A program made the position numbers and the translations under genes. Shown one piece after another: positions 1 through 64,000 of a stretch of 64,000 nucleotides of DNA; the stretch's first letter is position 1, and each line of letters begins with the position of its first letter. The notes beneath the pieces are model-generated. The model ran no database searches. It had not been told where the DNA came from and saw only the letters and a list, made by a program, of their open reading frames with translations. The DNA comes from Superficieibacter sp. 1612_C1 (lineage in GTDB: Bacteria; Pseudomonadota; Gammaproteobacteria; Enterobacterales; Enterobacteriaceae), in NCBI RefSeq assembly GCF_015234305.1, contig NZ_JADGMI010000003.1:124001-188000 (forward strand). The letters run 5' to 3'.

Positions 1-1073
1 CGTACTGGTGTGAAGATGCATACTACAAACTCACCCTGGCACAGGTCGAAAAACTGGAAGAGGTTACGGCAGAACTGCATCAGCTGTGCCTGAAAGTGGT
101 CGATAAGGTCATCGCCAGCGATGCGCTGATGACCAAATTCCGCATTCCAAAGCATACCTGGAGCTTTGTCCGCCAGTCGTGGCAAACGCATCAGCCGTCG
201 CTTTACTCACGCCTCGATCTGGCGTGGGACGGCACTGGCGAACCCAAACTGCTGGAGAACAACGCCGATACGCCCACCTCGTTATATGAAGCGGCGTTTT
301 TCCAGTGGCTGTGGCTGGAGGACCAGCTTAAGGCGGGTCAATTGCCTGCCGGAAGCGATCAATTCAACAGTCTCCAGGAGAAAGTGATTGAACGTTTTGG
401 CGAACTGCGCGAGCAGCATGGCTTCCAGCTTCTGCATCTGACCTGCTGTCGCGATACGGTTGAAGATCGCGGCACGGTGCAGTATCTCCAGGATTGCGCC
501 GCCGAAGCGGGCGTCGCCACAGAATTCCTCTATATCGAAGATATTGGCCTTGGCGAAAAAGGCCAGTTTAGCGATTTGCAGGATCAGGTCATTGCGAATT
601 TGTTCAAGCTTTACCCGTGGGAATATATGCTGCGCGAGGTCTTCTCCACCAAGCTGGAAGATGCCGGCGTGCGCTGGCTGGAACCCGCGTGGAAAAGCAT
701 TATCTCCAACAAAGCGCTGCTGCCGATGCTGTGGGAGATGTTCCCCGATCACCCGAACCTGCTGCCTGCCTACTTTGCGGAAGACGATCATCCGCCGATG
801 GACAAATTCGTTATTAAGCCGATTTTTTCACGTGAAGGGGCTAACGTTTCGATTGTGGAAAACGGTAAGACCATTGAAGAGGTTGAAGGACCGTATGGCG
901 AAGAAGGGATGATCGTCCAGCAGTTCTGTCCGCTGCCAAAATTTGGTGACAGTTATGTGCTGATCGGCAGCTGGCTGATTAACGACCAGCCTGCGGGGAT
1001 TGGGATTCGCGAGGATCGCGCACTGATTACGCAGGATCTGTCACGGTTCTATCCGCATATTTTTGTGGAGTGA
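1..1073 (+). CDS. ygiC: YgiC, glutathionylspermidine synthase-like ATP-grasp protein (5' end outside window)
   Basis: The reading frame is open from base 3 to the stop at 1071-1073, giving 356 residues. The part outside the window should be about 30 residues, because the remembered E. coli YgiC is 386 aa and aligns without gaps. The family shares the C-terminal ATP-grasp amidase/synthetase fold of glutathionylspermidine synthase, and the exact acid-amine ligase reaction is not established. Visible features include the stretch [20 protein letters not shown], typical of the family, and an acidic, glycine-rich C-terminal half ([21 protein letters not shown]) that fits the ATP-grasp core. It lies upstream of ygiD and zupT as in E. 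coli. Function in the cell is not deduced here. Confidence 0.93.
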
Positions 1074-1497
1074 GTCCGGTGGTGGGAGATACATGTGACA
1101 AAGGTGGTCCTTCCGTTCACCTCAATTTCCCGGGATCAACTGAATTACCGCGTCGGTGAACGCGCCAGGGCGGCTCAATCGCCGCCGCCCTGGCGACCCG
1201 GGCTCCCGGCCCGTAAATCGCCGCTTCGCGGTTCCCTCGTCTTATTCCTTCCGGCTTCGGGTCGGGCGCGAGCTTTACATCCTGTAAAGCACACGCCCTC
1301 GACGCGCGTCCATGCGCGTCGCCCCGGCCTACAGGAAACGACTCGGCGATTTACAGCCGGACACAACCCGCGCTGAAAGCCTTGAGACTTATTCTGCTGT
1401 TTTACTCGCTGATGGCATTTTATTAACGATACCAGGACTCCCTTAAGGCAGCGTAGAAGCGCATCTTTTAACTTCAAAGCGACAGCCACAGGCAGCC
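1074..1497. repeat. 424-bp gap between ygiC and ygiD with a GC-rich inverted repeat
   Basis: No convincing gene is present. A perfect 11-bp inverted repeat (CGCCAGGGCGG at 1163-1173, CCGCCCTGGCG at 1185-1195, 11-nt loop) is followed by a GC-rich block to about 1380. Two overlapping reading frames on opposite strands cross this block. They lack good ribosome sites and are Arg/Gly/Pro-rich, which is typical of spurious frames in structured repeat DNA. The hairpin could serve as the terminator of ygiC or be part of a dispersed intergenic repeat. Confidence 0.5.
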
Positions 1498-2325
1498 TTA
1501 AGCACCCACCAGCACCGACAACATACTCAAACTGCCCATCTCAATCCCGTCCACCGGGATGGTCACCGGCTCCTCGCCATCCCATGCGCCCAGAATATAC
1601 AGCAGCGGCAGGAAGTGGTCCGCCGTAGGGTTCGATAACGTGCCGCCCTCGTGATCCAGATAGTTGACCAGCGGGTGATCGTCCGCCGCGCCTTTCCAGG
1701 TCAGATTCGCCTTCACATATTCATTAAAGGATGTCGCCCACGGATACGGGGTGTTGTCACCGTGCCAGCGCACGGTACGCAAGTTGTGCACCACGTTACC
1801 GCTGGCAACTAACATGATGCCTTCGTCACGTAACGCCGCCAGCTTACGGCCAATCTCAAGATGCCAGGCGGCCGGTTTGGTACTGTCCACGCTGAGCTGC
1901 ACCATCGGGATATCCGCCTCAGGATACATCTTGATTAGCACGCCCCACGAGCCGTGGTCAAAACCCCACGCTTCTCGATCCAGCGTAACCGGCACCGGCG
2001 AGAGTAACTCAACCAGACGCTCGGCCAGCGCTGGCGAGCCGGGTGCCGGATAGTGCGTATCGTACAGCGCCTGCGGGAACCCGCCGAAATCATGAATGGT
2101 TTTCGGCGTTTCCATCGCCGTCACGCCCGTGCCGCGCGTGAACCAGTGGGCGGAGATCACGACAATGGCTTTGGGACGCGGTAAGGTTTCACCCAGTTGC
2201 TGCCAGGTACGTGTATAGCGATTATCTTCCAGCACATTCATTGGGCTACCATGACCTAAAAAAAGTGCTGGCATACGGGAACGGGACATGATGATATCCT
2301 TACAAAGAGCATAATTTGATAACAT
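1498..2325 (-). CDS. ygiD: YgiD, DODA-type extradiol dioxygenase
   Basis: 275 aa, closely similar along its full length to remembered E. coli YgiD (271 aa), a member of the class III extradiol ring-cleavage (4,5-DOPA dioxygenase) family. These enzymes open catechol rings with a non-haem metal held by His/Glu residues. The conserved blocks FLGHGSPMNVL near the N terminus, VVISAHWFTRG, FDHGSWGVL and ASGNVVHNLR contain the expected metal-ligand and catalytic histidines. Two starts are possible. ATG at 2325 has AAGGAG nine bases upstream and keeps the KDIIM segment present in E. coli; ATG at 2289 has AAGGAT six bases upstream. I keep the longer one. It is transcribed divergently from zupT. Confidence 0.93.
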   Translation of the reverse strand: MLSNYALCKDIIMSRSRMPALFLGHGSPMNVLEDNRYTRTWQQLGETLPRPKAIVVISAHWFTRGTGVTAMETPKTIHDFGGFPQALYDTHYPAPGSPALAERLVELLSPVPVTLDREAWGFDHGSWGVLIKMYPEADIPMVQLSVDSTKPAAWHLEIGRKLAALRDEGIMLVASGNVVHNLRTVRWHGDNTPYPWATSFNEYVKANLTWKGAADDHPLVNYLDHEGGTLSNPTADHFLPLLYILGAWDGEEPVTIPVDGIEMGSLSMLSVLVGA

Positions 2326-2452
2326 TACACTACGCTCCTTTTACATCTGATGAACTCAGATAACCATGATGATGATCGTCAGAAATTTTGAATGTAAGGA
2401 TTATTAAAGGCCGGGCATACCCTCTCGAACATTATGGAAGATGCCTCTATTA

Positions 2453-2471
2453 TAAATGAGAATCATTATCA
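2453..2471 (+). promoter_or_regulatory. Fur-box-like operator in front of zupT
   Basis: The 19 bp ATAAATGAGAATCATTATC match the classical Fur box consensus at 15 of 19 positions, with the right half perfect. It sits between the divergent ygiD and zupT genes, ending 13 bases before the zupT start and just before its ribosome site. It could repress zupT, ygiD or both in iron-replete cells. This is inference from the sequence only. Confidence 0.55.
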
Positions 2472-2484
2472 AAAGGAGTAGCCA

Positions 2485-3258
2485 ATGTCAGTACCTTTAA
2501 TTCTGACCGTGCTTGCCGGCGCAGCCACCTTTATCGGTGCTATCCTCGGCGTACTGGGCCAGAAGCCTTCCAACCGCTTACTGGCATTTTCGCTCGGCTT
2601 TGCCGCCGGGATCATGCTGCTTATTTCGCTGATGGAAATGCTGCCAGCGGCTCTGGCAACTGAAAATATGCCGCCGGTACTGGGCTACGGCATGTTTATC
2701 GCCGGTTTGCTGGGCTACTACGGGCTGGATCGCCTCCTTCCCCACTCCCATCCACAGGATTTGATGCAGGAGACTGTATTGCCCGCTACGCGTAAAATCC
2801 GCCGCACGGCGATTTTACTGACGCTGGGCATTAGCCTGCACAACTTCCCGGAAGGTATCGCCACCTATGTTACGGCGAGCAACAATCTGGAGCTGGGCTT
2901 TGGCATTGCGCTGGCCGTCGCGCTGCATAATATTCCGGAAGGTCTGGCGGTTGCCGGTCCGGTGTACGCGGCGACAGGTTCGCGGGGGAAAGCCGTTTTC
3001 TGGGCGGGCATTTCGGGTCTCGCAGAAATTCTCGGTGGTGTGCTGGCGTGGCTGATCCTTGGCAGTATGATGTCGCCAATCGTGATGGCGGCGATTATGG
3101 CTGCGGTAGCGGGGATTATGGTGGCGCTGTCGGTGGACGAATTGATGCCGCTGGCGAAGGAAATCGACCCGCATAATAATCCAAGTTATGGCGTGCTGTG
3201 CGGGATGTCAGTGATGGGGTTAAGTCTGGTGCTGCTGCAAACTATTGGATTTGGCTGA
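2485..3258 (+). CDS. zupT: ZupT, ZIP-family divalent metal uptake permease
   Basis: 257 aa inner-membrane transporter of the ZIP family that imports zinc and also iron, cobalt and manganese in E. coli. Eight hydrophobic segments can be traced. The two signature helices carry HNFPEG (about residue 118) and HNIPEG (about residue 154), the metal-binding histidine/glutamate motifs of ZupT. A histidine-containing loop (HSHPQD) lies between segments 3 and 4. The ATG is preceded by AAGGAG at a six-base spacing. The Fur-box-like site just upstream suggests iron-responsive expression. Confidence 0.95.
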
Positions 3259-3292
3259 GGATTTTTATCGCCGGGAAGGTCGTACCTGGTAA

Positions 3293-3372
3293 TGCCGGGC
3301 GGCACTGCGTTTGCCCGGCCTACAACTGCCATGCTTTAACCGTAGGCCCGGTAAGCGAAGCGCCACCGGGCA
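3293..3372. repeat. REP/BIME pair between zupT and ribB
   Basis: Two REP-like units in opposite orientation (TGCCGGGCGGC...GCCCGGCCTAC and GTAGGCCCGGTAAGCG...CACCGGGC) lie in the gap between convergent zupT and ribB. Similar GCCGGGTGGCGGC / GTAGGCC units recur at 5.05, 15.0, 21.9 and 59.1 kb, all in intergenic gaps. They may stabilise mRNA 3' ends. Confidence 0.8.
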
Positions 3373-3384
3373 GGATTGCCGATC

Positions 3385-4038
3385 TTAGCTGGCTTTTTGC
3401 TCGTGTTCCTGACGATACGCCACCAAATCTTCAATGGTGACCACCGCCATATTATGCTCGCGCGCAAATTTGATGCATTCCGGCGCGCGCGCCATTGAAC
3501 CATCATCATTGGTTAACTCGCACAATACGCCTGTCGGCTTAAAGCCCGCCAGGGTGACCAGGTCGATCGTTGCTTCGGTATGACCACCGCGGGTCAGCAC
3601 ACCGCCCGGCTGCGCGCGCAGCGGGAACACATGGCCCGGACGGTTCAGGTCGGAAGGTTTTGCGTTATCGGCAATCGCAGCACGGACGGTGGTTACACGG
3701 TCAGCGGCAGAAACGCCGGTGGTGACGCCTTCAGCGGCTTCAATGGTGACGGTGAAACCGGTGCCGTAGGCGCTGGTGTTGTTTTCGACCATCATTGGCA
3801 GGTCAAGCTGCTGACGACGCTCTTCGGTAATGCACAGGCAAACAATGCCGCTACCGTGACGAATAGTCAGCGCCATCTGTTCGGTGGTCATGGTCTCTGC
3901 CGCGAAGATCATATCACCTTCGTTTTCACGACTTTCGTCGTCCAGCACCATCACACCGCGGCCTTCGCGCAGCGCAGCAACCGCCTGTTCTACACGCTCA
4001 AACGCATTACCAAGGGAAGAAAAAAGAGTCTGATTCAT
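3385..4038 (-). CDS. ribB: 3,4-dihydroxy-2-butanone-4-phosphate synthase
   Basis: 217 aa, the E. coli RibB length. It converts ribulose 5-phosphate to 3,4-dihydroxy-2-butanone 4-phosphate plus formate, the precursor of the xylene ring of riboflavin. Visible signature blocks are [10 protein letters not shown] (Mg2+ and substrate-binding acidic loop), [10 protein letters not shown], the substrate-loop region and [10 protein letters not shown] with GHTEA(T)ID near the catalytic centre. The enzyme is free-standing, with no fused GTP cyclohydrolase II domain, as is usual in enterobacteria. A long leader containing an FMN riboswitch precedes it. Confidence 0.97.
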
Positions 4039-4132
4039 GGTAAAAAAAACCTCATTAACATTATGGTTACCAGAATCAGGGCAGTCTTAGGAGTCAAAAA
4101 AATAACGTGCGCAGGCCGGGCCTGTTGGATCG

Positions 4133-4276
4133 TTACTCTCTCCCATCCGGACTTTAACCGTCGGCCCCGGAATTACACCGGATCTGCTGACCTTCCGGCA
4201 AAGCCAGAAGCGCTCGCGGGCTTTCGACAGGAGTCGATTTACCGCCGGTGGGGAATTACACCCCGCCCTGAGAATA
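4133..4276 (-). promoter_or_regulatory. FMN riboswitch (RFN element) of ribB
   Basis: On the minus strand the leader starts with AGGGCGGGGTGTAATTCCCC and CACCGGCGGTAAA, and closes with GATCCGGTGTAATTCCGGGG, CCGACGGTTAAAGTCCGGAT and GGGAGAGAGTAAC. These are the conserved helices and joining segments of the RFN aptamer. Binding of FMN is known to shut off ribB by blocking expression. About 95 bases of leader follow the aptamer before the ribB start, room for an expression platform. Confidence 0.95.
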
Positions 4277-4285
4277 AGCACGGCA

Positions 4286-4314
4286 ACTATAACGCTGTTA
4301 ACCACTTTGGGCAA
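4286..4314 (-). promoter_or_regulatory. Candidate sigma-70 promoter of the ribB leader
   Basis: Minus-strand TTGCCC (4309-4314) and TATAGT (4286-4291) are separated by 17 bp. The predicted transcript would begin just upstream of the FMN aptamer. Confidence 0.6.
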
Positions 4315-4396
4315 TCCATTCACTTCAAACAATTGTTTATAGAGTGGCTTTCTCAAACTACAATAATTGCAGAGCCTATCAGATCAGGAAACGACA

Positions 4397-4699
4397 ATGA
4401 TTGACCCGAAAAAAATTGAACAAATCGCCCGCCAGGTCCACGAATCGATGCCGAAGGGGATCCGGGACTTCGGGGACGATGTAGAGAAGAAAATCCGTCA
4501 GGTGCTTCAGTCGCAGCTGACCCGTCTGGATTTGATCAGTCGTGAAGAGTTTGACGTACAGACGCAGGTACTGCTGCGTACCCGTGAGAAACTGGCGCTG
4601 CTTGAGCAACGTCTGAGTGAGCTGGAGAGCCGTTCGCAGAACGTGTCGACGGAAGTGAAACCGGCTCCGGCGATTCCCCCGGTCGATCCGCAGGAATAA
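4397..4699 (+). CDS. ubiK: UbiK (YqiC), ubiquinone biosynthesis accessory factor
   Basis: 100 aa small acidic coiled-coil protein. Its E. coli homolog binds UbiJ and the aerobic ubiquinone biosynthesis complex and was earlier described as a membrane-fusogenic BMFP protein. The start [16 protein letters not shown] is identical to E. coli. A longer frame begins at 4367, but the ATG at 4397 has an AGGAAA ribosome site and the conserved N terminus. The central region ([16 protein letters not shown]) is a heptad-repeat trimerisation helix, and the end is proline-rich (IPPVDPQE). It is divergent from ribB. Confidence 0.93.
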
Positions 4700-4711
4700 C
4701 CGCCAAAAAAA

Positions 4712-4740
4712 TGGCCCGCATTTAGCGGGCCATTCTGTTT
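4712..4740 (+). terminator. Rho-independent terminator after ubiK
   Basis: Stem TGGCCCGC / GCGGGCCA with a five-base loop, followed by a T-rich tail. It lies between convergent ubiK and glgS and could also serve glgS, because the minus strand downstream of the hairpin has a T run. Confidence 0.85.
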
Positions 4741-4921
4741 ATTCGCATACCGTTTGGCGCTGATAAAACTCGTAGCGCTGGCAGAACCAGCTACGCTGTT
4801 CTTCATCCATATTGCCGGTGACATTACTGATATCAATCTGGCGTCCTTCCCTTTGCATCCTGGCAAAACTCCGCGCCAGAAAGTCAAAGTTCTGTACCGA
4901 GTACAAGTCCTGTTCGTTCAT
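4739..4921 (-). CDS. glgS: GlgS/ScoR-type surface composition regulator
   Basis: 60 aa from the ATG at 4921. The core [20 protein letters not shown] and WFC.RYEFY matches remembered E. coli GlgS (66 aa). GlgS was first linked to glycogen accumulation and later shown to act as a negative regulator of motility and exopolysaccharide. The frame could extend upstream to 4993, but the extra N terminus has no counterpart in E. coli and the conserved part starts soon after MNEQ. Genome position between ubiK and hldE agrees with E. coli. Confidence 0.82.
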
Positions 4922-5044
4922 CTTTCCCGCATCTCCCATGATTTTTTTTAAGCGTAGGTCAAATTTTGAAAGGCGTAGGAGAGAGTGAAACAAAATTGAT
5001 CTGAGTGGGTAAAAAGTGCGCGATTGTTTATGCGGGAAGAAAAT

Positions 5045-5122
5045 GATGCCGGATGGCGCTGCGCTTATCCGGCTTACGTTTAATGCAATCTGTAGCCCCG
5101 GTAAGCGCAGCGCTACCGGGGA
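5045..5122. repeat. REP/BIME pair between glgS and hldE
   Basis: ATGCCGGATGGCGCTGCGCTTATCCGGC and the inverted GCCCCGGTAAGCGCAGCGCTACCGGGG form two facing imperfect palindromes in the gap downstream of hldE. Confidence 0.8.
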
Positions 5123-5129
5123 ATTACGC

Positions 5130-6563
5130 CTACTGGTGGCTGTCTTTCTGGATCTTGCGAATGATATTGGTCGTCGAGCAGCCGTCTTCGAAGTTAAGCA
5201 CCAGCACCTCGCCGCCGTTGGCCCACACCTCTTTGCTGCCAGCGATATCTTCCGGCTTGTAGTCGCCGCCTTTCACCAGCAGATCCGGCAGGATCCCGGC
5301 AATCAGACGCTGCGGCGTGTCCTCTTCAAAAGAAACCACCCAGTCCACCGCTTCCAGCGCGCCCAGCACGATCATCCGCTGTTCCAGCGGGTTGACCGGG
5401 CGCGAGTCGCCCTTCAGCCGTTTAGTAGAGGCGTCGCTATTGACCGCGACAATCAGACGGTCGCCCAGTTTGCGGGCGTTGGCGAGGTAGGAGACGTGAC
5501 CCGCGTGAAGAATATCGAATACGCCGTTGGTCATCACCACTTTCTCGCCGCGCTTGCGCGCCGCCGCGACCGCTTCCTGTAACTCCGCTTCGTCCATCAC
5601 GCCAAAGCCGGTTTCCGAACGACCGCGCACCGCGTTTTCCAGTTCAATAGGCGAAACCGTTGAGGTGCCGAGCTTGCCGACCACCACGCCAGCCGCCGCA
5701 TTGGCGAAGTAGCAGGCCTCTTCCAGCGAATTTCCCGCCGCCAGCGTTGCCGCCAGCACGCCGATCACCGTGTCGCCTGCGCCGGTGACGTCATAAACTT
5801 CCTGCGCCTGGGTCGGCATATGCAGCGGCGCTTTACCCGGTTGCAGCAGCGTCATCCCCTGTTCGGAGCGCGTGACCAGCAGTGCGCTGAGGTCGAAATC
5901 GGCAATAATCTTCATGCCGCGTTCAACCAGTTCCTCTTCGCTCTGGCATTTTCCCGCCACCGCTTCAAACTCGGAAAGGTTCGGCGTCAGCAGCGTCGCG
6001 CCACGGTAGCGCTCAAATTCAGTGCCTTTCGGGTCGATCAGCACCGGAACGTTCGCCTGCCGTGCCAGCGCGATCATTTGCTGGACGCTCGCTAACGCGC
6101 CCTTGGCATAATCAGAGAACACCAGCGCGCCCACATGCTTCAGCGCCTGCTGGATGCGGTCGTGCATTGGCTGCGGATCGACTCCGGCGAAGCCTTCTTC
6201 AAAATCGAGGCGGATCAGCTGCTGATTGCGTGACAGCACGCGCAGTTTGGTGATGGTCGGATGCGTCGGGACAGAAACGAAATCGCACTTCACGTTAACG
6301 TCAGCCAGTGATTTACTCAGCGCACGCGCGGCGTCGTCGATCCCGGTCAGTCCGACCAGCCGTGACGCTGCACCCAGCGAGGCAATGTTCATCGCCACGT
6401 TTGCCGCGCCGCCAGGACGCTCCTCAATGGTATCCACTTTCACGACCGGTACCGGGGCTTCCGGTGAAATACGGCTGGTTGGCCCGTACCAGTAGCGATC
6501 CAGCATCACGTCACCGACCACCATGACATCTGCGCGAGTAAATTCTGGCAGCGTTACTTTCAT
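5130..6563 (-). CDS. hldE: Bifunctional heptose 7-phosphate kinase / heptose 1-phosphate adenylyltransferase
   Basis: 477 aa, the E. coli HldE length. The N-terminal ribokinase-type domain (about 1-318) phosphorylates D-glycero-D-manno-heptose 7-phosphate. Visible here are [11 protein letters not shown] near the N terminus and [11 protein letters not shown] near residue 260, which forms the anion hole with the catalytic Asp. The C-terminal nucleotidyltransferase domain (about 344-477) holds the HxGH motif in [12 protein letters not shown] and makes ADP-heptose for the LPS inner core. It is the last gene of ygiF-glnE-hldE, 52 bp after glnE. Confidence 0.97.
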
Positions 6564-6615
6564 TCCTGTCTCCTGAGAGATTCATCAGTCATACGTTTTG
6601 TTGCGCGCGATAATA

Positions 6616-9474
6616 TCACACCTGTTCTGATGTGCACGGCTCCACCAGCCACTTCTGCCAGCTGGCGTTGACCTGAGCACGTTCTGCCATAAAGGCCTCC
6701 GGCGGCAAATGCCCCGCCTGCTCCTGAAGCGCGAGGTGGTGCAGCTCATCGCGCAAGGTGGTGTAGGCCTGGGTCAGCGCCTGCGCTTCCTGTTCATCCA
6801 TAATGTCGTTTTGCGCCAGCAACTCCAGGATGCGCACATTATCTGACCAGCGGGTCAGCTTCGGTTTTTGATGCGCATAGTGCAGCACCAGGTACTGCGC
6901 GATGAACTCAATATCGGTGATGCCGCCCGCGTCGGTTTTGATGTCAAAACGGTCGCGATGCTTATTGCCGAGATGGGCGCGCATTTTCTCGCGCATCTCG
7001 CGCACGTCGGTTTGCAGCTTTTCGCCCTCGCGCGGCGCGCTCAAAATCTCGCGGCGGATGGCGTCAAACTGTTGGTTAAGCTGCGGATCGCCATACACCG
7101 CACGAGCACGGACCAGCGCCTGATGCTCCCACGTCCACGCCTCGTTTTTCTGATAATCGGCAAAGGCTTCGGCGGTAGTCACCAGCATACCTGCCGCGCC
7201 GGAAGGCCGCAGACGCGCATCCACCTCATACAGAATGCCGGAGGAGGTACGGGTACTGAACAGATGCATAATGCGCTGGGCCAGCCGCAGATAGAACTGA
7301 CGACCGTCGATCTCGCGTTCACCGTCGGTCATAACGTCAATCGGGCAATCATGCAGGAAGACCAGGTCGAGATCGGAACTGTAGCCCAGCTCCCAGCCGC
7401 CGAGCTTGCCATAGCCAATAACGGCAAATCCACGACCTTCACGCTCGCGAAGGTGAGCGGGCTGCCCGTAACGGGCGACCATTTGCGTCCACGCCTGCTG
7501 AACCACGGCGTCAATCATTGCCTCCGCCAGCCAGGTTAAGTGATCGCTCACTTTCATCACTGGCAGCGTACCGGCGATGTCCGCCGCCGCGATACGCAGC
7601 AACTGCGCCTGTTTAAACTGACGCAGCGCTTCAAGCTGCTGTTCTTCGTCCTCTTCCGGCACCCGCAACAGGTACTGGCGCAGTTCATCACGATAGGCAT
7701 CGGTCGCGGTAGGCTGATAAAGCGTATTCGGATCGAGGAGTTCATCCAGCAAGAGCGGATAACGAGCCAGCTGGCTGGCCACCATCGGTGAGGCGGCGCA
7801 AAGCGTAATCAGATGTTTGAGCGCGCCGGGAAACTCGCTCAGCAATTCGAGATAGGTGGTGCGGGTGACGATCCCGGTGAGCAGCGGCATTAACCGTGAC
7901 AGTGGGATCGGTGCGTCGTCGCGGGAGCAGACATCGGCCAGCAGATGCGGCATCAGGTGATCCAGCACCTGCCGACCGCGTGGGCCAATGGTACGTTTAT
8001 CCAGCTCCTTGCGAAAATCGGCAATCAGCGCCACCACCCGCTGACGGTCAGCGTCGCTGAGGTGCGCCAGCACTGGCGTAACATCCTCTTCCTGCAACGC
8101 ATCCTGCCACAGTTCGCGCCAGTTTTCCGAAAGCTGTTCTTCCTGAGTGTCGGTATCATCATCGCCGATTAGCTCGTTGAAGACCTGGCGTACGCGGTGC
8201 ATATGCTGTGTCAGCGTCGCTTCCAGCGTTGACCAGTCGGCGAGGCGCATGCCCCACGCCAGCCGCGCGCGGTTGAGATCGTCTCCCGGCAGGGTCTGGG
8301 TCTGTTCATCGTTAATACTTTGCAGCAGGTTTTCCAGCCGACGTAAAAACAGGTACGCCTCGCGTAGCGCCGTGGCATCCTCTTCCGGCAGCAAATGCAA
8401 TGCCGCAATTGCCGACAGCGTCGGCAATAACGAACGCAGCTGCAATGACGGCTCGCGTCCGCCGCGAATTAACTGGAAAACCTGAACGATAAACTCAATT
8501 TCACGAATGCCGCCCGCGCCGAGTTTGATGTTGTCTTTCAGGCCGCGCCGTCTGACTTCACGGGCAATCATGCCCTTCATATTGCGCAAAGACTGAATCA
8601 CGCTGAAGTCAATATAGCGACGGAAGACAAACGGCCTCAGCATGGCGCGCAGTTCGCTGGCGTAAACGCCGTCGTTGTCGCCCATAATGCGGGCCTTGAC
8701 CATCGCATAGCGCTCCCAGTCGCGGCCCTGCTCCTGATAATAATCTTCCAGCGCCGCAAAACTCAGCACCAGCGGGCCGCTGTCGCCAAAGGGCCGCAGA
8801 CGCATGTCCACGCGATAAACAAAGCCGTCCTGGGTGGGCTGATCCAGCGCTTTAATCAGCCGCTGTCCGAGGCGGGTGAAAAACTGCGCGTTATCCAGCT
8901 CACGACGCCCACCCTGGGTCGTCCCCTTCTCCGGCCAGGCAAAAATCAGATCGATGTCTGAAGAGAAGTTCAGCTCACCGCCGCCCAGTTTGCCCATGCC
9001 GAGAATAAGCAGCGGCTGCGCCTCACCACGGGCGTTGCATGGCGTTCCCCACTCCCGGCAGCAGGCCGTATACAGCCAGTCGCGGGCGGCGACAATCAGC
9101 GTTTCCGCCAGCGCGCTGAGCTGCTGGAGGGTCTCCTCCTCGCTCATCAGCATCAGCGCCTGCGCCCACGCAATGCGCACCATAATACGGCGACGGAACA
9201 GGCGCAGCGCGTGCATCAATGCCGCTTCATCGTTCACTGATGCCAGCGCGTCCTGTAACCACTGCGCATAATGCCGCCACTCATCCGCCTGCGGCGGATG
9301 ACTTTCCAGCGCGGTCAGCCATTCCGGATGCGCCACTACGCTTTGCTGAACAAAATCACTGAAAGTAAGCACTAACTGCGCCTGTTCACCGGGTGCCTGA
9401 ACCGGAAAATCGTCCGGCAGGCGCTCAAGCACCGTGTGCCAGTGCTGCTGTAACGCTGAAGAAAGCGGCATCAT
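6616..9474 (-). CDS. glnE: Bifunctional glutamine synthetase adenylyltransferase/deadenylase
   Basis: 952 aa (E. coli 946). It adds AMP to, or removes it from, the GlnA subunits in response to PII and glutamine, and so controls nitrogen assimilation. Two nucleotidyltransferase domains are visible. The N-terminal deadenylylase has [20 protein letters not shown] (about residue 170); the C-terminal adenylyltransferase has [20 protein letters not shown] (about residue 690). Each has the GG-x(9-11)-DxD metal site and is followed by helical regulatory segments. The start MMPLSS matches the E. coli N terminus. ygiF lies 21 bp upstream on the same strand. Confidence 0.97.
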
Positions 9475-9495
9475 GGAGTCTGTCCTTTGCCTGAA

Positions 9496-10797
9496 TTAAC
9501 GTTTACCGCTGTGTAACCAGAACGGCTCCATCGCCATCGCTTCATTGCGGAAGTGTTCGATTTCAATGTGCTGGCGTTTTTTGATGGCGTGCAGCAAACC
9601 CTGCCAGTTCTCCAGCCAGGCCTGTGCCACAACGGGATCGTAATTTCCCGCCAGCAGCGTGATGCTGTCGATATCGCGACTCAGACGGGGGATTTGATCG
9701 CCATAGCTGTCACCCAGCGGATACGCGAAGGTTTTACGCAGTTCCGCCGCATGGCGGGAGAGCGCAATATCCGCATAGCGTTTGAAGGAATCAGCAAATT
9801 TCGTTTGCGCTTTGGCATCGAGGAATGCCTGCCAGCCGCGGGTAATCAGCCACTCGGTCAGATTGAGCTTTGCCAGCGCGATGTTGGCGCTGCTGGCAGC
9901 GGTTTCCGCCGACACATCTGACGCCAGCGTCGCCTCCGAGAGCGTAAGCAGGTCACGTAAGCGAGCGCTCGCTTTACGCGGCACGATACCGCCAAACAGG
10001 GTCAGCGTATGGCGGATCAGGCTAATAGCCGCCTGCACGCCCGCTTTCGCCGCCGCATTGCCGCGCACCCACAGTTCTTCGTGATACTGCCACTGGGAGA
10101 GCGCTTTTTCGAGCGCCGCCTCGAACGCCTGCTCAACGCTGGCTTTGCGCGGCACGCTTAAAATCGTCAGCGGCCTGAGCGGACGCTCCGGGTTGCCCTG
10201 CGCCAGGTGATAACCACGCGCCGCTTTGCTCAGGCTTCCCTGGCGCAGCACCTCCAGATTCACCAGTTGGCGCGCCAGCTTCAAAAGATCCTGCGTTTCG
10301 CCGGACAGTAATTCCAGCTCAAGTTCACCAATCGGCTCCTGCACGTCACCAGCTTTAACTTCACCGCGATCCAGCGCGATTTCAATCCGGCTCGCACCTA
10401 CCTCCACCAGCCACTTTTCGCGCTGGAAATCAGTACTGAACAGCGGCTGCACCTGCTCCGCCAGATGCGCAGGCAGTTCGCCCTGCGGCCAGACTTCAGC
10501 CGGGAAAAGCGACAGATCCAGCTCCGGCTGGCTCAGTTCGATATTGTATTCCGGACGCTGATGCAGGCCACCTACCACGCGTCCAGCAATTTTAATGGTC
10601 ATTTCATAGCGACCATTATTGCCGCGAATGCGCAGCCCCATATCATGCTGGCGCAGCCAGTTATCCGGCGTCTCGTAGTAGATATTGAGCAGCGGACTGG
10701 CAGGAACGTGCTCTGCCGACAGCGTATTCAGGTGGTTGCGCAGCGTCTCAACGCCGTCATGGTTAACGATAAACTTCAATTCGATTTCTTGAGCCAT
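9496..10797 (-). CDS. ygiF: YgiF, inorganic triphosphatase (CYTH-CHAD)
   Basis: 433 aa, identical in length to E. coli YgiF. The N-terminal CYTH domain opens with the ExExK signature EIELKF and forms the triphosphate tunnel that hydrolyses inorganic triphosphate with Mg2+. The C-terminal CHAD domain (about 220-430) is helical and His/Arg/Lys-rich (SLIRHTLTLFGGIVPRKASARLRD) and is thought to bind polyphosphate. It is the first gene of the operon with glnE and hldE. The 230-bp gap to ygiM is shared with divergent transcription. Confidence 0.95.
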   Translation of the reverse strand: MAQEIELKFIVNHDGVETLRNHLNTLSAEHVPASPLLNIYYETPDNWLRQHDMGLRIRGNNGRYEMTIKIAGRVVGGLHQRPEYNIELSQPELDLSLFPAEVWPQGELPAHLAEQVQPLFSTDFQREKWLVEVGASRIEIALDRGEVKAGDVQEPIGELELELLSGETQDLLKLARQLVNLEVLRQGSLSKAARGYHLAQGNPERPLRPLTILSVPRKASVEQAFEAALEKALSQWQYHEELWVRGNAAAKAGVQAAISLIRHTLTLFGGIVPRKASARLRDLLTLSEATLASDVSAETAASSANIALAKLNLTEWLITRGWQAFLDAKAQTKFADSFKRYADIALSRHAAELRKTFAYPLGDSYGDQIPRLSRDIDSITLLAGNYDPVVAQAWLENWQGLLHAIKKRQHIEIEHFRNEAMAMEPFWLHSGKR

Positions 10798-11026
10798 AGC
10801 TGAATTCTTATGATTACGTTGATACGAAAGACAATTAGCACGAACTTACGCGCATCTTTTTTGTCAGTAGATAGTATTTTGCGGCAAAATACCATGAACT
10901 GTGCGTGTTGAAGGCAGAAAAGTTTGACTTCCCGACCCGGATGATTCCGATTGCTGCTTACGCCATTACGTCGTCAGACTGTTGCCACGACATTCGTTCC
11001 ACTTCCATGACAATAACGATGATCTA

Positions 11027-11647
11027 ATGCCTAAATTACGCCTTATTGCCTTAACTTTATTGACGCTCAGCGTTTCCACCGTCTCTCATGGTGAAGAAAA
11101 GCGTTACGTTTCGGATGAACTGAACACCTGGGTACGTAGCGGCCCGGGCGATAATTATCGTCTCGTTGGCACAGTAAATGCCGGCGAAGAAGTCGCCCTG
11201 CTCCAGACGGATGCAGGCACCAATTATGGTCAGGTGCGCGACAGCAGCGGCCGTACCGCGTGGATCCCGCTGAAAGAGCTGAATGCCGAGCCGAGCCTGC
11301 GCTCGCGCGTGCCGGACCTGGAAAATCAGGTGAAGACCCTGACCGATAAGCTGAACGGCATCGACACCACCTGGAATCAGCGTACCGCTGAAATGCAGCA
11401 AAAAGTGGCGCAGAGTGATAGCGTCATTAACGGCCTGAAAGACGAAAACCAGAAGCTTAAGAATGAGCTTATTGTGGCGCAGAAAAAGGTTAGCGCCGCT
11501 AATTTGCAGCTTGATGACAAGCAGCGCACCATCATTATGCAGTGGTTTATGTACGGTGGCGGCGTGCTGGGTATCGGGCTGATTCTGGGGCTGGTGCTGC
11601 CGCATATGATCCCAAGCCGCAAGCGCAAAGACCGCTGGATGAATTAA
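11027..11647 (+). CDS. ygiM: YgiM, SH3b-domain membrane-anchored protein (TIGR04211 family)
   Basis: 206 aa from ATG 11027, identical in length to E. coli YgiM. An upstream in-frame ATG at 10982 gives a poor N terminus. A cleavable signal peptide (MPKLRLIALTLL..., ending around SHG-EE) is followed by a bacterial SH3 domain (WVRSGPGDNYRLVGTVNAGE). Next comes a coiled coil of about 80 residues, then a C-terminal membrane helix (GGGVLGIGLILGLVLPHMI) with the basic tail SRKRKDR. SH3b domains commonly bind cell wall. It is followed by cca 68 bp downstream, as in E. coli. Confidence 0.93.
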   Translation: MPKLRLIALTLLTLSVSTVSHGEEKRYVSDELNTWVRSGPGDNYRLVGTVNAGEEVALLQTDAGTNYGQVRDSSGRTAWIPLKELNAEPSLRSRVPDLENQVKTLTDKLNGIDTTWNQRTAEMQQKVAQSDSVINGLKDENQKLKNELIVAQKKVSAANLQLDDKQRTIIMQWFMYGGGVLGIGLILGLVLPHMIPSRKRKDRWMN

Positions 11648-11715
11648 GCCAAATTCGCCTTCTCCTCTACACTTACGTATGATTCGGGAACAGACAACGC
11701 GTGAGGAGAGGTGTA

Positions 11716-12957
11716 GTGAAGAGTTATCTGGTCGGTGGCGCAGTCAGGGACGGGTTATTAGGGCTACCGATTAAAGACCGGGATTGGGTCGTGGTTGGCG
11801 CTACACCGCAGCAAATGCTCGACGCGGGCTACCTTCAGGTAGGCCGCGATTTCCCCGTGTTTCTCCATCCTGAAAGCCGCGAGGAGTATGCGCTGGCGCG
11901 CACCGAGCGCAAATCCGGCTCCGGCTATACGGGGTTTACCTGCTACGCTGCCCCGGACGTTACCCTCGAAGACGATTTACAGCGCCGCGACCTGACGGTC
12001 AACGCGCTCGCCCAGGATACCGACGGTAAACTTATCGATCCGTATCACGGGCAGGCGGACCTGCAAAACCGCCTCCTGCGCCACGTCTCCCCCGCCTTCA
12101 GTGAAGATCCACTGCGCGTGCTGCGCGTGGCGCGCTTCGCCGCTCGCTATGCGCACCTGAGTTTTCGCATCGCCGATGAAACGATGGCGCTGATGCGTGA
12201 GATGACCGCCGCGGGCGAACTGGAACATCTGACGCCCGAGCGGGTGTGGAAAGAGACGGAAGGTGCCCTCGGCACGCATAATCCACAGGTCTATTTTCAG
12301 GTCCTGCGCGACTGCGGCGCACTGAAAGTGCTGTTTCCTGAACTGGATGTGTTATTCGGCATTCCCGCCCCGGCAAAATGGCATCCGGAAATCGATACCG
12401 GCATCCATACCCTGATGACGCTTTCTATGGCGGCGATGCTCAGTCCGGAGATTGATGTGCGCTTCGCTACCCTGTGCCACGATCTCGGCAAGGGTCTGAC
12501 GCCCAAAGAACTGTGGCCGCGGCATCATGGTCACGGTCCGGCGGGCGTCCGTCTGGTCAACGCGATCTGCGCGCGTCTGCGGGTGCCGAACGACATTCGC
12601 GATCTGGCAAAGCTGGTGGCGGAGTATCACGATCTCATCCATACCTTCCCGCTGCTACAGCCGAAAACCATTGTTAAACTGTTTGATTCCATCGACGCCT
12701 GGCGCAAGCCGCAGCGCGTGGAGCAGATCGCGCTGACCAGCGAAGCCGATGTGCGGGGTCGCACCGGTTTTGAAAGCAATGCGTATCCGCAAGGACGCCA
12801 GCTGCGCGCCGCCTGGGAGGTTGCCCGTGCAGTACCGGTAAGCGAGGTGGTGAAAGCAGGATTTCAGGGGCCGGAGATCAGGGAAGAGTTAACCCGACGC
12901 CGTATCCGGGCCGTGGCCCAGTGGAAAGATAAAAACTGCCCTCAACCGGAAGGCTGA
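11716..12957 (+). CDS. cca: Multifunctional CCA-adding tRNA nucleotidyltransferase
   Basis: 413 aa from GTG 11716, chosen because E. coli Cca starts with [11 protein letters not shown] at the same point and because GAGGAGAGG lies just upstream. The frame itself extends to 11701. The enzyme adds or repairs the 3' CCA of tRNAs. The N-terminal class II nucleotidyltransferase shows [10 protein letters not shown] and the catalytic aspartates of DRDW. The C-terminal HD domain (CHDLGKG, HHGHG, about residues 250-290) gives the 2',3'-cyclic phosphodiesterase and phosphatase activity found in gamma-proteobacteria. Confidence 0.96.
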
Positions 12958-12962
12958 GGGCC
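12932..12962 (-). terminator. Terminator between convergent cca and uppP
   Basis: CCCTCA (12939-12944) pairs with TGAGGG (12955-12960). On the minus strand the hairpin is followed by a run of five T, so it mainly serves uppP. It lies within the last codons of cca. Confidence 0.7.
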
Positions 12963-12967
12963 GGATC

Positions 12968-13789
12968 TTACATAAAGACCGCGTAAACCGCTGCCGCCAC
13001 GATAAAGCGGTAGATGGCGAACGGAATAAACGAAATCCGTTTGATGATGTGCAGGAAGGTTTTGATGGCGATCAGCGCCACTACGAAGGCGGTGATGAAG
13101 CCCACGGCAAACATCGGGATATCCGCAACCGACAGAAAACCAATGCTCTTATAGAGGTCCAGCGCGGTAGCCCCCATCATCATCGGCACCGCCAGCAGGA
13201 ACGAGAATTCAGACGCCGCGTAGCGGCTGACGCCCATCAGCATCCCGCCGGAAATGGTCGCCCCGGAGCGGGAGAACCCCGGCCACAGCGCCAGACACTG
13301 AAAACAGCCGATCATAAACGCCTGACGATACGTCATATCGTCGACGCCCACCGCACGCGGCTCTTTCGGCTTCAGGCATTCGGCAGCAATCAGTAACAGG
13401 CCACCGACAACCAGCGCATACATCACGTTAATCGGGTTAAACAACGATTTAATCGTGTCATGGAATACCAGACCCAGCACCACCGCCGGGATCATCCCAA
13501 GGAGAATGTGAATAAGCGACAGGCGACCTTTTCCGGTCCCTTCATGCTGCGGCTTGCGGCCAAAATGGATACCAATCAGGCCAAACAGACGACGCCAGAA
13601 CATCACCACCACTGCCAGAATCGAACCTAACTGGATGACCACTTCAAAGGTTTTCGCCGTTTCGCCTTCAAAGCCCAGCAGGTGGCCGACGATAATCATG
13701 TGACCGGTACTGGAAACAGGCAGGAACTCTGTCAATCCTTCGACCACGCCCAATATCGCCGCAATCAGCAGCGAATGCATATCGCTCAT
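12968..13789 (-). CDS. uppP: Undecaprenyl-diphosphatase UppP (BacA)
   Basis: 273 aa from ATG 13789, the E. coli length. An in-frame TTG three bases earlier is not needed. This integral membrane enzyme removes a phosphate from undecaprenyl diphosphate, recycling the lipid carrier for peptidoglycan and LPS, and gives bacitracin resistance when overexpressed. Signature motifs are [14 protein letters not shown] near the N terminus (glutamate-rich motif) and [13 protein letters not shown] around residue 170, containing the catalytic Arg/Ser region. Eight or more hydrophobic helices are evident. Confidence 0.97.
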
Positions 13790-13879
13790 CAAGTAAACCC
13801 CTAAAAGATAAATGAATGAAGTCTAAAATAATCCTGCATTATGACCAGCATTATCGCGCTGCGTTTAATAATACTTTAT

Positions 13880-14248
13880 TTAAATGTTTTCTTTAGGAAT
13901 ATTGCCACGCTCAATGATTACGCCAACACTTGCCGCGCGCGCCACCGCCCCTGGCTTACTGACTTTGATGCGCACCCACGGTGACGGAAAACGTTCCAGT
14001 AGCAGAGTCGCAACTTCTTCTGCGACGCGCTCGACCAGCGCAAAGCGCCCACCTTCCACATGGCTGACCACCAGCTCGCTGACATCGGCGTAGCTCAGAC
14101 AATCCGCAACGTCGTCGCTGGCCGCCGCCTTGCGGTTATCCCACGCCATTTCGATATCGAACATGAGCTTTTGTTCGATAGTTTGCTCCCAGTCATAAAC
14201 ACCAATAGTGGTGATTACCGAAAGTTGCTCTATAAATACAATATCCAT
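13880..14248 (-). CDS. folB: Dihydroneopterin aldolase/epimerase
   Basis: 122 aa, E. coli FolB length. It cleaves 7,8-dihydroneopterin to 6-hydroxymethyl-dihydropterin and glycolaldehyde in folate synthesis, and can epimerise to dihydromonapterin. The start MDIVFIEQLSVITTIGVYDWE is characteristic. The conserved SYADVSELVVSHVE, the VERVAEE helix and the lysine in VRIKVSKPGA carry the pterin-binding Glu and catalytic Lys. It is transcribed divergently from plsY. Confidence 0.96.
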   Translation of the reverse strand: MDIVFIEQLSVITTIGVYDWEQTIEQKLMFDIEMAWDNRKAAASDDVADCLSYADVSELVVSHVEGGRFALVERVAEEVATLLLERFPSPWVRIKVSKPGAVARAASVGVIIERGNIPKENI

Positions 14249-14355
14249 CGTGACCTGCCTGCTTTTTGGCTAAACCGGATACCACTTCCGGCGAATTATG
14301 CGTATTATCCACAGATGCAGAGAATAAACCGATTTTTTCTAAACGGAACAGCGTT

Positions 14356-14994
14356 ATGAGTGCAATCGCGCCTGGAATGATCTTCTTTGCCTACCTTTGC
14401 GGCTCAATTTCCAGCGCCATTCTGGTCTGCCGCATTGCAGGTTTACCCGATCCGCGCGACAGCGGCTCCGGTAATCCAGGGGCGACCAATGTTTTACGAA
14501 TTGGCGGCAAGGGAGCAGCCGTAACCGTACTGATTTTTGATGTCTTAAAAGGCATGCTGCCGGTCTGGGGCGCGTATGCTCTGGGCCTTGCGCCGTTCTG
14601 GCTGGGGCTAATTGCCATCGCCGCCTGCCTCGGGCACATCTGGCCGGTCTTCTTCCATTTTCGCGGTGGCAAAGGTGTCGCGACGGCCTTCGGTGCCATT
14701 GCGCCTATCGGCTGGGATCTGACCGGCGTAATGGCCGGAACCTGGCTGCTGACGATTTTGCTGAGCGGCTACTCCTCGCTGGGTGCTATCGTTAGCGCAT
14801 TGATCGCGCCCTTCTACGTCTGGTGGTTCAGACCGGAATTCACCTTTCCGGTGTCGATGCTGTCGTGCCTGATCCTGCTACGTCACCACGACAACATCCA
14901 GCGGCTCTGGCGTCGTCAGGAGACCAAAATCTGGACCCGGCTGAAGAAGAGAAAGCAAAAAGACGCGAATGGGGATAGCGGGCGTAATGCCTGA
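14356..14994 (+). CDS. plsY: Acyl-phosphate:glycerol-3-phosphate acyltransferase PlsY
   Basis: 212 aa from ATG 14356 (E. coli 205). The longer frame from 14266 runs through the divergent folB promoter and is rejected. This inner-membrane enzyme transfers an acyl group from acyl-phosphate to glycerol 3-phosphate. The three motifs are visible: [10 protein letters not shown] (motif 1), FRGGKGVAT (motif 2, phosphate binding) and the loop after SLGAIVSAL (motif 3). The C terminus runs into a REP element: the stop TGA at 14992 lies inside the REP head, which lengthens the hydrophilic tail. Confidence 0.95.
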
Positions 14995-15099
14995 TGGCGC
15001 TTCGCTTATCAGGCCTACAAAATGTCCCGACATCATGCCGCAATAAGAAATGACCATCCTTTCGTAGGCCGGATAAGGCGCAGCCGCCATCCGGCATTA
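14987..15099. repeat. REP/BIME overlapping the plsY 3' end
   Basis: TGCCTGATGGCGCTTCGCTTATCAGGCCTAC and the inverted GTAGGCCGGATAAGGCGCAGCCGCCATCCGGCA flank a 40-bp spacer. The first unit contains the last codons and stop of plsY. Confidence 0.8.
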
Positions 15100-15163
15100 C
15101 CCAGCCTCGGCCCCTTGCGTTCTCTCCCTCTTTGTTGCACTCCCGTTATGACTTATAACCAAA

Positions 15164-15179
15164 TGTGATTTAGCTCACT
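15164..15179 (+). promoter_or_regulatory. Candidate CRP (cAMP receptor protein) site
   Basis: TGTGATTTAGCTCACT is a near-consensus CRP site (TGTGA-N6-TCACA, one mismatch) in the 190-bp gap before the MFS transporter gene. It argues for catabolite control of that transporter. No well-placed -10 could be identified with confidence. Confidence 0.6.
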
Positions 15180-15187
15180 TTCTGACG

Positions 15188-16699
15188 ATGGGTACTCTTT
15201 CGAAACACATCGACAACATAACTCGACAAAAAATGACTGAAATCACTGAATCTGCTGCCGTTGCAACGGCGGGCAACGCCCCCGACGGCGACATTAAATG
15301 GGTGCGGAACGCCTCTGACGTCACGCAACTGGTGAACGCCGGATCGCAGGGACGCGCTAACGCCCGGATCGTCATTGGCATCGCGCTGGGCGGCATTTTC
15401 CTCGACGCTTACGATCTCGGCGCGCTGGCGTTTGGCATTAAAGATATTACCCGCGAGTTTAACCTGACGCCCGCTGGCACCGGAATGGTGGCGTCGGCCA
15501 TCACCTTCGGCGCGATTGTCGGCGCGTTAATTGGTGGCTATCTGACCGATAAAATCGGCCGCTACCGGGTGTTTATGGCCGACATGATCTTCTTTGTGGT
15601 CGCCGCTATCGCCTGCGCCTTTGCGCCGAACGAATACGCGCTCGCTGGCGCGCGCTTTGTGATGGGATTAGGCGTGGGGATAGACCTGCCCGTAGCCATG
15701 GCTTTCCTGAGCGAATTCGCCAGGCTGAAAGGCCCCGGCAACAAAGCCGCCAGCGTCGCCATGTGGTGCCCAACGTGGTACGCCGCCATCAGCATTTCCT
15801 ACCTGCTGGTACTCTTCTTCTATGCCGTTCTGCCGGAAAGCCACAGCGACTGGCTGTGGCGGATCATCCTCGGCTTTGGGGCCATTCCCGCGCTGGTGAT
15901 TATCGCCATTCGTAGCCGCTATATGAGCGAATCTCCGGTGTGGGCGGCAAATCAGGGCAACCTGAAAGAAGCTGCATCAATATTGCGCAAGGCCTACAAC
16001 ATTAACGCTCACGTTCCGCAGGATGCGCTGGATCGGCCTGCGCCGGTGGTTAACAAGGCCAAATGGCAAAACTATCTGGATCTGTTTCGCGGCGTGTATT
16101 TACGCCGCACCACGCTGGCGACGCTGCTGTCGGTCGTCTCGTCGTTTGCCTATAACGCCGTGGCGTTTGGTCTGCCGGTGATCATCTCCAGCTTCTTCGT
16201 GCAGTCGATGCTCACCACCATTCTGATTTCGCTGGCGCTGAACCTGCTGTTTGCCTTCGTGGGCGGCTTGCTGGCCGTGCGTCTGGTGCCGCGCTTCGGC
16301 GCATGGCGGATGTCGCTCGGCGGCTATGCCTGTCAACTCATTGCGCTGCTGGTGCTGGCGCTGATTGGCCGACCAGAAGGCGCGGCGGAAGGTGTGGCCT
16401 CAGTCGCGATGCTGGCGCTGTTTTTATTCGGTCAGGGGTTTGGACCGGGCGCGCATACCATGGCGTTCGCCTCTCTCAGCTATCCGACTTCGCTGCGCGG
16501 CGTTGGCGTGGGTCTTAACCAGACGCTGATGCGCAGCAGCTCCACGTTGTCGCTGTTCCTGTTCCCGCTGCTGGTGGCCTCGCTGGATACCGCCGTGTTC
16601 TGGATCATCGCCCTCGCCCCGTTGATTGGTCTGGTATCACTTCTGGCGATCCGCTGGGAGCCGTCAGGCTACGATATTGACGCCGAAGATTATCGGTAA
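15188..16699 (+). CDS. MFS transporter, sugar-porter-like, substrate unknown
   Basis: Up to 503 aa. ATG 15188 is only eight bases after the CRP-like site, so the in-frame ATG at 15233 (MTEITESAAV) may be the real start; neither has a strong ribosome site. About twelve hydrophobic segments follow a 45-residue soluble N terminus. The loop 2-3 motif GGYLTDKIGRYR and RFVMGLGVGIDLPVAMAFLSE are typical of the YgcS/YaaU group of metabolite:H+ symporters. E. coli carries ttd (tartrate) genes at this place; here the transporter stands alone before the urease operon. Substrate is not deducible. Confidence 0.82.
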   Translation: MGTLSKHIDNITRQKMTEITESAAVATAGNAPDGDIKWVRNASDVTQLVNAGSQGRANARIVIGIALGGIFLDAYDLGALAFGIKDITREFNLTPAGTGMVASAITFGAIVGALIGGYLTDKIGRYRVFMADMIFFVVAAIACAFAPNEYALAGARFVMGLGVGIDLPVAMAFLSEFARLKGPGNKAASVAMWCPTWYAAISISYLLVLFFYAVLPESHSDWLWRIILGFGAIPALVIIAIRSRYMSESPVWAANQGNLKEAASILRKAYNINAHVPQDALDRPAPVVNKAKWQNYLDLFRGVYLRRTTLATLLSVVSSFAYNAVAFGLPVIISSFFVQSMLTTILISLALNLLFAFVGGLLAVRLVPRFGAWRMSLGGYACQLIALLVLALIGRPEGAAEGVASVAMLALFLFGQGFGPGAHTMAFASLSYPTSLRGVGVGLNQTLMRSSSTLSLFLFPLLVASLDTAVFWIIALAPLIGLVSLLAIRWEPSGYDIDAEDYR

Positions 16700-16703
16700 T
16701 CCT

Positions 16704-16731
16704 CCTCAAACGGCGCAGAAATGCGCCGTTT
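16704..16731 (+). terminator. Terminator hairpin, copy 1 of a duplicated 28-bp unit
   Basis: AAACGGCGCAGAAATGCGCCGTTT is a perfect hairpin (AAACGGCGCA / TGCGCCGTTT) directly after the MFS gene. The same 28 bp, including the preceding CCTC, recur at 16838-16865, 134 bp further on. Confidence 0.75.
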
Positions 16732-16865
16732 CAGAACGCTGACAAAGTGGGTTGTCAGGGGAAACACCGGGATTGGGTTCCCGGAGGGAGGCCCAACCCG
16801 GTGGTCGCCCCGTGTTCCACGGACGGTTTGTCATCAACCTCAAACGGCGCAGAAATGCGCCGTTT
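16732..16865 (+). repeat. 134-bp duplicated unit with second terminator copy
   Basis: This stretch ends with an exact second copy (16838-16865) of the hairpin at 16704-16731. In between is another imperfect inverted repeat (CACCGGGATTGGG and CCCAACCCGGTG). No gene is supported; a short frame crossing the repeat has no ribosome site. It may be a small mobile repeat whose insertion duplicated the terminator. Confidence 0.5.
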
Positions 16866-16953
16866 TGTCATCCATCCATAAGCGACTTGTATGACCGCGT
16901 TGATTTCCGCCAGGGCATACTAAAACAGTATATCGCGAGCGGACGGATGGAGC

Positions 16954-17781
16954 ATGGTTGTTACCCAGGTCACTGATAAAACGTATAAAGGCTGGCAGGC
17001 ATCGCTTGCATTGCAGTTTTGTCATACCGCGGAAAAAACCCTTCTGCGCTCCGCCCGCCACAGCGGTCCGCTCACCGTACAGCGGCCTTTTTATCCTGAA
17101 GGCGATACCTGCCATCTCTATCTGCTGCACCCTCCCGGCGGAATTGTCGGCGGTGACGAGTTGACGATTACCGTCAGCCTCGATCCCGCAAGCCATGCGC
17201 TACTGACGATGCCGGGCGCGAGCAAATTTTATCGCAGCGGCGGTGCTACGGCCCGGCTGAATCAGCGCTTCGATCTCGCCCCTGATGCCACACTGGAATG
17301 GCTGCCGCAGGATGCGATTTTCTTCCCCGGCGCGCAGGCCCGCGTGCAAACCGTTTTTCATCTCAGCGAGGGTTCGCGGCTGCTGGCGTGGGATCTGCTG
17401 TGCCTTGGCCGCCCGGTCATCGGCGAGTCTTTTAGCCGTGGGCAACTGGACAACCGACTGGAAGTCTGGAAAGACGGCGTGCCGCTGCTGATTGAACGTC
17501 TGCACCTGGCGGACGGCGATCTGTCGCCCGTGGCGAACCAACCGTGGGTCGGCACGCTGCTGTTTTACCCGGCCACTGAAATGCTACTGGACGCCGTGCG
17601 TGAAAGGCTCGCTCCGCTGGGCGCGTTTGCTGGCGCGACCCTCGTCGACGGCCTTCTGACCGTGCGGTTTCTCAGCGATGACAATTTAATTTGCCAGCGG
17701 GCGATGCGCGACATCTGGCGTTTTATGCGTCCTCACCTGCTGCAAAAACCGCCCGTACTCCCCCGTATCTGGCAGACATAA
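16954..17781 (+). CDS. ureD: Urease accessory protein UreD
   Basis: 275 aa. UreD is the scaffold that binds apo-urease and, with UreF and UreG, forms the complex that delivers nickel to the active site. Family features seen are the N-terminal GWQASLALQF, the block LHPPGGIVGGDELTI (about residue 60) and PGASKFYRS. It is the first gene of ureDABCEFG, followed by ureA after 9 bp, as in Klebsiella. No regulator gene (ureR) is adjacent, so nitrogen control via Nac/NtrC is possible but not shown. Confidence 0.94.
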   Translation: MVVTQVTDKTYKGWQASLALQFCHTAEKTLLRSARHSGPLTVQRPFYPEGDTCHLYLLHPPGGIVGGDELTITVSLDPASHALLTMPGASKFYRSGGATARLNQRFDLAPDATLEWLPQDAIFFPGAQARVQTVFHLSEGSRLLAWDLLCLGRPVIGESFSRGQLDNRLEVWKDGVPLLIERLHLADGDLSPVANQPWVGTLLFYPATEMLLDAVRERLAPLGAFAGATLVDGLLTVRFLSDDNLICQRAMRDIWRFMRPHLLQKPPVLPRIWQT

Positions 17782-17790
17782 GAGACTCCT

Positions 17791-18093
17791 ATGGAACTGA
17801 CGCCGAGAGAAAAAGATAAGCTGCTGTTATTCACTGCCGCGCTTGTGGCGGAAAGACGCCTCGCCCGCGGCCTGAGGCTTAACTATCCGGAAGCCGTGGC
17901 GCTGATCAGCGCGTTCATTATGGAAGGCGCGCGCGACGGCAAAAGCGTGGCGGCGCTGATGGAAGACGGTCGCCATGTCTTAACCCGCGATCAGGTGATG
18001 GAAGGCATCCCGGAAATGATCCCCGACATTCAGGTCGAGGCTACGTTCCCGGACGGATCGAAGCTGGTCACCGTTCATCATCCGATTAGTTGA
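17791..18093 (+). CDS. ureA: Urease gamma subunit
   Basis: 100 aa, the exact family length. The smallest structural subunit of the (UreABC)3 urease. It starts [20 protein letters not shown] and contains the conserved [11 protein letters not shown] and [14 protein letters not shown], typical of the gamma chain. It precedes ureB by 9 bp. Confidence 0.97.
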
Positions 18094-18102
18094 GGGGGAA
18101 GC

Positions 18103-18415
18103 ATGATCCCAGGCGAATATAAGATCCAGCGCGGCGAGATCGAAATCAACGCAGGCCGTCCGACCCTGATCGTGGTGGTTGAAAACCACGGCGATCGTCC
18201 CGTTCAGGTTGGATCGCACTATCACTTCTACGAGGTCAACCCGGCGCTGAAATTCGATCGCGAACGCTGCAAAGGCTACCGGCTGAATATCGCCGCCGGC
18301 ACGGCAGTGCGTTTTGAGCCAGGACAAAAGCGCGAGGTGACGCTGGTGGCGGTGGCGGGCGCGCGGCGCATCTTTGGTTTTCGCGGTGAGGTAATGGACC
18401 GCCTGGAGGCAGACC

Positions 18416-18423
<8 letters not shown>
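18103..18423 (+). CDS. ureB: Urease beta subunit
   Basis: 106 aa. Structural beta chain beginning [16 protein letters not shown], with the conserved [17 protein letters not shown] and [10 protein letters not shown]. The 3' end overlaps the start of ureC by 8 bp, so translation is probably coupled. Confidence 0.97.
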
Positions 18424-20119
<1,696 letters not shown>

Positions 20120-20128
20120 GGAGTCGCT

Positions 20129-20581
20129 ATGCTCTATTTAACCACGCGGATTGACGCCCCCGCCCGGATTACGGCGACGGTAACGCTCCCCATCGACGTG
20201 CGGGTGAAAAGCCGGGCCAAAGTGACGCTCAGCGACGGGCGCGAAGCCGGGCTGATATTGCCGCGCGGCTTGATGCTGCGCGGCGGCGATGTGCTCAGCA
20301 GCGACGACGGGCTGGAGAGGGTTGAGGTGATCGCCGCCGATGAACCGGTCTCCATCGTGCGCTGCGACGATCCTTTCCTGCTCGCCAGAGCCTGTTATCA
20401 CCTCGGCAACCGCCACGTTCCGCTACAGATCCTGCCGGGCGAACTGCGCTACCACCACGATCACGTGCTGGACGATATGCTGCGTCAGTTCGCGCTGGAG
20501 GTGACATTCGCTCAGGTACCGTTTGAGCCGGAGGCCGGGGCGTATTCCGGCGAAGCCCACGCACATTCGCACGCGCACTAA
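20129..20581 (+). CDS. ureE: Urease accessory protein UreE (nickel metallochaperone)
   Basis: 150 aa. It binds Ni2+ and passes it to UreG. The C terminus ends with a short histidine tail (AHAHSHAH), shorter than the long His-rich tail of Klebsiella UreE, so fewer Ni2+ ions may be stored. The core segment [14 protein letters not shown] contains the conserved His of the dimer-interface nickel site. ureF begins directly after its stop. Confidence 0.95.
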
Positions 20582-21256
20582 ATGACGGACTCTGTTCAGC
20601 TTCTGCGCCTGATGCAGCTTGCCAGCAGCAGCCTTCCGGTCGGCTCCTTTACCTGGTCGCAGGGGCTGGAATGGGCGACAGAAGCGGGCTGGGTCGCCGA
20701 TAGCGAGGCTTTTAAGCGCTGGCAGATACAGCAGATGGAGCACAGCTTCTTTTGCGTGGATCTGCCCATTTTCGCCCGGCTGTACCACGCCTGTGCCAAA
20801 GAGGATATCGACCAGGCCCGACGCTGGACGGCGTATCTGCTGGCCTGCCGCGAGACGCGCGAACTGCGGGAAGAGGAGCGCAATCGCGGCGCGGCCTTTA
20901 CTCGTCTGGTGAGCGACTGGGAGCCTGACTGTGTCCCGGCATGGCGCGCGCTGTTCGCGCAAAGCCAGCTGTGCGGCATGGCCTGGCTCGGCGTGCGCTG
21001 GCGGATCGATCTGAACGCGCTGGCGCTCAGTCTCGGCTATAGCTGGATCGAAAGCGCGGTGATGGCGGGGGTCAAACTGGTGCCGTTCGGCCAGCAGGCG
21101 GCGCAGCAGCTGATCCTCTCTCTGTCTGAGCGCTATGCGGCAGGCATGGAAGAAGCGCTATTGCGTGAGGAGGCTGATATTGGATCGGCCACACCGCTGA
21201 CCGCCATCGCTTCTGCACGCCATGAAACTCAATATTCGCGGTTGTTCCGTTCCTGA
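20582..21256 (+). CDS. ureF: Urease accessory protein UreF
   Basis: 224 aa, all-helical protein that acts with UreD and UreG in urease activation. Typical features are [25 protein letters not shown] at the N terminus (shown here in part) and the C-terminal segments [20 protein letters not shown]. It begins one base after the ureE stop, which suggests translational coupling. Confidence 0.95.
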
Positions 21257-21265
21257 GGAGAGAAC

Positions 21266-21883
21266 ATGTCACACACTAAACATCCGTTGCGCGTCGGCGT
21301 CGGCGGCCCGGTCGGGTCCGGTAAAACCGCACTGCTGGAAGCCTTATGCAAGGCGATGCGTAATACCTATCAACTGGCTGTCGTCACTAACGATATTTAT
21401 ACCAAAGAGGACCAGCGCATCCTGACCGAGGCGGGCGCACTGGAGCCGGAACGGATTGTCGGCGTGGAAACCGGCGGCTGTCCGCACACGGCGATTCGCG
21501 AAGATGCCTCCATGAACCTGGCAGCGGTGGAGGCGTTAAGTGAAAAGTTTGGCAATCTGGATCTGATTTTCGTCGAGAGCGGCGGCGACAACCTGAGCGC
21601 GACGTTCAGCCCGGAGCTGGCGGATCTGACGATTTACGTGATCGATGTGGCGGAAGGCGAAAAGATCCCGCGTAAAGGCGGACCGGGGATCACGAAGTCC
21701 GATTTTCTGGTGATCAACAAAACCGATCTTGCCCCGTATGTCGGCGCATCGCTGGAAGTGATGGAGCGCGATACGTTAAGAATGCGTGGCGAGCGACCGT
21801 GGACGTTCACCAACCTGAAAAGCGGCGATGGTCTGGGGAAGATTATTACGTTTCTGGAAGATAAAGGGATGCTGAAGGGGTAA
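21266..21883 (+). CDS. ureG: Urease accessory GTPase UreG
   Basis: 205 aa SIMIBI-class GTPase that drives nickel insertion into urease. The P-loop [15 protein letters not shown] (about residue 14), the [13 protein letters not shown] metal-site motif with the CPH nickel ligands, [15 protein letters not shown] and the guanine-specific NKTDLAPY are all visible. It is the last gene of the operon and is followed by a REP pair. No nickel transporter gene follows. Confidence 0.97.
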
Positions 21884-21905
21884 GGCGCTGGCTCCGCAGA
21901 TCGAC

Positions 21906-22010
21906 CTGCCCGGAGGCGCTGCGCTTACCGGGCCTACGGGTTGCGTGCAACTGATTGATATTGCGCACTTTGTAGGCCGGGTAAGGCGAAGCCGCCACCC
22001 GGCATTACGC
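21906..22010. repeat. REP/BIME between ureG and tsaD
   Basis: Two facing REP units (TGCCCGGAGGCGCTGCGCTTACCGGGCCTAC and GTAGGCCGGGTAAGGCGAAGCCGCCACCCGGCA) fill the gap between convergent genes and end five bases before the tsaD stop. Confidence 0.8.
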
Positions 22011-22014
22011 CAGC

Positions 22015-23028
22015 TTACGCCGCAGGCAGCTCCGCCAGCGGCCAGCGCGGGCGCACGGTCACGCCGAGATCCGCCGTCGCTCCGGCTTTAAAACGCACCA
22101 TTCCTGCATAGGCGATCATCGCGCCGTTATCGGTACAAAATTCCGGCCGCGCATAAAACACCTCGCCGCGGCGTTTTTGCATCATCTCTGCCAGCTTCGC
22201 CCGCAGGGTGCGGTTGGCGCTGACGCCGCCCGCCATCACCAGACGTTTAAACCCGGTCTGATCCAGCGCGCGTTTGCACTTAATCATTAAGGTATCAACC
22301 ACCGCATCTTCAAACGCGCGGGCGATATCGGCGCGGGTTTGATCGTCCGCGTCGTTATTACGAATGGTATTCGCAGCAAAGGTTTTCAGGCCGGAGAAAC
22401 TGAAATCCAGCCCCGGCCGGTCGGTCATCGGACGCGGGAACACAAAGCGCCCTTCCGTTCCCTGCGCGGCCATTTTCGACAGCATCGGGCCACCGGGATA
22501 ATCCAGCCCCAGCAGTTTGGCGGTTTTGTCGAAGGCTTCACCGGCGGCGTCGTCAATTGACTCGCCCAGCAGCGTATACTGGCCGATGCCGGTCACGCTG
22601 ATAAGCTGGGTATGCCCGCCGGAAACCAGCAGCGCAACAAAAGGATACTCCGGCGGATTCTCTTCCAGCATCGGGGCCAGCAGATGGCCTTCCATATGGT
22701 GTACCGCAATCGCAGGCACGTTCCAGGCAAAGGCCAGCGAACGTCCTACGGTAGCGCCGACCAGCAGCGCGCCAACCAGACCCGGACCCGCCGTGTATGC
22801 CACCGCATCAATCTCTTTCGCCGTAAGCCCGGCCTCTTTCAGCGCCGCCTGAATCAGCGGCACGGTTTTACGCACATGATCGCGGGAGGCCAGCTCCGGC
22901 ACCACGCCGCCGTAGTCAGCGTGTAATTTCACCTGACTATACAATTGGTTGGCTAACAGACCTTTTTCGTCGTCGTAAATGGCGATGCCGGTCTCATCGC
23001 AGGATGTTTCGATACCCAGTACACGCAT
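22015..23028 (-). CDS. tsaD: tRNA N6-threonylcarbamoyladenosine synthase subunit TsaD
   Basis: 337 aa, the E. coli length. With TsaB and TsaE it transfers the threonylcarbamoyl group to A37 of ANN-decoding tRNAs. The ASKHA-fold shows the metal-binding HMEGH (about residue 111), the [11 protein letters not shown] phosphate loop and [12 protein letters not shown]. It is transcribed divergently from rpsU, as in E. coli. Confidence 0.97.
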
Positions 23029-23093
23029 GGCTTGTTTTACCTCTTTTCACTACCGCGCAGTGTAGGGCCAACGCGGGGTGATGTAAAACTTTG

Positions 23094-23123
23094 TTCGCCG
23101 CAGCAGTTAGCCTCGTGTATACT
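23094..23123 (+). promoter_or_regulatory. Candidate promoter of rpsU-dnaG-rpoD
   Basis: TATACT (23118-23123) with TTCGCC 18 bp upstream (23094-23099) lies in the 236-bp gap between tsaD and rpsU. The E. coli macromolecular-synthesis operon also begins in this gap from tandem promoters. A second promoter further down is likely but not pinned down. Confidence 0.5.
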
Positions 23124-23225
23124 CCTCTCCCTTATAAAAGTCCCTTTCAAAATCGCTTCGGTGCTTTACAAAGCAGCAGCATTTGCAGTAAAATTCCGCA
23201 CCATTTTGAAATAAGCTGGCGTTGA

Positions 23226-23480
<255 letters not shown>

Positions 23481-23527
23481 TGATTTGAGAGCCAACGCTC
23501 TCATCTAACAGACCGAGTTGTAGTTGT

Positions 23528-23563
23528 AAGGCCGTGCTTCCGGAAGGAATGCGCGGCTTATTT
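23528..23563 (+). terminator. Intra-operon terminator between rpsU and dnaG
   Basis: GCCGTGC (23531-23537) pairs with GCGCGGC (23551-23557, one G-U) and is followed by a T-rich tail. It corresponds to the partial terminator T1 known in E. coli, which lets only part of the transcripts read into dnaG and keeps primase low relative to S21. Confidence 0.8.
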
Positions 23564-23597
23564 TCGTTTACGAGTTGGTAAAAATTGTACGGGGCTT

Positions 23598-25343
23598 ATG
23601 GCTGGACGAATCCCACGCGTATTTATCAATGACCTGCTGGCGCGCACCGACATCGTCGATCTTATCGACGCGCGGGTGAAGCTCAAGAAGCAGGGCAAGA
23701 ATTTTCATGCGTGCTGTCCGTTCCATAACGAAAAGACCCCCTCTTTCACCGTTAACGGTGATAAGCAGTTTTACCACTGCTTCGGCTGTGGTGCGCACGG
23801 CAATGCCATCGACTTTTTGATGAACTACGACAAGCTCGAGTTCGTCGAAACCGTTGAAGAACTGGCCGCCATGCACAACCTGGAAATTCCGTATGAAGCA
23901 GGCAGCGGGCCAACGCAGATTGAGCGTCATCAACGGCAGACCCTTTATCAGTTGATGGATGGCCTGAATGCGTTTTATCAGCAATCTCTTACGCATCCCG
24001 CCGCAGACCCCGCGCGTCAGTATCTGGAAAAACGTGGTTTAAGCAGTGACGTCATTGCTCGATTTGCCGTCGGCTATGCACCTCCGGGCTGGGATAACGC
24101 GTTAAAGCGTTTTGGTGGCAACAGCGAAAACCGTCAGTCGTTAATCGACGCGGGGATGCTGGTCACTAACGATCAGGGACGCAGTTACGACCGCTTCCGC
24201 GACCGGGTGATGTTCCCCATCCGCGACAAGCGTGGCCGGGTGATCGGGTTTGGTGGGCGCGTCCTGGGTAATGATACGCCGAAATACCTGAACTCGCCGG
24301 AAACCGATATTTTCCATAAGGGCCGCCAGTTATATGGCCTTTATGAGGCGTTACAGAACGCGGCGGAACCGCAGCGTCTGCTGGTGGTCGAAGGCTATAT
24401 GGATGTCGTCGCACTAGCGCAGTATGGCATTAATTATGCCGTTGCGTCGCTGGGCACTTCAACCACCGCCGATCATATTCAGCTGCTGTTCCGTTCGACG
24501 CAGAACGTAATTTGCTGTTATGACGGCGACCGGGCCGGACGCGATGCCGCCTGGCGTGCGCTGGAAACCGCGATGCCGTATATGACTGACGGTCGGCAGC
24601 TGCGCTTCATGTTTCTGCCCGACGGTGAAGATCCGGATACGCTGGTACGTAAAGAAGGCAAAGACGCGTTTGAAGCGCGGATGGAACACGCTCAGCCGCT
24701 GTCGGTGTTTTTGTTTAATAGCCTGCTGCCGCAGGTCGATTTAAGCACCCCGGATGGCAGTACGCAGCTTGCAGCACTCGCGCTACCGCTGATTAACCAG
24801 GTGCCGGGCGACGCTCATCGCATTCAGCTACGTCAGACGCTGGGGCTGAAGTTAGGTATTTTCGACGACAGTCAGCTTGATCGTTTAATGCCAAAACAGG
24901 CAGAAAGTGGCGCGGTACGCCCGCCGCCTCAGCTAAAACGCACGACCATGCGTATACTGATAGGACTGCTGTTGCAAAACCCGGATCTCGCACCGCTGGT
25001 GCCACCGCTGGCAGATCTGGACCAAAGTAAGCTGCCCGGACTTGGCTTATTTGCCGAATTGGTCAACACTTGTTTGTCACAGCCTGGCCTGACCACCGGG
25101 CAACTTTTAGAACATTATCGTGGCACGAATGAAGCGGCGACCCTTGAAAAACTGTCGATGTGGGACGATATAGCAGATAAAGAGATTGCAGAAAAAACGT
25201 TCACCGACTCGCTTAACCATATGTTTGATTCGTTGCTCAAGCTACGTCAGGAAGAGTTAATTGCTCGTGATCGGACACATGGTTTGAACAGCGAAGAACG
25301 CCGGGAGTTCTGGGAAATCAGACAGGCCCTGGAAAAAAAATGA
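23598..25343 (+). CDS. dnaG: DNA primase
   Basis: 581 aa, E. coli length. It makes RNA primers for lagging-strand synthesis. The N-terminal zinc ribbon is CCPFHNEKTPSF...YHCFGCGAHGNAI (about residues 39-67). The TOPRIM catalytic core shows VVEGYMDVV (Glu about 265) and YDGDRAGRDA (Asp pair about 309-311). The C-terminal helical domain (after about 435) binds DnaB. The start MAGRIPRVFI is conserved, and the ATG has only a weak ribosome site, as in E. coli. Confidence 0.98.
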   Translation: MAGRIPRVFINDLLARTDIVDLIDARVKLKKQGKNFHACCPFHNEKTPSFTVNGDKQFYHCFGCGAHGNAIDFLMNYDKLEFVETVEELAAMHNLEIPYEAGSGPTQIERHQRQTLYQLMDGLNAFYQQSLTHPAADPARQYLEKRGLSSDVIARFAVGYAPPGWDNALKRFGGNSENRQSLIDAGMLVTNDQGRSYDRFRDRVMFPIRDKRGRVIGFGGRVLGNDTPKYLNSPETDIFHKGRQLYGLYEALQNAAEPQRLLVVEGYMDVVALAQYGINYAVASLGTSTTADHIQLLFRSTQNVICCYDGDRAGRDAAWRALETAMPYMTDGRQLRFMFLPDGEDPDTLVRKEGKDAFEARMEHAQPLSVFLFNSLLPQVDLSTPDGSTQLAALALPLINQVPGDAHRIQLRQTLGLKLGIFDDSQLDRLMPKQAESGAVRPPPQLKRTTMRILIGLLLQNPDLAPLVPPLADLDQSKLPGLGLFAELVNTCLSQPGLTTGQLLEHYRGTNEAATLEKLSMWDDIADKEIAEKTFTDSLNHMFDSLLKLRQEELIARDRTHGLNSEERREFWEIRQALEKK

Positions 25344-25551
25344 ATTTAACGGCTTAAGTGCCGAATATCGTTCGGGTAGATCCCGACAGCCGCACTGAAG
25401 GGCAGCGGCAAAAATATAAGCAAGCCCTCATTAGTCATACAGGCCGTCGTTTCGCCTGCCTCAGCGCAACGTGAAAGATGAAATGTATTATGTTGGCGGT
25501 TCGTTTCGCCGACCGACACCAACCTCATGAATTAAGTGTGGATACCGTCTT

Positions 25552-27393
25552 ATGGAGCAAAACCCGCAGTCACAGCTGAAGCTTCTTGTCCAACGTGGTA
25601 AGGAGCAAGGCTATCTGACCTATGCCGAGGTCAACGACCATCTGCCGGAAGATATCGTCGACTCAGATCAGATCGAAGACATCATCCAGATGATTAACGA
25701 TATGGGCATCCAGGTGATGGAAGAAGCACCGGATGCCGACGATCTGTTACTTGCTGAAAACTCAAACAATACTGACGAAGATGCGGAAGAAGCGGCTGCG
25801 CAGGTACTTTCCAGCGTTGAATCCGAAATCGGGCGCACCACTGACCCGGTCCGCATGTATATGCGTGAAATGGGTACCGTTGAACTTCTGACCCGTGAAG
25901 GCGAAATTGACATCGCCAAGCGTATTGAAGACGGTATCAACCAGGTTCAGTGCTCCGTTGCTGAATATCCGGAAGCGATCACCTATCTGCTGGAGCAGTA
26001 CGATCGCGTTGAAGCGGAAGAGGCTCGCCTTTCCGATCTGATTACCGGTTTTGTCGATCCGAACGCTGAGGAAGACCTGGCCCCGACGGCAACGCACGTC
26101 GGTTCTGAACTTTCCAGCGAAGAAATGGATGACGAAGACGAAGACGAGGAAGAAGACGACGACAGCAGCGACGACGACAACAGCATCGATCCTGAGCTGG
26201 CGCGCGAGAAATTCGGTGAACTGCGCACGCAGTACATCGTCACCCGCGACACCATTAAGGCAAAAGGCCGCAGCAACGCCGCGTCACAGGAAGAGATCCT
26301 GAAACTGTCTGAAGTTTTCAAACAGTTCCGCCTGGTGCCAAAACAGTTCGATTACCTGGTTAATAGCATGCGCGTCATGATGGATCGCGTGCGTACCCAG
26401 GAACGCCTCATCATGAAGATGTGCGTCGAACAGTGCAAAATGCCGAAGAAAAACTTCATCACGCTGTTCACCGGCAACGAAACCAGCGAAACCTGGTTCA
26501 ACGCCGCTATCGCGATGAACAAGCCGTGGTCTGAGAAGCTGCACGATGTCTCCGATGAAGTGCATCGTAGCCTGCAAAAACTGCATCTGATTGAAGAAGA
26601 GACCGGCCTGACCATTGAGCAGGTGAAAGACATCAACCGTCGCATGTCCATCGGTGAAGCGAAAGCCCGCCGTGCGAAGAAAGAGATGGTTGAAGCGAAC
26701 TTACGTCTGGTTATTTCTATCGCTAAAAAATACACCAACCGTGGCCTGCAATTCCTCGACCTGATCCAGGAAGGCAACATCGGTCTGATGAAAGCGGTCG
26801 ATAAGTTTGAATACCGTCGTGGTTACAAGTTCTCCACCTACGCAACATGGTGGATCCGTCAGGCGATCACCCGCTCTATCGCAGACCAGGCGCGCACCAT
26901 CCGTATTCCGGTGCATATGATTGAGACCATCAACAAGCTCAACCGTATCTCCCGCCAGATGCTGCAAGAGATGGGCCGCGAGCCGACGCCGGAAGAGCTG
27001 GCCGAACGCATGCTGATGCCGGAAGATAAGATCCGCAAAGTGCTGAAAATTGCCAAAGAGCCTATCTCCATGGAAACGCCGATCGGCGACGATGAAGATT
27101 CGCATCTGGGTGATTTCATCGAGGATACCACCCTCGAGCTGCCGCTGGATTCTGCAACTACCGAGAGCCTGCGTGCCGCAACGCACGACGTGCTGGCTGG
27201 CCTGACCGCCCGTGAAGCGAAAGTCCTGCGTATGCGTTTCGGTATCGATATGAACACCGATCACACGCTGGAAGAAGTGGGTAAACAGTTCGACGTCACC
27301 CGCGAACGTATCCGTCAGATCGAAGCGAAGGCGCTGCGCAAACTGCGCCACCCGAGCCGTTCTGAAGTTCTGCGTAGCTTCCTCGACGATTAA
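25552..27393 (+). CDS. rpoD: RNA polymerase sigma-70 factor
   Basis: 613 aa, E. coli length. It carries region 1.1 ([20 protein letters not shown]), region 1.2 ([11 protein letters not shown]) and the acidic non-conserved insert (a run of D/E residues near 190-210). Region 2, including the -10 melting segment [16 protein letters not shown], comes next, followed by region 3. Region 4.2 has the -35-recognition helix-turn-helix [20 protein letters not shown]. The 208-bp gap after dnaG has no other gene. Confidence 0.99.
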
Positions 27394-27411
27394 TCACTTC
27401 CGTCCTTCAAC

Positions 27412-27440
27412 AAAGCCCTCCTCGCGAGGGCTTTTTTTTA
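27412..27440 (+). terminator. Terminator of rpoD
   Basis: AAAGCCCTC / GAGGGCTTT with a five-base loop followed by eight T in a row. A strong rho-independent terminator just after rpoD. Confidence 0.92.
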
Positions 27441-27453
27441 ACTGGAGTTCTGT

Positions 27454-28017
27454 ATGCCGCAAGGATGTTATTCCCTCTCCGCCCTGCTCTGCGCGCTGGA
27501 TAAAGGCGAGCAGGTTAAATACCTCTGGTTCTGGGGCCATCAGCCTTCCGCCAGCGGAGAAATCACCGCCTCCTGTTTCAGCCAGTGGTGGCAGGGTTCG
27601 CCTTTTACCTGCGACGGTGTCGTCTACGCGACGGCTGAACACTGGATGATGGCCGGGAAAGCGCGGCTGTTTGGTGATGAAGCGACGCTCGGTAAAATTC
27701 TGCACGCCGCCACGCCCGGCGAGGCCAAAAAGCTGGGCCGCCAGGTGACAGGCTTCGACGAGGCTCTCTGGCAGTCAGCCTGTTTCGATCTGGTCTGCGA
27801 AGGCAATTATCATAAGTTTGCTCAGCATCCGGCGCTAAAAACCTTTTTGCTCAATACCCGCTCCCGCGTGCTGGTTGAAGCCAGCCCGGTAGATAAAATC
27901 TGGGGTATTGGGCTGGCGAAGGATCATCCTGACGCCGGGACGCCTTCCCGCTGGAAAGGCCAGAACCTGCTGGGATTCGCCCTGATGGCCGTGCGGGATC
28001 GTCTGACGTCTGAGTAA
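27454..28017 (+). CDS. NADAR-family (YbiA-like) N-glycosidase
   Basis: 187 aa. It resembles the NADAR/YbiA superfamily, whose riboflavin-associated members hydrolyse the N-glycosidic bond of damaged early riboflavin intermediates; other members act on ADP-ribose. Family hallmarks are an F-S-x-W segment near residue 50, YATAEHWMMAGKARLFGD (about 67-84), then KFAQHPALKTFLLNT, WGIGL and GQNLLGFALMAVRD at the end. It has an N-terminal extension relative to E. coli YbiA (160 aa). It has its own ribosome site (CTGGAG) after the rpoD terminator. Exact substrate is inferred only. Confidence 0.82.
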   Translation: MPQGCYSLSALLCALDKGEQVKYLWFWGHQPSASGEITASCFSQWWQGSPFTCDGVVYATAEHWMMAGKARLFGDEATLGKILHAATPGEAKKLGRQVTGFDEALWQSACFDLVCEGNYHKFAQHPALKTFLLNTRSRVLVEASPVDKIWGIGLAKDHPDAGTPSRWKGQNLLGFALMAVRDRLTSE

Positions 28018-28066
28018 TCGCGCTGGTTTCCTGCTTCATTTCGTTGTGAGGCAGGCAACCGCTTTC

Positions 28067-28573
28067 TTACATTCCCCGCGCGATTAACGCCTCATCGAGT
28101 TCCCGGTACGCCTCCACCAGCTTATCAAGCGTCGCACGGTTCAGCCCGCTGGGATTGGGCAGCACCCAGACCTGCGTCGCCCCGATGGTGATCTGCTGTT
28201 TCCCCCACGCGACCCCGCGTTGGCTGAACGCCTGCTCGAATGCCTGCTTGCCGAGGATCGCCAGCGCGTGAGGCTGATAATCTTCGATCTTTTTCACCAG
28301 CTCACGGCCGCCCGTGCGCAGTTCGTGCAGATTCACCTCGCTCGCCTGAACGGTGGGCCGCTCCACCAGCATGGTAATACCGCAGCGCGTATCCAGCAGA
28401 TGTTGCTCCTCTTCCGGCTTAAGCTGGCGTTCCGTAAACCCCGCCTGGTGAATCACTTTCCAGAAACGGTTGCCGGGATGGGCAAAATGAAAACCCGTAT
28501 GCGCCGAGGACTTCCCCGGATTGATGCCGCAGAACACCACCCGCAGCCCGGGTGCCAGAATATCGTTGATCAT
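28067..28573 (-). CDS. mug: G/U mismatch-specific DNA glycosylase
   Basis: 168 aa, the E. coli Mug length. It removes uracil and 3,N4-ethenocytosine from mismatches with G. Catalytic/specificity motif 1 [13 protein letters not shown] (about residues 13-25) with the key Asn, and motif 2 [11 protein letters not shown] (about 138-148) which inserts into the DNA, are both present. Convergent to the NADAR gene and followed upstream by the ileX tRNA. Confidence 0.96.
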
Positions 28574-28698
28574 GCTTACTCCGGATGAATAGATCGAAGT
28601 GAAAGTATAAGGGATTGAAAAGCCATTGTTTATAAAAACAGCAAGCGGGTTTTTATGGCTGGATTGCCTTGCCGAGTTACTTTATAATTCCCCGCCAC

Positions 28699-28774
28699 GG
28701 CCCCTTAGCTCAGTGGTTAGAGCAGGCGACTCATAATCGCTTGGTCGCTGGTTCAAGTCCAGCAGGGGCCACCA
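28699..28774 (+). tRNA. ileX: tRNA-Ile2 (anticodon CAU, lysidine-modified)
   Basis: 76 nt with CCA encoded. It matches E. coli ileX from GGCCCCTTAGCTCAG to AGGGGCCACCA. The anticodon CAU is read as AUA after TilS converts C34 to lysidine. A -10 TATAAT lies at 28683-28688. The last 46 bases serve as the attachment site of the island that follows, and integration regenerates an intact tRNA gene. Confidence 0.98.
28729..28774 (+). other. attL of the ileX island
   Basis: 46 bp (ACTCATAATCGCTTGG...GGGGCCACCA) identical to 40057-40102. It includes the anticodon loop through the CCA end of ileX. Confidence 0.93.
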
Positions 28775-28817
28775 ATTTTTTCAAGGACTTAGCTTTAACT
28801 TTAAGTCCTCTTGCTTT

Positions 28818-28844
28818 TCTAGGATACCCATAGGATACCTCAAG
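28818..28844 (+). other. Arm-type integrase repeat, left end
   Basis: CTAGGATACCCATAGGATACC followed by TCAA contains two tandem AGGATACC units 11 bp apart. A near-identical pair lies inside the right end at 39928-39953 in the same orientation. This is the pattern expected of integrase arm-binding sites (attP arms). Confidence 0.65.
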
Positions 28845-28964
28845 TAGGTATAACCGAGTATTCCTCAGTGTTCTACAGTTGGGTCGTAGCAGCCATTCAA
28901 CTGCAAAAAAAAGAAAGTGCTACGGGTTTGAGTGCCCCAATCAGGCAACCTTCAGGAGTTTTCA

Positions 28965-29111
28965 ATGAATACTTTCGAAAAGGGCTCAGACCTGCTGTCA
29001 AAACGTATCTTCGCCTTGAGTGGTCTCGTTGTGGCTCTGGCAAATATCGGGCTTCCCCCGTTACTTGTTATCCCAGCAAGCATCGTTCTGGTGTATATGC
29101 TACGTAGATGA
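28965..29111 (+). CDS. Small hydrophobic membrane protein, 48 aa, unknown
   Basis: ATG at 28965 with a CAGGAG ribosome site; 48 aa reading MNTFEKGSDLLSKRIFALSG then LVVALANIGLPPLLVIPASIVLVYML and a basic RR end. About 30 residues are hydrophobic, enough for one long or two short membrane helices broken by the central Gly-Leu-Pro-Pro. I do not recognise a family. It is the first gene inside the left end of the island. It is followed by a terminator (29127-29146) before the HEPN gene, so the two are likely separate transcription units. It could be a toxin-like or effector peptide. Confidence 0.55.
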   Translation: MNTFEKGSDLLSKRIFALSGLVVALANIGLPPLLVIPASIVLVYMLRR

Positions 29112-29126
29112 TGGCGTAACAAGCCC

Positions 29127-29150
29127 GGCCTAACGCAAGTTAGGCCACCT
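29127..29150 (+). terminator. Terminator after the 48-aa membrane protein gene
   Basis: GGCCTAAC GCAA GTTAGGCC is a perfect 8-bp stem with a GNRA-like loop, followed by a T-containing tail. Confidence 0.75.
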
Positions 29151-29183
29151 TTATCCCTTTCAAGCAACTTATCGAGTACAACA

Positions 29184-29960
29184 ATGACTACTAAGTTCGA
29201 ACAGTTGAAAAAAGAATTGGCCGATTTGGATAAAATGGGCACTCAGTTACTTTACTCTATGTATAAAGAACAAGATCAGCTTGATGAAGAAACAATAAAA
29301 AATATTACTGATAGTGGATGGAAGTTTGTTAATGTCCACCAACAATATCAAAACTGGTATACAAAAGCATATAGAGTAATCTCTCAAATCATCCCTGAAA
29401 GAAAGGTTGAATTTGAAATGTTGTATAAAGCAGATCCGAAAAGAAAAGAATTAACTTACGCTAACTACACGATTTCAGACTACATGATTAACATTGTTAA
29501 CGGCACCAGAACCCGGGGACCAAAAGATGCTATACCAAAGATGCAAATACAGTCAAAAATATTAAGTTCTGCCCGAGAAAGATTCAAGAGTGTATTATTT
29601 GATATAAAAGAAATTGTTCAAGCAGATTTTTATGATTCCGAGCTTGATACAGCTAAAGAACTGAACAAAAAAGGTTTCACGCGTGCTGCGGGTGCAGTTG
29701 CCGGTGTAGTACTTGAAAAGCATTTAGCTCACGTATGCTCAACCCATCAAATAAAAATAAAAAAAGCAAACCCTTCAATTTCGGAATATAATCAATTACT
29801 TAAAGATAGCGATATAACTGACACCGCTACATGGCGATTTATACAACACTTAGGTGATATAAGAAATTTATGCGATCACCACAAAGATAGAGAGCCTAAA
29901 AAAGATGAAGTTGATGAATATATTATTGGAATAATGAAAGTCACTAAAACTGTAAACTGA
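29184..29960 (+). CDS. HEPN-motif protein, candidate defence gene
   Basis: 258 aa, AT-rich compared with the backbone. I do not recognise a named family. The N-terminal 130 residues are helical with many charged residues. The C-terminal 100 residues (KGFTRAAGAVAGVVLEKHLAHV ..., then FIQHLGDIRNLCDHHKDREP) look like a HEPN/DUF4145-like helical domain. RNLCDH gives the R-x4-H signature of HEPN RNases. Such proteins often act as abortive-infection or toxin nucleases. Its place as edge cargo between attL and the packaging genes, on the opposite strand from them, fits an anti-phage accessory gene. Function is inferred, not shown. Confidence 0.6.
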   Translation: MTTKFEQLKKELADLDKMGTQLLYSMYKEQDQLDEETIKNITDSGWKFVNVHQQYQNWYTKAYRVISQIIPERKVEFEMLYKADPKRKELTYANYTISDYMINIVNGTRTRGPKDAIPKMQIQSKILSSARERFKSVLFDIKEIVQADFYDSELDTAKELNKKGFTRAAGAVAGVVLEKHLAHVCSTHQIKIKKANPSISEYNQLLKDSDITDTATWRFIQHLGDIRNLCDHHKDREPKKDEVDEYIIGIMKVTKTVN

Positions 29961-30239
29961 CTTCATAATTTTTCGCCATTTGTTAACAGGATAAAAAATA
30001 TATTTATTGCTAGGCTGGCATTCACTTTCAAGTGATGCCATCCCTACCAAGGCCGACTCTTATTTTAAATTACAAAGAGCAACCTCCCTTCCCCTTTAGT
30101 CCTTGCAATAAGATTATTTCGATAAATACAAATAGAGAATAACTATAAAACTAACAATATCTAGCAATACGGCAATTAATGGCGGATAAGTTAAATATTC
30201 ACGTGAATATTTAACGTGCTGTTACGTTATGCTTCCGAA
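29961..30239. other. AT-rich gap between HEPN gene and packaging block
   Basis: 279 bp with no gene, rich in A/T runs, between convergent units. No hairpin strong enough to call was found. Confidence 0.5.
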
Positions 30240-30428
30240 TTAACGGCGGGGTTGTTCTGGTTTCTTCCAATGAAACGGTGCAGAAGCTCTACGCTGACTA
30301 CGCCGTTTCTGGGCTGTCAGAGCTGCCGCTATGTTAGTACGGATCTTCAACTTGTCATGGCCGTTTAGTTCTTGCCCTTGCAAACGGGCCATTTCTGTAA
30401 GTACCGCCTCGATAGTTTCATGCTTCAT
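30240..30428 (-). CDS. Small basic protein downstream of the Nu1-like gene, 62 aa
   Basis: The ATG overlaps the stop of the small-terminase gene by four bases (ATGA), so it belongs to the same transcript. It is acidic/neutral at the start (MKHETIEAVLTEMARLQGQE) and strongly basic at the end (QKRRSQRR...KKPEQPRR), suggesting nucleic-acid or protein-shell contact. Lambda has the large terminase gene A at this place; this protein does not resemble its N terminus. Unknown role, possibly in packaging redirection. Confidence 0.6.
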   Translation of the reverse strand: MKHETIEAVLTEMARLQGQELNGHDKLKIRTNIAAALTAQKRRSQRRASAPFHWKKPEQPRR

Positions 30429-30928
30429 GAGTTGCGCTCATTATATTCTGTCAGTAAATCCGGAATAATTTCATCCAGTCCCGCGGCTTTGTTCATGGCC
30501 TTGATGACATTCTGCCGGATAAAATCGATGTGCCGGTTCTCCATCTCAGGAAAACGGCGGCTGACCGAAAGAGGAATGCTGTCCATAATTGACGCTATTT
30601 CACCGGCAATCCGGGATAACACAAACGTACAAAAAGCGGTGTCGATTACCTCGCCGGATTCCCGGGCGTTCTTCAGTTCCTGTGCATCAGCCTGGGCATT
30701 TGTGAGACGTATTCTTGCCCTGAGCAGTTCGGCATCATCAACATCATCGCCCTGCGAAATCAGTTTGCCTAATTCATTATCCAGCCGGTTACGCAGGACA
30801 CTGGCGACATCATAGAGCGCCTCCCGCCCGGCACGCTGAACAGGTTCGATTCCCCATTTATCGAAAGCAGTCACACCGACCTTACAGCTTTTCGCCATGT
30901 TCTTCTTATTCAGCAGATGCTGGGTCAT
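30425..30928 (-). CDS. Lambda Nu1-type terminase small subunit
   Basis: 167 aa from ATG 30928, preceded by AGAGGTAAAA; a longer frame to 30988 is less likely. The C-terminal two thirds is strikingly like lambda gpNu1: LTNAQADAQELKNARESGEV, then TAFCTFVLSRIAGEIASIMD, PLSVSRRFPEMENRH and IKAMNKAAGLDEIIPDLL. This part of Nu1 dimerises and binds the large subunit gpA. The N-terminal HTH region (KSCKVGVTAFDKWGIEPVQR) is clearly different from lambda Nu1, so it likely reads a different cosB. It begins 139 bp from the cosN cut site, similar to lambda. No gpA homolog is present in the island. Confidence 0.92.
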   Translation of the reverse strand: MTQHLLNKKNMAKSCKVGVTAFDKWGIEPVQRAGREALYDVASVLRNRLDNELGKLISQGDDVDDAELLRARIRLTNAQADAQELKNARESGEVIDTAFCTFVLSRIAGEIASIMDSIPLSVSRRFPEMENRHIDFIRQNVIKAMNKAAGLDEIIPDLLTEYNERNS

Positions 30929-31039
30929 TTTTACCTCTGTATTGTTTTTTTGAATGTTCAGGTGGGTGTATTGCATTAAATAAAACAAATAAATTCATTT
31001 AGATATTACAAACAACAACACCACCACCAGCAATTCAGA

Positions 31040-31110
31040 ACATCTCATAAATAGCGCGAATCTGCGAGGTCGACGCCCCGTAAGCGCCCGGGATGCCGGA
31101 AAGGACCCGC
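31040..31110 (-). other. Lambda-type cos site (cosQ-cosN)
   Basis: Read on the minus strand, GGGTCCTTTCC (31098-31108) matches lambda cosQ. After 14 bases, as in lambda by my recollection, TTACGGGGCGTCGACCTCGC follows, differing from lambda cosN by one base (T for G), then CGCTATTTATGA. The expected 12-nt cohesive end would be GGGCGTCGACCT (31067-31078). Downstream, towards the Nu1-type gene, the lambda cosB repeats are not recognisable. This matches the altered DNA-binding N terminus of the island's small terminase. The site would let a lambda-like terminase cut and package concatemeric island DNA. Confidence 0.85.
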
Positions 31111-31149
31111 AAATATGAGATTGGCTATCATTTGCGGCCCTGACCTCTA

Positions 31150-31536
31150 TCACCCAAGGTTCTTGTGCTTCCCTTGCCGCGCCTGACGGCGCACGCGCTC
31201 GGCCTTCAGGCACAGCGCGGCATCAGGCTTTTTTGGTACAGGTACCTGACACTCACCATGGCTGTGTGGGATGTTATTGATCCACTCCACAACTTCGCTC
31301 AGATACCATGCCTTACGCCCTGAGGTGACCTGCACGCGCTCGGGGAATTCCCTCCGGGCTTCAAGGTTCAGCAATGTGCGGCGGCTCAGAGTGGTTATCT
31401 CCATCACCTGATTCATATCAACCAGGCGCTCACTGATATTCATTCTGTCTGCCAGATCCAACAGGCCTTTCACATCGCTGTCAGGCCAGAGAGTATTTGC
31501 GGTTGCCATCAGATCGTTATCGTTATGCTTCATCAT
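31150..31536 (-). CDS. AlpA-like helix-turn-helix regulator
   Basis: 128 aa. The central part (LVDMNQVMEITTLSRRTLLN through SGRKAWYLSEVVEWINNIP) is an AlpA/excisionase-type winged HTH. Phage-satellite AlpA proteins activate the island's own int/xis or late genes. The N-terminal 40 residues and the basic C terminus (KAERVRRQARQGKHK) are extensions compared with the about 70-aa AlpA. The ATG follows GAGGAATAA. It lies between the decoration protein gene and the cos site on the same strand. Confidence 0.72.
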   Translation of the reverse strand: MMKHNDNDLMATANTLWPDSDVKGLLDLADRMNISERLVDMNQVMEITTLSRRTLLNLEARREFPERVQVTSGRKAWYLSEVVEWINNIPHSHGECQVPVPKKPDAALCLKAERVRRQARQGKHKNLG

Positions 31537-31543
31537 TTATTCC

Positions 31544-31885
31544 TCAGACATTAGCCAGTGGCTGAACAGAAATACCAGAACCGACAAACGCGGCGACTTT
31601 TGCGCTCAGGGTTTCCACAGACTCGGGCCAGTTCAACGCATCAACATTCAGCACACCCGTTTTATATACCTGTGCTTTCGTCTGCCTGTCCGTGTCGATC
31701 TGAATGGCGGACGCATAGACAGCCCGGCTTGTTAGCTTCCCATCCCATGCCACCAGTTCACCGCTGGCTTCATCCTGCATGAGAGGAGTAAGCGCAGGGA
31801 TTACCCCTTTACCACCAGCGAAAATCCCCAGCGTGGTTACCAGCGCCTCAGTGCCGGCTACAAGCTCTGTGTAATGTGTCGTCAT
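31544..31885 (-). CDS. Lambda gpD-type head decoration protein
   Basis: 113 aa from ATG 31885 with AAGGAT seven bases upstream; lambda gpD is 110 aa. The match to gpD is clear in the core: ALTPLMQDEASGELVAWDGK (lambda has [20 protein letters not shown]), then VYKTGVLNVDALNWPE and the C-terminal FVGSGISV (lambda FAGTAISIV). gpD trimers cement the expanded lambda capsid and allow full-length packaging. It lies 10 bp after the capsid gene; the order E then D is reversed relative to lambda. Confidence 0.92.
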   Translation of the reverse strand: MTTHYTELVAGTEALVTTLGIFAGGKGVIPALTPLMQDEASGELVAWDGKLTSRAVYASAIQIDTDRQTKAQVYKTGVLNVDALNWPESVETLSAKVAAFVGSGISVQPLANV

Positions 31886-31895
31886 TAATGGATCC

Positions 31896-32936
31896 TTATG
31901 CCACGCGAACAGTGACAAAACGGTTGATACGTGCCGGGATCGGCTGCGGTGCGGAGTGGGTCTGAACATACTCAATCGCCGGATCACCCGGAACGATATA
32001 GTTCTTGGGGGCCATTTCTGCTTTGGTGATGTTCAGACGGATAAGTTCAGGGTCCTGAATACCGCCATAGGCGACGATACCCTGTAGGGCTGTATTTCCC
32101 AGCACCATCAGATCCGGATCAAGAAAGTGCTGCTCCTGCCCATCCTCGTCGTTATAGCGGCCGCTATAGACCACGATAGCCACATCTCCCATGTAACCCT
32201 TAAAACTCACGGAGTCACCCAGGTCTTTAAGCGCTGTCTCGAGCTGTGAATTGGAGCCACGGCGAGTATCCAGCATATCTTTTACCGACTTAAAGGAGCG
32301 GTATTTCTTCCAGACGTTGCCACCCATGACGATGATGTTCGTCACCCCTTCGCTAAGCTCTGCATAGGTTTCAATGTCATCATTAGGATCAAACGCCGCT
32401 TTGTCTTTACCTGACCACGCGGCGGCCCCCGCCTGGGTGACGATGTTCTGTGATTTAATATTCCAGTCCAGCTCGTAGCGCTCTATGCCTTCGCCCTCAA
32501 TAACATTCTTGCCGGTGGTGACAGCCTGCACCGCCAGCCATTCAATACGTGCACGGATAGCCAGCGACTGCTTTAGCAGTGCCTGCTTAATCTTGATATT
32601 GCGGGTGTCGAGCGTGCTATATTGCTCAGGAGAAACGCCAGCGGGCCGGACAGCCAGCTTATTAGGATCGATGCTGCTTTTCGGCTTCATGTAACCCGGA
32701 CGAATGGATTTTGACTCATATCCTTCATCCCGAGCTACTTTACTCCCCACCATTGGCGAGCAAAACGCTGCGATCGGGATGTTTGGATCGTCGATTGTGT
32801 CGAGGATGATATCGCGGGTTTCAAACGTGACAGAACGCGTGAAGAATAAATCAGTGAACAGAGTTTTTAGCTGTTTCTGGATGTCCTCAGCATTCACAAC
32901 CCGCACAAGCTGTGTAGGTGCATATATATCTGGCAT
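31896..32936 (-). CDS. Lambda gpE-type major capsid protein
   Basis: 346 aa (lambda gpE 341 aa). Strong resemblance in the C-terminal half, for example YDPNDDIETYAELSEGVTNIIV, SFKSVKDMLDTRRGSNSQLE and GDVAIVVYSG, and in GNTALQG and PGDPA near the end. It would form an HK97-fold shell. Lambda gpE needs scaffold Nu3, protease C and portal B to assemble, and none is encoded here. The shell must therefore be built with helper proteins or mixed with helper gpE, possibly altering capsid size. It has its own ribosome site (GAGGTTATTT). Confidence 0.93.
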   Translation of the reverse strand: MPDIYAPTQLVRVVNAEDIQKQLKTLFTDLFFTRSVTFETRDIILDTIDDPNIPIAAFCSPMVGSKVARDEGYESKSIRPGYMKPKSSIDPNKLAVRPAGVSPEQYSTLDTRNIKIKQALLKQSLAIRARIEWLAVQAVTTGKNVIEGEGIERYELDWNIKSQNIVTQAGAAAWSGKDKAAFDPNDDIETYAELSEGVTNIIVMGGNVWKKYRSFKSVKDMLDTRRGSNSQLETALKDLGDSVSFKGYMGDVAIVVYSGRYNDEDGQEQHFLDPDLMVLGNTALQGIVAYGGIQDPELIRLNITKAEMAPKNYIVPGDPAIEYVQTHSAPQPIPARINRFVTVRVA

Positions 32937-33180
32937 AAATAACCTCTGATAAATTACGTTTTAATTACATAGATAATGTTAACACCACATCAAAATCATT
33001 AGTGACGTGCAACCGTGTGCAAATGGATGCAATGATGTATAAAATATGAATATGAATATTTGAATTGATTAACTCTTTGCTATGCTTAATCTGTCGCTTC
33101 CTCCGGCGACAGACCTCCGGTGTTATTACGATGTTAGTAGGTAAGGCGGGTCAAAAGGCCCGCCTTCTAATTGTAAGCCG
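32937..33180. other. Gap upstream of the capsid gene with a hairpin
   Basis: 244 bp. AAGGCGGG (33143-33150) pairs with CCCGCCTT (33159-33166). On the minus strand this hairpin lies directly after the GIY-YIG-like gene and can terminate it. The rest is AT-rich and should hold the promoter of the capsid/decoration genes, which I could not place. Confidence 0.55.
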
Positions 33181-34176
33181 TTATTTTTTCATTGATATCG
33201 TACCATCCATCGTCTTCGGGATATCAACACCATTACTAAATGTAAAAAAACCCAGCCTTTCTGATTCATCAACAAGATTGAAGGCAGCCGTATGATGATG
33301 GCGAGCCTTTATTCCATCTGAATATAGTTCAAATGGAGAATCACATAGTTCTATTTCTACAGACAAACCAGAGAAATCCAAACCAAAACATACTGAAAGA
33401 ACTTTTTGATTCAGCGACGGGAAATTATTTTTATAAATTTCATTATATTTTGGTTGAAAATATCTAATTAACGCCGCCTCTGAAAGACATATTATTTCCT
33501 TCAACGACAATGGGTTTGAAATGATGCTTTTCAAACGTAGATTATCTTCTTCTCCTGCAATAGCTTCTTTATCTCTCCCACTAAAACTGGATGTTAAAAA
33601 ATAATTATCGTATTGCACCATCACAATAAAAACTTGGTCATCTGGATAGTCATACATAGTTTCAGCTAAAATTTTTTGAAGTGTTGAGTGACTTTTTAGC
33701 CTATCAATAGCTGTTCTTTTGCCTTCCGCATACGCTTGCCCGACATAAAGCACCTCTAACTCAAAATATATTTTACTCCCTGTGTGCAATGCTATTATAT
33801 CACTTGGCCAGAATCTTACTTCTTCTCCATCAGAGTTAATTGTATAAATTTTCCTGTGCGGATAGGGAGCTACTTTAATTTCACATTCTTCTTCTTCAAA
33901 CTCAAATGGAAAACAATATTCTGACAAAACTTCCTCACCACTCACACGGCTGATTATACTTCCAGATAAATAACCGTCTTCGAGGGTTGGAGTTCCGGGA
34001 GAGCATGTAGCCTTTGGCCTTTTGCAAATCATATAAATATGACAGCTATCAGATATTATCTGATGTTCCTCTCTCATTTTCCCATCTGCATGGAGTTGGT
34101 CAGGGGTAATCATTAACCACCCTTCAGATGTTATGCCAACTGAAAACTCTGATACATATTTTCTTTTACCAGCCAT
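33181..34176 (-). CDS. GIY-YIG-like putative nuclease, cargo gene
   Basis: 331 aa from ATG 34176, which has a strong GGAGGGG ribosome site; the frame runs back to 34299 without one. AT-rich relative to neighbours. The segment VLYVGQAYAEGKRTAIDRLKSH (about residues 180-200, cited here as three adjoining pieces VLYVGQ, AYAEGK, RTAIDRLKSH) resembles the YIG strand and following Arg helix of GIY-YIG nucleases. EAALIRYFQPKYNE about 90 residues later could supply the catalytic Glu and the typical P-x-YN. N- and C-terminal regions are unfamiliar. Its position in the middle of the island between capsid and replication blocks suggests inserted cargo, perhaps a defence or anti-helper nuclease. Confidence 0.55.
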   Translation of the reverse strand: MAGKRKYVSEFSVGITSEGWLMITPDQLHADGKMREEHQIISDSCHIYMICKRPKATCSPGTPTLEDGYLSGSIISRVSGEEVLSEYCFPFEFEEEECEIKVAPYPHRKIYTINSDGEEVRFWPSDIIALHTGSKIYFELEVLYVGQAYAEGKRTAIDRLKSHSTLQKILAETMYDYPDDQVFIVMVQYDNYFLTSSFSGRDKEAIAGEEDNLRLKSIISNPLSLKEIICLSEAALIRYFQPKYNEIYKNNFPSLNQKVLSVCFGLDFSGLSVEIELCDSPFELYSDGIKARHHHTAAFNLVDESERLGFFTFSNGVDIPKTMDGTISMKK

Positions 34177-34371
34177 ATCCCCTCCGAGTTTTACCCACCA
34201 CTTCCCCACTTTACACCTTTCCCCATATGCTACCCACCAGCATTTATTAAAAAACTCCTCAAAGCCAGTAATCATGCGGGGTTCAGCCAAATTACCCACT
34301 TACTCCCTGTATACAGGGGCAATGTGGGGAATCATAGGCTCCATTCCCCGCCATCCCCACACGCTCCCCAC

Positions 34372-35742
34372 TTATTGACCCACTTCCCGCAATGACTGAA
34401 CTTTCAGCACTTCTCCGCTCTGAATAATGAGTCCATTATCTGTCAGCTTTTTGACCCAGCGGGCAAAGTGTTTGGTATCAATCCCCGTGGCTTTAAGGTC
34501 ATCACGGATCACTGCCAGGGTGCATGGTTCCCCCTTTGCCGTCCGGCTTCTGATTGCCTGCCAGAGCGCCATGTGGTTACCGCTGAGTTTCGATACACCA
34601 GCCAGATCCGGATCGATTTCTTTTGCTTCACGTGGTACATCACGTACCACCAGCGAACAGATCATCTCTCCGTCTTCGTCTGCGTAAAGCTCTACCATCC
34701 GGAGGTCATAGGCGTGGCGCTCGGGTTCCTCCGCATCCTTCATTTTGGTACATGAAAGGATCAGTGCTTTACCTTCCCCTTCCCGTTTCACATTGAACTC
34801 AGCATCAAGAGCAGCCCGGAAAGAACTGGAGCCACGCGCCCCTTTCGCTTCATCCTTACCGGAGTGGTGAACAACCAGCACGGTAGCGCCTGTCTTCTGC
34901 TTTATCACATCGCAGCCCTCGATAAATGCGCCCATGTCGCGGGCATCATTTTCGTCATTGCCTCCAAAGCAACGGGCCAGCGTATCGATCACAACGAGAC
35001 GTACAGGAGCGCCAGTTTCTTCTTCAATCTGCCGGGCCGCCAGCAGCACTTCATTCACTTCCTTTTCCCGCACCGGGAAAACGGGACGGTTAACCAGCCA
35101 GAGATTATCAACCTGTTGTTTATGGACCTGCTCCCATGCCTTAATACGCCGGGGTACGCCCACGCCACCCTCGCCCACCACATAGAGCACCGCTCCCGGC
35201 GTCACTTTTTTATCGGCCCATCTACGCCCGGCGGCGATATGGCAGGCCCATGAAACCGCCAAGAAGCTCTTATACGATCCGCTGGGGCCGTAGATACTGC
35301 ATAGCGACTGTGCCGGGAGAAAGTGCTTAACCACATAGTCCTGTCGCGCATTGAATCCCTCAGAGCCACGGGAGAGCGGTAATTTCGTGCGTTGCTGCTG
35401 GGGGGCCGACTCAGGAAAAACCCGCCGCACACGCTCTAAGTCTCTCAGCCATTCATAAAGCTCTTCTTCCCCGATTTCCTCCATAAGAACTGCCCGACGC
35501 GACTTGATCGCCTTGTCTTTATCCGTATTCAAAAAGCCTGCGGTACACATATCCTCATAGGGCATTGCGTAAAGAGTCCTGAGACGCGCCACCAGCTTAC
35601 CGTACCGGGTGGAAGTATCTTTATGCTGGTGGAGGGCTTTTTCCAGATCGCTGCGGCTATAAGGGCGGCCATGCGCCCATAAGTAAGAGCACGCGAAGAG
35701 CGCATCTGAAACAACTTCTACTGCTGTAATCTGCTCTGTCAT
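34372..35742 (-). CDS. RepA-like hexameric helicase/ATPase (island replication)
   Basis: 456 aa. A RecA-fold ATPase of the RSF1010 RepA / AAA_25 type. Walker A is GPSGSYKSFLAVSWACHIAAG (start about residue 137), Walker B is VRLVVIDTLARCFGG, and VLVVHHSGKDEAKGARGSSSFRAALD carries the sensor His and arginine-rich segment. The N-terminal about 120 residues may bind DNA, and the C-terminal HTH-like tail (FARWVKKLTDNGLIIQ) resembles a winged helix. Such proteins serve as replicative helicases in satellites and plasmids. Its stop region and the next gene upstream overlap by four bases. Confidence 0.85.
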   Translation of the reverse strand: MTEQITAVEVVSDALFACSYLWAHGRPYSRSDLEKALHQHKDTSTRYGKLVARLRTLYAMPYEDMCTAGFLNTDKDKAIKSRRAVLMEEIGEEELYEWLRDLERVRRVFPESAPQQQRTKLPLSRGSEGFNARQDYVVKHFLPAQSLCSIYGPSGSYKSFLAVSWACHIAAGRRWADKKVTPGAVLYVVGEGGVGVPRRIKAWEQVHKQQVDNLWLVNRPVFPVREKEVNEVLLAARQIEEETGAPVRLVVIDTLARCFGGNDENDARDMGAFIEGCDVIKQKTGATVLVVHHSGKDEAKGARGSSSFRAALDAEFNVKREGEGKALILSCTKMKDAEEPERHAYDLRMVELYADEDGEMICSLVVRDVPREAKEIDPDLAGVSKLSGNHMALWQAIRSRTAKGEPCTLAVIRDDLKATGIDTKHFARWVKKLTDNGLIIQSGEVLKVQSLREVGQ

Positions 35743-36107
35743 TTTGGCAGTCCCCCACTCATTTGGAACTTGCCTAAAAGCGGATGAAACCAGTAGGCGG
35801 ATCCGTATTTACGCTTCGCACTACGTAACACCAACCGGGCCGCCTCCCTGAATTTCTCATCAGGAGCAATAAAGCCGCCGGCTTTCATTTTCACCAGCAT
35901 GACACCCGTATTTTTTGCCAGCTCTTCGGCTTTTTTTGTCGAGATGCCGAACTCCGCCGCCAGCGTTGCGACCGGAGTCATTCCAGGCGGAATTTCTCCG
36001 CCCTGGCTGTCAGTGAGTGCATGGACTTGCGCTTCAAGGTTTATGACCTTTTCCACCAGCAGATCCACACGCTTTTCCAGCTCGTTAAATTTTACATTGC
36101 TGATCAC
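35739..36107 (-). CDS. Unknown 122-aa protein, coiled coil plus HTH-like part
   Basis: I do not recognise this gene. Residues 5-35 (FNELEKRVDLLVEKVINLEA) form a leucine-zipper-like coil. A segment with HTH character follows (VATLAAEFGISTKKAEELAK), then a basic tail. It overlaps repA by four bases downstream and its upstream neighbour by four bases, so all three are translationally coupled. A DNA-binding partner of the RepA-like ATPase is a reasonable guess. Confidence 0.6.
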   Translation of the reverse strand: MISNVKFNELEKRVDLLVEKVINLEAQVHALTDSQGGEIPPGMTPVATLAAEFGISTKKAEELAKNTGVMLVKMKAGGFIAPDEKFREAARLVLRSAKRKYGSAYWFHPLLGKFQMSGGLPK

Positions 36108-36412
36108 TGAGCACCTCCTTTGTCCGCTTGCTGTAGCGCATATTCAGCGTTTTCTTCAGCTGTACGGATCGCCATTTGAAAGTTGCCCAGGCAGCGCATC
36201 AGTAATCCGATATTAAACATACTGGAGCGTATGGATTGCAGATCGTACCCTTCACTGTCTGACGCGTGGAACATGAGTTCACCAACAGCAGCCACGCCAA
36301 GTGCGAGAGTATCCCCGGCTTCGCTGGCAATCTTTAAAACTTCCTGAGCTTCATCAGGGGAAATTTCGTGATAGCAGTTAATGAGTAACTGAAATTTATG
36401 CATATCAGCCAT
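36104..36412 (-). CDS. Unknown 102-aa helical protein
   Basis: Not recognised. It is acidic and predicted all-helical (ISPDEAQEVLKIASEAGDTL, MFNIGLLMRCLGNFQMAIRT), with no membrane segment. It is coupled by overlaps to the Icd-like gene upstream (8 bp) and to the coiled-coil gene downstream (4 bp), so it belongs to the leftward early operon that includes repA. Confidence 0.6.
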   Translation of the reverse strand: MADMHKFQLLINCYHEISPDEAQEVLKIASEAGDTLALGVAAVGELMFHASDSEGYDLQSIRSSMFNIGLLMRCLGNFQMAIRTAEENAEYALQQADKGGAQ

Positions 36413-36593
36413 GAGTCACCTCTCGAACTGGCAGACGGCCAGCGAATACCATTACGCAGCCAGCGGGGGATTGCTTACGGGCTTCTCGTTCAGTAGTGGC
36501 GATGATGTGTATGACGTTGCAACCGATGGCACTCAGTGCCAGAAAACGATACTGATATTTGGGGCGAGTTTGGGTATGCTGTAATTCAGCCAT
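36405..36593 (-). CDS. Icd-like protein (host cell division inhibitor-like), copy 1
   Basis: 62 aa from ATG 36593 with CGGAG eight bases upstream. It belongs to the small P4/P1-associated family annotated as host cell division inhibitor Icd-like: F.FLALSA..., EREAR, then a C-terminal FAGRLPVRE. The copy at 41596-41802 shares TSEREAR / TTEREAR and FAGRLPV. A leader hairpin resembling C4 antisense RNA precedes it on the same strand, as icd follows c4 in phage P1. It is the first gene of the leftward operon. Confidence 0.72.
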   Translation of the reverse strand: MAELQHTQTRPKYQYRFLALSAIGCNVIHIIATTEREARKQSPAGCVMVFAGRLPVREVTHG

Positions 36594-36610
36594 ATTGTTA
36601 GCTCCGATAA

Positions 36611-36665
36611 CATTGTGGTCAGAGGCCCGGTTAGTGTTGGCGCACTGCCGGGCTTCGCTATTTAC
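36611..36665 (-). ncRNA. C4-antisense-RNA-like leader hairpin, copy 1
   Basis: Minus-strand GAAGCCCGGCAGTGCGCCAA and CACTAACCGGGCCTCTGACC form a stem of GCCCGG (36625-36630) with CCGGGC (36648-36653), plus AGTG/CACT. The same structure precedes the Icd-like genes at 41.83 and 44.4 kb. In phage P1 and P4 such leader RNAs are processed and silence the downstream operon by antisense pairing. The assignment rests on position and remembered resemblance to C4. Confidence 0.55.
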
Positions 36666-36684
36666 GCACCTTAACTCAAACAAG

Positions 36685-36765
36685 GTGTAAGACACACAAT
36701 AGCCCGCAAGTGTCTTACACGTCAATGCTTCCAAGTAATAATTTTTCGTGTATAGTGTCTTACAC
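36685..36765. promoter_or_regulatory. Divergent promoters with three GTGTAAGACAC operators
   Basis: Leftward promoter: minus-strand TTGACG (36720-36725), 18 bp, TATTGT (36696-36701). Rightward promoter: TTCCAA (36729-36734), 16 bp, TATAGT (36751-36756). The 11-bp motif GTGTAAGACAC occurs at 36685-36695 and inverted (GTGTCTTACAC) at 36710-36720 and 36755-36765. It therefore overlaps the -10/start and spacer of the leftward promoter and the start of the rightward one. This is the layout of a repressor-controlled switch. Confidence 0.7.
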
Positions 36766-36786
36766 TCAATTTTGGAGAATGTAGAC

Positions 36787-36972
36787 ATGGCAACCGGTTC
36801 AAAGAATGCAAAATCACAATCCGTGACGGCTCGAATCGCACACGAAATCATTGAGGGCATGGAGTCAGTAAAGGATCCCGGCGAGAGCACAGGGCAGTTT
36901 ATTAACACTGCAATGCAGGGCGAGATCAAACGCCGCCAGCGTAAGAAGACCAAAGAAGCCGACAAGGAGTGA
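36787..36972 (+). CDS. YlcI/YnfO-family small DNA-binding-like protein, copy 1
   Basis: 61 aa from ATG 36787. It resembles the prophage YlcI/YnfO family: NAKSQ...ARIAHEIIEGMES, then GESTGQFINTAM, GEIKRRQRKK. The pattern (basic start, helix, helix, basic end) suggests a ribbon-helix-helix repressor. It is transcribed from the operator-bearing rightward promoter opposite the Icd-like operon and has a paralog at 41992-42177, so it is the prime candidate to bind the GTGTAAGACAC sites. That binding is inferred. Confidence 0.68.
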   Translation: MATGSKNAKSQSVTARIAHEIIEGMESVKDPGESTGQFINTAMQGEIKRRQRKKTKEADKE

Positions 36973-36982
36973 CACCCAATAT

Positions 36983-37290
36983 CTGGGTAATGGTCGAAAC
37001 TAGGGGATTTGTTCGGGGTGTACTGCAATGCAGCATACCCCCGCTGCTTCAGCGATGTGATAAAAACTAATCTCCCCAAATTTGGGGAGATCTCTTTTAG
37101 GGTGTACGGCACTGCCGCATACCCACACCAATGGCGGAAGTTATACGGCAGTTGACCGAGTTGCATTTTTGCAACTCCAGATGAGCCAAGCAAAACCACC
37201 CCAATCATATAGGGTTGGTTTCTTGAAACTGGGTAATGCTCGCAACTACGTGATTTCTGCGTAGTATGCTGTAATGCAGTACACCCTAAC
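36983..37290. repeat. Three 25-bp palindromic repeats, candidate replication origin
   Basis: GGGTGTACTGCAATGCAGCATACCC-type palindromes occur at 37016-37040, 37100-37124 (GGGTGTACGGCACTGCCGCATACCC; cited by ends and spacing) and inverted at 37262-37286. Half-sites (GGGTATGCTG, GGTATGCTGAA) occur at 36572 and 37370. The first and third are each preceded by a related 30-bp segment starting CTGGGTAATG (36983 and about 37230). Spacing of centres is 84 and 162 bp. There is no gene here. Clustered palindromic iterons in the non-coding part of a satellite with a RepA-like helicase suggest the origin. Confidence 0.6.
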
Positions 37291-37402
37291 TGTGCCAATG
37301 CCGCAGTTCCAAGCGTACAGAAAGGACAATTTTGTCCTCTGCTTAGGTTTTGACCACCAGCGCAAGTCCTGGTATGCTGAATTTGTTTCGTTATAGAGCA
37401 CT

Positions 37403-37430
37403 GGCGGCCATGTGGGGCCGCCTTTGTTTT
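37403..37430 (+). terminator. Rho-independent terminator in the island
   Basis: GGCGGCC (37403-37409) pairs with GGCCGCC (37416-37422), followed by TTTGTTTT. It ends rightward transcripts from the YlcI-like unit before the convergent excisionase-like gene. Confidence 0.8.
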
Positions 37431-37448
37431 ATGCGCCATACCTGCCCC

Positions 37449-37658
37449 TTAAGCTGTCTGCGTACGACGTGTAGATGCCAGATAGCCATCAAGATCAGCT
37501 TTCATGTAAATGACCTTGCGCCCTACTTTGTGGTGTGGAATTTCGACCTTTCCGGTATGGGCCCAGTTAGCTAGGGTTTGAGCATTGACTCCAAGATAGG
37601 CAGCAGCTTCTGCGCGGGTAAGCCGTTCAAGGGATATCGAGGAAGTGGTTAGACGCAT
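37449..37658 (-). CDS. Excisionase-like HTH protein
   Basis: 69 aa from ATG 37658 (an upstream GTG at 37667 is possible). LTRAEAAAYLGVNAQTLANW followed by a wing, KVGRKVIYMKADLDGYL, is the MerR/excisionase-type winged helix of the DNA-binding domain family HTH_17. It lies on the integrase side and strand, so it may direct excision. The distinct AlpA-like protein near cos shows the island has two regulators of this fold. Confidence 0.78.
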   Translation of the reverse strand: MRLTTSSISLERLTRAEAAAYLGVNAQTLANWAHTGKVEIPHHKVGRKVIYMKADLDGYLASTRRTQTA

Positions 37659-37800
37659 ATTTATCACCGTGTATTGTTAGTTAACATCGGTGATGAATAT
37701 CTATGATGGAGTAATTAAATTTTAGCCACTTACCCGGCTATATGAGTACATCTGCATGGTAGATAGGGTGTGTAGCATGCTATTGCACCCCACTAGCATG

Positions 37801-38463
37801 CTAATGGGGTAGCACAAGCTCAAATGATGAATACTTTTCTGGTTTTGGGGGACGTAATCCAGACTTAGAGATCCATTTGGCAAGAGCATTACGGCTGACT
37901 TTTCCATAATAATGTGAACACAGCGCCTCATGTATACCCGTCTGGCTAGCATTTGGATATTTTTCCCAAGTAGCTTTTATTACAGAAATAACTTCCTCAT
38001 AGTGAACATGCCTTGGTTTAGACGCTTTAGCTTTATTAACATGGGAAATAACGTCTTTTTCAACCTCTTGTCCTAGGATATCTTTGAACATATCATTTGC
38101 AACCAGGCCATAAAACTCCATCCTCATGGCATAGCAAAGGTCTGTCATCCCCATAAGCTCAAATATTACGGCGGACCGAAAGAAATAATCCCCCTCCGTT
38201 CCTGACTTAGCATTAATTCTGAAAGCTAGTGCTGGTGGCGGTTCATCAGGAATAAAGTTAAGCCATAGGGTGTATTCTTGAGAGGAAATATAATTAATCA
38301 ACTCTTCCTTATCTGATGGCGAGATACTTTGAACATCTATTCCCATTGATTCGCATATTGATACTTGACTAAGCTTTTCACATACAGAACGAAAATACAC
38401 GAAAGTATCATTTATATCTCCAGCGAAAATATAATATGGCGCAAAACTAATTGTTATTTCCAT
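37801..38463 (-). CDS. Unknown 220-aa protein overlapping the integrase gene
   Basis: Not recognised. Its start overlaps the 3' end of the integrase gene by 17 bp, so the two are coupled. The N-terminal 130 residues are mixed alpha/beta (MEITISFAPYYIFAGDIND...). The C-terminal 60 residues contain an HTH-like stretch (ASQTGIHEALCSHYYGKVSR NALAKWISKSGLR, given in two parts) of the kind used to bind DNA. AT-rich. It could be a recombination directionality or regulatory protein; no function is claimed. Confidence 0.6.
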   Translation of the reverse strand: MEITISFAPYYIFAGDINDTFVYFRSVCEKLSQVSICESMGIDVQSISPSDKEELINYISSQEYTLWLNFIPDEPPPALAFRINAKSGTEGDYFFRSAVIFELMGMTDLCYAMRMEFYGLVANDMFKDILGQEVEKDVISHVNKAKASKPRHVHYEEVISVIKATWEKYPNASQTGIHEALCSHYYGKVSRNALAKWISKSGLRPPKPEKYSSFELVLPH

Positions 38464-39901
38464 AATCTTTACTCTGCGTATTGGTCAGATTAAAAAGTAT
38501 TTTTCTTTTTTCAGCATCACTAAGCTCTCCAAGAGCGAGCAAGAGCTTCGCTTCCAAAGATGCTTTGCTTTCGATAATTCCGGCGTGCTCAAGCATGGAG
38601 CGCTCGATGCGAGAGGCGGGATCCATCAGTTCATCCGCGCTGAAATGGAGATAGCCCTGGGTTACATCGGCGCTTCTCATAGTTCGGTGGTTAAGCAGCC
38701 GCTTGAGGATATAATTACCGACACCCACCAGCTCGGCGACAGTGCCAAACGTCCGGCGGCCGTCATGCCACTTGAATAGGATAGGCTGAACCATATCAGT
38801 GTTATGCTCAGGAACGGTGGCGGCGCTGATGCGAGCAATAATATGCCTGTACTCTTTAATTTCTCCCTTACCACCCGGGAAAACCAAACCGTGCTCGCCT
38901 GCCGTTATTTTCAAGCGCCGGCGGAAAAGCTGAAGCAGTGTATCTGTAATTGGCAACTCAAGCGGGTCACCGTTCTTGGTAGTATCTATCCAGAAATAGC
39001 GGGCTCCCAGATTTACCCGATCCCACGACAGCCCGAGTATCTCGGATTTACGCAAGCCGGTGAAAATGGCCATCTCTACTGCGTCACACACCGCAGCGGC
39101 TATGTCGTCTCGAGCCTGCTCTGCTGTACTGCGCACTGAAGCCAGAGCAGAGAACCATCGGGAAAGCTCATTCGTGCGGATGCGTTCCGTCTTCCTGACA
39201 GTACCATGCCACTTCCTTTTTGTGCTCAGCACCAGGGTCGGCGGATCAGGTAAGAGAGTTTTACCCTCACCGTCCCGATAATGATCGTGAGCAAAGCGAT
39301 AGATAGCACGCAGCACCCGCGCCCATAGATCAGCCTGGGCCTTGCTGCCCGAACCTACCCCGGCGCGCAGAGTAGTTTTGTCTGCCCCAAACCATATAGT
39401 TCCATCAGTAATGGCTTTATGCCGTGTTTCCACGCGCTCACGACTAATTGAGGCAATAGGTTGACTCATCCAGTCACCTGAAAAGTTTTGAAGGATAGAG
39501 CGATATTGTTTAGCGGTGTCAGCGCTCAGCCGGTGATCACGACTGGTGATATAGGTTTCCAGCGCCACAGCGAGAGTCACTAAGGCTTTCTCGTTAAGAC
39601 GCTTTACTACATTAGGGTTTTGTCCGGTTGTGGCAACATCCCCTAGTAGCTCAAGCGCCTTTGCCCTGGCATTGTCGATCGTCAGGTCAGGGAAGCGGCC
39701 CAGCGTAGCCCGGATAAATTTACCGTTGCGCTTTCTGGAGATACAAAAACTTTTAATGCCGCTACGGCCTACCCGGACGCGCAAACCATTGACAACGGTG
39801 TCGCCGTACTCAACCTGACCTTGTTCAGCACACGGAAGGTTTTCCAGCTTAACTTTAGTGAATTTGAATGTTTCCACAAACACCCCATACCAAGCGATCA
39901 A
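38447..39901 (-). CDS. Tyrosine recombinase (island integrase)
   Basis: Up to 484 aa. The first codon of the frame is TTG at 39901; GTG at 39883 or 39877 (VETFKFTKVKLENL) after GGGGTG is the more likely start. The N-terminal arm-binding and core-binding domains are followed by the catalytic domain: Arg in FTGLRKSEILGLSW, His-x-x-Arg in WHDGRRTFG, His in LLNHRTMRSADV and the nucleophile Tyr in GYLHFSADE. It lies about 160 bp inside attR, oriented leftward, as usual for tRNA-targeting islands. Catalytic residues are intact. Confidence 0.92.
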   Translation of the reverse strand: MIAWYGVFVETFKFTKVKLENLPCAEQGQVEYGDTVVNGLRVRVGRSGIKSFCISRKRNGKFIRATLGRFPDLTIDNARAKALELLGDVATTGQNPNVVKRLNEKALVTLAVALETYITSRDHRLSADTAKQYRSILQNFSGDWMSQPIASISRERVETRHKAITDGTIWFGADKTTLRAGVGSGSKAQADLWARVLRAIYRFAHDHYRDGEGKTLLPDPPTLVLSTKRKWHGTVRKTERIRTNELSRWFSALASVRSTAEQARDDIAAAVCDAVEMAIFTGLRKSEILGLSWDRVNLGARYFWIDTTKNGDPLELPITDTLLQLFRRRLKITAGEHGLVFPGGKGEIKEYRHIIARISAATVPEHNTDMVQPILFKWHDGRRTFGTVAELVGVGNYILKRLLNHRTMRSADVTQGYLHFSADELMDPASRIERSMLEHAGIIESKASLEAKLLLALGELSDAEKRKILFNLTNTQSKDYGNNN

Positions 39902-40056
39902 GGTATCCTGTGAATCGCTTGTTTGCCTCTAGGATACCTATAGGATACCGCAAAGGAGTATTTTAGAGTATTTCTGGTTATTTATACAGCGGTTTGAATG
40001 TGCATAAGACATTGAAAATTAATATTAAGTATAATTAGGTAGAATCTTGCAGTCTA
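39902..40056. other. Right-end non-coding segment with arm-type repeat
   Basis: Contains TCTAGGATACCTATAGGATACC (two AGGATACC units at 39928-39950) matching the left-end arm repeat at 28818-28844 with one base difference in the spacer. An inverted GGTATCCTG lies at 39903. This is attP-arm DNA rather than a gene. Confidence 0.65.
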
Positions 40057-40102
40057 ACTCATAATCGCTTGGTCGCTGGTTCAAGTCCAGCAGGGGCCAC
40101 CA
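40057..40102 (+). other. attR of the ileX island (partial tRNA copy)
   Basis: 46 bp identical to the ileX 3' portion (28729-28774). It lacks the 5' half of the tRNA and is not itself a tRNA gene. Confidence 0.93.
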
Positions 40103-40112
40103 GATACAGCAA

Positions 40113-40143
40113 GGGCTGGAGAGAAATCTCCGGCCCTTTTGTT
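40113..40143 (+). terminator. Terminator after attR
   Basis: GGGCTGGAGA / TCTCCGGCCC hairpin followed by TTTTGTTTTT. It may be the displaced terminator of ileX or belong to the second element's left end. Confidence 0.75.
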
Positions 40144-40283
40144 TTTCTCCAGGATATTTATAGGATATTTCACAGCGGTCATTACAGAGCATCATGGATA
40201 ACGAAAAACCATAAATGTTCAGCTAAAACCCCCATCCATGTGCAAAAATGAGTAAAACTGAAAAGCCACATTGAAGGTGAAAA

Positions 40284-40613
40284 ATGAAAACCCGTAAACA
40301 ATGCTTTGAAGATGCACGTCAGTTATTCATAAGCTCAAATCAGGTGTTTATTGAAAGCATTCAGAGCGATGCCAAAAGTATCGCCAGCATTCTTGGAATT
40401 ACTGAAGATGACTTTATCAACGAAGAGGTGAACAAAGCATTCATGAAACACCTTGATACCCTCCCAGGTAATTCTACAGTTCGAATTATTGAAATGATGG
40501 CCCCAGACGAAGCAACAAAAAAGACCCTACTACTGGAATATTATCAGGAGATTTCGAGTGTACTTGGCATACCATTTGAAACCTATCTCAAAGAAAATCA
40601 CATCACTTTGTAA
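40284..40613 (+). CDS. Uncharacterised 109-aa protein (DUF6388-like)
   Basis: Start ATG 40284 after AAGGTGAAAA. A soluble helical protein (MKTRKQCFEDARQLFISSNQ...), with ILGITEDDF near residue 37 and VLGIPFETYLKEN at the end. The repeated LG(I)-x-x-(D/E)-x(F/Y) pattern recalls the small DUF6388 family found in enterobacteria and pseudomonads. The match is from memory and weak. No function known. Confidence 0.55.
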   Translation: MKTRKQCFEDARQLFISSNQVFIESIQSDAKSIASILGITEDDFINEEVNKAFMKHLDTLPGNSTVRIIEMMAPDEATKKTLLLEYYQEISSVLGIPFETYLKENHITL

Positions 40614-40830
40614 TTGGCTACAAACAGCTATGCAAGATGCTCAAGGCTGGATCTGCATGGTGGATATTGTCTAAGTCAGCAGGAAACAACGCGCCGAAGG
40701 ATAGTATGCCGGTGTTTAACGACCTTTCCGGCAAGGTCAGGAAATGGATATTGCAAATTAACCAGGCATTACCGCCCCTGGCTGGCAGGTGGCCCTTTTC
40801 GCGGAGGGATTAGCCGCTATCAAGTTATTC
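40614..40830. other. Gap in the element remnant
   Basis: 217 bp without a supported gene. A 35-codon frame starting ATGCCGGTGTTTAACGACC with AAGGAT upstream could be the end of a decayed gene, but nothing identifies it. Confidence 0.4.
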
Positions 40831-41013
40831 TTACGCCTGTAACACTGTTACAGGTTTAGCGCCGGCAACCGGCATCCAGTCACAAAACGTTTTGGCGCGA
40901 TACGCCAGCGCCCTCGCCTGAAAGAGACTCACTGCGCTGACGCCTGACAGCTCGGCAGACAACGCGTTTGGATTTGTGCTGGTAGCAAGAAACAGCCAGG
41001 TGAATTTATGCAT
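40831..41013 (-). CDS. Small Icd/Ash-like protein, 60 aa
   Basis: ATG 41013 has GGAGG at six bases. The protein starts MHKFTWLFLATSTNPNALSA and ends MPVAGAKPVTVLQA. The pattern aromatic-FLA near the start and (F/M)PVAGAKPV at the end recalls the Icd-like/Ash-like small proteins of P4-type elements, though it is not close to the other Icd-like copies here. Its ATG overlaps the stop of the upstream reading frame (ATGCATAA), indicating former translational coupling. Confidence 0.5.
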   Translation of the reverse strand: MHKFTWLFLATSTNPNALSAELSGVSAVSLFQARALAYRAKTFCDWMPVAGAKPVTVLQA

Positions 41014-41190
41014 GATCTGCCTCCACATATTCAACGCCAGCGGCATCCAGTGTCTGTCTAAAGCGGCAGAGCAGTTCCCGGCGTTCATGATGTAGCATCT
41101 GCAAAAAAAATCGAGGCGGGATAACTCCTCTTCTGTATAGCGGCGGACGTGAGGTAAAACTACTTTTGAAAGTTGCTTACAGGCATTCAT
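41006..41190 (-). pseudogene. Frameshifted small gene (T8 tract)
   Basis: The start ATG at 41190 overlaps the stop of the preceding gene (ATGA). The frame reads sensibly (MNACKQLSKVVLPHVRRYTE...LSRLDFF) up to a run of eight T on the minus strand (A8 at 41103-41110). One extra T would restore a frame reading LQMLHHERRELLCRFRQTLD and ending VEADHA at a stop at 41006. That stop overlaps the next start exactly as expected for a coupled operon. So this is a one-base deletion, a sequencing error, or slippage at the homopolymer. Confidence 0.65.
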
Positions 41191-41603
41191 TCTGCCACCT
41201 CCCGCTCTAAATATGGCTGTTTCAGGTGCTCAACCATCAGGATAATCAGATCGTGCAATAGCCCGGTAATTTGTTCGGTTACAGCGCAAGGCAGAGTGCA
41301 GCTTAAAAGCGCCTGCGTTAATGCCTGCGTATATTCCACCAGGGCATAAGAATCAAACCAGCAATCCGGGACGCATGGCTCAGGCAGTTTATCTGCCGTC
41401 AGTTGTTCTATCAGGTGCGGAGGCAAATCAGCGTCACACAGCACGCGCAGGGCGGTCAGAGCACAGGATAAGCGCCCTTGCAGCGCCAGACTTTTGGTAG
41501 CATCCGCGCTTTCCAGCAATTCAATGGCAAAGGTGGCGCACATATCAGCGACCTGGAACAAATCAGCCGATGCCGGGATCGGAGTCGTGATCAAATTATC
41601 CAT
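41187..41603 (-). CDS. Uncharacterised P4-type element protein, 138 aa, copy A
   Basis: From ATG 41603 with GGAGG upstream. MDNLITTPIPASADLFQVAD then an all-helical body (MCATFAIELLESADATKSLA; LTGLLHDLIILMVEHLKQPY is approximately the C-terminal helix). A close homolog, degenerate at its start, is at 43820-44281. I recognise it only as a protein repeatedly found after Icd-like genes in P4-like regions; function unknown. The much longer frame reaching 42863 crosses the operator region and is not a gene. Confidence 0.7.
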   Translation of the reverse strand: MDNLITTPIPASADLFQVADMCATFAIELLESADATKSLALQGRLSCALTALRVLCDADLPPHLIEQLTADKLPEPCVPDCWFDSYALVEYTQALTQALLSCTLPCAVTEQITGLLHDLIILMVEHLKQPYLEREVAE

Positions 41604-41802
41604 GATATGCCTCCGGTACTGGCAGACGGCCAGCGAAAGAAAGCACGTAGCGGCCCACCAGCTTAAGACGCGCTTCGCGTTCACTGGTGGCGATGATTTG
41701 CTCCCGGTGCGGTCTGGCGTGCAGGTCAGCGCGGGACAGGGCAAGGAAGATAAACACGCGGTTTTCAGGGCGTGCGGATGTGGTACTATTAGCGGAAGCC
41801 AT
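41596..41802 (-). CDS. Icd-like protein, copy 2
   Basis: 68 aa from ATG 41802 (GGAG nine bases upstream; a further ATG at 41817 is less likely). MASANSTTSARPENRVFIFL, then ATSEREARLKL and C-terminal SFAGRLPVPEAYHG. Same family as 36405-36593. Its 3' end overlaps the next gene's start by 8 bp, and a C4-like hairpin precedes it. Confidence 0.72.
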   Translation of the reverse strand: MASANSTTSARPENRVFIFLALSRADLHARPHREQIIATSEREARLKLVGRYVLSFAGRLPVPEAYHG

Positions 41803-41827
41803 AGCGTTAGTCTCCATAACGTGTTGG

Positions 41828-41875
41828 TTAGAGGCCCGTTGGTGTTGGTAGCACCTGCGGGCTTCGTTTTTTTCA
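41828..41875 (-). ncRNA. C4-antisense-RNA-like leader hairpin, copy 2
   Basis: Minus-strand GAAGCCCGCAGGTGCTACCA and CACCAACGGGCCTCTAACC. The stem GCCCG (41834-41838) / CGGGC (41858-41862) with GGTG/CACC corresponds base for base to copy 1 but with compensatory changes that keep pairing. Confidence 0.55.
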
Positions 41876-41891
41876 CCTCGACAAAATCAAG

Positions 41892-41961
41892 GTGTGCTCC
41901 ACTATAGTTATTAAGTGTGCTCCACGTCAACGCTTTGATTTGATTTTTTTTACGGTATACT
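41892..41961. promoter_or_regulatory. Divergent promoters with GTGTGCTCCAC operators
   Basis: Leftward promoter: minus-strand TTGACG (41925-41930), 18 bp, TATAGT (41901-41906). Rightward: TTTGAT (41934-41939), 16 bp, TATACT (41956-41961). The motif GTGTGCTCCAC occurs twice in direct orientation (41892-41902, 41915-41925) at positions equivalent to the GTGTAAGACAC sites of copy 1. Flanking bases are conserved between the two regions while the operator core differs, suggesting a switch in repressor specificity. Confidence 0.65.
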
Positions 41962-41991
41962 GTCACCCACCGTAAAAGAGAGGATTCAGTA

Positions 41992-42177
41992 ATGCCAACA
42001 CCTAACGTTAATGCAAAATCACAAAAAATGCAGGCGCGTGTTCCGCATGACGTGGTTAAAGACGTTGAGGAAACAATGGACGAAGGTGAAACAGCCGCAC
42101 AATACATCGTTACTGCATTGCGGGGTGAAATAAAGCGCCGACAGCGACGCAAAAAGTCAGAAACACCAGATAGCTGA
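41992..42177 (+). CDS. YlcI/YnfO-family small protein, copy 2
   Basis: 61 aa: MPTPNVNAKSQKMQARVPHD, then VVKDVEETMDEGETAAQYIV and GEIKRRQRRKK. It is paralogous to 36787-36972 with the same length and motif spacing. A likely ribbon-helix-helix-type regulator of its own divergent promoter region. A terminator (CAACAGG/CCTGTTG, 42186-42205) follows. Confidence 0.7.
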   Translation: MPTPNVNAKSQKMQARVPHDVVKDVEETMDEGETAAQYIVTALRGEIKRRQRRKKSETPDS

Positions 42178-42185
42178 GCAGATGC

Positions 42186-42210
42186 CAACAGGCATTTTCC
42201 TGTTGCTTTT
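42186..42210 (+). terminator. Terminator after YlcI-like copy 2
   Basis: CAACAGG CATTTT CCTGTTG with a CTTTT tail, 9 bp after the stop codon. Confidence 0.8.
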
Positions 42211-42236
42211 CCATTTATTGTACATACAATAATCAT

Positions 42237-42521
42237 ATGAAAATTACATTCGATCCAGGCAAGGATAGGATTAACCAGAACAAGCATGGATACTCTCTCG
42301 CAGATGCGGAGCGGCTTGACTGGGAAAACATGGTTATCTTTGAGGATGACCGTTTTGATTACGGAGAAATTCGTTTCGTGGGGCTTACCTACGGAATTGC
42401 ATACCTCGGAAACAGAATGTTTTCGGTTTGCTTCACGGAATCCAATGATTTTGCAGTCTGTAGAATTATCAGCCTGCGCCTCGCAACCAGACAGGAGATG
42501 AGACGATATGCCGAAACTTAA
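42237..42521 (+). CDS. brnT: BrnT-family toxin (RelE-fold ribonuclease)
   Basis: 94 aa. MKITFDPGKDRINQNKHGYS and LADAERLDWENMVIFEDDRF, then GEIRFVGLTYG, are the BrnT signature (F-D-x-x-K-x-x-x-N-x-x-K-H-G). BrnT proteins cleave RNA and are neutralised by BrnA. The antitoxin gene follows with a 14-bp overlap, in the standard toxin-first order. This may help stabilise the element remnant. Confidence 0.9.
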   Translation: MKITFDPGKDRINQNKHGYSLADAERLDWENMVIFEDDRFDYGEIRFVGLTYGIAYLGNRMFSVCFTESNDFAVCRIISLRLATRQEMRRYAET

Positions 42522-42819
42522 GCCCGGAACCCTCTTCCCCACGGATGAAGAGGACGCAAAAACTCGTGAAGCCGTGGCTTCCGATCCAGATGCTATGCTG
42601 CTTGAAAATCCAGATATCAAACTGGTTCCACTCAGAAAGGTGATAAAAGCACGTCGTGGACGGCCTACAGCAGAAACCACGAAAACACGGATAACAATTC
42701 GCTGCTCACCAGACGTCGTGGATGCGTTTAAGTCCACTGGCGCAGGTTGGCAGACACGGATGGATGCAGCGCTTAAAGACTGGTTAAAAAAACACAATCC
42801 TGCCGATGTCAAAATCTGA
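42508..42819 (+). CDS. brnA: BrnA-family antitoxin
   Basis: 103 aa. The C-terminal ribbon-helix-helix domain (RGRPTAETTKTRITIRCSPD, then VVDAFKSTGAGWQTRMDAAL and KDWLKKH) is the BrnA DNA-binding domain. The N-terminal part wraps the BrnT toxin. It overlaps brnT and is followed by a strong terminator at 42852. Confidence 0.88.
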   Translation: MPKLKPGTLFPTDEEDAKTREAVASDPDAMLLENPDIKLVPLRKVIKARRGRPTAETTKTRITIRCSPDVVDAFKSTGAGWQTRMDAALKDWLKKHNPADVKI

Positions 42820-42851
42820 CTGCCAGCGCAGCAGTTTGCAAAATGAATATT

Positions 42852-42874
42852 AGCCGGGGTCACCCGGCTTTTTT
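42852..42874 (+). terminator. Terminator after brnA
   Basis: AGCCGGG GTCA CCCGGCT followed by five T. Confidence 0.9.
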
Positions 42875-43018
42875 GTGCCTGTATGATCCTACCTCACGCA
42901 GACTGGCGAACGGATGCCAGGTAGCCTCCTCGCGTTGCGCTTTCTGCGGCACAAAATGATTAACACCTGTGATTAATTGGGTGTCTATTAGCCACTCCTT
43001 TAGTTGGAATGGATAATA

Positions 43019-43186
43019 ATGATGGGATGGGACAAAAGGACCGCCGGTAACTGGGCAAAAAGCCACGCCGAACCGGGGCCGACTAATAACTGCGCTACCT
43101 GGGTACGGCGGACGATCCAGGCGGGTGGCGTGAATGTCATGAACAGCTCATCAAGACCGGCATATCAAATGCACAGGAAAGATTAA
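43019..43186 (+). pseudogene. Fragment resembling a peptidoglycan-amidase (CHAP/NlpC-type) effector
   Basis: 55 codons from ATG 43019. GWDKRTAGNWAKSHAEPG is followed by NNCATWVRRTIQAGGV. A Cys at the start of a helix, preceded by an NWA..HA segment and followed by R-x-x-(I)-x-AGG, is the N-terminal pattern of small CHAP/NlpC-type amidase toxins associated with type VI secretion. The typical catalytic His and the remaining about 100 residues are absent; the frame ends right at the next gene's start (stop and ATG overlap). I infer a truncated effector. The resemblance is from memory and needs a profile search. Confidence 0.42.
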
Positions 43187-43689
43187 TGAGAGTCCTTTAC
43201 GTTGTTCTCATGATGCTTGCCGTTACCGCCTGTAGTTCGGGGCGAGATAACGCAGAAAAGCGTGTATCGGATTTCTATACATACTATCTAGATGTTTTTG
43301 CTAACAGTCCTGGGAAAATAAAGCCTGCCCGTGAAATAATGAGTGATTATATTTCGCACGACACACTAACCCGGATTGATATTATTTCTCATATTTATGA
43401 GCAGGAAATCATCGATACGGATTACTACACGTATGCGCAGGACTATTCCGCCGACTGGATCCCTTTGCTGAGAGTGGGTAAGGCTAAGGATTATTTGGGG
43501 GGGAAATACGTTGATGTCTGGCTGGGTTGCGAAAACAATCAGACGTATAAAATAGGTGTCTATATGAGGAAAGAAGACGGAAAGTGGAAAATATACAGAA
43601 TTAAGAATATAACCGATGGTTATGAGCATTATATATTTGATGCACACGCTATTGAGAAAGCAAAGCAACATGCAGCAGATATAAAATAA
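43186..43689 (+). CDS. Lipoprotein, DUF3828-like, candidate immunity protein
   Basis: 167 aa. Signal peptide MRVLYVVLMMLAVTACSS with lipobox VTAC places the Cys at about residue 16. The mature part (DFYTYYLDVF, then KDYLGGKYVDVWLGCENN and KIGVYMRKEDGKWKIYRIKN) resembles periplasmic DUF3828/NTF2-like lipoproteins that often sit behind amidase effectors as immunity proteins. It directly follows the amidase-like fragment, with overlapping stop/start. An orphan immunity gene is the likely reading. Confidence 0.6.
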   Translation: MRVLYVVLMMLAVTACSSGRDNAEKRVSDFYTYYLDVFANSPGKIKPAREIMSDYISHDTLTRIDIISHIYEQEIIDTDYYTYAQDYSADWIPLLRVGKAKDYLGGKYVDVWLGCENNQTYKIGVYMRKEDGKWKIYRIKNITDGYEHYIFDAHAIEKAKQHAADIK

Positions 43690-43819
43690 CCCTGGAGGTT
43701 TTGGGCGGCCGTGCAACCCGAATACATCACGCGGCCCCCTTCATTATCATTACGCTTTTTTTTGTACTGTGGCGAATTCATCGCAGGCAACAAAAAAATA
43801 CAATGACTATAGGCCGTCT

Positions 43820-44281
43820 TTAATCAGCAGTCTCTCGTTCCAGGTAGGGCTGCTTCAGATAGTCAGCCATCAGAATAACCAAGTCGTGCAGCAACCCGGT
43901 TAAATGCACCGTCACAGTATAAGGCAGGGCACAGCTTAATAGCGCCGGGGTTAAGCTCTGCGCGTATTCCACCAGCAGCCAGGAATCTATCCAACAATCC
44001 GGAACGCATGGCGCAGGCAACTCATCTACCGTCAGTTGTTCTTTCAGGTGCGCCGGCAAATCGGCATCACATAGCAGACGTAAGGCAGTCAGCGCGTAAG
44101 ACAAACGTCCCGATAGCGCCAGACGCTGAGTAACATCCTTGCTTTCCACCAGCTCAGTTGCAAAAGCGGTACACAGGTCAGCCACCTGGAATAAATCTGC
44201 GGATGTCGGGATCGGAGTGGTTATCAGATTATGTATGATGTGCCTCCGGGACTGACAAGCTGCCAACAACAGGAAGTTCAT
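43820..44281 (-). pseudogene. Uncharacterised P4-type protein, copy B, with lost start codon
   Basis: Homologous throughout to 41187-41603 (HNLITTPIPTSADLFQVADL...; LKQPYLERETAD at the end). In copy A the ATG follows GGAGGCATATC; here the same place reads GGAGGCACATC ATA, so the ATG has become ATA. The frame stays open to an ATG at 44281, which lies in the Icd-like relic and has no ribosome site. The body has no stop codons, so it may still be translated from the upstream ATG, but normal initiation is lost. Confidence 0.62.
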
Positions 44282-44357
44282 CGCAAAAAGATACCGTCAC
44301 AAAGGTAAACACACGATTTTCAGGGCGAGCGGATATGGTACTATTAGCGGAAGCCAT
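44229..44357 (-). pseudogene. Icd-like relic, copy 3, with internal deletion
   Basis: Minus-strand ATG at 44357 reads MASANSTISARPENRVFTFV and then joins directly to ELPVVGSLSVPEAHHT before a stop at 44229. Compared with copy 2 it keeps the first about 20 and last about 15 residues and lacks roughly 25 in between, including the EREAR motif. The C4-like hairpin upstream is intact, but no divergent promoter or YlcI-like gene follows. Confidence 0.65.
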
Positions 44358-44374
44358 AGCATTACCTCGTATAA

Positions 44375-44425
44375 TGTTGTGGTCAGACGCCCGGTTAGTG
44401 TCCCCACACTGCCGGGCTTCGTTTT
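44375..44425 (-). ncRNA. C4-like leader hairpin, copy 3 (remnant)
   Basis: GCCCGG (44389-44394), AGTGT, loop CCCC, ACACT, CCGGGC (44412-44417): the longest stem of the three copies. It is followed on the plus strand by a T run, so it could also act as a rightward terminator. Promoter and operators are absent beyond it. Confidence 0.5.
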
Positions 44426-44494
44426 TTACAGGTGCTTCCCCCGCTCATCCCCTTATTGAACCTCCCATAACACAATGTTAACCTCTGCTATTAA

Positions 44495-44518
44495 AGACGC
44501 ATAGACGTCCAGACGACT
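44495..44518 (+). promoter_or_regulatory. MetJ operator (three met boxes) before mtnC
   Basis: AGACGCAT-AGACGTCC-AGACGACT are three tandem 8-bp units close to the met box AGACGTCT, ending where the candidate -10 TATAAC (44518-44523) begins. MetJ with S-adenosylmethionine is known to repress methionine genes through such arrays, so mtnCD should be MetJ-controlled. Confidence 0.82.
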
Positions 44519-44567
44519 ATAACAATACCCTGATTGCGCCTGGCGCAACGTCCACTCTGGAGAGACC

Positions 44568-45257
44568 ATGATCCGCGCTATTGTGACCGACATTGAAGGC
44601 ACCACCAGCGACATTCGCTTTGTGCATGACGTGCTGTTCCCCTACGCCCGCGAGCGGCTGGCGGCGTTTGTGCACGCGCAGCAGTACGCCGAACCGGTAA
44701 AAACGATCCTCGATAACCTGCGCGAGGAAATCCACCAGCCAGCGGCGACGGCGCAGGAGCTGACAGAAACCCTGTTTGCCTTTATGGATGAAGATCGTAA
44801 GTCGACGGCGCTGAAGGCGTTACAGGGGATCATCTGGCAGGAGGGTTACGTTAACGGCGATTTTACCGGCCATCTCTACCCGGACGTATTGCCCGCGCTG
44901 GAGAAATGGAAGTCACAGTCTGTTGATTTATATGTTTATTCCTCAGGCTCCGTTGCGGCGCAGAAATTGTTATTTGGCTACAGCGATGAAGGTGATATTA
45001 CTCATTTATTCAGCGGCTATTTTGATACGCGGATCGGTGCGAAGCGTGAAGCGCAGTCTTACCGCAACATTGCTGAACAACTGGGGCATCCCCCGGCGTC
45101 GATTTTGTTTCTGTCCGATATTCACCAGGAGCTCGACGCGGCGGAAGAGGCAGGATTGCGCACGCTGCAACTGGTGCGCGAGGATCGCGATCCGGCCAGC
45201 CATCATCCGCAGGTTCAGCGTTTTGACGACATTTACCCGGAGCAACTCCCTTCATGA
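44568..45257 (+). CDS. mtnC: Enolase-phosphatase E1 (methionine salvage)
   Basis: 229 aa HAD-superfamily enzyme. It enolises 2,3-diketo-5-methylthiopentyl-1-phosphate and removes the phosphate to give acireductone. HAD motif I appears as [13 protein letters not shown] (catalytic Asp about residue 8), motif II in YVYSSGS, and motif IV as [12 protein letters not shown]. The stop overlaps the start of mtnD by four bases. Confidence 0.97.
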
Positions 45258-45796
45258 GCGCATTAACCATTTTCTCAGATAAGGACGCCCGCCAGCCGGT
45301 CTGGCACAGCACCGACGCCGGTGAGATCCAGCAGCAGCTTAATGCCAAAGGCGTGCGTTTTGAGCGCTGGCAGGCCGACCGGCAGTTGGGAGAGTCCCCG
45401 ACGCCGGAGACGGTTATCAATGCTTACCAGCACGCCATTGATAAACTGGTTGCCGAGAAGGGCTATCAGAGCTGGGACGTGATCAGCCTGCGTGCTGATA
45501 ACCCGCAGAAAGAAGCAATGCGGGCGAAGTTCCTCAACGAGCATACCCACGGGGAAGATGAAGTCCGATTCTTCGTCGAAGGCGCAGGGCTGTTCTGCCT
45601 GCATATCGGCGATGAGATCTATCAGGTACTGTGTGAAAAAAACGATTTGATCTCGGTGCCAGCCGGGACGCCGCACTGGTTCGACATGGGATCTGAACCG
45701 AATTTTACCGCTATCCGCATTTTCGATAATCCGGAAGGTTGGGTCGCGAATTTTACCGGCGACGCGATCGCTGATGCTTACCCTCGCCTGCCCTGA
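45254..45796 (+). CDS. mtnD: Acireductone dioxygenase
   Basis: 180 aa cupin that oxidises acireductone to formate and 2-keto-4-methylthiobutyrate (Fe form), or to methylthiopropionate, CO and formate (Ni form). Metal ligands lie in [15 protein letters not shown] (H-x-H-x4-E) and GTPHWFDMG (His). The metal can be Ni or Fe, and a urease nickel system is present in the same window. Coupled to mtnC. Confidence 0.96.
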
Positions 45797-45800
45797 TGTT

Positions 45801-45835
45801 ACAGCGCTCGCCCGACACGCGGTCGGGCGCTGTAT
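45801..45835. terminator. Bidirectional terminator between mtnD and mtnB
   Basis: CAGCGC-T-CGCCCGAC / GTCGGGC-GCTG hairpin between the convergent genes. Confidence 0.8.
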
Positions 45836-46441
45836 TCATGCATAACGGCGGCGCAAAAGCTCGCATTCAAACAAGAACTCCAGCCCCTCCAGCTGGCGGC
45901 GCGCTTCAGCGATATCTTTCCCCCAGCAGGTCAGGCCGTGGCCGCGTAGCAGGAAGCCGTAGCGCAGCGGATGGGTCTGCGCATGGTCCTCAATACGGGC
46001 GGCCAGCGCGTCAATATCCTGATCGTTATCGAAAATCGCGATGGGCACGGCGTCCAGATGAGTGTGCTGACCGGTAAGGGTTTTCTGCATCTCGTAACCC
46101 TGAAGCGTCAGCGTCTGGCTCGTTTCAAGCCGCGACAGCACGGTGGCGTTGACGGTATGCACATGCAGAACCACGTTGGCTTCCGGAAACAGACGGTAGA
46201 TCAAAGTATGCAGGCCGGTCTCGGCGGAGGGTTTACGCCCCGAGGGCGCGGTATTGTCGGCAATGGAGACCTGTAAAAAGTCGTCACTGGTCAGGCTGCC
46301 TTTGTCGCGTCCCGACTCGCTGAGCCAGCACCAGGTTGCATCCTGGCGTACCGACATATTACCGCCAGTTGCCGGTGCCCAGCCTTTCGCCCCAATCCAG
46401 TGACAGGCAGTAACCAGGTGCGCGAGTCTCTCTTGCCACAT
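45836..46441 (-). CDS. mtnB: Methylthioribulose-1-phosphate dehydratase
   Basis: 201 aa class II aldolase-family protein that dehydrates methylthioribulose 1-phosphate to the diketo intermediate used by MtnC. PATGGNMSVR (phosphate loop), a catalytic Glu in SAETGLH, zinc ligands in VLHVHTVNA (HxH) and LRGHGLTCWG (third His) are all present. It is convergent to mtnCD and has its own MetJ-like operator. mtnA/mtnK, the upstream steps, are not in the window. Confidence 0.95.
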   Translation of the reverse strand: MWQERLAHLVTACHWIGAKGWAPATGGNMSVRQDATWCWLSESGRDKGSLTSDDFLQVSIADNTAPSGRKPSAETGLHTLIYRLFPEANVVLHVHTVNATVLSRLETSQTLTLQGYEMQKTLTGQHTHLDAVPIAIFDNDQDIDALAARIEDHAQTHPLRYGFLLRGHGLTCWGKDIAEARRQLEGLEFLFECELLRRRYA

Positions 46442-46469
46442 AGCGGTTCCTCAATGCATAACGGTTTTT

Positions 46470-46485
46470 AGCCGTCTAAACGGCT
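46470..46485 (-). promoter_or_regulatory. MetJ operator (two met boxes) before mtnB
   Basis: AGCCGTCT-AAACGGCT are two adjoining 8-mers resembling AGACGTCT (7/8 and 6/8) and together form a 16-bp palindrome 28 bp upstream of the mtnB start. Confidence 0.65.
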
Positions 46486-46578
46486 ATTTTCCCGATAGTA
46501 ACATTCCAGCCCCGGCGGGACAATATTTGTTATACAACGGTTACAGGGAGCCACGCGCGGGCGGCACCCTGAAGACTA

Positions 46579-47445
46579 TCAGAGAGAATAGTAAGCGGGA
46601 TGGTTCAGATCGGTCAGCAAATCCGCTTCCTGCGGCTGCCAGTTCAGCAAACGCCGGGTGTATTCGCTGCTGACAGTCATATCCGCCGTTGCCATCATGG
46701 CAAACCAGCCAAAGTGTTCTGGCTCCCGTTCGTCGGAAGGCAATCCGAGGTTGCGGCCAATGGTCTCAGCAATGGTCCGCAGGGGGATCGATTCCTCGGC
46801 GACCGCGTGGTAAATCCGCTCCGTCACGCCCTGCTCCAGCGCCAGGCGATAGACCCGTGCCGCGTCGCGGCGGTGCACGCCGGACCAGCAGTTATCGACA
46901 TTACCCGGCCAGGCCGATATCCCTTTCTCCCGCGCCAGACGGATCAGGATCGGCAGAAAACCGTGATCGCCGATACCGTGTACCGACGGCGGCAGACGCA
47001 CAGCGGCAGCATGAATGCCTCGCGCGTGAAGTGCTCTGGCTGCCGCTTCCGATTTGCGCGGCGATGCCGGATTAGGGAGATCCTGCTCCGTCGCGCCTTT
47101 CGCCAGACCAGCAAGACCGGAGGTCACCAGCAGCGGACGATCGGACCCGGCCAGCGCATCGCCCAGCAGTTCAATGGTTCGCCTGTCCTGTTCACAGTTT
47201 TCCATAAAGCGCGAAAAGTCGTGGTTGAACGCCGTGTGGATCACCGCATCAGCGTTCGCCGCCGCCTGTTTCAGTACCTCAACGTCATCAAGCGAGCCTT
47301 TAACCGCCTGCGCACCAGCCGCCGTTAATCGGGCTGCCTGCTCATCTGCCCGAACCAGACCGGATACCTGATGCCCGTTGTTCAGCAGATCTTCAACAAT
47401 CATGGAGCCCAGCCAACCGCCAGCCCCGGTGACAAATACGTGCAT
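46579..47445 (-). CDS. NAD-dependent epimerase/SDR-family oxidoreductase
   Basis: 288 aa. Rossmann nucleotide-binding motif TGAGGWLGS at the N terminus (extended/atypical SDR). The usual YxxxK is replaced by a less typical arrangement, as in NmrA/atypical SDRs. SGVHRRDAARVYRLALE near residue 190 is the conserved substrate-domain block of NAD-dependent epimerases. It stands alone between mtnB and the PTS promoter region. Substrate unknown. Confidence 0.8.
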   Translation of the reverse strand: MHVFVTGAGGWLGSMIVEDLLNNGHQVSGLVRADEQAARLTAAGAQAVKGSLDDVEVLKQAAANADAVIHTAFNHDFSRFMENCEQDRRTIELLGDALAGSDRPLLVTSGLAGLAKGATEQDLPNPASPRKSEAAARALHARGIHAAAVRLPPSVHGIGDHGFLPILIRLAREKGISAWPGNVDNCWSGVHRRDAARVYRLALEQGVTERIYHAVAEESIPLRTIAETIGRNLGLPSDEREPEHFGWFAMMATADMTVSSEYTRRLLNWQPQEADLLTDLNHPAYYSL

Positions 47446-47796
47446 CGTGTTTCTCCCGTTAATCCGGATGGATAGATCGTATAGCTATAATGCGATGAAT
47501 TATTCACCTTCGCTATTCGCATTCCTGTGCAGCGTTTATCTGCTGCGGATATCATGCCAGACCCCGCTTATTTCCTGGGGCAGGTAGCCAAAGCAGGGAG
47601 GTTCCGTCAGGCTGATTGCCGTGATTTTGCAGGCTGCTACTCAGGTTTTATTACTTCGGATCCGGGACTGCCTGGCTGAGTAAAATCACAGCGCATGCAC
47701 TTTTGTGTACTTAGTGTGTAAAATTACACACTGATCACACATCTGGTTTTCATCACATGCTTTAATCTCTCTTAACAAACACACGAGGGATTACCG
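47446..47796. other. 351-bp gap upstream of the PTS operon
   Basis: No gene. The right half holds the 18-bp palindrome described separately and the likely PTS promoter. The left part shows no repeat or hairpin I can support. Confidence 0.5.
47714..47731. promoter_or_regulatory. 18-bp palindromic operator candidate for the PTS operon
   Basis: GTGTGTAAAATTACACAC is a perfect palindrome (8-bp arms, AA centre) 66 bp before the EIIB start. It is a plausible binding site for the small regulator encoded at the end of the operon or for a GntR/LacI-type repressor elsewhere. Confidence 0.6.
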
Positions 47797-48078
47797 ATGA
47801 AACATATGATGATCTGTTGCGGCGCGGGCGTGGCCACCAGTACCATTGCCTTAAATAAATTGCAGGATTTCCTGAAGAAAGAAAATTTGCTCGATAAAGT
47901 CAGAATCTCTCAGGGCACAGTAGCGGAAGCGAAAACACGAGACGATCTGGATTTTATTGTTTCTACTTCCCCCGTTTCGCTTTCTGTTCCGGTGATTAAT
48001 GCACTGCCGCTGTTAACCGGTATGGGCGTGGATAAGGTCTTCAGCAGCGTGAAAGAACATATTCTCGCCGAGGAATAA
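47797..48078 (+). CDS. PTS EIIB component, galactitol (Gat) type
   Basis: 93 aa. The phosphocysteine P-loop MICCGAGVATST lies at residues 5-16. It accepts phosphate from EIIA and passes it to the incoming sugar alcohol. Same size and fold as GatB. It is followed by EIIC after 3 bp. Substrate is not determined; the Gat family covers galactitol and other polyols. Confidence 0.9.
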   Translation: MKHMMICCGAGVATSTIALNKLQDFLKKENLLDKVRISQGTVAEAKTRDDLDFIVSTSPVSLSVPVINALPLLTGMGVDKVFSSVKEHILAEE

Positions 48079-48081
48079 TAT

Positions 48082-49446
48082 ATGTTTATCGTCGACTATA
48101 TTGTTAATTTAGGGGCATCGGTGATGATGCCGCTTATCTTTATGATCCTCGGGCTGCTGCTACGTATTCCCGTGTCCAGGGCGATTAAAGCCGGTTTAAT
48201 GGTGGGCATCGGGTTTATTGGTTTAAGTATTACCGTCAACCTGATGATTGATTCGCTGACGCCGGTCAGCCACGCCATTGTCGAGCGTTTTGGCCTGAAC
48301 TTCTCGGTGCTGGATGTCGGCTGGCCCGCCGCCGCGGCCGTGGCGATGGGTACGCGCGTCGGGGCGCTGGTGATCCCTGTGTGCGTGGCGATTAATATGC
48401 TGATGCTCTATACCCGCACGACCCGGGTATTAAACGTTGACGTCTGGAATCTCTGGCACCACGCCTTTACCGGATCTCTGGTCACGGTTATTACCGGCAG
48501 TCTGTGGCTTGGCGTTTTTGCTGCCGGAATAAACTGTGTTATTACGATGGTGATTGCGGACCGGACCAGTAACGATGTGGAAAAGTATCTGAATCTGCCC
48601 TCTATTTCGGTGCCCCACGGTTTCTCAGCGTCATTTGTGCCTGCGGCATGGCTGGTCAATGCGATTGTCGACCGTATTCCGGTGGTCCGGGATATTAAGA
48701 TTGATACCGAATCCATTCAAAAACGGCTGTCTATTTTAGGCGATCCGGCTTCGCTCGGTGCCATTATCGGTGCGCTGCTGGGGATTATTGCCGGTATTGA
48801 GGTCAAAGCGATTTTACAGACCGCGATTACCATGGCGGCGGTGATGACCATTATTCCGCGAATGGCGAAAATGCTGATGGAAGGGGTTTATCCGATCAGC
48901 GAACGTATTCAGGAAATTGCCCAGGCGCGTGCCGGATCGTTTGGCAAAATCGCCATTGGCCTGGACTCGGCGGTGAGCGTTGGCCATCCGGTTACCCTCT
49001 CCGTTTCCATGCTCATGATCCCGGTGATGCTGGTGCTGGCGGCCATCGTGCCGGGCAATCAGTTCCTGCCCTTCGCGTCCCTGACCGGGCTGCCTTTCGC
49101 CTTTGTGCTGGTGACCGCCGTCTGCCGGGGGGACATGTTCCGTACCCTGCTTACCGGCTTGCTGACCCTGAGTCTGGCGCTGCTGATTGGTACGAATCTG
49201 GCACCGATCGTTACCAGTACCGCCGTCAGTACCGGATTCTCTCTGCCGCAGGGCACCACCAGCATCAGCAGCGTGGACTACGCTGGCGCGATGCTGCCGT
49301 GGGTCATTATCCAGAGCTTCTACTTTAAAGTGGCGGGCGTCGCGGTGCTCAGCCTGTGTACCCTTGGCCTGGTGCTGTGGAACCGGCGCAAGCTGCAACA
49401 GGAAAATATCCTGATGGCGGAAGCGGCGCAGAAGGAGGAGGTATAA
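48082..49446 (+). CDS. PTS EIIC permease, galactitol (GatC) type
   Basis: 454 aa integral membrane transporter with about ten hydrophobic segments (for example VMMPLIFMILGLLLRIPVSR, LMVGIGFIGLSITVNLMIDS). The GLDSAVSVGHP segment resembles the GatC family. It translocates and phosphorylates the sugar with EIIB. Its stop TAA overlaps the EIIA start (TAATG). Confidence 0.9.
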   Translation: MFIVDYIVNLGASVMMPLIFMILGLLLRIPVSRAIKAGLMVGIGFIGLSITVNLMIDSLTPVSHAIVERFGLNFSVLDVGWPAAAAVAMGTRVGALVIPVCVAINMLMLYTRTTRVLNVDVWNLWHHAFTGSLVTVITGSLWLGVFAAGINCVITMVIADRTSNDVEKYLNLPSISVPHGFSASFVPAAWLVNAIVDRIPVVRDIKIDTESIQKRLSILGDPASLGAIIGALLGIIAGIEVKAILQTAITMAAVMTIIPRMAKMLMEGVYPISERIQEIAQARAGSFGKIAIGLDSAVSVGHPVTLSVSMLMIPVMLVLAAIVPGNQFLPFASLTGLPFAFVLVTAVCRGDMFRTLLTGLLTLSLALLIGTNLAPIVTSTAVSTGFSLPQGTTSISSVDYAGAMLPWVIIQSFYFKVAGVAVLSLCTLGLVLWNRRKLQQENILMAEAAQKEEV

Positions 49447-49901
49447 TGTTATTTAGCCCCGAACGCGTCCTGATTTTCAACGATCCCATTAGCCAGACCG
49501 ATGCCCTGCGGCAGCTGGCGGCCACGCTGGAGACGCAGGGGCTGGTGAAAGCCTCGTTTGCCGATGGCGTGTTAGCCAGAGAAGAGATTTACCCCACCGG
49601 GATCTTTATGGAAACCCATAGCATCGCCATTCCGCATACCGAATTTGAGCATGTGAACCAGACTGGCTTTGCTATCGGCATCAACCGCAGCGGCATTGAA
49701 TTTCAGCGGACAGATGAACCTGACGAGATCGTCAAACCGGAGATTATTGTCATGATGGCGATCGATCCCACTTGCGAAAAGGTCGCGATCATTCAGTCGC
49801 TGTTTGCCCTGTTAGCCGATAAAGCACAGGTGGATTATTTGTGTGAACTCGCCCCGGAGGACATCGCAAAAGAGTTCACCAACGCCGTCATCACACGGTA
49901 A
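49446..49901 (+). CDS. PTS EIIA component, fructose/galactitol (PTS_EIIA_2) type
   Basis: 151 aa from ATG 49446, preceded by GGAGG; the longer frame from 49356 overlaps EIIC and is rejected. The active-site His lies in HSIAIPHTEFEHV (about residue 65). The conserved IVMMAIDP and LFALLADKAQVDYL match GatA-like EIIA domains. It takes phosphate from HPr. Confidence 0.9.
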   Translation: MLFSPERVLIFNDPISQTDALRQLAATLETQGLVKASFADGVLAREEIYPTGIFMETHSIAIPHTEFEHVNQTGFAIGINRSGIEFQRTDEPDEIVKPEIIVMMAIDPTCEKVAIIQSLFALLADKAQVDYLCELAPEDIAKEFTNAVITR

Positions 49902-49952
49902 ACTGACGCTGTCGGGTTTACTGTGTTGACGCCGGGAACGCAAGGGAAAAAG

Positions 49953-50276
49953 ATGCTTCGAATCAGCGATGTCATTGAGCTAACGATGGTCAGCCGTAAG
50001 ACCATCTATAACGCCATCAACAGCGGACGGCTGAAGTATCAGCTGGTTACCGTCGATAATCGCCAGGTCCGGATGTTTCATGAAGAAGATGTGCTGCATG
50101 CGTTCCCGAAAAACAGCCGCTCGCTGACCCAGGAGCAGGAGATCCAGGCATTGAGGGAAGAGGTTGCTTCCCTCAAATTTGCCCTGACGGAACTGCAAAA
50201 AGCCGTCAACGCGATGGACCCGGAGAGCGAATACGAGATGAAAGCGGTGAAAGGCCCGACGAAAAAAGGGCCTTGA
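49953..50276 (+). CDS. Small HTH regulator-like protein with coiled coil
   Basis: 107 aa from ATG 49953 (AGGGAAAAAG upstream; the frame extends back to a GTG at 49923). The first 60 residues form a MerR/excisionase-type HTH (ISDVIELTMVSRKTIYNAIN, then SGRLKYQLVTVDNRQVRMFH and EEDVLHAF), followed by a coiled coil (LTQEQEIQALREEVASLKFA). No sugar-binding domain exists, so it cannot sense a ligand in the usual way. It probably modulates the PTS operon it ends. Function inferred from position. Confidence 0.7.
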   Translation: MLRISDVIELTMVSRKTIYNAINSGRLKYQLVTVDNRQVRMFHEEDVLHAFPKNSRSLTQEQEIQALREEVASLKFALTELQKAVNAMDPESEYEMKAVKGPTKKGP

Positions 50277-50281
50277 GCCGT

Positions 50282-51115
50282 TCACGCATCCTTATCCACG
50301 CTCAGCGCGACCGCTTTACTGTCCTCCAGCACCTGCAACCGTCCGTTTAACGCTTCCCGAATGGAGTGATATGCCTTGCTGCCCAGCGCCAGACGGAAAG
50401 GCGGGCGCTCTGCATCGGCGGCAGCAATGATGGCGTCCACGGTTTTCGCCGCATCGCCGTTAATGGCAATCGTCCCGGCCGCCAGCCCCCGCCGCACGTC
50501 ACCGGCTGGCGTGTCGTCATAGCAGGCCAGCGGCTCGGCGATATCGACGCCCGCAGCGAAGTTGGTCTCCGTGGGTCCCGGTTCCGCCAGCATAAAGTCA
50601 ATCCCGAACGGGGCCACTTCCTGCGCCACGGCTTCAATAAAGCCCTCGATTCCCCATTTGGTCGCGTGATAGAGGCTGAAGTTGGGCCAGGCCATTTGCC
50701 CGCCCTCTGACGAGATCTGCACAATACGCCCACCCTTTTGCTGGCGCAGATACGGCAGCGCCGCGCGAATCAGCTGTATTGAACCGGTGAGGTTGGTGGC
50801 AATTTGCCGCGCAATCTGTGCTTCGCTGACCTCTTCCGCCGCACCGAACAGGCCGTATCCCGCATTGCTCACCAGCACGTCAATGCGTCCGGCCTCTTCG
50901 AATGCTCGCGTCACTACATGGCGTATTGCGGCGCTATCCGTGACGTCCAGCAGCACAACGCGCAGCCGTTCGCCATATTTTGTCTGGAGTTCATCCAGCG
51001 CGCCGGATTTGCGCAGGGTGGCAATAACGCTATCGCCACGCGCCAGCAGGCGCTCCGTCATTAATCGTCCCAGTCCGCTGGAGGTGCCGGTAATAAACCA
51101 GGTTTTCATGTTCAT
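50282..51115 (-). CDS. SDR-family oxidoreductase
   Basis: 277 aa from ATG 51115 (GGAG six bases upstream); the longer frame to 51232 reads into the divergent promoter. Classical SDR: TGTSSGLG cofactor motif (about residue 8), NAGYG, the catalytic Ser in QISSEGG and YHATK with the Tyr/Lys. The preference looks like NADP(H) in related proteins. Divergent from the LysR gene at 51208, which is its likely regulator. Confidence 0.85.
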   Translation of the reverse strand: MNMKTWFITGTSSGLGRLMTERLLARGDSVIATLRKSGALDELQTKYGERLRVVLLDVTDSAAIRHVVTRAFEEAGRIDVLVSNAGYGLFGAAEEVSEAQIARQIATNLTGSIQLIRAALPYLRQQKGGRIVQISSEGGQMAWPNFSLYHATKWGIEGFIEAVAQEVAPFGIDFMLAEPGPTETNFAAGVDIAEPLACYDDTPAGDVRRGLAAGTIAINGDAAKTVDAIIAAADAERPPFRLALGSKAYHSIREALNGRLQVLEDSKAVALSVDKDA

Positions 51116-51207
51116 GCTGTGCTCCGTAAAAGGCGTTAACTCACAGGAACAGGTTATGGCACTATCACTGGCATGATAAGACACACCAAATAGCATGGAG
51201 AGGTGAA

Positions 51208-52137
51208 ATGAAATCACCAGTGAAGACCCCAACGCTCTCCGATCTGAAAGCCTTTATGGCGGTAGCGGAACAGCGCAGTTTCCGCCGTGCGGCGGATCTA
51301 TCCGGCGTCACCCGCTCGACCCTGAGTCACGCCATTCGCGCTCTGGAGGCGCGACTCGGCGTTCGCCTGCTGCACCGGACGACCCGCAGCGTCTCGCTGA
51401 CCAACGCCGGGGAGCAGCTATTGCGACGTATCGCCCCCCACCTGAGCGGGCTGGAGCAGGCGCTGGAAGAGGCAGCGGATGCACAGGGCAGCCTGCTGGG
51501 TACGCTGCGTATTAACGGCGGCGAAGAGGCGATTTACTTATTACTGCATACGGTGGTGCCAGCGTATCAGGCGCGCTATCCCGGCGTGGAGCTGGATCTG
51601 GTGGTCGATGGCAGGCTGGTGGATATCGTTGCAGAGGGCTTTGATGCGGGTATTCGTCTGGCAGAAGACGTGCCCGCGGATATGGTGGCGGTGCGTTTTG
51701 GCGAAGACGTGCGTTTTCTGGCGGTGGCATCGCCGGGCTATCTGGCCCGGCATCCTGCCCCCATGACCCCGGACGAGCTGGCGCATCATCGCTGTATCCG
51801 CCAGCGATTACCCAGCGGCAGGCGCTATCGCTGGGAATTCGCCCGCCACGGGCAGAGTATTGCGCTGGACGTTCCCGGCTCGCTGACGCTGAACAGTTCG
51901 CCGCTGATGGTGGACGCAGCGCTCAACGGCCTGGGCATCGCGTACGTTCCGGAGATGCACGCCAGAGCGGCGCTGGATGACGGCAGACTGGTGACGGTGC
52001 TCGAACCGTGGTGCCCGCCGATCCCTGGCCTGTGCCTGTGGTTTCCCGCTAATCGCCATATGCCCGCCAGCCTGCGGGCATTAATCGATTTAATTAAAGA
52101 GACGCGCGTCAGCCGCCCTCCGGCAACCGGGCAATAA
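51208..52137 (+). CDS. LysR-family transcriptional regulator
   Basis: 309 aa. The N-terminal winged HTH (DLKAFMAVAEQRSFRRAADL, SGVTRSTLSHAIRALEARLG) is followed by a linker helix and the type-2 periplasmic-binding effector domain. Belongs to the PecT/AaeR-like group acting on adjacent SDR genes. Divergent from the SDR gene at 50282-51115. Its 3' end overlaps the convergent RidA-like gene by 29 bp. Confidence 0.9.
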   Translation: MKSPVKTPTLSDLKAFMAVAEQRSFRRAADLSGVTRSTLSHAIRALEARLGVRLLHRTTRSVSLTNAGEQLLRRIAPHLSGLEQALEEAADAQGSLLGTLRINGGEEAIYLLLHTVVPAYQARYPGVELDLVVDGRLVDIVAEGFDAGIRLAEDVPADMVAVRFGEDVRFLAVASPGYLARHPAPMTPDELAHHRCIRQRLPSGRRYRWEFARHGQSIALDVPGSLTLNSSPLMVDAALNGLGIAYVPEMHARAALDDGRLVTVLEPWCPPIPGLCLWFPANRHMPASLRALIDLIKETRVSRPPATGQ

Positions 52138-52510
52138 CCTTGATTTCGAAACGGAAACCATACAGCCAGGTGACCCCCACGCCCGTCAGCGTCGGCCAGG
52201 GAGCGTCGCCCCAGTAGTCCGGCAGCACTTTCCACACCGTATCAAGCGTGGTATCCGGATCGACCAGGTAGACGGTCACATCCACCACATCCGCGAAAGT
52301 ACACCCTGCCGCCGCCAGCACCTCAGACAAATTCTCGAACGCCAGCCGGATCTCCTGCTCCAGTTGTGGCGCGGGCGAACCGTCTTCCCGGCTGCCCACT
52401 TGGCCGGAGACAAATAAAAAACCGCCGGATTTCACCGCAGGCGAATAACGATTCTGCTCATACAGCACCTGCCGTCCGGCAGGAAAGACGATATCTTCTG
52501 GCTTTTTCAT
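52109..52510 (-). CDS. RidA-family protein
   Basis: 133 aa YjgF/YER057c/UK114 fold. SPAVKSGGFLFVSGQVGSRE and the segment LAFENLSEVLAAAGCTFADV are typical. In RidA proper an Arg near the C terminus (PARS) binds the imine carboxylate; here the corresponding stretch reads PTLTGVGVTWLYG, without that Arg. It probably belongs to a Rid subgroup lacking enamine/imine deaminase activity. Role unknown. Confidence 0.88.
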   Translation of the reverse strand: MKKPEDIVFPAGRQVLYEQNRYSPAVKSGGFLFVSGQVGSREDGSPAPQLEQEIRLAFENLSEVLAAAGCTFADVVDVTVYLVDPDTTLDTVWKVLPDYWGDAPWPTLTGVGVTWLYGFRFEIKVIARLPEGG

Positions 52511-52639
52511 GGGGCCCCCTTTTGCAACACAAAACCGTGTTAAGGGGATAATAAATGCCAGCGCGTGCCGCCCCTATGCCTGCAAAATGGGATGGCCTGG
52601 TGAAGATAATTCACCGATCGGTTTATATAGCGAAGGCGT

Positions 52640-53530
52640 TTACACCGGGGGAAACAGCGCGAACGCCGCTTTCATCTCTCTGGCTTCCTCCCCCGGACTA
52701 CGGCCAAACTGGCGGCGAAACTCACGGTTAAATTGTGACGGGCTTTCATAGCCTACCCGAAACGCGGCGGCAGCGGCGGTCAGGTTATCGCGGATCATCA
52801 GTAACCGCGCCTGATTAAGCCGTATCGACTTGATGTATTGCAGCGGCGAAGTGCCCGTGACCTGCTTAAAATGCTTATGGAAAGCAGGGATGCTCAATCC
52901 GGCGTCGCCCGCCAGCGTAGTAACCGGCAGGGGCTGCGCGCAGTCGCCGTGAATACGCTGTAGCGATCGGGCGATGCTGGCAAACTGGCCGTAATGGGCC
53001 AGCGCGGCGCGAATGGCGTTTCCGCGATCGCCAATCAGCACCCGGTAATACAGCTCACGCACGATCTGCGGCCCCAGAATGCTGGCTTCCTCCGGGCAGG
53101 CCAGCGCGCGCAGCAGGCGCAGCGCGGTATCCGCCAGTTGCCCATTCAGCGGCGTGGAGATAATCCCTTCCGGGGCGGCATCCACTGACGTCGCCGGGCT
53201 TTCCAGCGCCAGCGCCAGTTCTGACAACACGCGCAGATCCAGCGTTATCGCCACGGCGAGCAGAGGTTCGTCTGCGCTGGCCTCGGTTTCGGTTGCGAAC
53301 GGCAGCGGCACCGACAGGACCAGATAATGCTGCGGATCGTAATGGTAGACCCGGTTCGCCAGATAGCCCCGTTTATGCCCCTGACAGACAATCACGATAC
53401 ACGGCTCATAGACCACCAGCGTGCGCGCCAGCGAGCGGTTGGATCGCATAAAGCGCACGTTATCCAGTAGCGAGCAGGTATATCCCTCGTGCGGTGCCAG
53501 CCTGTTAAGTAACGACACCATCTCATCCAT
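52640..53530 (-). CDS. AraC-family transcriptional regulator
   Basis: 296 aa from ATG 53530 (GGAG eight bases upstream). The N-terminal cupin-like arm (AraC_N type, HEGYTCSLLDNVRFMRSNRS) is followed by two HTH motifs: LAGDAGLSIPAFHKHFKQVT and the second around AAAFRVGYESPSQFNREFRR. Divergent from the SDR gene at 53714; regulators of this type control neighbouring aldo-keto/SDR genes. Confidence 0.9.
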   Translation of the reverse strand: MDEMVSLLNRLAPHEGYTCSLLDNVRFMRSNRSLARTLVVYEPCIVIVCQGHKRGYLANRVYHYDPQHYLVLSVPLPFATETEASADEPLLAVAITLDLRVLSELALALESPATSVDAAPEGIISTPLNGQLADTALRLLRALACPEEASILGPQIVRELYYRVLIGDRGNAIRAALAHYGQFASIARSLQRIHGDCAQPLPVTTLAGDAGLSIPAFHKHFKQVTGTSPLQYIKSIRLNQARLLMIRDNLTAAAAAFRVGYESPSQFNREFRRQFGRSPGEEAREMKAAFALFPPV

Positions 53531-53713
53531 CGCCCTGTCTCCGCCGTAAGTAATGATTGAGCAATTATACTGCCGTTTATTCACTACAAAGTGAACGCCA
53601 TAAATACAATCAGGCAATCATCAGAGAGGAATGCGCCTGTTTTGCTCGCCTGCATCCCACTAGCATTGAGCCTGCAACATCATCCGTACATCCACAAAAT
53701 ATCAGGAGTCATT

Positions 53714-54550
53714 ATGAGCAAAACATGGCTGATTACCGGCGCATCACGCGGACTCGGGCTGGAGATGGCGCGCGCGGCGCTGGCGGCAGGCGATAATGTG
53801 GTCGCGACGGCCCGCGACGTCGGCAGCGCCAGCAGCGCGTTTACCCGGTACACCGACCGTCTGCTGCTAACGCCGCTGGACGTCACCGATCCTGCGGCAC
53901 CCGACGCGGTGGTGAAGGCCGCTTTGGCGCGTTTTGGCGCGATTGATGTACTGGTCAACAATGCGGGCTACGGTCAACTGGGCCTTTTCGAGGAGACGCC
54001 GGAAGAGGATATCCAGCGTCAGCTGGAAACCAACGTCAATGGTCTGATGCGTATGACCCGCGCCGTACTGCCGGTACTGCGCCGCCAGCGGTCCGGGCAT
54101 ATCATCAACATCAGTTCGATTGGCGGGCTGGTCAGTTTTGATTTTTGTACCCTTTACGGGACTTCGAAGTTCGCAGTCGAGGGGTTCAGCATCAATCTCG
54201 CCCGCGATCTGGCTCCCTTCGGCATCCATGTTACCGTCGTGGAGCCGGGGATGTTTCGCACCGATTTCCTCGATGACCGTTCGGTGCGTTTTTCCGGCAG
54301 TCCGATTGAGGATTATGCGCAGGCCCGTGAGGAGGCAGAAACCCTGTATAAGAACTTTAACCACAAGCAGCTCGGCGATCCGGTGAAGTTCGGCGCGGCG
54401 ATTGTCGAGCTGGCGAATGCCGCAGAACCGCCGCTGCACCTGCTGCTCGGCTCGGATGCGCTGAAAATGGCGCGTGACGATCTGGCCCTGCGCCAGGCGG
54501 AGATTGAGCGCTGGCAACACCTGTCGGCCTCAACCGATCATCAGGATTAA
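53714..54550 (+). CDS. SDR-family oxidoreductase
   Basis: 278 aa from ATG 53714 (CAGGAG upstream; the frame to 53591 is not used). Motifs: TGASRGLG, NNAGYG, the catalytic Ser in NISSIGG and YGTSKFAVEGF with Tyr and Lys. Similar in layout to 50282-51115, so the two may be paralogs. Divergent AraC regulator upstream, convergent LysR gene downstream. Substrate unknown. Confidence 0.87.
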   Translation: MSKTWLITGASRGLGLEMARAALAAGDNVVATARDVGSASSAFTRYTDRLLLTPLDVTDPAAPDAVVKAALARFGAIDVLVNNAGYGQLGLFEETPEEDIQRQLETNVNGLMRMTRAVLPVLRRQRSGHIINISSIGGLVSFDFCTLYGTSKFAVEGFSINLARDLAPFGIHVTVVEPGMFRTDFLDDRSVRFSGSPIEDYAQAREEAETLYKNFNHKQLGDPVKFGAAIVELANAAEPPLHLLLGSDALKMARDDLALRQAEIERWQHLSASTDHQD

Positions 54551-54580
54551 CCTTCCTGCGCCGCCCACGGCGGCGCACGT

Positions 54581-55465
54581 TCAGGCTTTTTTAAGATGGT
54601 TGATTAATTGCTTCATTGCCGGGCTGAGCGCTTCCCACGAGCGGTAGCAAAAACACAGCTTGCGCCTGGCCCAGCTATCGGTCAGCGCAAGCTGATGATA
54701 GTGAAAACGTGATTGATAATTAGCGGCAATAACCGCAGGCACGATCCCCACCCCAATGCCCTTCTCCACCATTTCACTCAGACCTTCGAAGGTACTCATT
54801 CTGATCCTGATATTGAGCTCGCCTCCCAGCGCGCTGGCATGAAAGTGAAGATGATCCTGAAGCGCGCTCCCCGAATAAAGCCCGACAAAAGGTTCAGCAA
54901 TAATATCAGCAAAGGAGACCGCCTGTTTTTCATGGAGTTTATGGTCGGCGGGAATAATAAGCACCAGACGATCGTCGGCGACAGGCTCTGCAATTAAACC
55001 ATTGCCGTCCACCGCATCAGACACAATTCCCGCCTCACCAGAGCCGGTTGAAAGAAGGGAGATAATATCGGCGCTGGTGCGTTCTTCTAATTCGATATGC
55101 AGTTCAGGATGTGACGCCAGCCACGGCGCAAGCCGCGCCGGGAGAAAGTTGGTTAACGCCGAGGTGTTGGCATACAGCTTTAGCGTGCCGCGTGCGCCTG
55201 ACGCGAACGTTTTTAATTCCCGCCTGAGCTGCTGGTGCAGCTCCAGAAGCGGACGGGCATGCTTCGCCAGCGTTTCCCCCGCGTCGGTTAACGTCACGCC
55301 TCTCGGATGACGCACCAGCAGCGGCACGCCGGCATCCTCTTCCATCAGCCGCAGCCTCTCGCTGGCGGAGGCCAGCGCCAGGTGCGCTTTTACCGCCCCC
55401 CGGGTAATACTGCCCGCATCGACGATACAAATAAACAACTGTAAATCAGCCATATCCAGTCTCAT
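54581..55465 (-). CDS. LysR-family transcriptional regulator
   Basis: 294 aa. HTH: ADLQLFICIVDAGSITRGAV, KAHLALASASERLRLMEEDA. The effector domain contains LIPADHKLHEKQAVSFADII, typical of the CrgA/YhjC-like group. It is divergent from the TSUP permease gene, its probable target. Confidence 0.9.
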   Translation of the reverse strand: MRLDMADLQLFICIVDAGSITRGAVKAHLALASASERLRLMEEDAGVPLLVRHPRGVTLTDAGETLAKHARPLLELHQQLRRELKTFASGARGTLKLYANTSALTNFLPARLAPWLASHPELHIELEERTSADIISLLSTGSGEAGIVSDAVDGNGLIAEPVADDRLVLIIPADHKLHEKQAVSFADIIAEPFVGLYSGSALQDHLHFHASALGGELNIRIRMSTFEGLSEMVEKGIGVGIVPAVIAANYQSRFHYHQLALTDSWARRKLCFCYRSWEALSPAMKQLINHLKKA

Positions 55466-55579
55466 TGCATTCGTCCTTTTGCCTTCGGTTTTGCCGTAGC
55501 CTGCGGGGAATAATCCACATTGTGCCCCACCGGTGAGGCTGCTTCAATGACAGCTCTTTTACTTTGAAAAGATAATCGG

Positions 55580-56323
55580 ATGAGCGAAATACACTATCTC
55601 AATGTGATCATCATCTTTATCGCTGCGGGCCTGGTAAAAGGCGTGACGGGAATGGGATTGCCCACGGTGGCGATGGGATTGCTGGGCACCTTTATGCCAC
55701 TGCCCGTTGCGGCGGCGCTGCTGATAATTCCTTCTCTGGTGACTAACGTCTGGCAACTTTTCTCTGGTCCGGCGTTGACGGCTCTGTGGTCAAGGCTGTG
55801 GCTGATGATGTTATGTATCGTGGCCGGAACGCTTGCAGGCTCGACGTTTTTAATCAGTATCGACGCTGGTGTGTCCGGCTTTCTCCTTGGCGCGGCGCTG
55901 ATCGTTTACGCGGCTTACGCGCTGTATACACCCGTTTTTACCGTGCCGAAAAAGCAGGAACGCTGGCTGTCACCGGTAATTGGCGCAAGTACCGGTATCA
56001 TCACCGGCGCGACCGGGGTATTTGTGATGCCAGCGGTGCCTTATCTTCAGACGCTCAATTTCAGTAAAGATGAACTGGTACAGGCACTGGGGCTTTCTTT
56101 CACCGTGTCTACGCTTGCGCTTGCCGCCGGACTTTATGCGCAGGATGCGTATCACCTTAACCAATTATCGCTGTCGTTATTTTCCGTCTTCCCCGCATTA
56201 ATCGGAATGTGGCTGGGACAAAAGATAAGATCGAAAATCAGCGCCAAAACATTCAGAAAATGTTTTTTACTCTTTTTAATATTACTGGGAGTGGAATTAA
56301 CCCTGAGATCCTTGCTGTTTTAA
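55580..56323 (+). CDS. TauE/SafE (TSUP) family permease
   Basis: 247 aa with seven to eight hydrophobic segments. The duplicated TSUP motif is visible as AAGLVKGVTGMGLPTVAMGL in the first half and STGIITGATGVFVMPAVPYL in the second. These proteins export or import sulfonates, sulfite or organic acids. The divergent LysR gene suggests ligand-induced expression. Ligand unknown. Confidence 0.88.
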   Translation: MSEIHYLNVIIIFIAAGLVKGVTGMGLPTVAMGLLGTFMPLPVAAALLIIPSLVTNVWQLFSGPALTALWSRLWLMMLCIVAGTLAGSTFLISIDAGVSGFLLGAALIVYAAYALYTPVFTVPKKQERWLSPVIGASTGIITGATGVFVMPAVPYLQTLNFSKDELVQALGLSFTVSTLALAAGLYAQDAYHLNQLSLSLFSVFPALIGMWLGQKIRSKISAKTFRKCFLLFLILLGVELTLRSLLF

Positions 56324-56542
56324 AAACTAAGCGTAACCGTACCTGAATAGTTACCTGTAGAAATAATATTATTTATTAAGTGTAGCACGTTGTTTTAGCT
56401 GCAATTAGCAAAGTATTCCTGAACAAAAAGTGACGTATTCCCTTAAGCGTATTGATTTATAAGTCAGACAAACTAACTTTACAAATGCAGACATTATAAT
56501 TTGTAAATTTACGTACTTTTAATATGGCATAAGGAAAAGACT
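56324..56542. other. AT-rich gap before the PQQ dehydrogenase gene
   Basis: 219 bp, AT-rich, no gene. It should contain the promoter of the following gene; several near -10 sequences exist, none clearly best. Confidence 0.4.
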
Positions 56543-59011
56543 TTGGAGACTTCAAATAGAATACCCAGACTTTCTGTCTGGAATATCCTGTTTGCCACCG
56601 TACTGATATTATTCGGCGCGGCCATGCTGATTGGCGGCGGCTGGTTAGTGGTGTTAGGTGGAAACTGGTATTACCTTTTGGCAGGCATCGGCTGCATCAT
56701 CGTTGGCGCGCTGATTTTTGCCAGAAGAACCAGCGCCGTGTACTGGTTTGCGCTGGTATTTATTGGCACGCTAATCTGGACCATTCAGGAGTCCGGACTT
56801 GATTACTGGCGCTGGGTTCCGCGCTTCGACATTATGCTGCTGCTCGGGATTGTGTTTGCTTTCCAGCTTCCGCGCCTGAAACCCGGCATCAGCCGTGCGC
56901 TATCCCGCTCGCTGGCGGGCATCTTTATTCTGGCGTTTATTGTTGCGGCAGTGCTTCCGTTTACCGCCCTGAATACCACGCCTGCAACTAACGTTCCGGC
57001 GGCAGGGGCGCACTCTTACGCGGCTGACACGGGAACCGGTAAAGCCTCGCAGCCTGATGCGGGCGACTGGTATACCTACGGCGGCTCACTGGCTTCCCAG
57101 CGTTTCGTCAGCGCCTCGCAGATCACCCCCGATAACGTGAAGGATTTGAAACTCGCCTGGCAGTTCCGCACCGGCGATTTACCTAAAGCGCGCTGGGGCG
57201 GCGAAAATACGCCGATTAAGATAGGCGATACGCTGTATACCTGTACGCCGCATAACCAGGTTTTCGCCCTCGATGCCGCGACCGGTAAAAAGAAATGGCA
57301 GTTCGACCCGAAAGTCAGCGACAAATCAATCCCTTATACCGCGGCCTGCCGTGGACTGACCTGGTTTGATGCACAAACCAACAGCCATATTTCAACCGGG
57401 GAGAATGCTTCTGCCGCCACACCTGCCGTAGCGACTACCGGTGCGATGTGCGAACAGCGGATTATTTTAGGCACTCTGGATGCGCGTATCATTGAACTGG
57501 ATGCTAAAACCGGCGAAGTGTGCCGTGATTTCGGCAATCAGGGTACGGTGAATCTCGCCGAGGATATGGGCGAAATTTACGATGGCTATGTGGCCATCAA
57601 CTCCGCGCCAGTGGTGATCCGCGATACGCTGGTAGTCGGTCACCAGACCATCGACGGCCAGCGCGCGTTCGGTCCTCCGGGCGTGATTAAAGCCTACGAT
57701 GTGCGCAGCGGGAAACTAAAATGGGCGTGGGATCCGGCGAACCCTGACGACAGTACGCCTAAAACCGGGCCTGACGCTTATAAACGCGGTTCGCCGGATG
57801 TCTGGACGTCGTTTACCGGCGATGACAAGCTGGGGCTTATCTACCTGCCGGTGGCGAATGCATCGGGCGACTACTGGAGCAGTTCTCGCACCGCGGCCGA
57901 AGACAAATACGCGGTGTCGCTGACGGCGATTAATGTTGAGACGGGACTGCCGGTCTGGTCGTTCCAGACGGCGCATAAAGACGTCTGGGATTACGACCAG
58001 GGTTCACAACCGACGCTCGTGGACTACCCCGGCAAAGACGGCACCGTTCCGGCGATTATCGTGCCGACCAAGCAGGGCGAGATTTATGTTCTCGACCGTC
58101 GTACCGGGAAATCGCTGTTTGGTGTTGAAGAACGAGCGGTCCCCGGCGGCGGCGTCGAGCCGGAAGCGCGCTCGCCTACGCAGCCCTACTCGCTGTTCCA
58201 TCATTTGAGCAAGCCCGATCTGACGCCGCAGGATATGTGGGGGTTAACGCCTCTCGATCAGCTGGTGTGCCGTATTCAGTTCCAGAAAGCGGGCTATAAA
58301 GGTCAGTACACGCCGCCGGAATCCGATCGTCATACGATTGAGTATCCGGGCTATAACGGCGGTTCGGACTGGGGCAGCGTGGCGGTGGATCCTCAGCGCG
58401 GGTTAATCATTGCCAATTACAATGATATGCCGAACTACAATATCCTTGTGCCGCGCGCCAAAGCCGACAAGCTGGGCTGGAAACCGCGCGATGAAATTAC
58501 CCATAATCCGCACGATGAAGGCCATGCCGAAGGCGCAGGCGATCCGCAAATCGGCGTGCCTTATGCGGTGAATGTCAACGCGGGCTGGCGCTTGCCGGTG
58601 ACCGGGATGCTGTGTAAGGAACCACCTTACGGTGGCATTCGCGCCATTGATATGCGCGATGGCCGTACCGTGTGGGATCGTCCGCTTGGCACCGCGCGTC
58701 GCAATGGTCCATTCGGCCTGCCGACTGGTTTGCCGATCAATATTGGTACGCCGAATAACGGCGGTTCGGTGGTGACCTCCAGCGGCCTGATCTTCATTGC
58801 TGCCGCCACGGATGATTTGATCCGGGCGATTGATATCAATACCGGTGAAACCGTATGGAGCGCCCCGCTGCCTGCCGGCGGCCAGGCGAACCCAATGATA
58901 TATACGCAGAATGGACGTGAGTATGTGGTCATTGCGGCGGGGGGACATCATTTTATGGAGACGCCAGCCGGAGATTATGTTCTCGCATGGGCATTACCGG
59001 AGAAAAAGTAG
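56543..59011 (+). CDS. Membrane-bound PQQ-dependent dehydrogenase (glucose/quinate/shikimate family)
   Basis: 822 aa, starting with TTG at 56543 after AAGGAAAAG; E. coli Gcd is 796 aa. Five N-terminal membrane helices (LFATVLILFGAAMLIGGGWL...) anchor the enzyme. The periplasmic PQQ beta-propeller shows DWYTYGGSLASQRF, the W-motif repeats (AWQFRTGD, WAWDPANPDD), VWDYDQGSQPTLV and the C-terminal VVIAAGGHHFM. It oxidises an aldose or cyclic polyol and passes electrons to ubiquinone. Divergence from Gcd leaves glucose, quinate or another substrate open. No pqq biosynthesis genes lie in the window, so PQQ must come from elsewhere. Confidence 0.9.
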   Translation: METSNRIPRLSVWNILFATVLILFGAAMLIGGGWLVVLGGNWYYLLAGIGCIIVGALIFARRTSAVYWFALVFIGTLIWTIQESGLDYWRWVPRFDIMLLLGIVFAFQLPRLKPGISRALSRSLAGIFILAFIVAAVLPFTALNTTPATNVPAAGAHSYAADTGTGKASQPDAGDWYTYGGSLASQRFVSASQITPDNVKDLKLAWQFRTGDLPKARWGGENTPIKIGDTLYTCTPHNQVFALDAATGKKKWQFDPKVSDKSIPYTAACRGLTWFDAQTNSHISTGENASAATPAVATTGAMCEQRIILGTLDARIIELDAKTGEVCRDFGNQGTVNLAEDMGEIYDGYVAINSAPVVIRDTLVVGHQTIDGQRAFGPPGVIKAYDVRSGKLKWAWDPANPDDSTPKTGPDAYKRGSPDVWTSFTGDDKLGLIYLPVANASGDYWSSSRTAAEDKYAVSLTAINVETGLPVWSFQTAHKDVWDYDQGSQPTLVDYPGKDGTVPAIIVPTKQGEIYVLDRRTGKSLFGVEERAVPGGGVEPEARSPTQPYSLFHHLSKPDLTPQDMWGLTPLDQLVCRIQFQKAGYKGQYTPPESDRHTIEYPGYNGGSDWGSVAVDPQRGLIIANYNDMPNYNILVPRAKADKLGWKPRDEITHNPHDEGHAEGAGDPQIGVPYAVNVNAGWRLPVTGMLCKEPPYGGIRAIDMRDGRTVWDRPLGTARRNGPFGLPTGLPINIGTPNNGGSVVTSSGLIFIAAATDDLIRAIDINTGETVWSAPLPAGGQANPMIYTQNGREYVVIAAGGHHFMETPAGDYVLAWALPEKK

Positions 59012-59057
59012 TTGATTAAAAAGCGCGCCGGGATGGCGCGCTTAGATTTTACACCGT

Positions 59058-59165
59058 GGAAAGATGCCGGGTGGCGGCTTCGCCTTACCCGGCCTACAAA
59101 ACCACAATATATCAATGGATTACGCTGGAGCACGTAGGCCTGTGCAAGCGCAGCGCCGCCAGGCA
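59058..59165. repeat. REP/BIME between the PQQ dehydrogenase and GFA genes
   Basis: GATGCCGGGTGGCGGCTTCGCCTTACCCGGCCTAC and the inverted GTAGGCCTGTGCAAGCGCAGCGCCGCCAGGCA unit (described by their ends) flank a 35-bp spacer. Confidence 0.75.
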
Positions 59166-59222
59166 CATCATCCACCGGGGCCATGCGAAAGCATCCTCAC
59201 TAATCCACGCAGGAGAAAGCAT

Positions 59223-59666
59223 ATGACGACATCAACCCCGTCTCATCACGGCCAGTGCCACTGCGGCGCGGTGCAGTTTGAGGTTAAACTGAGCGATGGC
59301 TTAAACACCGTTCGCCGCTGTACCTGCTCCTATTGCCGGATGCGCGGCGCAGTGGTGGTCTCCGCCGAAGCGGGTGGCATCACCTTTCTTCGCGGCGAAG
59401 AGCTGCTCACCCGCTACCGCTTTAACACCGGGGCCGCACAGCACTTCTTCTGTTCACGCTGCGGCATCTATACCCATCACCAGCGGCGCTCCAATCCGAA
59501 CCAGTTCGGCATCAATGTCGCCTGTCTTGAGGGCGTTAGCCCGTTCGACTTCCCTGCCGTTCCCGTTTATGACGGCGTAAATCATCCTAACGACAACAAC
59601 GGCGTTTCCCTGCTGGCGGGCACCCTGATTTTCCAGCCAGCGGAAAAAGAACAGCCCGAAACCTGA
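59223..59666 (+). CDS. GFA-family zinc protein
   Basis: 147 aa from ATG 59223 (AGGAG upstream). It is of the glutathione-dependent formaldehyde-activating enzyme/CENP-V type, with Cys clusters GQCHCGAVQFEV, CTCSYCRMRG and FFCSRCGIYTHHQ that bind structural and catalytic zinc. Many members are not true Gfa enzymes; the reaction is not deducible. The frame extends upstream into the REP, but the ribosome site supports this start. Confidence 0.88.
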   Translation: MTTSTPSHHGQCHCGAVQFEVKLSDGLNTVRRCTCSYCRMRGAVVVSAEAGGITFLRGEELLTRYRFNTGAAQHFFCSRCGIYTHHQRRSNPNQFGINVACLEGVSPFDFPAVPVYDGVNHPNDNNGVSLLAGTLIFQPAEKEQPET

Positions 59667-59672
59667 TTAACT

Positions 59673-60563
59673 TCATAACGCTCCGGCAAAGATATCGCTG
59701 ACCCAGTTCAGGAACACGTCCAGACGCCGCGAAGCCCGCCGTTCTCCGGCATAGATGGCGTTGACCTGTAAGGAACCCGGCGGATACGCGGCGAGCACTT
59801 CCACTAGTTCGCCGCGCCGTAGCTGCTCTTCGAAGCGATAACGCGGAGCCTGAATCAGCCCCAGCCCCTGCGCTGCCAGCGCGGCGGCGGTATCGGAATT
59901 ATCAGTCATCACCCGGGCTGGCAGACGCCGGGACTCCGTGCGGCCATCGCGGATAAAATTCAGCGGCATCACTTCTCCGGTCTGCGATGACACAAAGCCG
60001 ATCATGTTATGCCCCGCCAGATCGTCCAGGCTGCGCGGTGTACCGTGGGCGGCGAGATAGGTTGGGCTGGCGCAGGTCATTTCCGGGAGATGGCCCAGCC
60101 GACGCAGCCGCAGACTGCTGTCTTCCGGCACGCCGACCCGGATCACGCAGTCGATCCCTTCGCGCACCAGGTTAACCAGACGATCCGTTTGCCCAAAGGT
60201 AATGATGATATCCGGATACTGGCGGAGAAAATCAGGCAGCCTCGGCACCAGAAACGTGCGCGTCAGCAGGCCGGAGGCGTTGATGCGCAGGTGGCCGCCC
60301 GGTGTCGCGTTGCGAAACGCAGTCCAGGTATCTTCAATATCTCCCAGCACGGCCCTGGCGCGGCGGTGAAACTCCTCGCCCTCCGGCGTCGGTTTTACCG
60401 CACGCGTGGTACGCGCCAGTAATTGTGCGCCCGTTTCCTGCTCCAGTTGCTTGATAGCGTTGGTGGCAGTGGAGCGGGCAATCCCCAGCTCCTGCGCCGC
60501 CTGCAAAAAGCTGCCCCCTTCCACGATGCGCACGAAAAGCTGTAATTGCTGAATTTTGTCCAA
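59673..60563 (-). CDS. LysR-family transcriptional regulator
   Basis: 296 aa. HTH QLQLFVRIVEGGSFLQAAQE, LGIARSTATNAIKQLEQETG; effector domain typical of the DsdC/YafC-like group, with LRINASGLLTRTFLVPRLPD. Divergent from the SDR gene at 60694, which is the likely target. Confidence 0.9.
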   Translation of the reverse strand: MDKIQQLQLFVRIVEGGSFLQAAQELGIARSTATNAIKQLEQETGAQLLARTTRAVKPTPEGEEFHRRARAVLGDIEDTWTAFRNATPGGHLRINASGLLTRTFLVPRLPDFLRQYPDIIITFGQTDRLVNLVREGIDCVIRVGVPEDSSLRLRRLGHLPEMTCASPTYLAAHGTPRSLDDLAGHNMIGFVSSQTGEVMPLNFIRDGRTESRRLPARVMTDNSDTAAALAAQGLGLIQAPRYRFEEQLRRGELVEVLAAYPPGSLQVNAIYAGERRASRRLDVFLNWVSDIFAGAL

Positions 60564-60693
60564 ATGGGCTCCCTCTCGTTAATCCCTAATTATTAGTGGC
60601 AGATGAATTATCATGTCAATTTACAGACGATTATTTTTAATAATCCGACAGCTATAGTGTTTCTGACGATTATTCATCAACGGGAGCACAGGT

Positions 60694-61428
60694 ATGCAGA
60701 ATACAAAAGTCGCCATTGTGACGGGCGCGTCTCGCGGGATTGGCGCTGAAATTGCTCGCGGCCTTGCGGCTGATGGGATCGCGGTCATCGTTAACTATTC
60801 GCGCAGCAGCGAACAGGCTGATGCCGTTGTGGCCGCGATTAGTGCCGCAGGCGGCAAGGCACGTGCCGTGCAGGCCAACATTGCAGACGCTGACGCGGCG
60901 CAAACCCTGTTCACTGCCGCAGAAGACGCCTTCGGCAAGGTTGATATTCTGGTCAACAACGCGGGCATCATGGAACTCTCAGCGATTTCCGCTACGGACG
61001 ATGACAGCTTTGAGCGCCAGATTGCTATCAACCTGACCGCACCGTTTCGCCTGATGCGGGAAGCCACAAAACGCCTTACCGAGGGTGGCCGGATTATCAA
61101 CTTTTCCTCCAGCGTGGTGGGGCTTTATCAGCCGCAGTACGGTGTTTATGCCGCGACCAAAGCCGCCGTCGAAGCCCTGACCCATATTCTGCCCAAAGAG
61201 CTGGGATCGCGTGCCATCACGGTTAACGCGATTGCGCCCGGCCCGGTGGCAACGGATCTTTTTCTTAATGGTAAAAGCGACGAGCTGGTTGAACGTATCA
61301 AAAATATGAACCCGCTGGGCCGCCTTGGCGAACCGCAGGACATCATGCAGGTAGTGCGTTTTCTGGTCAGTCAGGAAAGCGGCTGGATCAACGGTCAGGT
61401 TATTCGCGTCAATGGTGGCGTGATCTGA
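60694..61428 (+). CDS. SDR-family oxidoreductase (FabG-like)
   Basis: 244 aa. TGASRGIGAEIARGLAADGI cofactor motif, NNAGIMEL, Ser in NFSSSVVGL and YAATKAAVEAL with catalytic Tyr and Lys, and a C-terminal GWINGQVIRVNGG. Classical NAD(P)-dependent SDR. It is followed 19 bp later by a tautomerase gene, so the two probably form an operon under the LysR gene. Confidence 0.88.
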   Translation: MQNTKVAIVTGASRGIGAEIARGLAADGIAVIVNYSRSSEQADAVVAAISAAGGKARAVQANIADADAAQTLFTAAEDAFGKVDILVNNAGIMELSAISATDDDSFERQIAINLTAPFRLMREATKRLTEGGRIINFSSSVVGLYQPQYGVYAATKAAVEALTHILPKELGSRAITVNAIAPGPVATDLFLNGKSDELVERIKNMNPLGRLGEPQDIMQVVRFLVSQESGWINGQVIRVNGGVI

Positions 61429-61447
61429 TTTATTTCAGGAGAATATT

Positions 61448-61657
61448 ATGCCTTTCGTCAATATCAAAACCCCGGAAGCCGCGCTGAGCGCGGAACAAAA
61501 AGCGGAGATTAGCCATCGGATCACCGACCTGCTGGTCGAATACTTCTCTGAACATGCCAGGGCGCACACTATGGTACTGATTGAGGAGGTGAAAGACGGC
61601 GGTTATTACCGTGCTGATGAGCCTTTCAGCATTCCACAAGAATACAGGGCCAGGTGA
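61448..61657 (+). CDS. 4-oxalocrotonate tautomerase-family protein, 3' end at IS junction
   Basis: 69 aa. The residue after Met is Pro (MPFVNIKTPEAALSAEQKAE), the catalytic Pro-1 of tautomerases; FSEHARAHTMVLIEEV fits the beta-alpha-beta subunit. E. coli PptA is 77 aa, so the C-terminal residues may have been changed by the IS insertion, whose right-end hairpin starts only six bases after the stop. CAGGAG ribosome site present. Confidence 0.82.
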   Translation: MPFVNIKTPEAALSAEQKAEISHRITDLLVEYFSEHARAHTMVLIEEVKDGGYYRADEPFSIPQEYRAR

Positions 61658-61659
61658 CT

Positions 61660-61693
61660 GCTCCCCGCCGCAAGCGGCGAGGCTTCCCACTTC
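61660..61693 (-). ncRNA. Candidate omega RNA 3' region and right end of the IS
   Basis: Minus-strand CCTCGCCGCTTGCGGCGGGG hairpin directly after the tnpB stop. In IS200/IS605 elements the tnpB 3' end and right end encode the guide (omega) RNA, whose guide comes from the flanking DNA, here the end of the tautomerase gene. Boundaries are inferred. Confidence 0.5.
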
Positions 61694-62854
61694 TCAGGCT
61701 GCAACTGGCATAGCGCCAGACTTACGCAAGCCTCGGTGGGCTTTGACGACAAGTCCTGCCGCCATTAATTCTGTTATGCCCTTGTGCTGTATGTTGACCG
61801 CCGCGTTTATATCGCGGTCATGAGCGGCATTACAGCCGGGGCAGGTCCATTCGCGCACCTTTAGCGGCATTTCCGGCATCCTGTGACCGCAACAATGGCA
61901 CGTTTTCGAGCTGGCAAACCACTGATCCAGTCTGACCAGGTGGACCCCGGCAGATTCTGCTTTGTAGGCGAGTTTAGCCACAAATCCAGACCATGCCGCA
62001 TCCCCGATATGACGGGCAAGGCGACGGTTTTTCATCATGTTTGCTGATTTCAGTGTTTCCACGATCACCGCTTGGTTTTCGTCGATAATTCGTCTGGAAA
62101 GTTTGTGCTGGAAGTCAGCGCGGGCATTGGCTACCCGCTCATGCTGCGCAGCAAGGCGTAAGCGCGCCTTACGGCGGTTTGCGCTCCCCAGTTTCTTACG
62201 GGACAGCGCCTTGCTGTCACGGCGCAGGCGGCGATAAGCATTAACCAGATGGTGAGGATTCGCCACCTTGCTGCCGTCATTGCCGATCAGATAGTGCGAC
62301 AACCCCAAATCATAGCCCATTACTGCGGTTATGTATGCCGGCTTTGCTGCCGCTTCCTGCCCGTCGTCTGCAAGTATTGAGGCATAATATTTGCCCGTCG
62401 CGCTGCGGGTGATTGTTATGCTGGAAACCCTGCCGACGATCTCCCGGTGGATGTTCGCCCGGACAGGCTTCAGTTTTGGCAACTGGATAGCGTCAGTTAA
62501 TACCCTGCCGTTGGGATGGTAGCTGGATTGCCTGCCATGTTTGCTTTTGAAAACAGGGAATTTAGCCCGCTTCTGGAAGAAGTTAGCAAATGCCTTATCC
62601 AGGTTGATCACCGCCTGCTGTAGCGCCAGCGAGTCATATTCTTTGAGCCAGCTATAGCGGCGTGACTTTTTTGCCACTGCCAGAAATGGCTTTATATCGC
62701 GCGCTGGCCTGAGGGAAACGCCGTGGCGCAGGTACATGTGGCGGCTGATATGCAGGGCTTTATTATACGCAAAGCGCACCGCGCCGAACTGCGCATTCAG
62801 GAATGCAGCCTGCTCGTCGGTTGGGTAAATGCGTACTCTGGTCGCTCTTTTCAT
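61694..62854 (-). CDS. tnpB: TnpB RNA-guided endonuclease (IS200/IS605 OrfB)
   Basis: 386 aa, the usual TnpB length. N-terminal helix-turn-helix (MKRATRVRIYPTDEQAAFLN) and WED/REC-like region, then the split RuvC nuclease: Asp in VMGYDLGLSHY (about residue 190), Glu in VIVETLKSANMMK (about 265) and Asp in AHDRDINAAVNI (about 345). The zinc ribbon is CHCCGHRM ... CPGCN. All catalytic residues are intact, so it should be an active guide-RNA nuclease and Cas12 relative that cuts empty donor or target sites. Confidence 0.93.
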   Translation of the reverse strand: MKRATRVRIYPTDEQAAFLNAQFGAVRFAYNKALHISRHMYLRHGVSLRPARDIKPFLAVAKKSRRYSWLKEYDSLALQQAVINLDKAFANFFQKRAKFPVFKSKHGRQSSYHPNGRVLTDAIQLPKLKPVRANIHREIVGRVSSITITRSATGKYYASILADDGQEAAAKPAYITAVMGYDLGLSHYLIGNDGSKVANPHHLVNAYRRLRRDSKALSRKKLGSANRRKARLRLAAQHERVANARADFQHKLSRRIIDENQAVIVETLKSANMMKNRRLARHIGDAAWSGFVAKLAYKAESAGVHLVRLDQWFASSKTCHCCGHRMPEMPLKVREWTCPGCNAAHDRDINAAVNIQHKGITELMAAGLVVKAHRGLRKSGAMPVAA

Positions 62855-62929
62855 TTTCAGTGCTCACATATACAGTACGCATACTGTAAAGACAAAAATG
62901 AGATTCTACAAGTGAGTGTACACGATAAG

Positions 62930-63337
62930 ATGTTTGAAGGTTATCTCTCACGCCGCCATAGCGTCAGTAAACTGGTTGTTCACCTGATTTTTACGACGAA
63001 GTACCGCCGTAAGATTTTTGATGGCGTGATGATCCAGCAGATACGGGAAGCGTTTCAAAGCGCTGCGGAAAAGCTGGAAATTGAGATTTTAGAAATGAAC
63101 GGGGAAGCAGATCACGTTCACGTATTGATAGCGTACCCGCCAAAGTTGGCTATCAGTGTGCTGGTCAATAACCTGAAGTCGATCAGTAGCCGCCGAGTGC
63201 GCATCCTGAATACAAATTTACGTAAGGCGAGTAATAGCGGGGTACTCTGGTCACGCTCCTATTTCGCCTGTAGTGCTGGCGGTGCAACAATCGAAACCTT
63301 AAAGGCTTATGTAGCATCGCAGAAAACCCCTGATTAG
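62930..63337 (+). CDS. tnpA: TnpA Y1 HUH transposase (IS200/IS605)
   Basis: 135 aa from ATG 62930 (GTG at 62912 possible; the frame to 62723 overlaps tnpB and is rejected). YLSRRHSVSKLVVHLIFTTK is typical of IS200-type TnpA. The HUH motif is HVH in GEADHVHVLIAYPP, and the nucleophile Tyr lies in IETLKAYVASQ. It catalyses peel-and-paste single-strand transposition. Complete and apparently functional. Confidence 0.9.
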   Translation: MFEGYLSRRHSVSKLVVHLIFTTKYRRKIFDGVMIQQIREAFQSAAEKLEIEILEMNGEADHVHVLIAYPPKLAISVLVNNLKSISSRRVRILNTNLRKASNSGVLWSRSYFACSAGGATIETLKAYVASQKTPD

Positions 63338-63428
63338 CTCCCCTTGTATCCCCGTCCGATTGGGCGAGAGTTTACGGGGCATTTGCTAAATCACCTCCCC
63401 GGCGGCGGGTTAGCCGGGGCATTTCTCG

Positions 63429-64000
63429 TTACTCTGCGCCGCTAACTACCCGGTTGCGCCCCTGTTTTTTTGCTTTATAGAGCGCTGTATCCGCCTGATA
63501 AATCAGCTCGCTGGCAATGCTGTGTAGCGGCTGCTCGCCAAAAATTGCCTTTGCATCGTACAGCGTTGCCACGCCAATACTGATGGTCAAAAATCCGGTC
63601 GGGCTGGAAGCATGCGGAATATTCAGCGCCGTTACGCTTGTGCGCAGTCGTTCCGCGACGATCAGCGCCCCGTGGATGTCGGTACGCGGCAGGATCACCA
63701 GAAACTCTTCGCCCCCGTAGCGGCTGATATTGTCTTCCGGACGCAGGCTGGCCGATGCCAGCGCTTTGGTGACGGCCCGCAGGCAATCATCGCCGGACTG
63801 GTGTCCCTGACTGTCGTTGAAATTTTTGAAAAAATCGATATCCACCAGGCAGATCGAGAGCGGCAAGCCTTGCTCAAGCGCATGAGCAATTTGCTGGATC
63901 AAAAACTCATCCATATGGCGGCGATTAAACAGTCCGGTGAGATGATCCAACTGGGCGAACTGCTTTAATACCAGGTTGGCATTCGCCAGCTTCTGCTCCG
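63429..64000 (-). CDS. Diguanylate cyclase (GGDEF domain), 5' end outside window
   Basis: The minus-strand frame is open from the window end, so the start and N-terminal sensory part are missing. The GGDEF domain is complete: DHLTGLFNRRHMDEFL, then DIDFFKNFNDSQGHQSGDDC and the active site RYGGEEFLVILP, followed by SIGVATL and ADTALYKAKKQGRN. An RPED inhibitory site lies exactly five residues before GGEEF, so feedback inhibition by c-di-GMP is likely. The stop lies next to the IS left-end hairpin, with little or no sequence lost. Confidence 0.92.
   Translation of the reverse strand, partial: EQKLANANLVLKQFAQLDHLTGLFNRRHMDEFLIQQIAHALEQGLPLSICLVDIDFFKNFNDSQGHQSGDDCLRAVTKALASASLRPEDNISRYGGEEFLVILPRTDIHGALIVAERLRTSVTALNIPHASSPTGFLTISIGVATLYDAKAIFGEQPLHSIASELIYQADTALYKAKKQGRNRVVSGAE

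What the first reader, a model, noticed from the sequence alone, without database searches (positions are those of the whole stretch)
31040..31110. Well-preserved lambda cosQ-cosN inside the island
On the minus strand GGGTCCTTTCC (cosQ) is followed at the same 14-base distance as in lambda by TTACGGGGCGTCGACCTCGC (cosN with one base changed) and then CGCTATTTATGA. Conservation of a non-coding packaging site next to a small terminase gene is strong evidence for selection on packaging. The predicted cohesive end GGGCGTCGACCT differs from lambda by one base, so island and helper ends would be almost but not fully complementary.
Basis: partly seen in the sequence, partly recalled or inferred. Interest (0 to 1): 0.82.

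Follow-up and report, generated by a model that had tools for sequence, protein, structure and literature searches.

The report
Phage satellite with private packaging site
A small genetic parasite of lambda-like viruses keeps the virus's DNA-cutting site almost unchanged but carries its own version of the protein and landing sequence that choose which DNA is packed, so it probably diverts the virus's packaging motor to itself.

Summary
The lambda-type cosQ-cosN is real: 1 mismatch in 31 constrained bases, against 10-13 in the best hits of 30 shuffles. It lies in an 11.33-kb Gram-negative PICI of the EcCICFT073 kind, inserted in a CAT-anticodon tRNA gene, with open integrase, helicase, capE/capD and TerS genes and no lambda-type large terminase found in the host genome.

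Downstream of cosN are an R3-like GGTGGTGGT (bp 51-59) and an inverted R2-like site. In 115 of 116 distinct cos-TerS units TerS helix class and R3 class agree; the exception is a typing artefact. The satellite class looks private: of 80 IMG/VR matches to its R3 pattern, 77 are cos sites, all 77 have this TerS and none shows a TerL (28 of 77 too short to judge well). EcCICFT073 has rppA where this island has terS.

Most likely, island TerS recognises the island's own cosB and brings helper TerL to the shared cosN. The 'not fully complementary ends' point fails: the T variant also occurs in phages with their own TerL (10 of 128 records).

New member of a known kind; the exchangeable cosB-gene cassette is the interesting part. 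No transfer was shown.

The parts
28729..28774 (+). att repeat 1: 3' 46 bases of an intact tRNA gene (28699-28774) with CAT anticodon, called tRNA-Met by ARAGORN; tRNA-Ile2 is my guess from its place near rpoD
   Evidence: 46/46 identical to 40057-40102; tRNA by ARAGORN and Rfam
40057..40102 (+). att repeat 2: partial tRNA copy at the other island end
   Evidence: unit 11,328 bp
38447..39901 (-). tyrosine integrase, 484 aa
   Evidence: PF00589, PF13356
37449..37667 (-). small HTH regulator (AlpA/excisionase-like), 72 aa
   Evidence: PF12728; phrog_66
34372..35742 (-). RepA-like AAA helicase of the replication zone, 456 aa
   Evidence: PF13481; phrog_2850
31896..32936 (-). major capsid protein homologue (lambda gpE family), 346 aa
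   Evidence: PF03864 E 3e-45
31544..31885 (-). head decoration protein homologue (gpD family); the ORF runs to 31987, relatives start near residue 35
   Evidence: PF02924
31150..31536 (-). AlpA-fold DNA-binding protein, 128 aa, just upstream of cos
   Evidence: PF05930; found in L040-L049
31098..31108 (-). cosQ, 11/11 lambda
31064..31083 (-). cosN 20-mer, 19/20 lambda; cohesive end GGGCGTCGACCT 31078-31067
31045..31056 (-). conserved CGCTATTTATGA
31011..31028 (-). R3-like element GGTGGTGGTGTTGTTGTT, bp 51-68 from the cohesive end
   Evidence: 18 of 18 distinct satellite units, 0 of 88 distinct phage units; best of 82 phage cosB 78% over bp 48-70
30961..30973 (-). inverted R2-like element CAATACACCCACC, bp 106-118
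   Evidence: 11-13 of 13 bases at the same position in 17 of 18 satellites (9 of 13 in L043); at most 10 of 13 in 82 phages
30425..30928 (-). TerS (Nu1 family), 167 aa; own N-terminal DNA-binding domain, lambda-like C-terminal domain
   Evidence: PF07471, phrog_57; domain identities; dN/dS 0.06 and 0.10 against L040 and L041
30240..30428 (-). 62-aa gene after terS
   Evidence: tblastn 79% in L040, partly in L041, 36-39% in E. coli islands L050-L053

Best explanation
The site is the working cos of an integrated phage satellite (Gram-negative PICI). When a lambda-like phage grows in the same cell, the island excises and replicates as concatemers. Island TerS binds the island's own cosB (R3/R2, GGTGGTGGT type) with its N-terminal winged-helix domain and, through its lambda-like C-terminal domain, brings helper TerL to the island's lambda-type cosN, which TerL cuts; cosQ then serves termination. 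The helper supplies TerL, portal and tail. TerS thus replaces the Rpp protein of the EcCICFT073 type. Shown here: the parts, their positions, the pairing of TerS class with R3 class, the natural terS/rppA swap, and purifying selection on terS. Inferred: DNA binding, TerL recruitment, packaging, and interference with the helper.
For: cos anatomy. TerS N-domain 23% and C-domain 71% identical to lambda Nu1; best phage C-domain 76% in a prophage of the same genus, L011, whose TerL is 89% like lambda's over the part seen. Helix class equals R3 class in 115 of 116 distinct units by the first typing, the exception (L011) being a lambda-type variant that my pattern missed, and in 41 of 41, 19 of 19 and 10 of 10 cluster representatives after widening the pattern. 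N-domain distance tracks R3 (r 0.89; partial 0.83 given C-domain), C-domain does not (partial -0.09). Of 80 IMG/VR stretches selected by the R3 pattern alone, 77 have the cosN core, all 77 have this TerS and none shows TerL; 49 of the 77 have 1,300 or more bases downstream to look at. EcCICFT073 against L050/L051/L053: the 2.3 kb before the cassette (capE to cos) 94-96% and the 0.4-0.6 kb after it 90-96% identical, with cosB+rppA replaced by cosB+terS. Window against L041: terS dS 0.19 but capE 2.0, capD 1.5, 128-aa gene 1.3, so terS moved recently. C-terminal TerL binding of lambda-type TerS is stated in PMC9026076 (parts 1-3 of 5 read).
Against: No helper in the host genome and no transfer data. 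Two TerS-bearing E. coli islands tested in 2018 (IHE3034, 18098) moved at no more than 110 transductants per ml (PMC6092414, passages). Relatives L042, L044, L047, L048 share the N-domain (77-81%) but not the lambda-like C-domain (44-51%), and L042 sits inside a prophage with lambda-type TerL, so matching of C-domain to helper TerL is not universal. One relative, L043, has a broken terS. All satellite TerS N-domains look like one lineage, so their pairing with R3 counts as few independent events. 3 of the 77 sites (L210, L220, L241) have no capE/capD match although 2.7 kb or more lies upstream. The structure model is weak (pLDDT 69.6) and Foldseek gave no significant match. No R1 or IHF site was identified.
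Confidence: 0.66

Rival explanations
1. Island TerS works like Rpp: it forms a mixed complex with helper TerS, which supplies the TerL contact, and redirects it to the island cosB.
For: rppA and terS occupy the same slot between closely similar flanks. In several relatives the TerS C-domain is not phage-like, and for L042 the surrounding prophage has lambda-type TerL. Rpp and TerS share the DNA-binding fold (PMC6739421, passages).
Against: In this island the C-domain is lambda-like (71-76%) and conserved (dN/dS 0.06 in the C-domain), which an Rpp-type protein would not need; Rpps are reported to be shorter at the C-terminus (PMC9026076).
Confidence: 0.2
2. The cos-terS segment is a relic of a decayed lambda-like prophage, no longer used.
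For: Only fragments of the lambda late region are present; no lambda-type TerL or second cos was found in the genome.
Against: The order capE-capD-HTH-cos-specificity gene is shared with EcCICFT073 and other islands read here; att repeats are identical; terS is under purifying selection; cosB differs from phages in a way kept across satellites.
Confidence: 0.06
3. The island cos is recognised directly by the helper's own TerS-TerL; island TerS is accessory or an inhibitor.
For: Some PICIs carry a phage-type R3 at cos and no TerS or Rpp was found after it (L028/L056, L075, L095, L110, L128, L168). In this island the R3 segment is 78% identical to an N15-type R3.
Against: Its R3 differs from each of 82 distinct phage cosB, and over bp 48-140 the best phage is 55% identical; the R3 pattern was seen at no cos with TerL among the 80 IMG/VR stretches read, 28 of the 77 cos sites being too short to judge well.
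Confidence: 0.08

Closest known systems
EcCICFT073 and other Rpp-type Gram-negative cos PICIs
   Same: Same gene order from integrase through HTH, replication gene, capE, capD and an HTH gene to cos and a specificity gene; lambda-type cosQ and cosN; cosB at the first cos unlike lambda's.
   Different: rppA with R3 CACCACCAC in place of terS with R3 GGTGGTGGT; EcCICFT073 has a second, inverted cos, this island has one.
TerS-bearing enterobacterial PICIs (for example those of E. coli IHE3034 and 18098, named in PMC6092414; L049-L053 here)
   Same: Island-encoded TerS; in L049-L053 next to cos with capsid genes upstream and no TerL.
   Different: Other insertion sites; TerS C-domain of this island is lambda-like; single cos here but two in L050-L053; T at bp 6. 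Sequences of the IHE3034 and 18098 islands were not compared.
Helper-embedded PICIs (PMC10111431, passages)
   Same: Closest TerS relatives L040 and L041 (98%, 96%) and L042 are followed by the rest of a lambda-like E gene; L041 and L042 also share capE, capD, the 128-aa gene and cos.
   Different: This island is in a tRNA gene, not in a prophage. The paper also mentions PICIs in tRNA-Ile2.
Staphylococcal SaPIs with their own TerS
   Same: Satellite TerS pairs with helper TerL to package satellite DNA (as summarised in PMC6092414 and PMC6739421, passages).
   Different: SaPI TerS acts at pac sites by headful packaging; here the cut is at a lambda-type cos. Sequences were not compared.
Lambda, N15 and 21 cos-terminase systems
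   Same: cosQ, cosN, spacing, R3 position, TerS domain order.
   Different: R3 sequence and TerS recognition helix form a separate class; no TerL in the island.

Membership tests
Gram-negative PICI | Integrase and specific att site | tested here: met
   PF00589 integrase; 46/46 att repeat at a tRNA gene
Gram-negative PICI | AlpA/HTH regulator next to the integration zone | tested here: met
   HTH_17/phrog_66 protein at 37449-37667; a second, PF05930 protein at 31150-31536
Gram-negative PICI | Own replication gene | tested here: met
   AAA_25 helicase, phrog_2850; homologues in other PICIs
Gram-negative PICI | Size 10-20 kb, no lytic or tail genes, no TerL | tested here: met
   11.33 kb; no GpA family match in the whole genome; no tail or lysis family among the 10 island proteins scanned
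Gram-negative PICI | Induced, packaged and transferred by a helper phage | not testable with these tools
   needs an induction or transduction experiment
Lambda-type cos | cosQ, 14-base spacer, cosN with 12-base 5' end | tested here: met
Lambda-type cos | Lambda R3 sequence in cosB | tested here: not met
   bp 51-68 is GGTGGTGGTGTTGTTGTT
Lambda-type cos | IHF site between R3 and R2 | not tested
   AT-rich interval seen by eye; no IHF matrix applied
Capsid-forming PICI (cf-PICI; definition recalled) | Own TerL, portal and full head gene set | tested here: not met
   Only capE, capD and TerS recognised; no TerL
Helper-embedded PICI | Inserted in a prophage late gene | tested here: not met
   att repeats lie at a tRNA gene in chromosomal DNA
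Rpp-type PICI | Rpp protein after cos, R3 CACCACCAC | tested here: not met
   TerS instead; GGTGGTGGT instead

The most novel reading that the evidence does not exclude
In this satellite family the stretch from cosN onwards (cosB plus its recogniser, TerS or Rpp) is an exchangeable cassette whose junctions are the cos sites themselves. Helper terminase would cut at cosN, and the constant 12-base cohesive ends would let cassettes rejoin in new combinations, or flip where two cos sites face each other, so a satellite can change which packaging specificity it uses while cosQ-cosN and the neighbouring genes stay constant. The island here carries the satellite-only TerS allele, moved in recently with its left border at or near cosN. 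The pattern of exchange is seen; that terminase drives it is a guess, and ordinary homologous recombination at the conserved cos would look alike.
Probability: 0.3. Interest if true: 0.8.

Novelty: new member of a known kind. Interest (0 to 1): 0.56.

Why it matters
Cos-type Gram-negative PICIs have been explained through Rpp, which needs the helper's TerS. This island and its relatives point to a second solution in the same slot: a satellite TerS with its own landing site, so far seen only in satellites. It gives a concrete way to ask how a satellite redirects a lambda-type motor without Rpp, why TerS-bearing islands moved poorly with the prophages tried so far, and, through the two-cos relatives, why some PICIs have two cos sites, a question left open in print (PMC6739421, passage).

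Tried and rejected
Rejected: that the T at bp 6 marks the island as distinct from helpers (it occurs in phages with TerL). Rejected: that island and helper cosN must match; of four satellites embedded in a prophage, two have the helper's cosN 20-mer exactly (L042/L058, L049/L074), one 18/20 (L041/L068), one 15/20 (L048/L065). Considered and dropped: that the 128-aa protein upstream of cos is an Rpp; the PDB sequence search gave only an AlpA protein. Led nowhere: PADLOC and NCBIfam scans of the unknown genes (one weak PADLOC match for the 128-aa protein, E 2.4e-4; the integrase only below its NCBIfam cut-off); structure model of TerS (pLDDT 69.6; secondary structure fits a winged helix at residues 8-58) with no significant Foldseek match, best E 0.26.

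Class patterns for helix and R3 were written after looking at the sequences and widened once; searches are the less biased test, since they selected by R3 alone. One search found 85 stretches, of which 80 were listed and read; 3 of these 80 have no cosN and no TerS; one of the 77 has cosQ out of register. The Mantel permutation does not correct for relatedness; 108 units entered it. A mistake of mine: the N15 ends were joined with the 12-base end counted twice, which shifted N15's R3; one search repeats the affected numbers with the join corrected (r and partial r unchanged to two decimals).

Full report
WHAT IS THERE. The minus strand at 31108-31045 holds cosQ, a 14-base spacer, cosN and CGCTATTTATGA as described. 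Compared with lambda NC_001416, cosQ is 11/11, the spacer 6/14, cosN 19/20. Over the whole window the best cosQ-14-cosN fit has 1 mismatch in 31, against 10-13 in 30 shuffles of two-base blocks. In the 5.05-Mb host genome it is the only exact hit to the 16-base core; no hit has 1 or 2 mismatches. In 392 genomes of the family the core pattern was found in 16.

THE ELEMENT. The site lies in an island of 11,328 bp between two identical 46-base copies of the 3' end of a tRNA gene with CAT anticodon; ARAGORN calls it tRNA-Met, and tRNA-Ile2, a PICI site named in PMC10111431 (passages), is my guess. Reading from the integrase: integrase, a 220-aa ORF, a 72-aa HTH protein, a RepA-like helicase, a 372-aa ORF, capE, capD, a 128-aa AlpA-fold protein, cos, TerS, a 62-aa ORF; smaller ORFs are left out, and a 258-aa ORF without family match lies on the other strand at the far end. 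No match to the lambda-type terminase family PF05876 was found in the genome; of the 4 genomes of the genus searched, the other 3 have one, and one of them (G056, locus L011) is a lambda-like prophage. This is a Gram-negative PICI. EcCICFT073, fetched for comparison, has the same order, with a 145-codon gene in the rppA place where this island has terS.

COSB AND TERS. Downstream of cosN the island no longer resembles lambda. At bp 51-59 from the cohesive end stands GGTGGTGGT, where lambda and N15 have their R3 (PMC9026076, parts 1-3 of 5; PMC4669245, passages), and at bp 106-118 an inverted CAATACACCCACC. Of 18 distinct satellites all have the first, and 17 have 11-13 of the 13 bases of the second at the same position (L043: 9); of 82 distinct phage cosB none has more than 10. 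The TerS is a mosaic: N-terminal domain 23%, C-terminal domain 71% identical to lambda Nu1. Its recognition helix reads GVTAFDKW; N15-type phages have SVQAFDKW with R3 GGTTGTTGTT.

A PRIVATE SPECIFICITY CLASS. From 211 cos records I took 116 distinct cos-TerS units: 88 phage, 18 satellite, 10 unclear. TerS helix class and R3 class agree for lambda type 43, 21 type 14, N15 type 18, a QLRRLQ type 12, satellite type 18, and the 10 unclear ones; one phage unit (L011) failed my first pattern and is a lambda-type variant. With one representative per N-domain cluster the agreement is 41/41, 19/19 and 10/10 at 95, 80 and 70% identity. N-domain distance follows R3 distance (r 0.89; 0.83 with the C-domain held constant), the C-domain does not (-0.09). 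Selecting IMG/VR by the R3 pattern alone gave 85 stretches, 80 listed: 77 have the cosN core, and all 77 are followed by this TerS type. No TerL was seen, but only 49 of the 77 have 1,300 or more bases downstream. 70 have capE or capD upstream, 4 have under 700 bases there, and 3 (L210, L220, L241) have 2.7 kb or more without a match. The Rpp R3 (CACCACCAC, bp 54-62) gave 18 of 18 with Rpp and capsid genes and no TerL seen, 9 of them short downstream. Caution: satellite TerS N-domains look like one lineage, so this is few independent events, and the class patterns were written after inspection.

EXCHANGE OF THE CASSETTE. EcCICFT073 and the TerS islands L050, L051, L053 are 94-96% identical over the 2.3 kb up to the first cos and 90-96% over 0.4-0.6 kb from the second cos on; in between, cosB+rppA is replaced by cosB+terS, with borders about 40-46 bases inside each cos. 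Other parts of these islands differ too, notably the replication zone of L050 and L051. The island in the window shows a like pattern on a single-cos background: against L041, 60-base blocks are 0.48-0.88 identical over the 128-aa gene and the gap before cosQ, 0.82-0.98 from cosN through terS, then 0.54 and 0.33-0.38, and synonymous divergence is 0.19 in terS against 2.0 in capE, 1.5 in capD and 1.3 in the 128-aa gene. So terS came in recently; dN/dS is 0.06 (L040) and 0.10 (L041), so it is under purifying selection. Against a simple reading, relatives with the same N-domain (L042, L044, L047, L048) have a different, not phage-like C-domain, and L043 has a broken terS.

THE COHESIVE END. GGGCGTCGACCT is not special to the island: TTACGGGGCGTCGACCTCGC is in seven IMG/VR stretches, five with TerS and TerL, two PICIs. 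Among cos records with TerS and TerL, 10 of 128 have T at bp 6; among distinct phage sequences 88 G, 9 A, 5 T. A helper need not share it: of four embedded satellites two differ from their own helper's cosN, and published work shows that a two-base mismatch costs about fourfold (PMC4669245).

HOW IT LIKELY WORKS. Island TerS chooses island DNA at its own cosB and hands helper TerL the shared cosN. The island keeps what TerL reads (cosQ, cosN, and in this case the TerS C-domain) and has its own version of what TerS reads. The chief rival is an Rpp-like mixed complex with helper TerS. A unit of 11,328 bp would fit four times into a lambda head (45.3 kb, 93% of lambda); whether capE and capD instead make small heads is open.

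WHAT IS KNOWN. Some Gram-negative PICIs were listed with terS in 2018, and two such E. coli islands moved at no more than 110 per ml with their resident prophages (PMC6092414, passages). Rpp was worked out in 2019 and re-analysed in 2022 (PMC6739421, passages; PMC9026076, parts 1-3 of 5, and a term search). Helper-embedded relatives were described in 2023 (PMC10111431, passages). In the open-access library, the listings of the searches showed no paper on how TerS works in a cos-type Gram-negative PICI; most subscription papers are not held. I therefore file the island as a new member of a known kind and put the novelty in the cassette.

Noticed in passing
L095, L110, L168 against L128: Between two inverted cos sites these PICIs carry a 511-bp cassette with two phage-type cosB; in L128 it is inverted (99% identical as reverse complement, 42-43% directly) between flanks 92-99.7% identical. 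Both orientations occur in E. coli complete-genome records: a 551-base junction query is covered at 80% or more in 22 and in 3 of 5,426 genomes.
   Followed up: partly
L233 33314 (-), EcCICFT073: The second cos of EcCICFT073 has a cosB 99% identical (bp 48-140; R3 100%) to a phage cosB of the QLRRLQ TerS class, the class of the prophage just upstream (L234). Second cos sites of other islands have 21-type R3 (87-100% to the best phage) or N15-like R3 (83%).
   Followed up: partly
cosB of TerS-type against Rpp-type satellites: GTGGTGGTG at bp 52-60 in TerS islands and its reverse complement CACCACCAC at bp 54-62 (56-64 in L081) in Rpp islands. Unexplained; both are simple triplet repeats.
   Followed up: no
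window 31150-31536 (-): An AlpA-fold protein with a basic tail precedes cos in L040-L049; E. coli islands and EcCICFT073 have a 137-aa ORF in that place. Role unknown.
   Followed up: no
window 29184-29960 (+): 258-aa ORF at the island end, opposite strand, no match in Pfam, PHROGs, NCBIfam or PADLOC; an RNLCDHH stretch recalls HEPN proteins (recalled, untested).
   Followed up: no
L034, L035, L036: Lambda-like cos (L034 and L036 identical to lambda over the bases printed) in records labelled Aeromicrobium, Archangium and an Alicyclobacillus plasmid; perhaps lambda or cosmid DNA in the assemblies.
   Followed up: no
L021 and L004 (same contig as L058, L042): A helper-embedded PICI and its helper share cosQ-spacer-cosN at 44 of 45 bases while both flanks differ.
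   Followed up: partly
window 16740-16835 (+): ARAGORN reports an odd tRNA with a four-base anticodon; Rfam does not report it.
   Followed up: no
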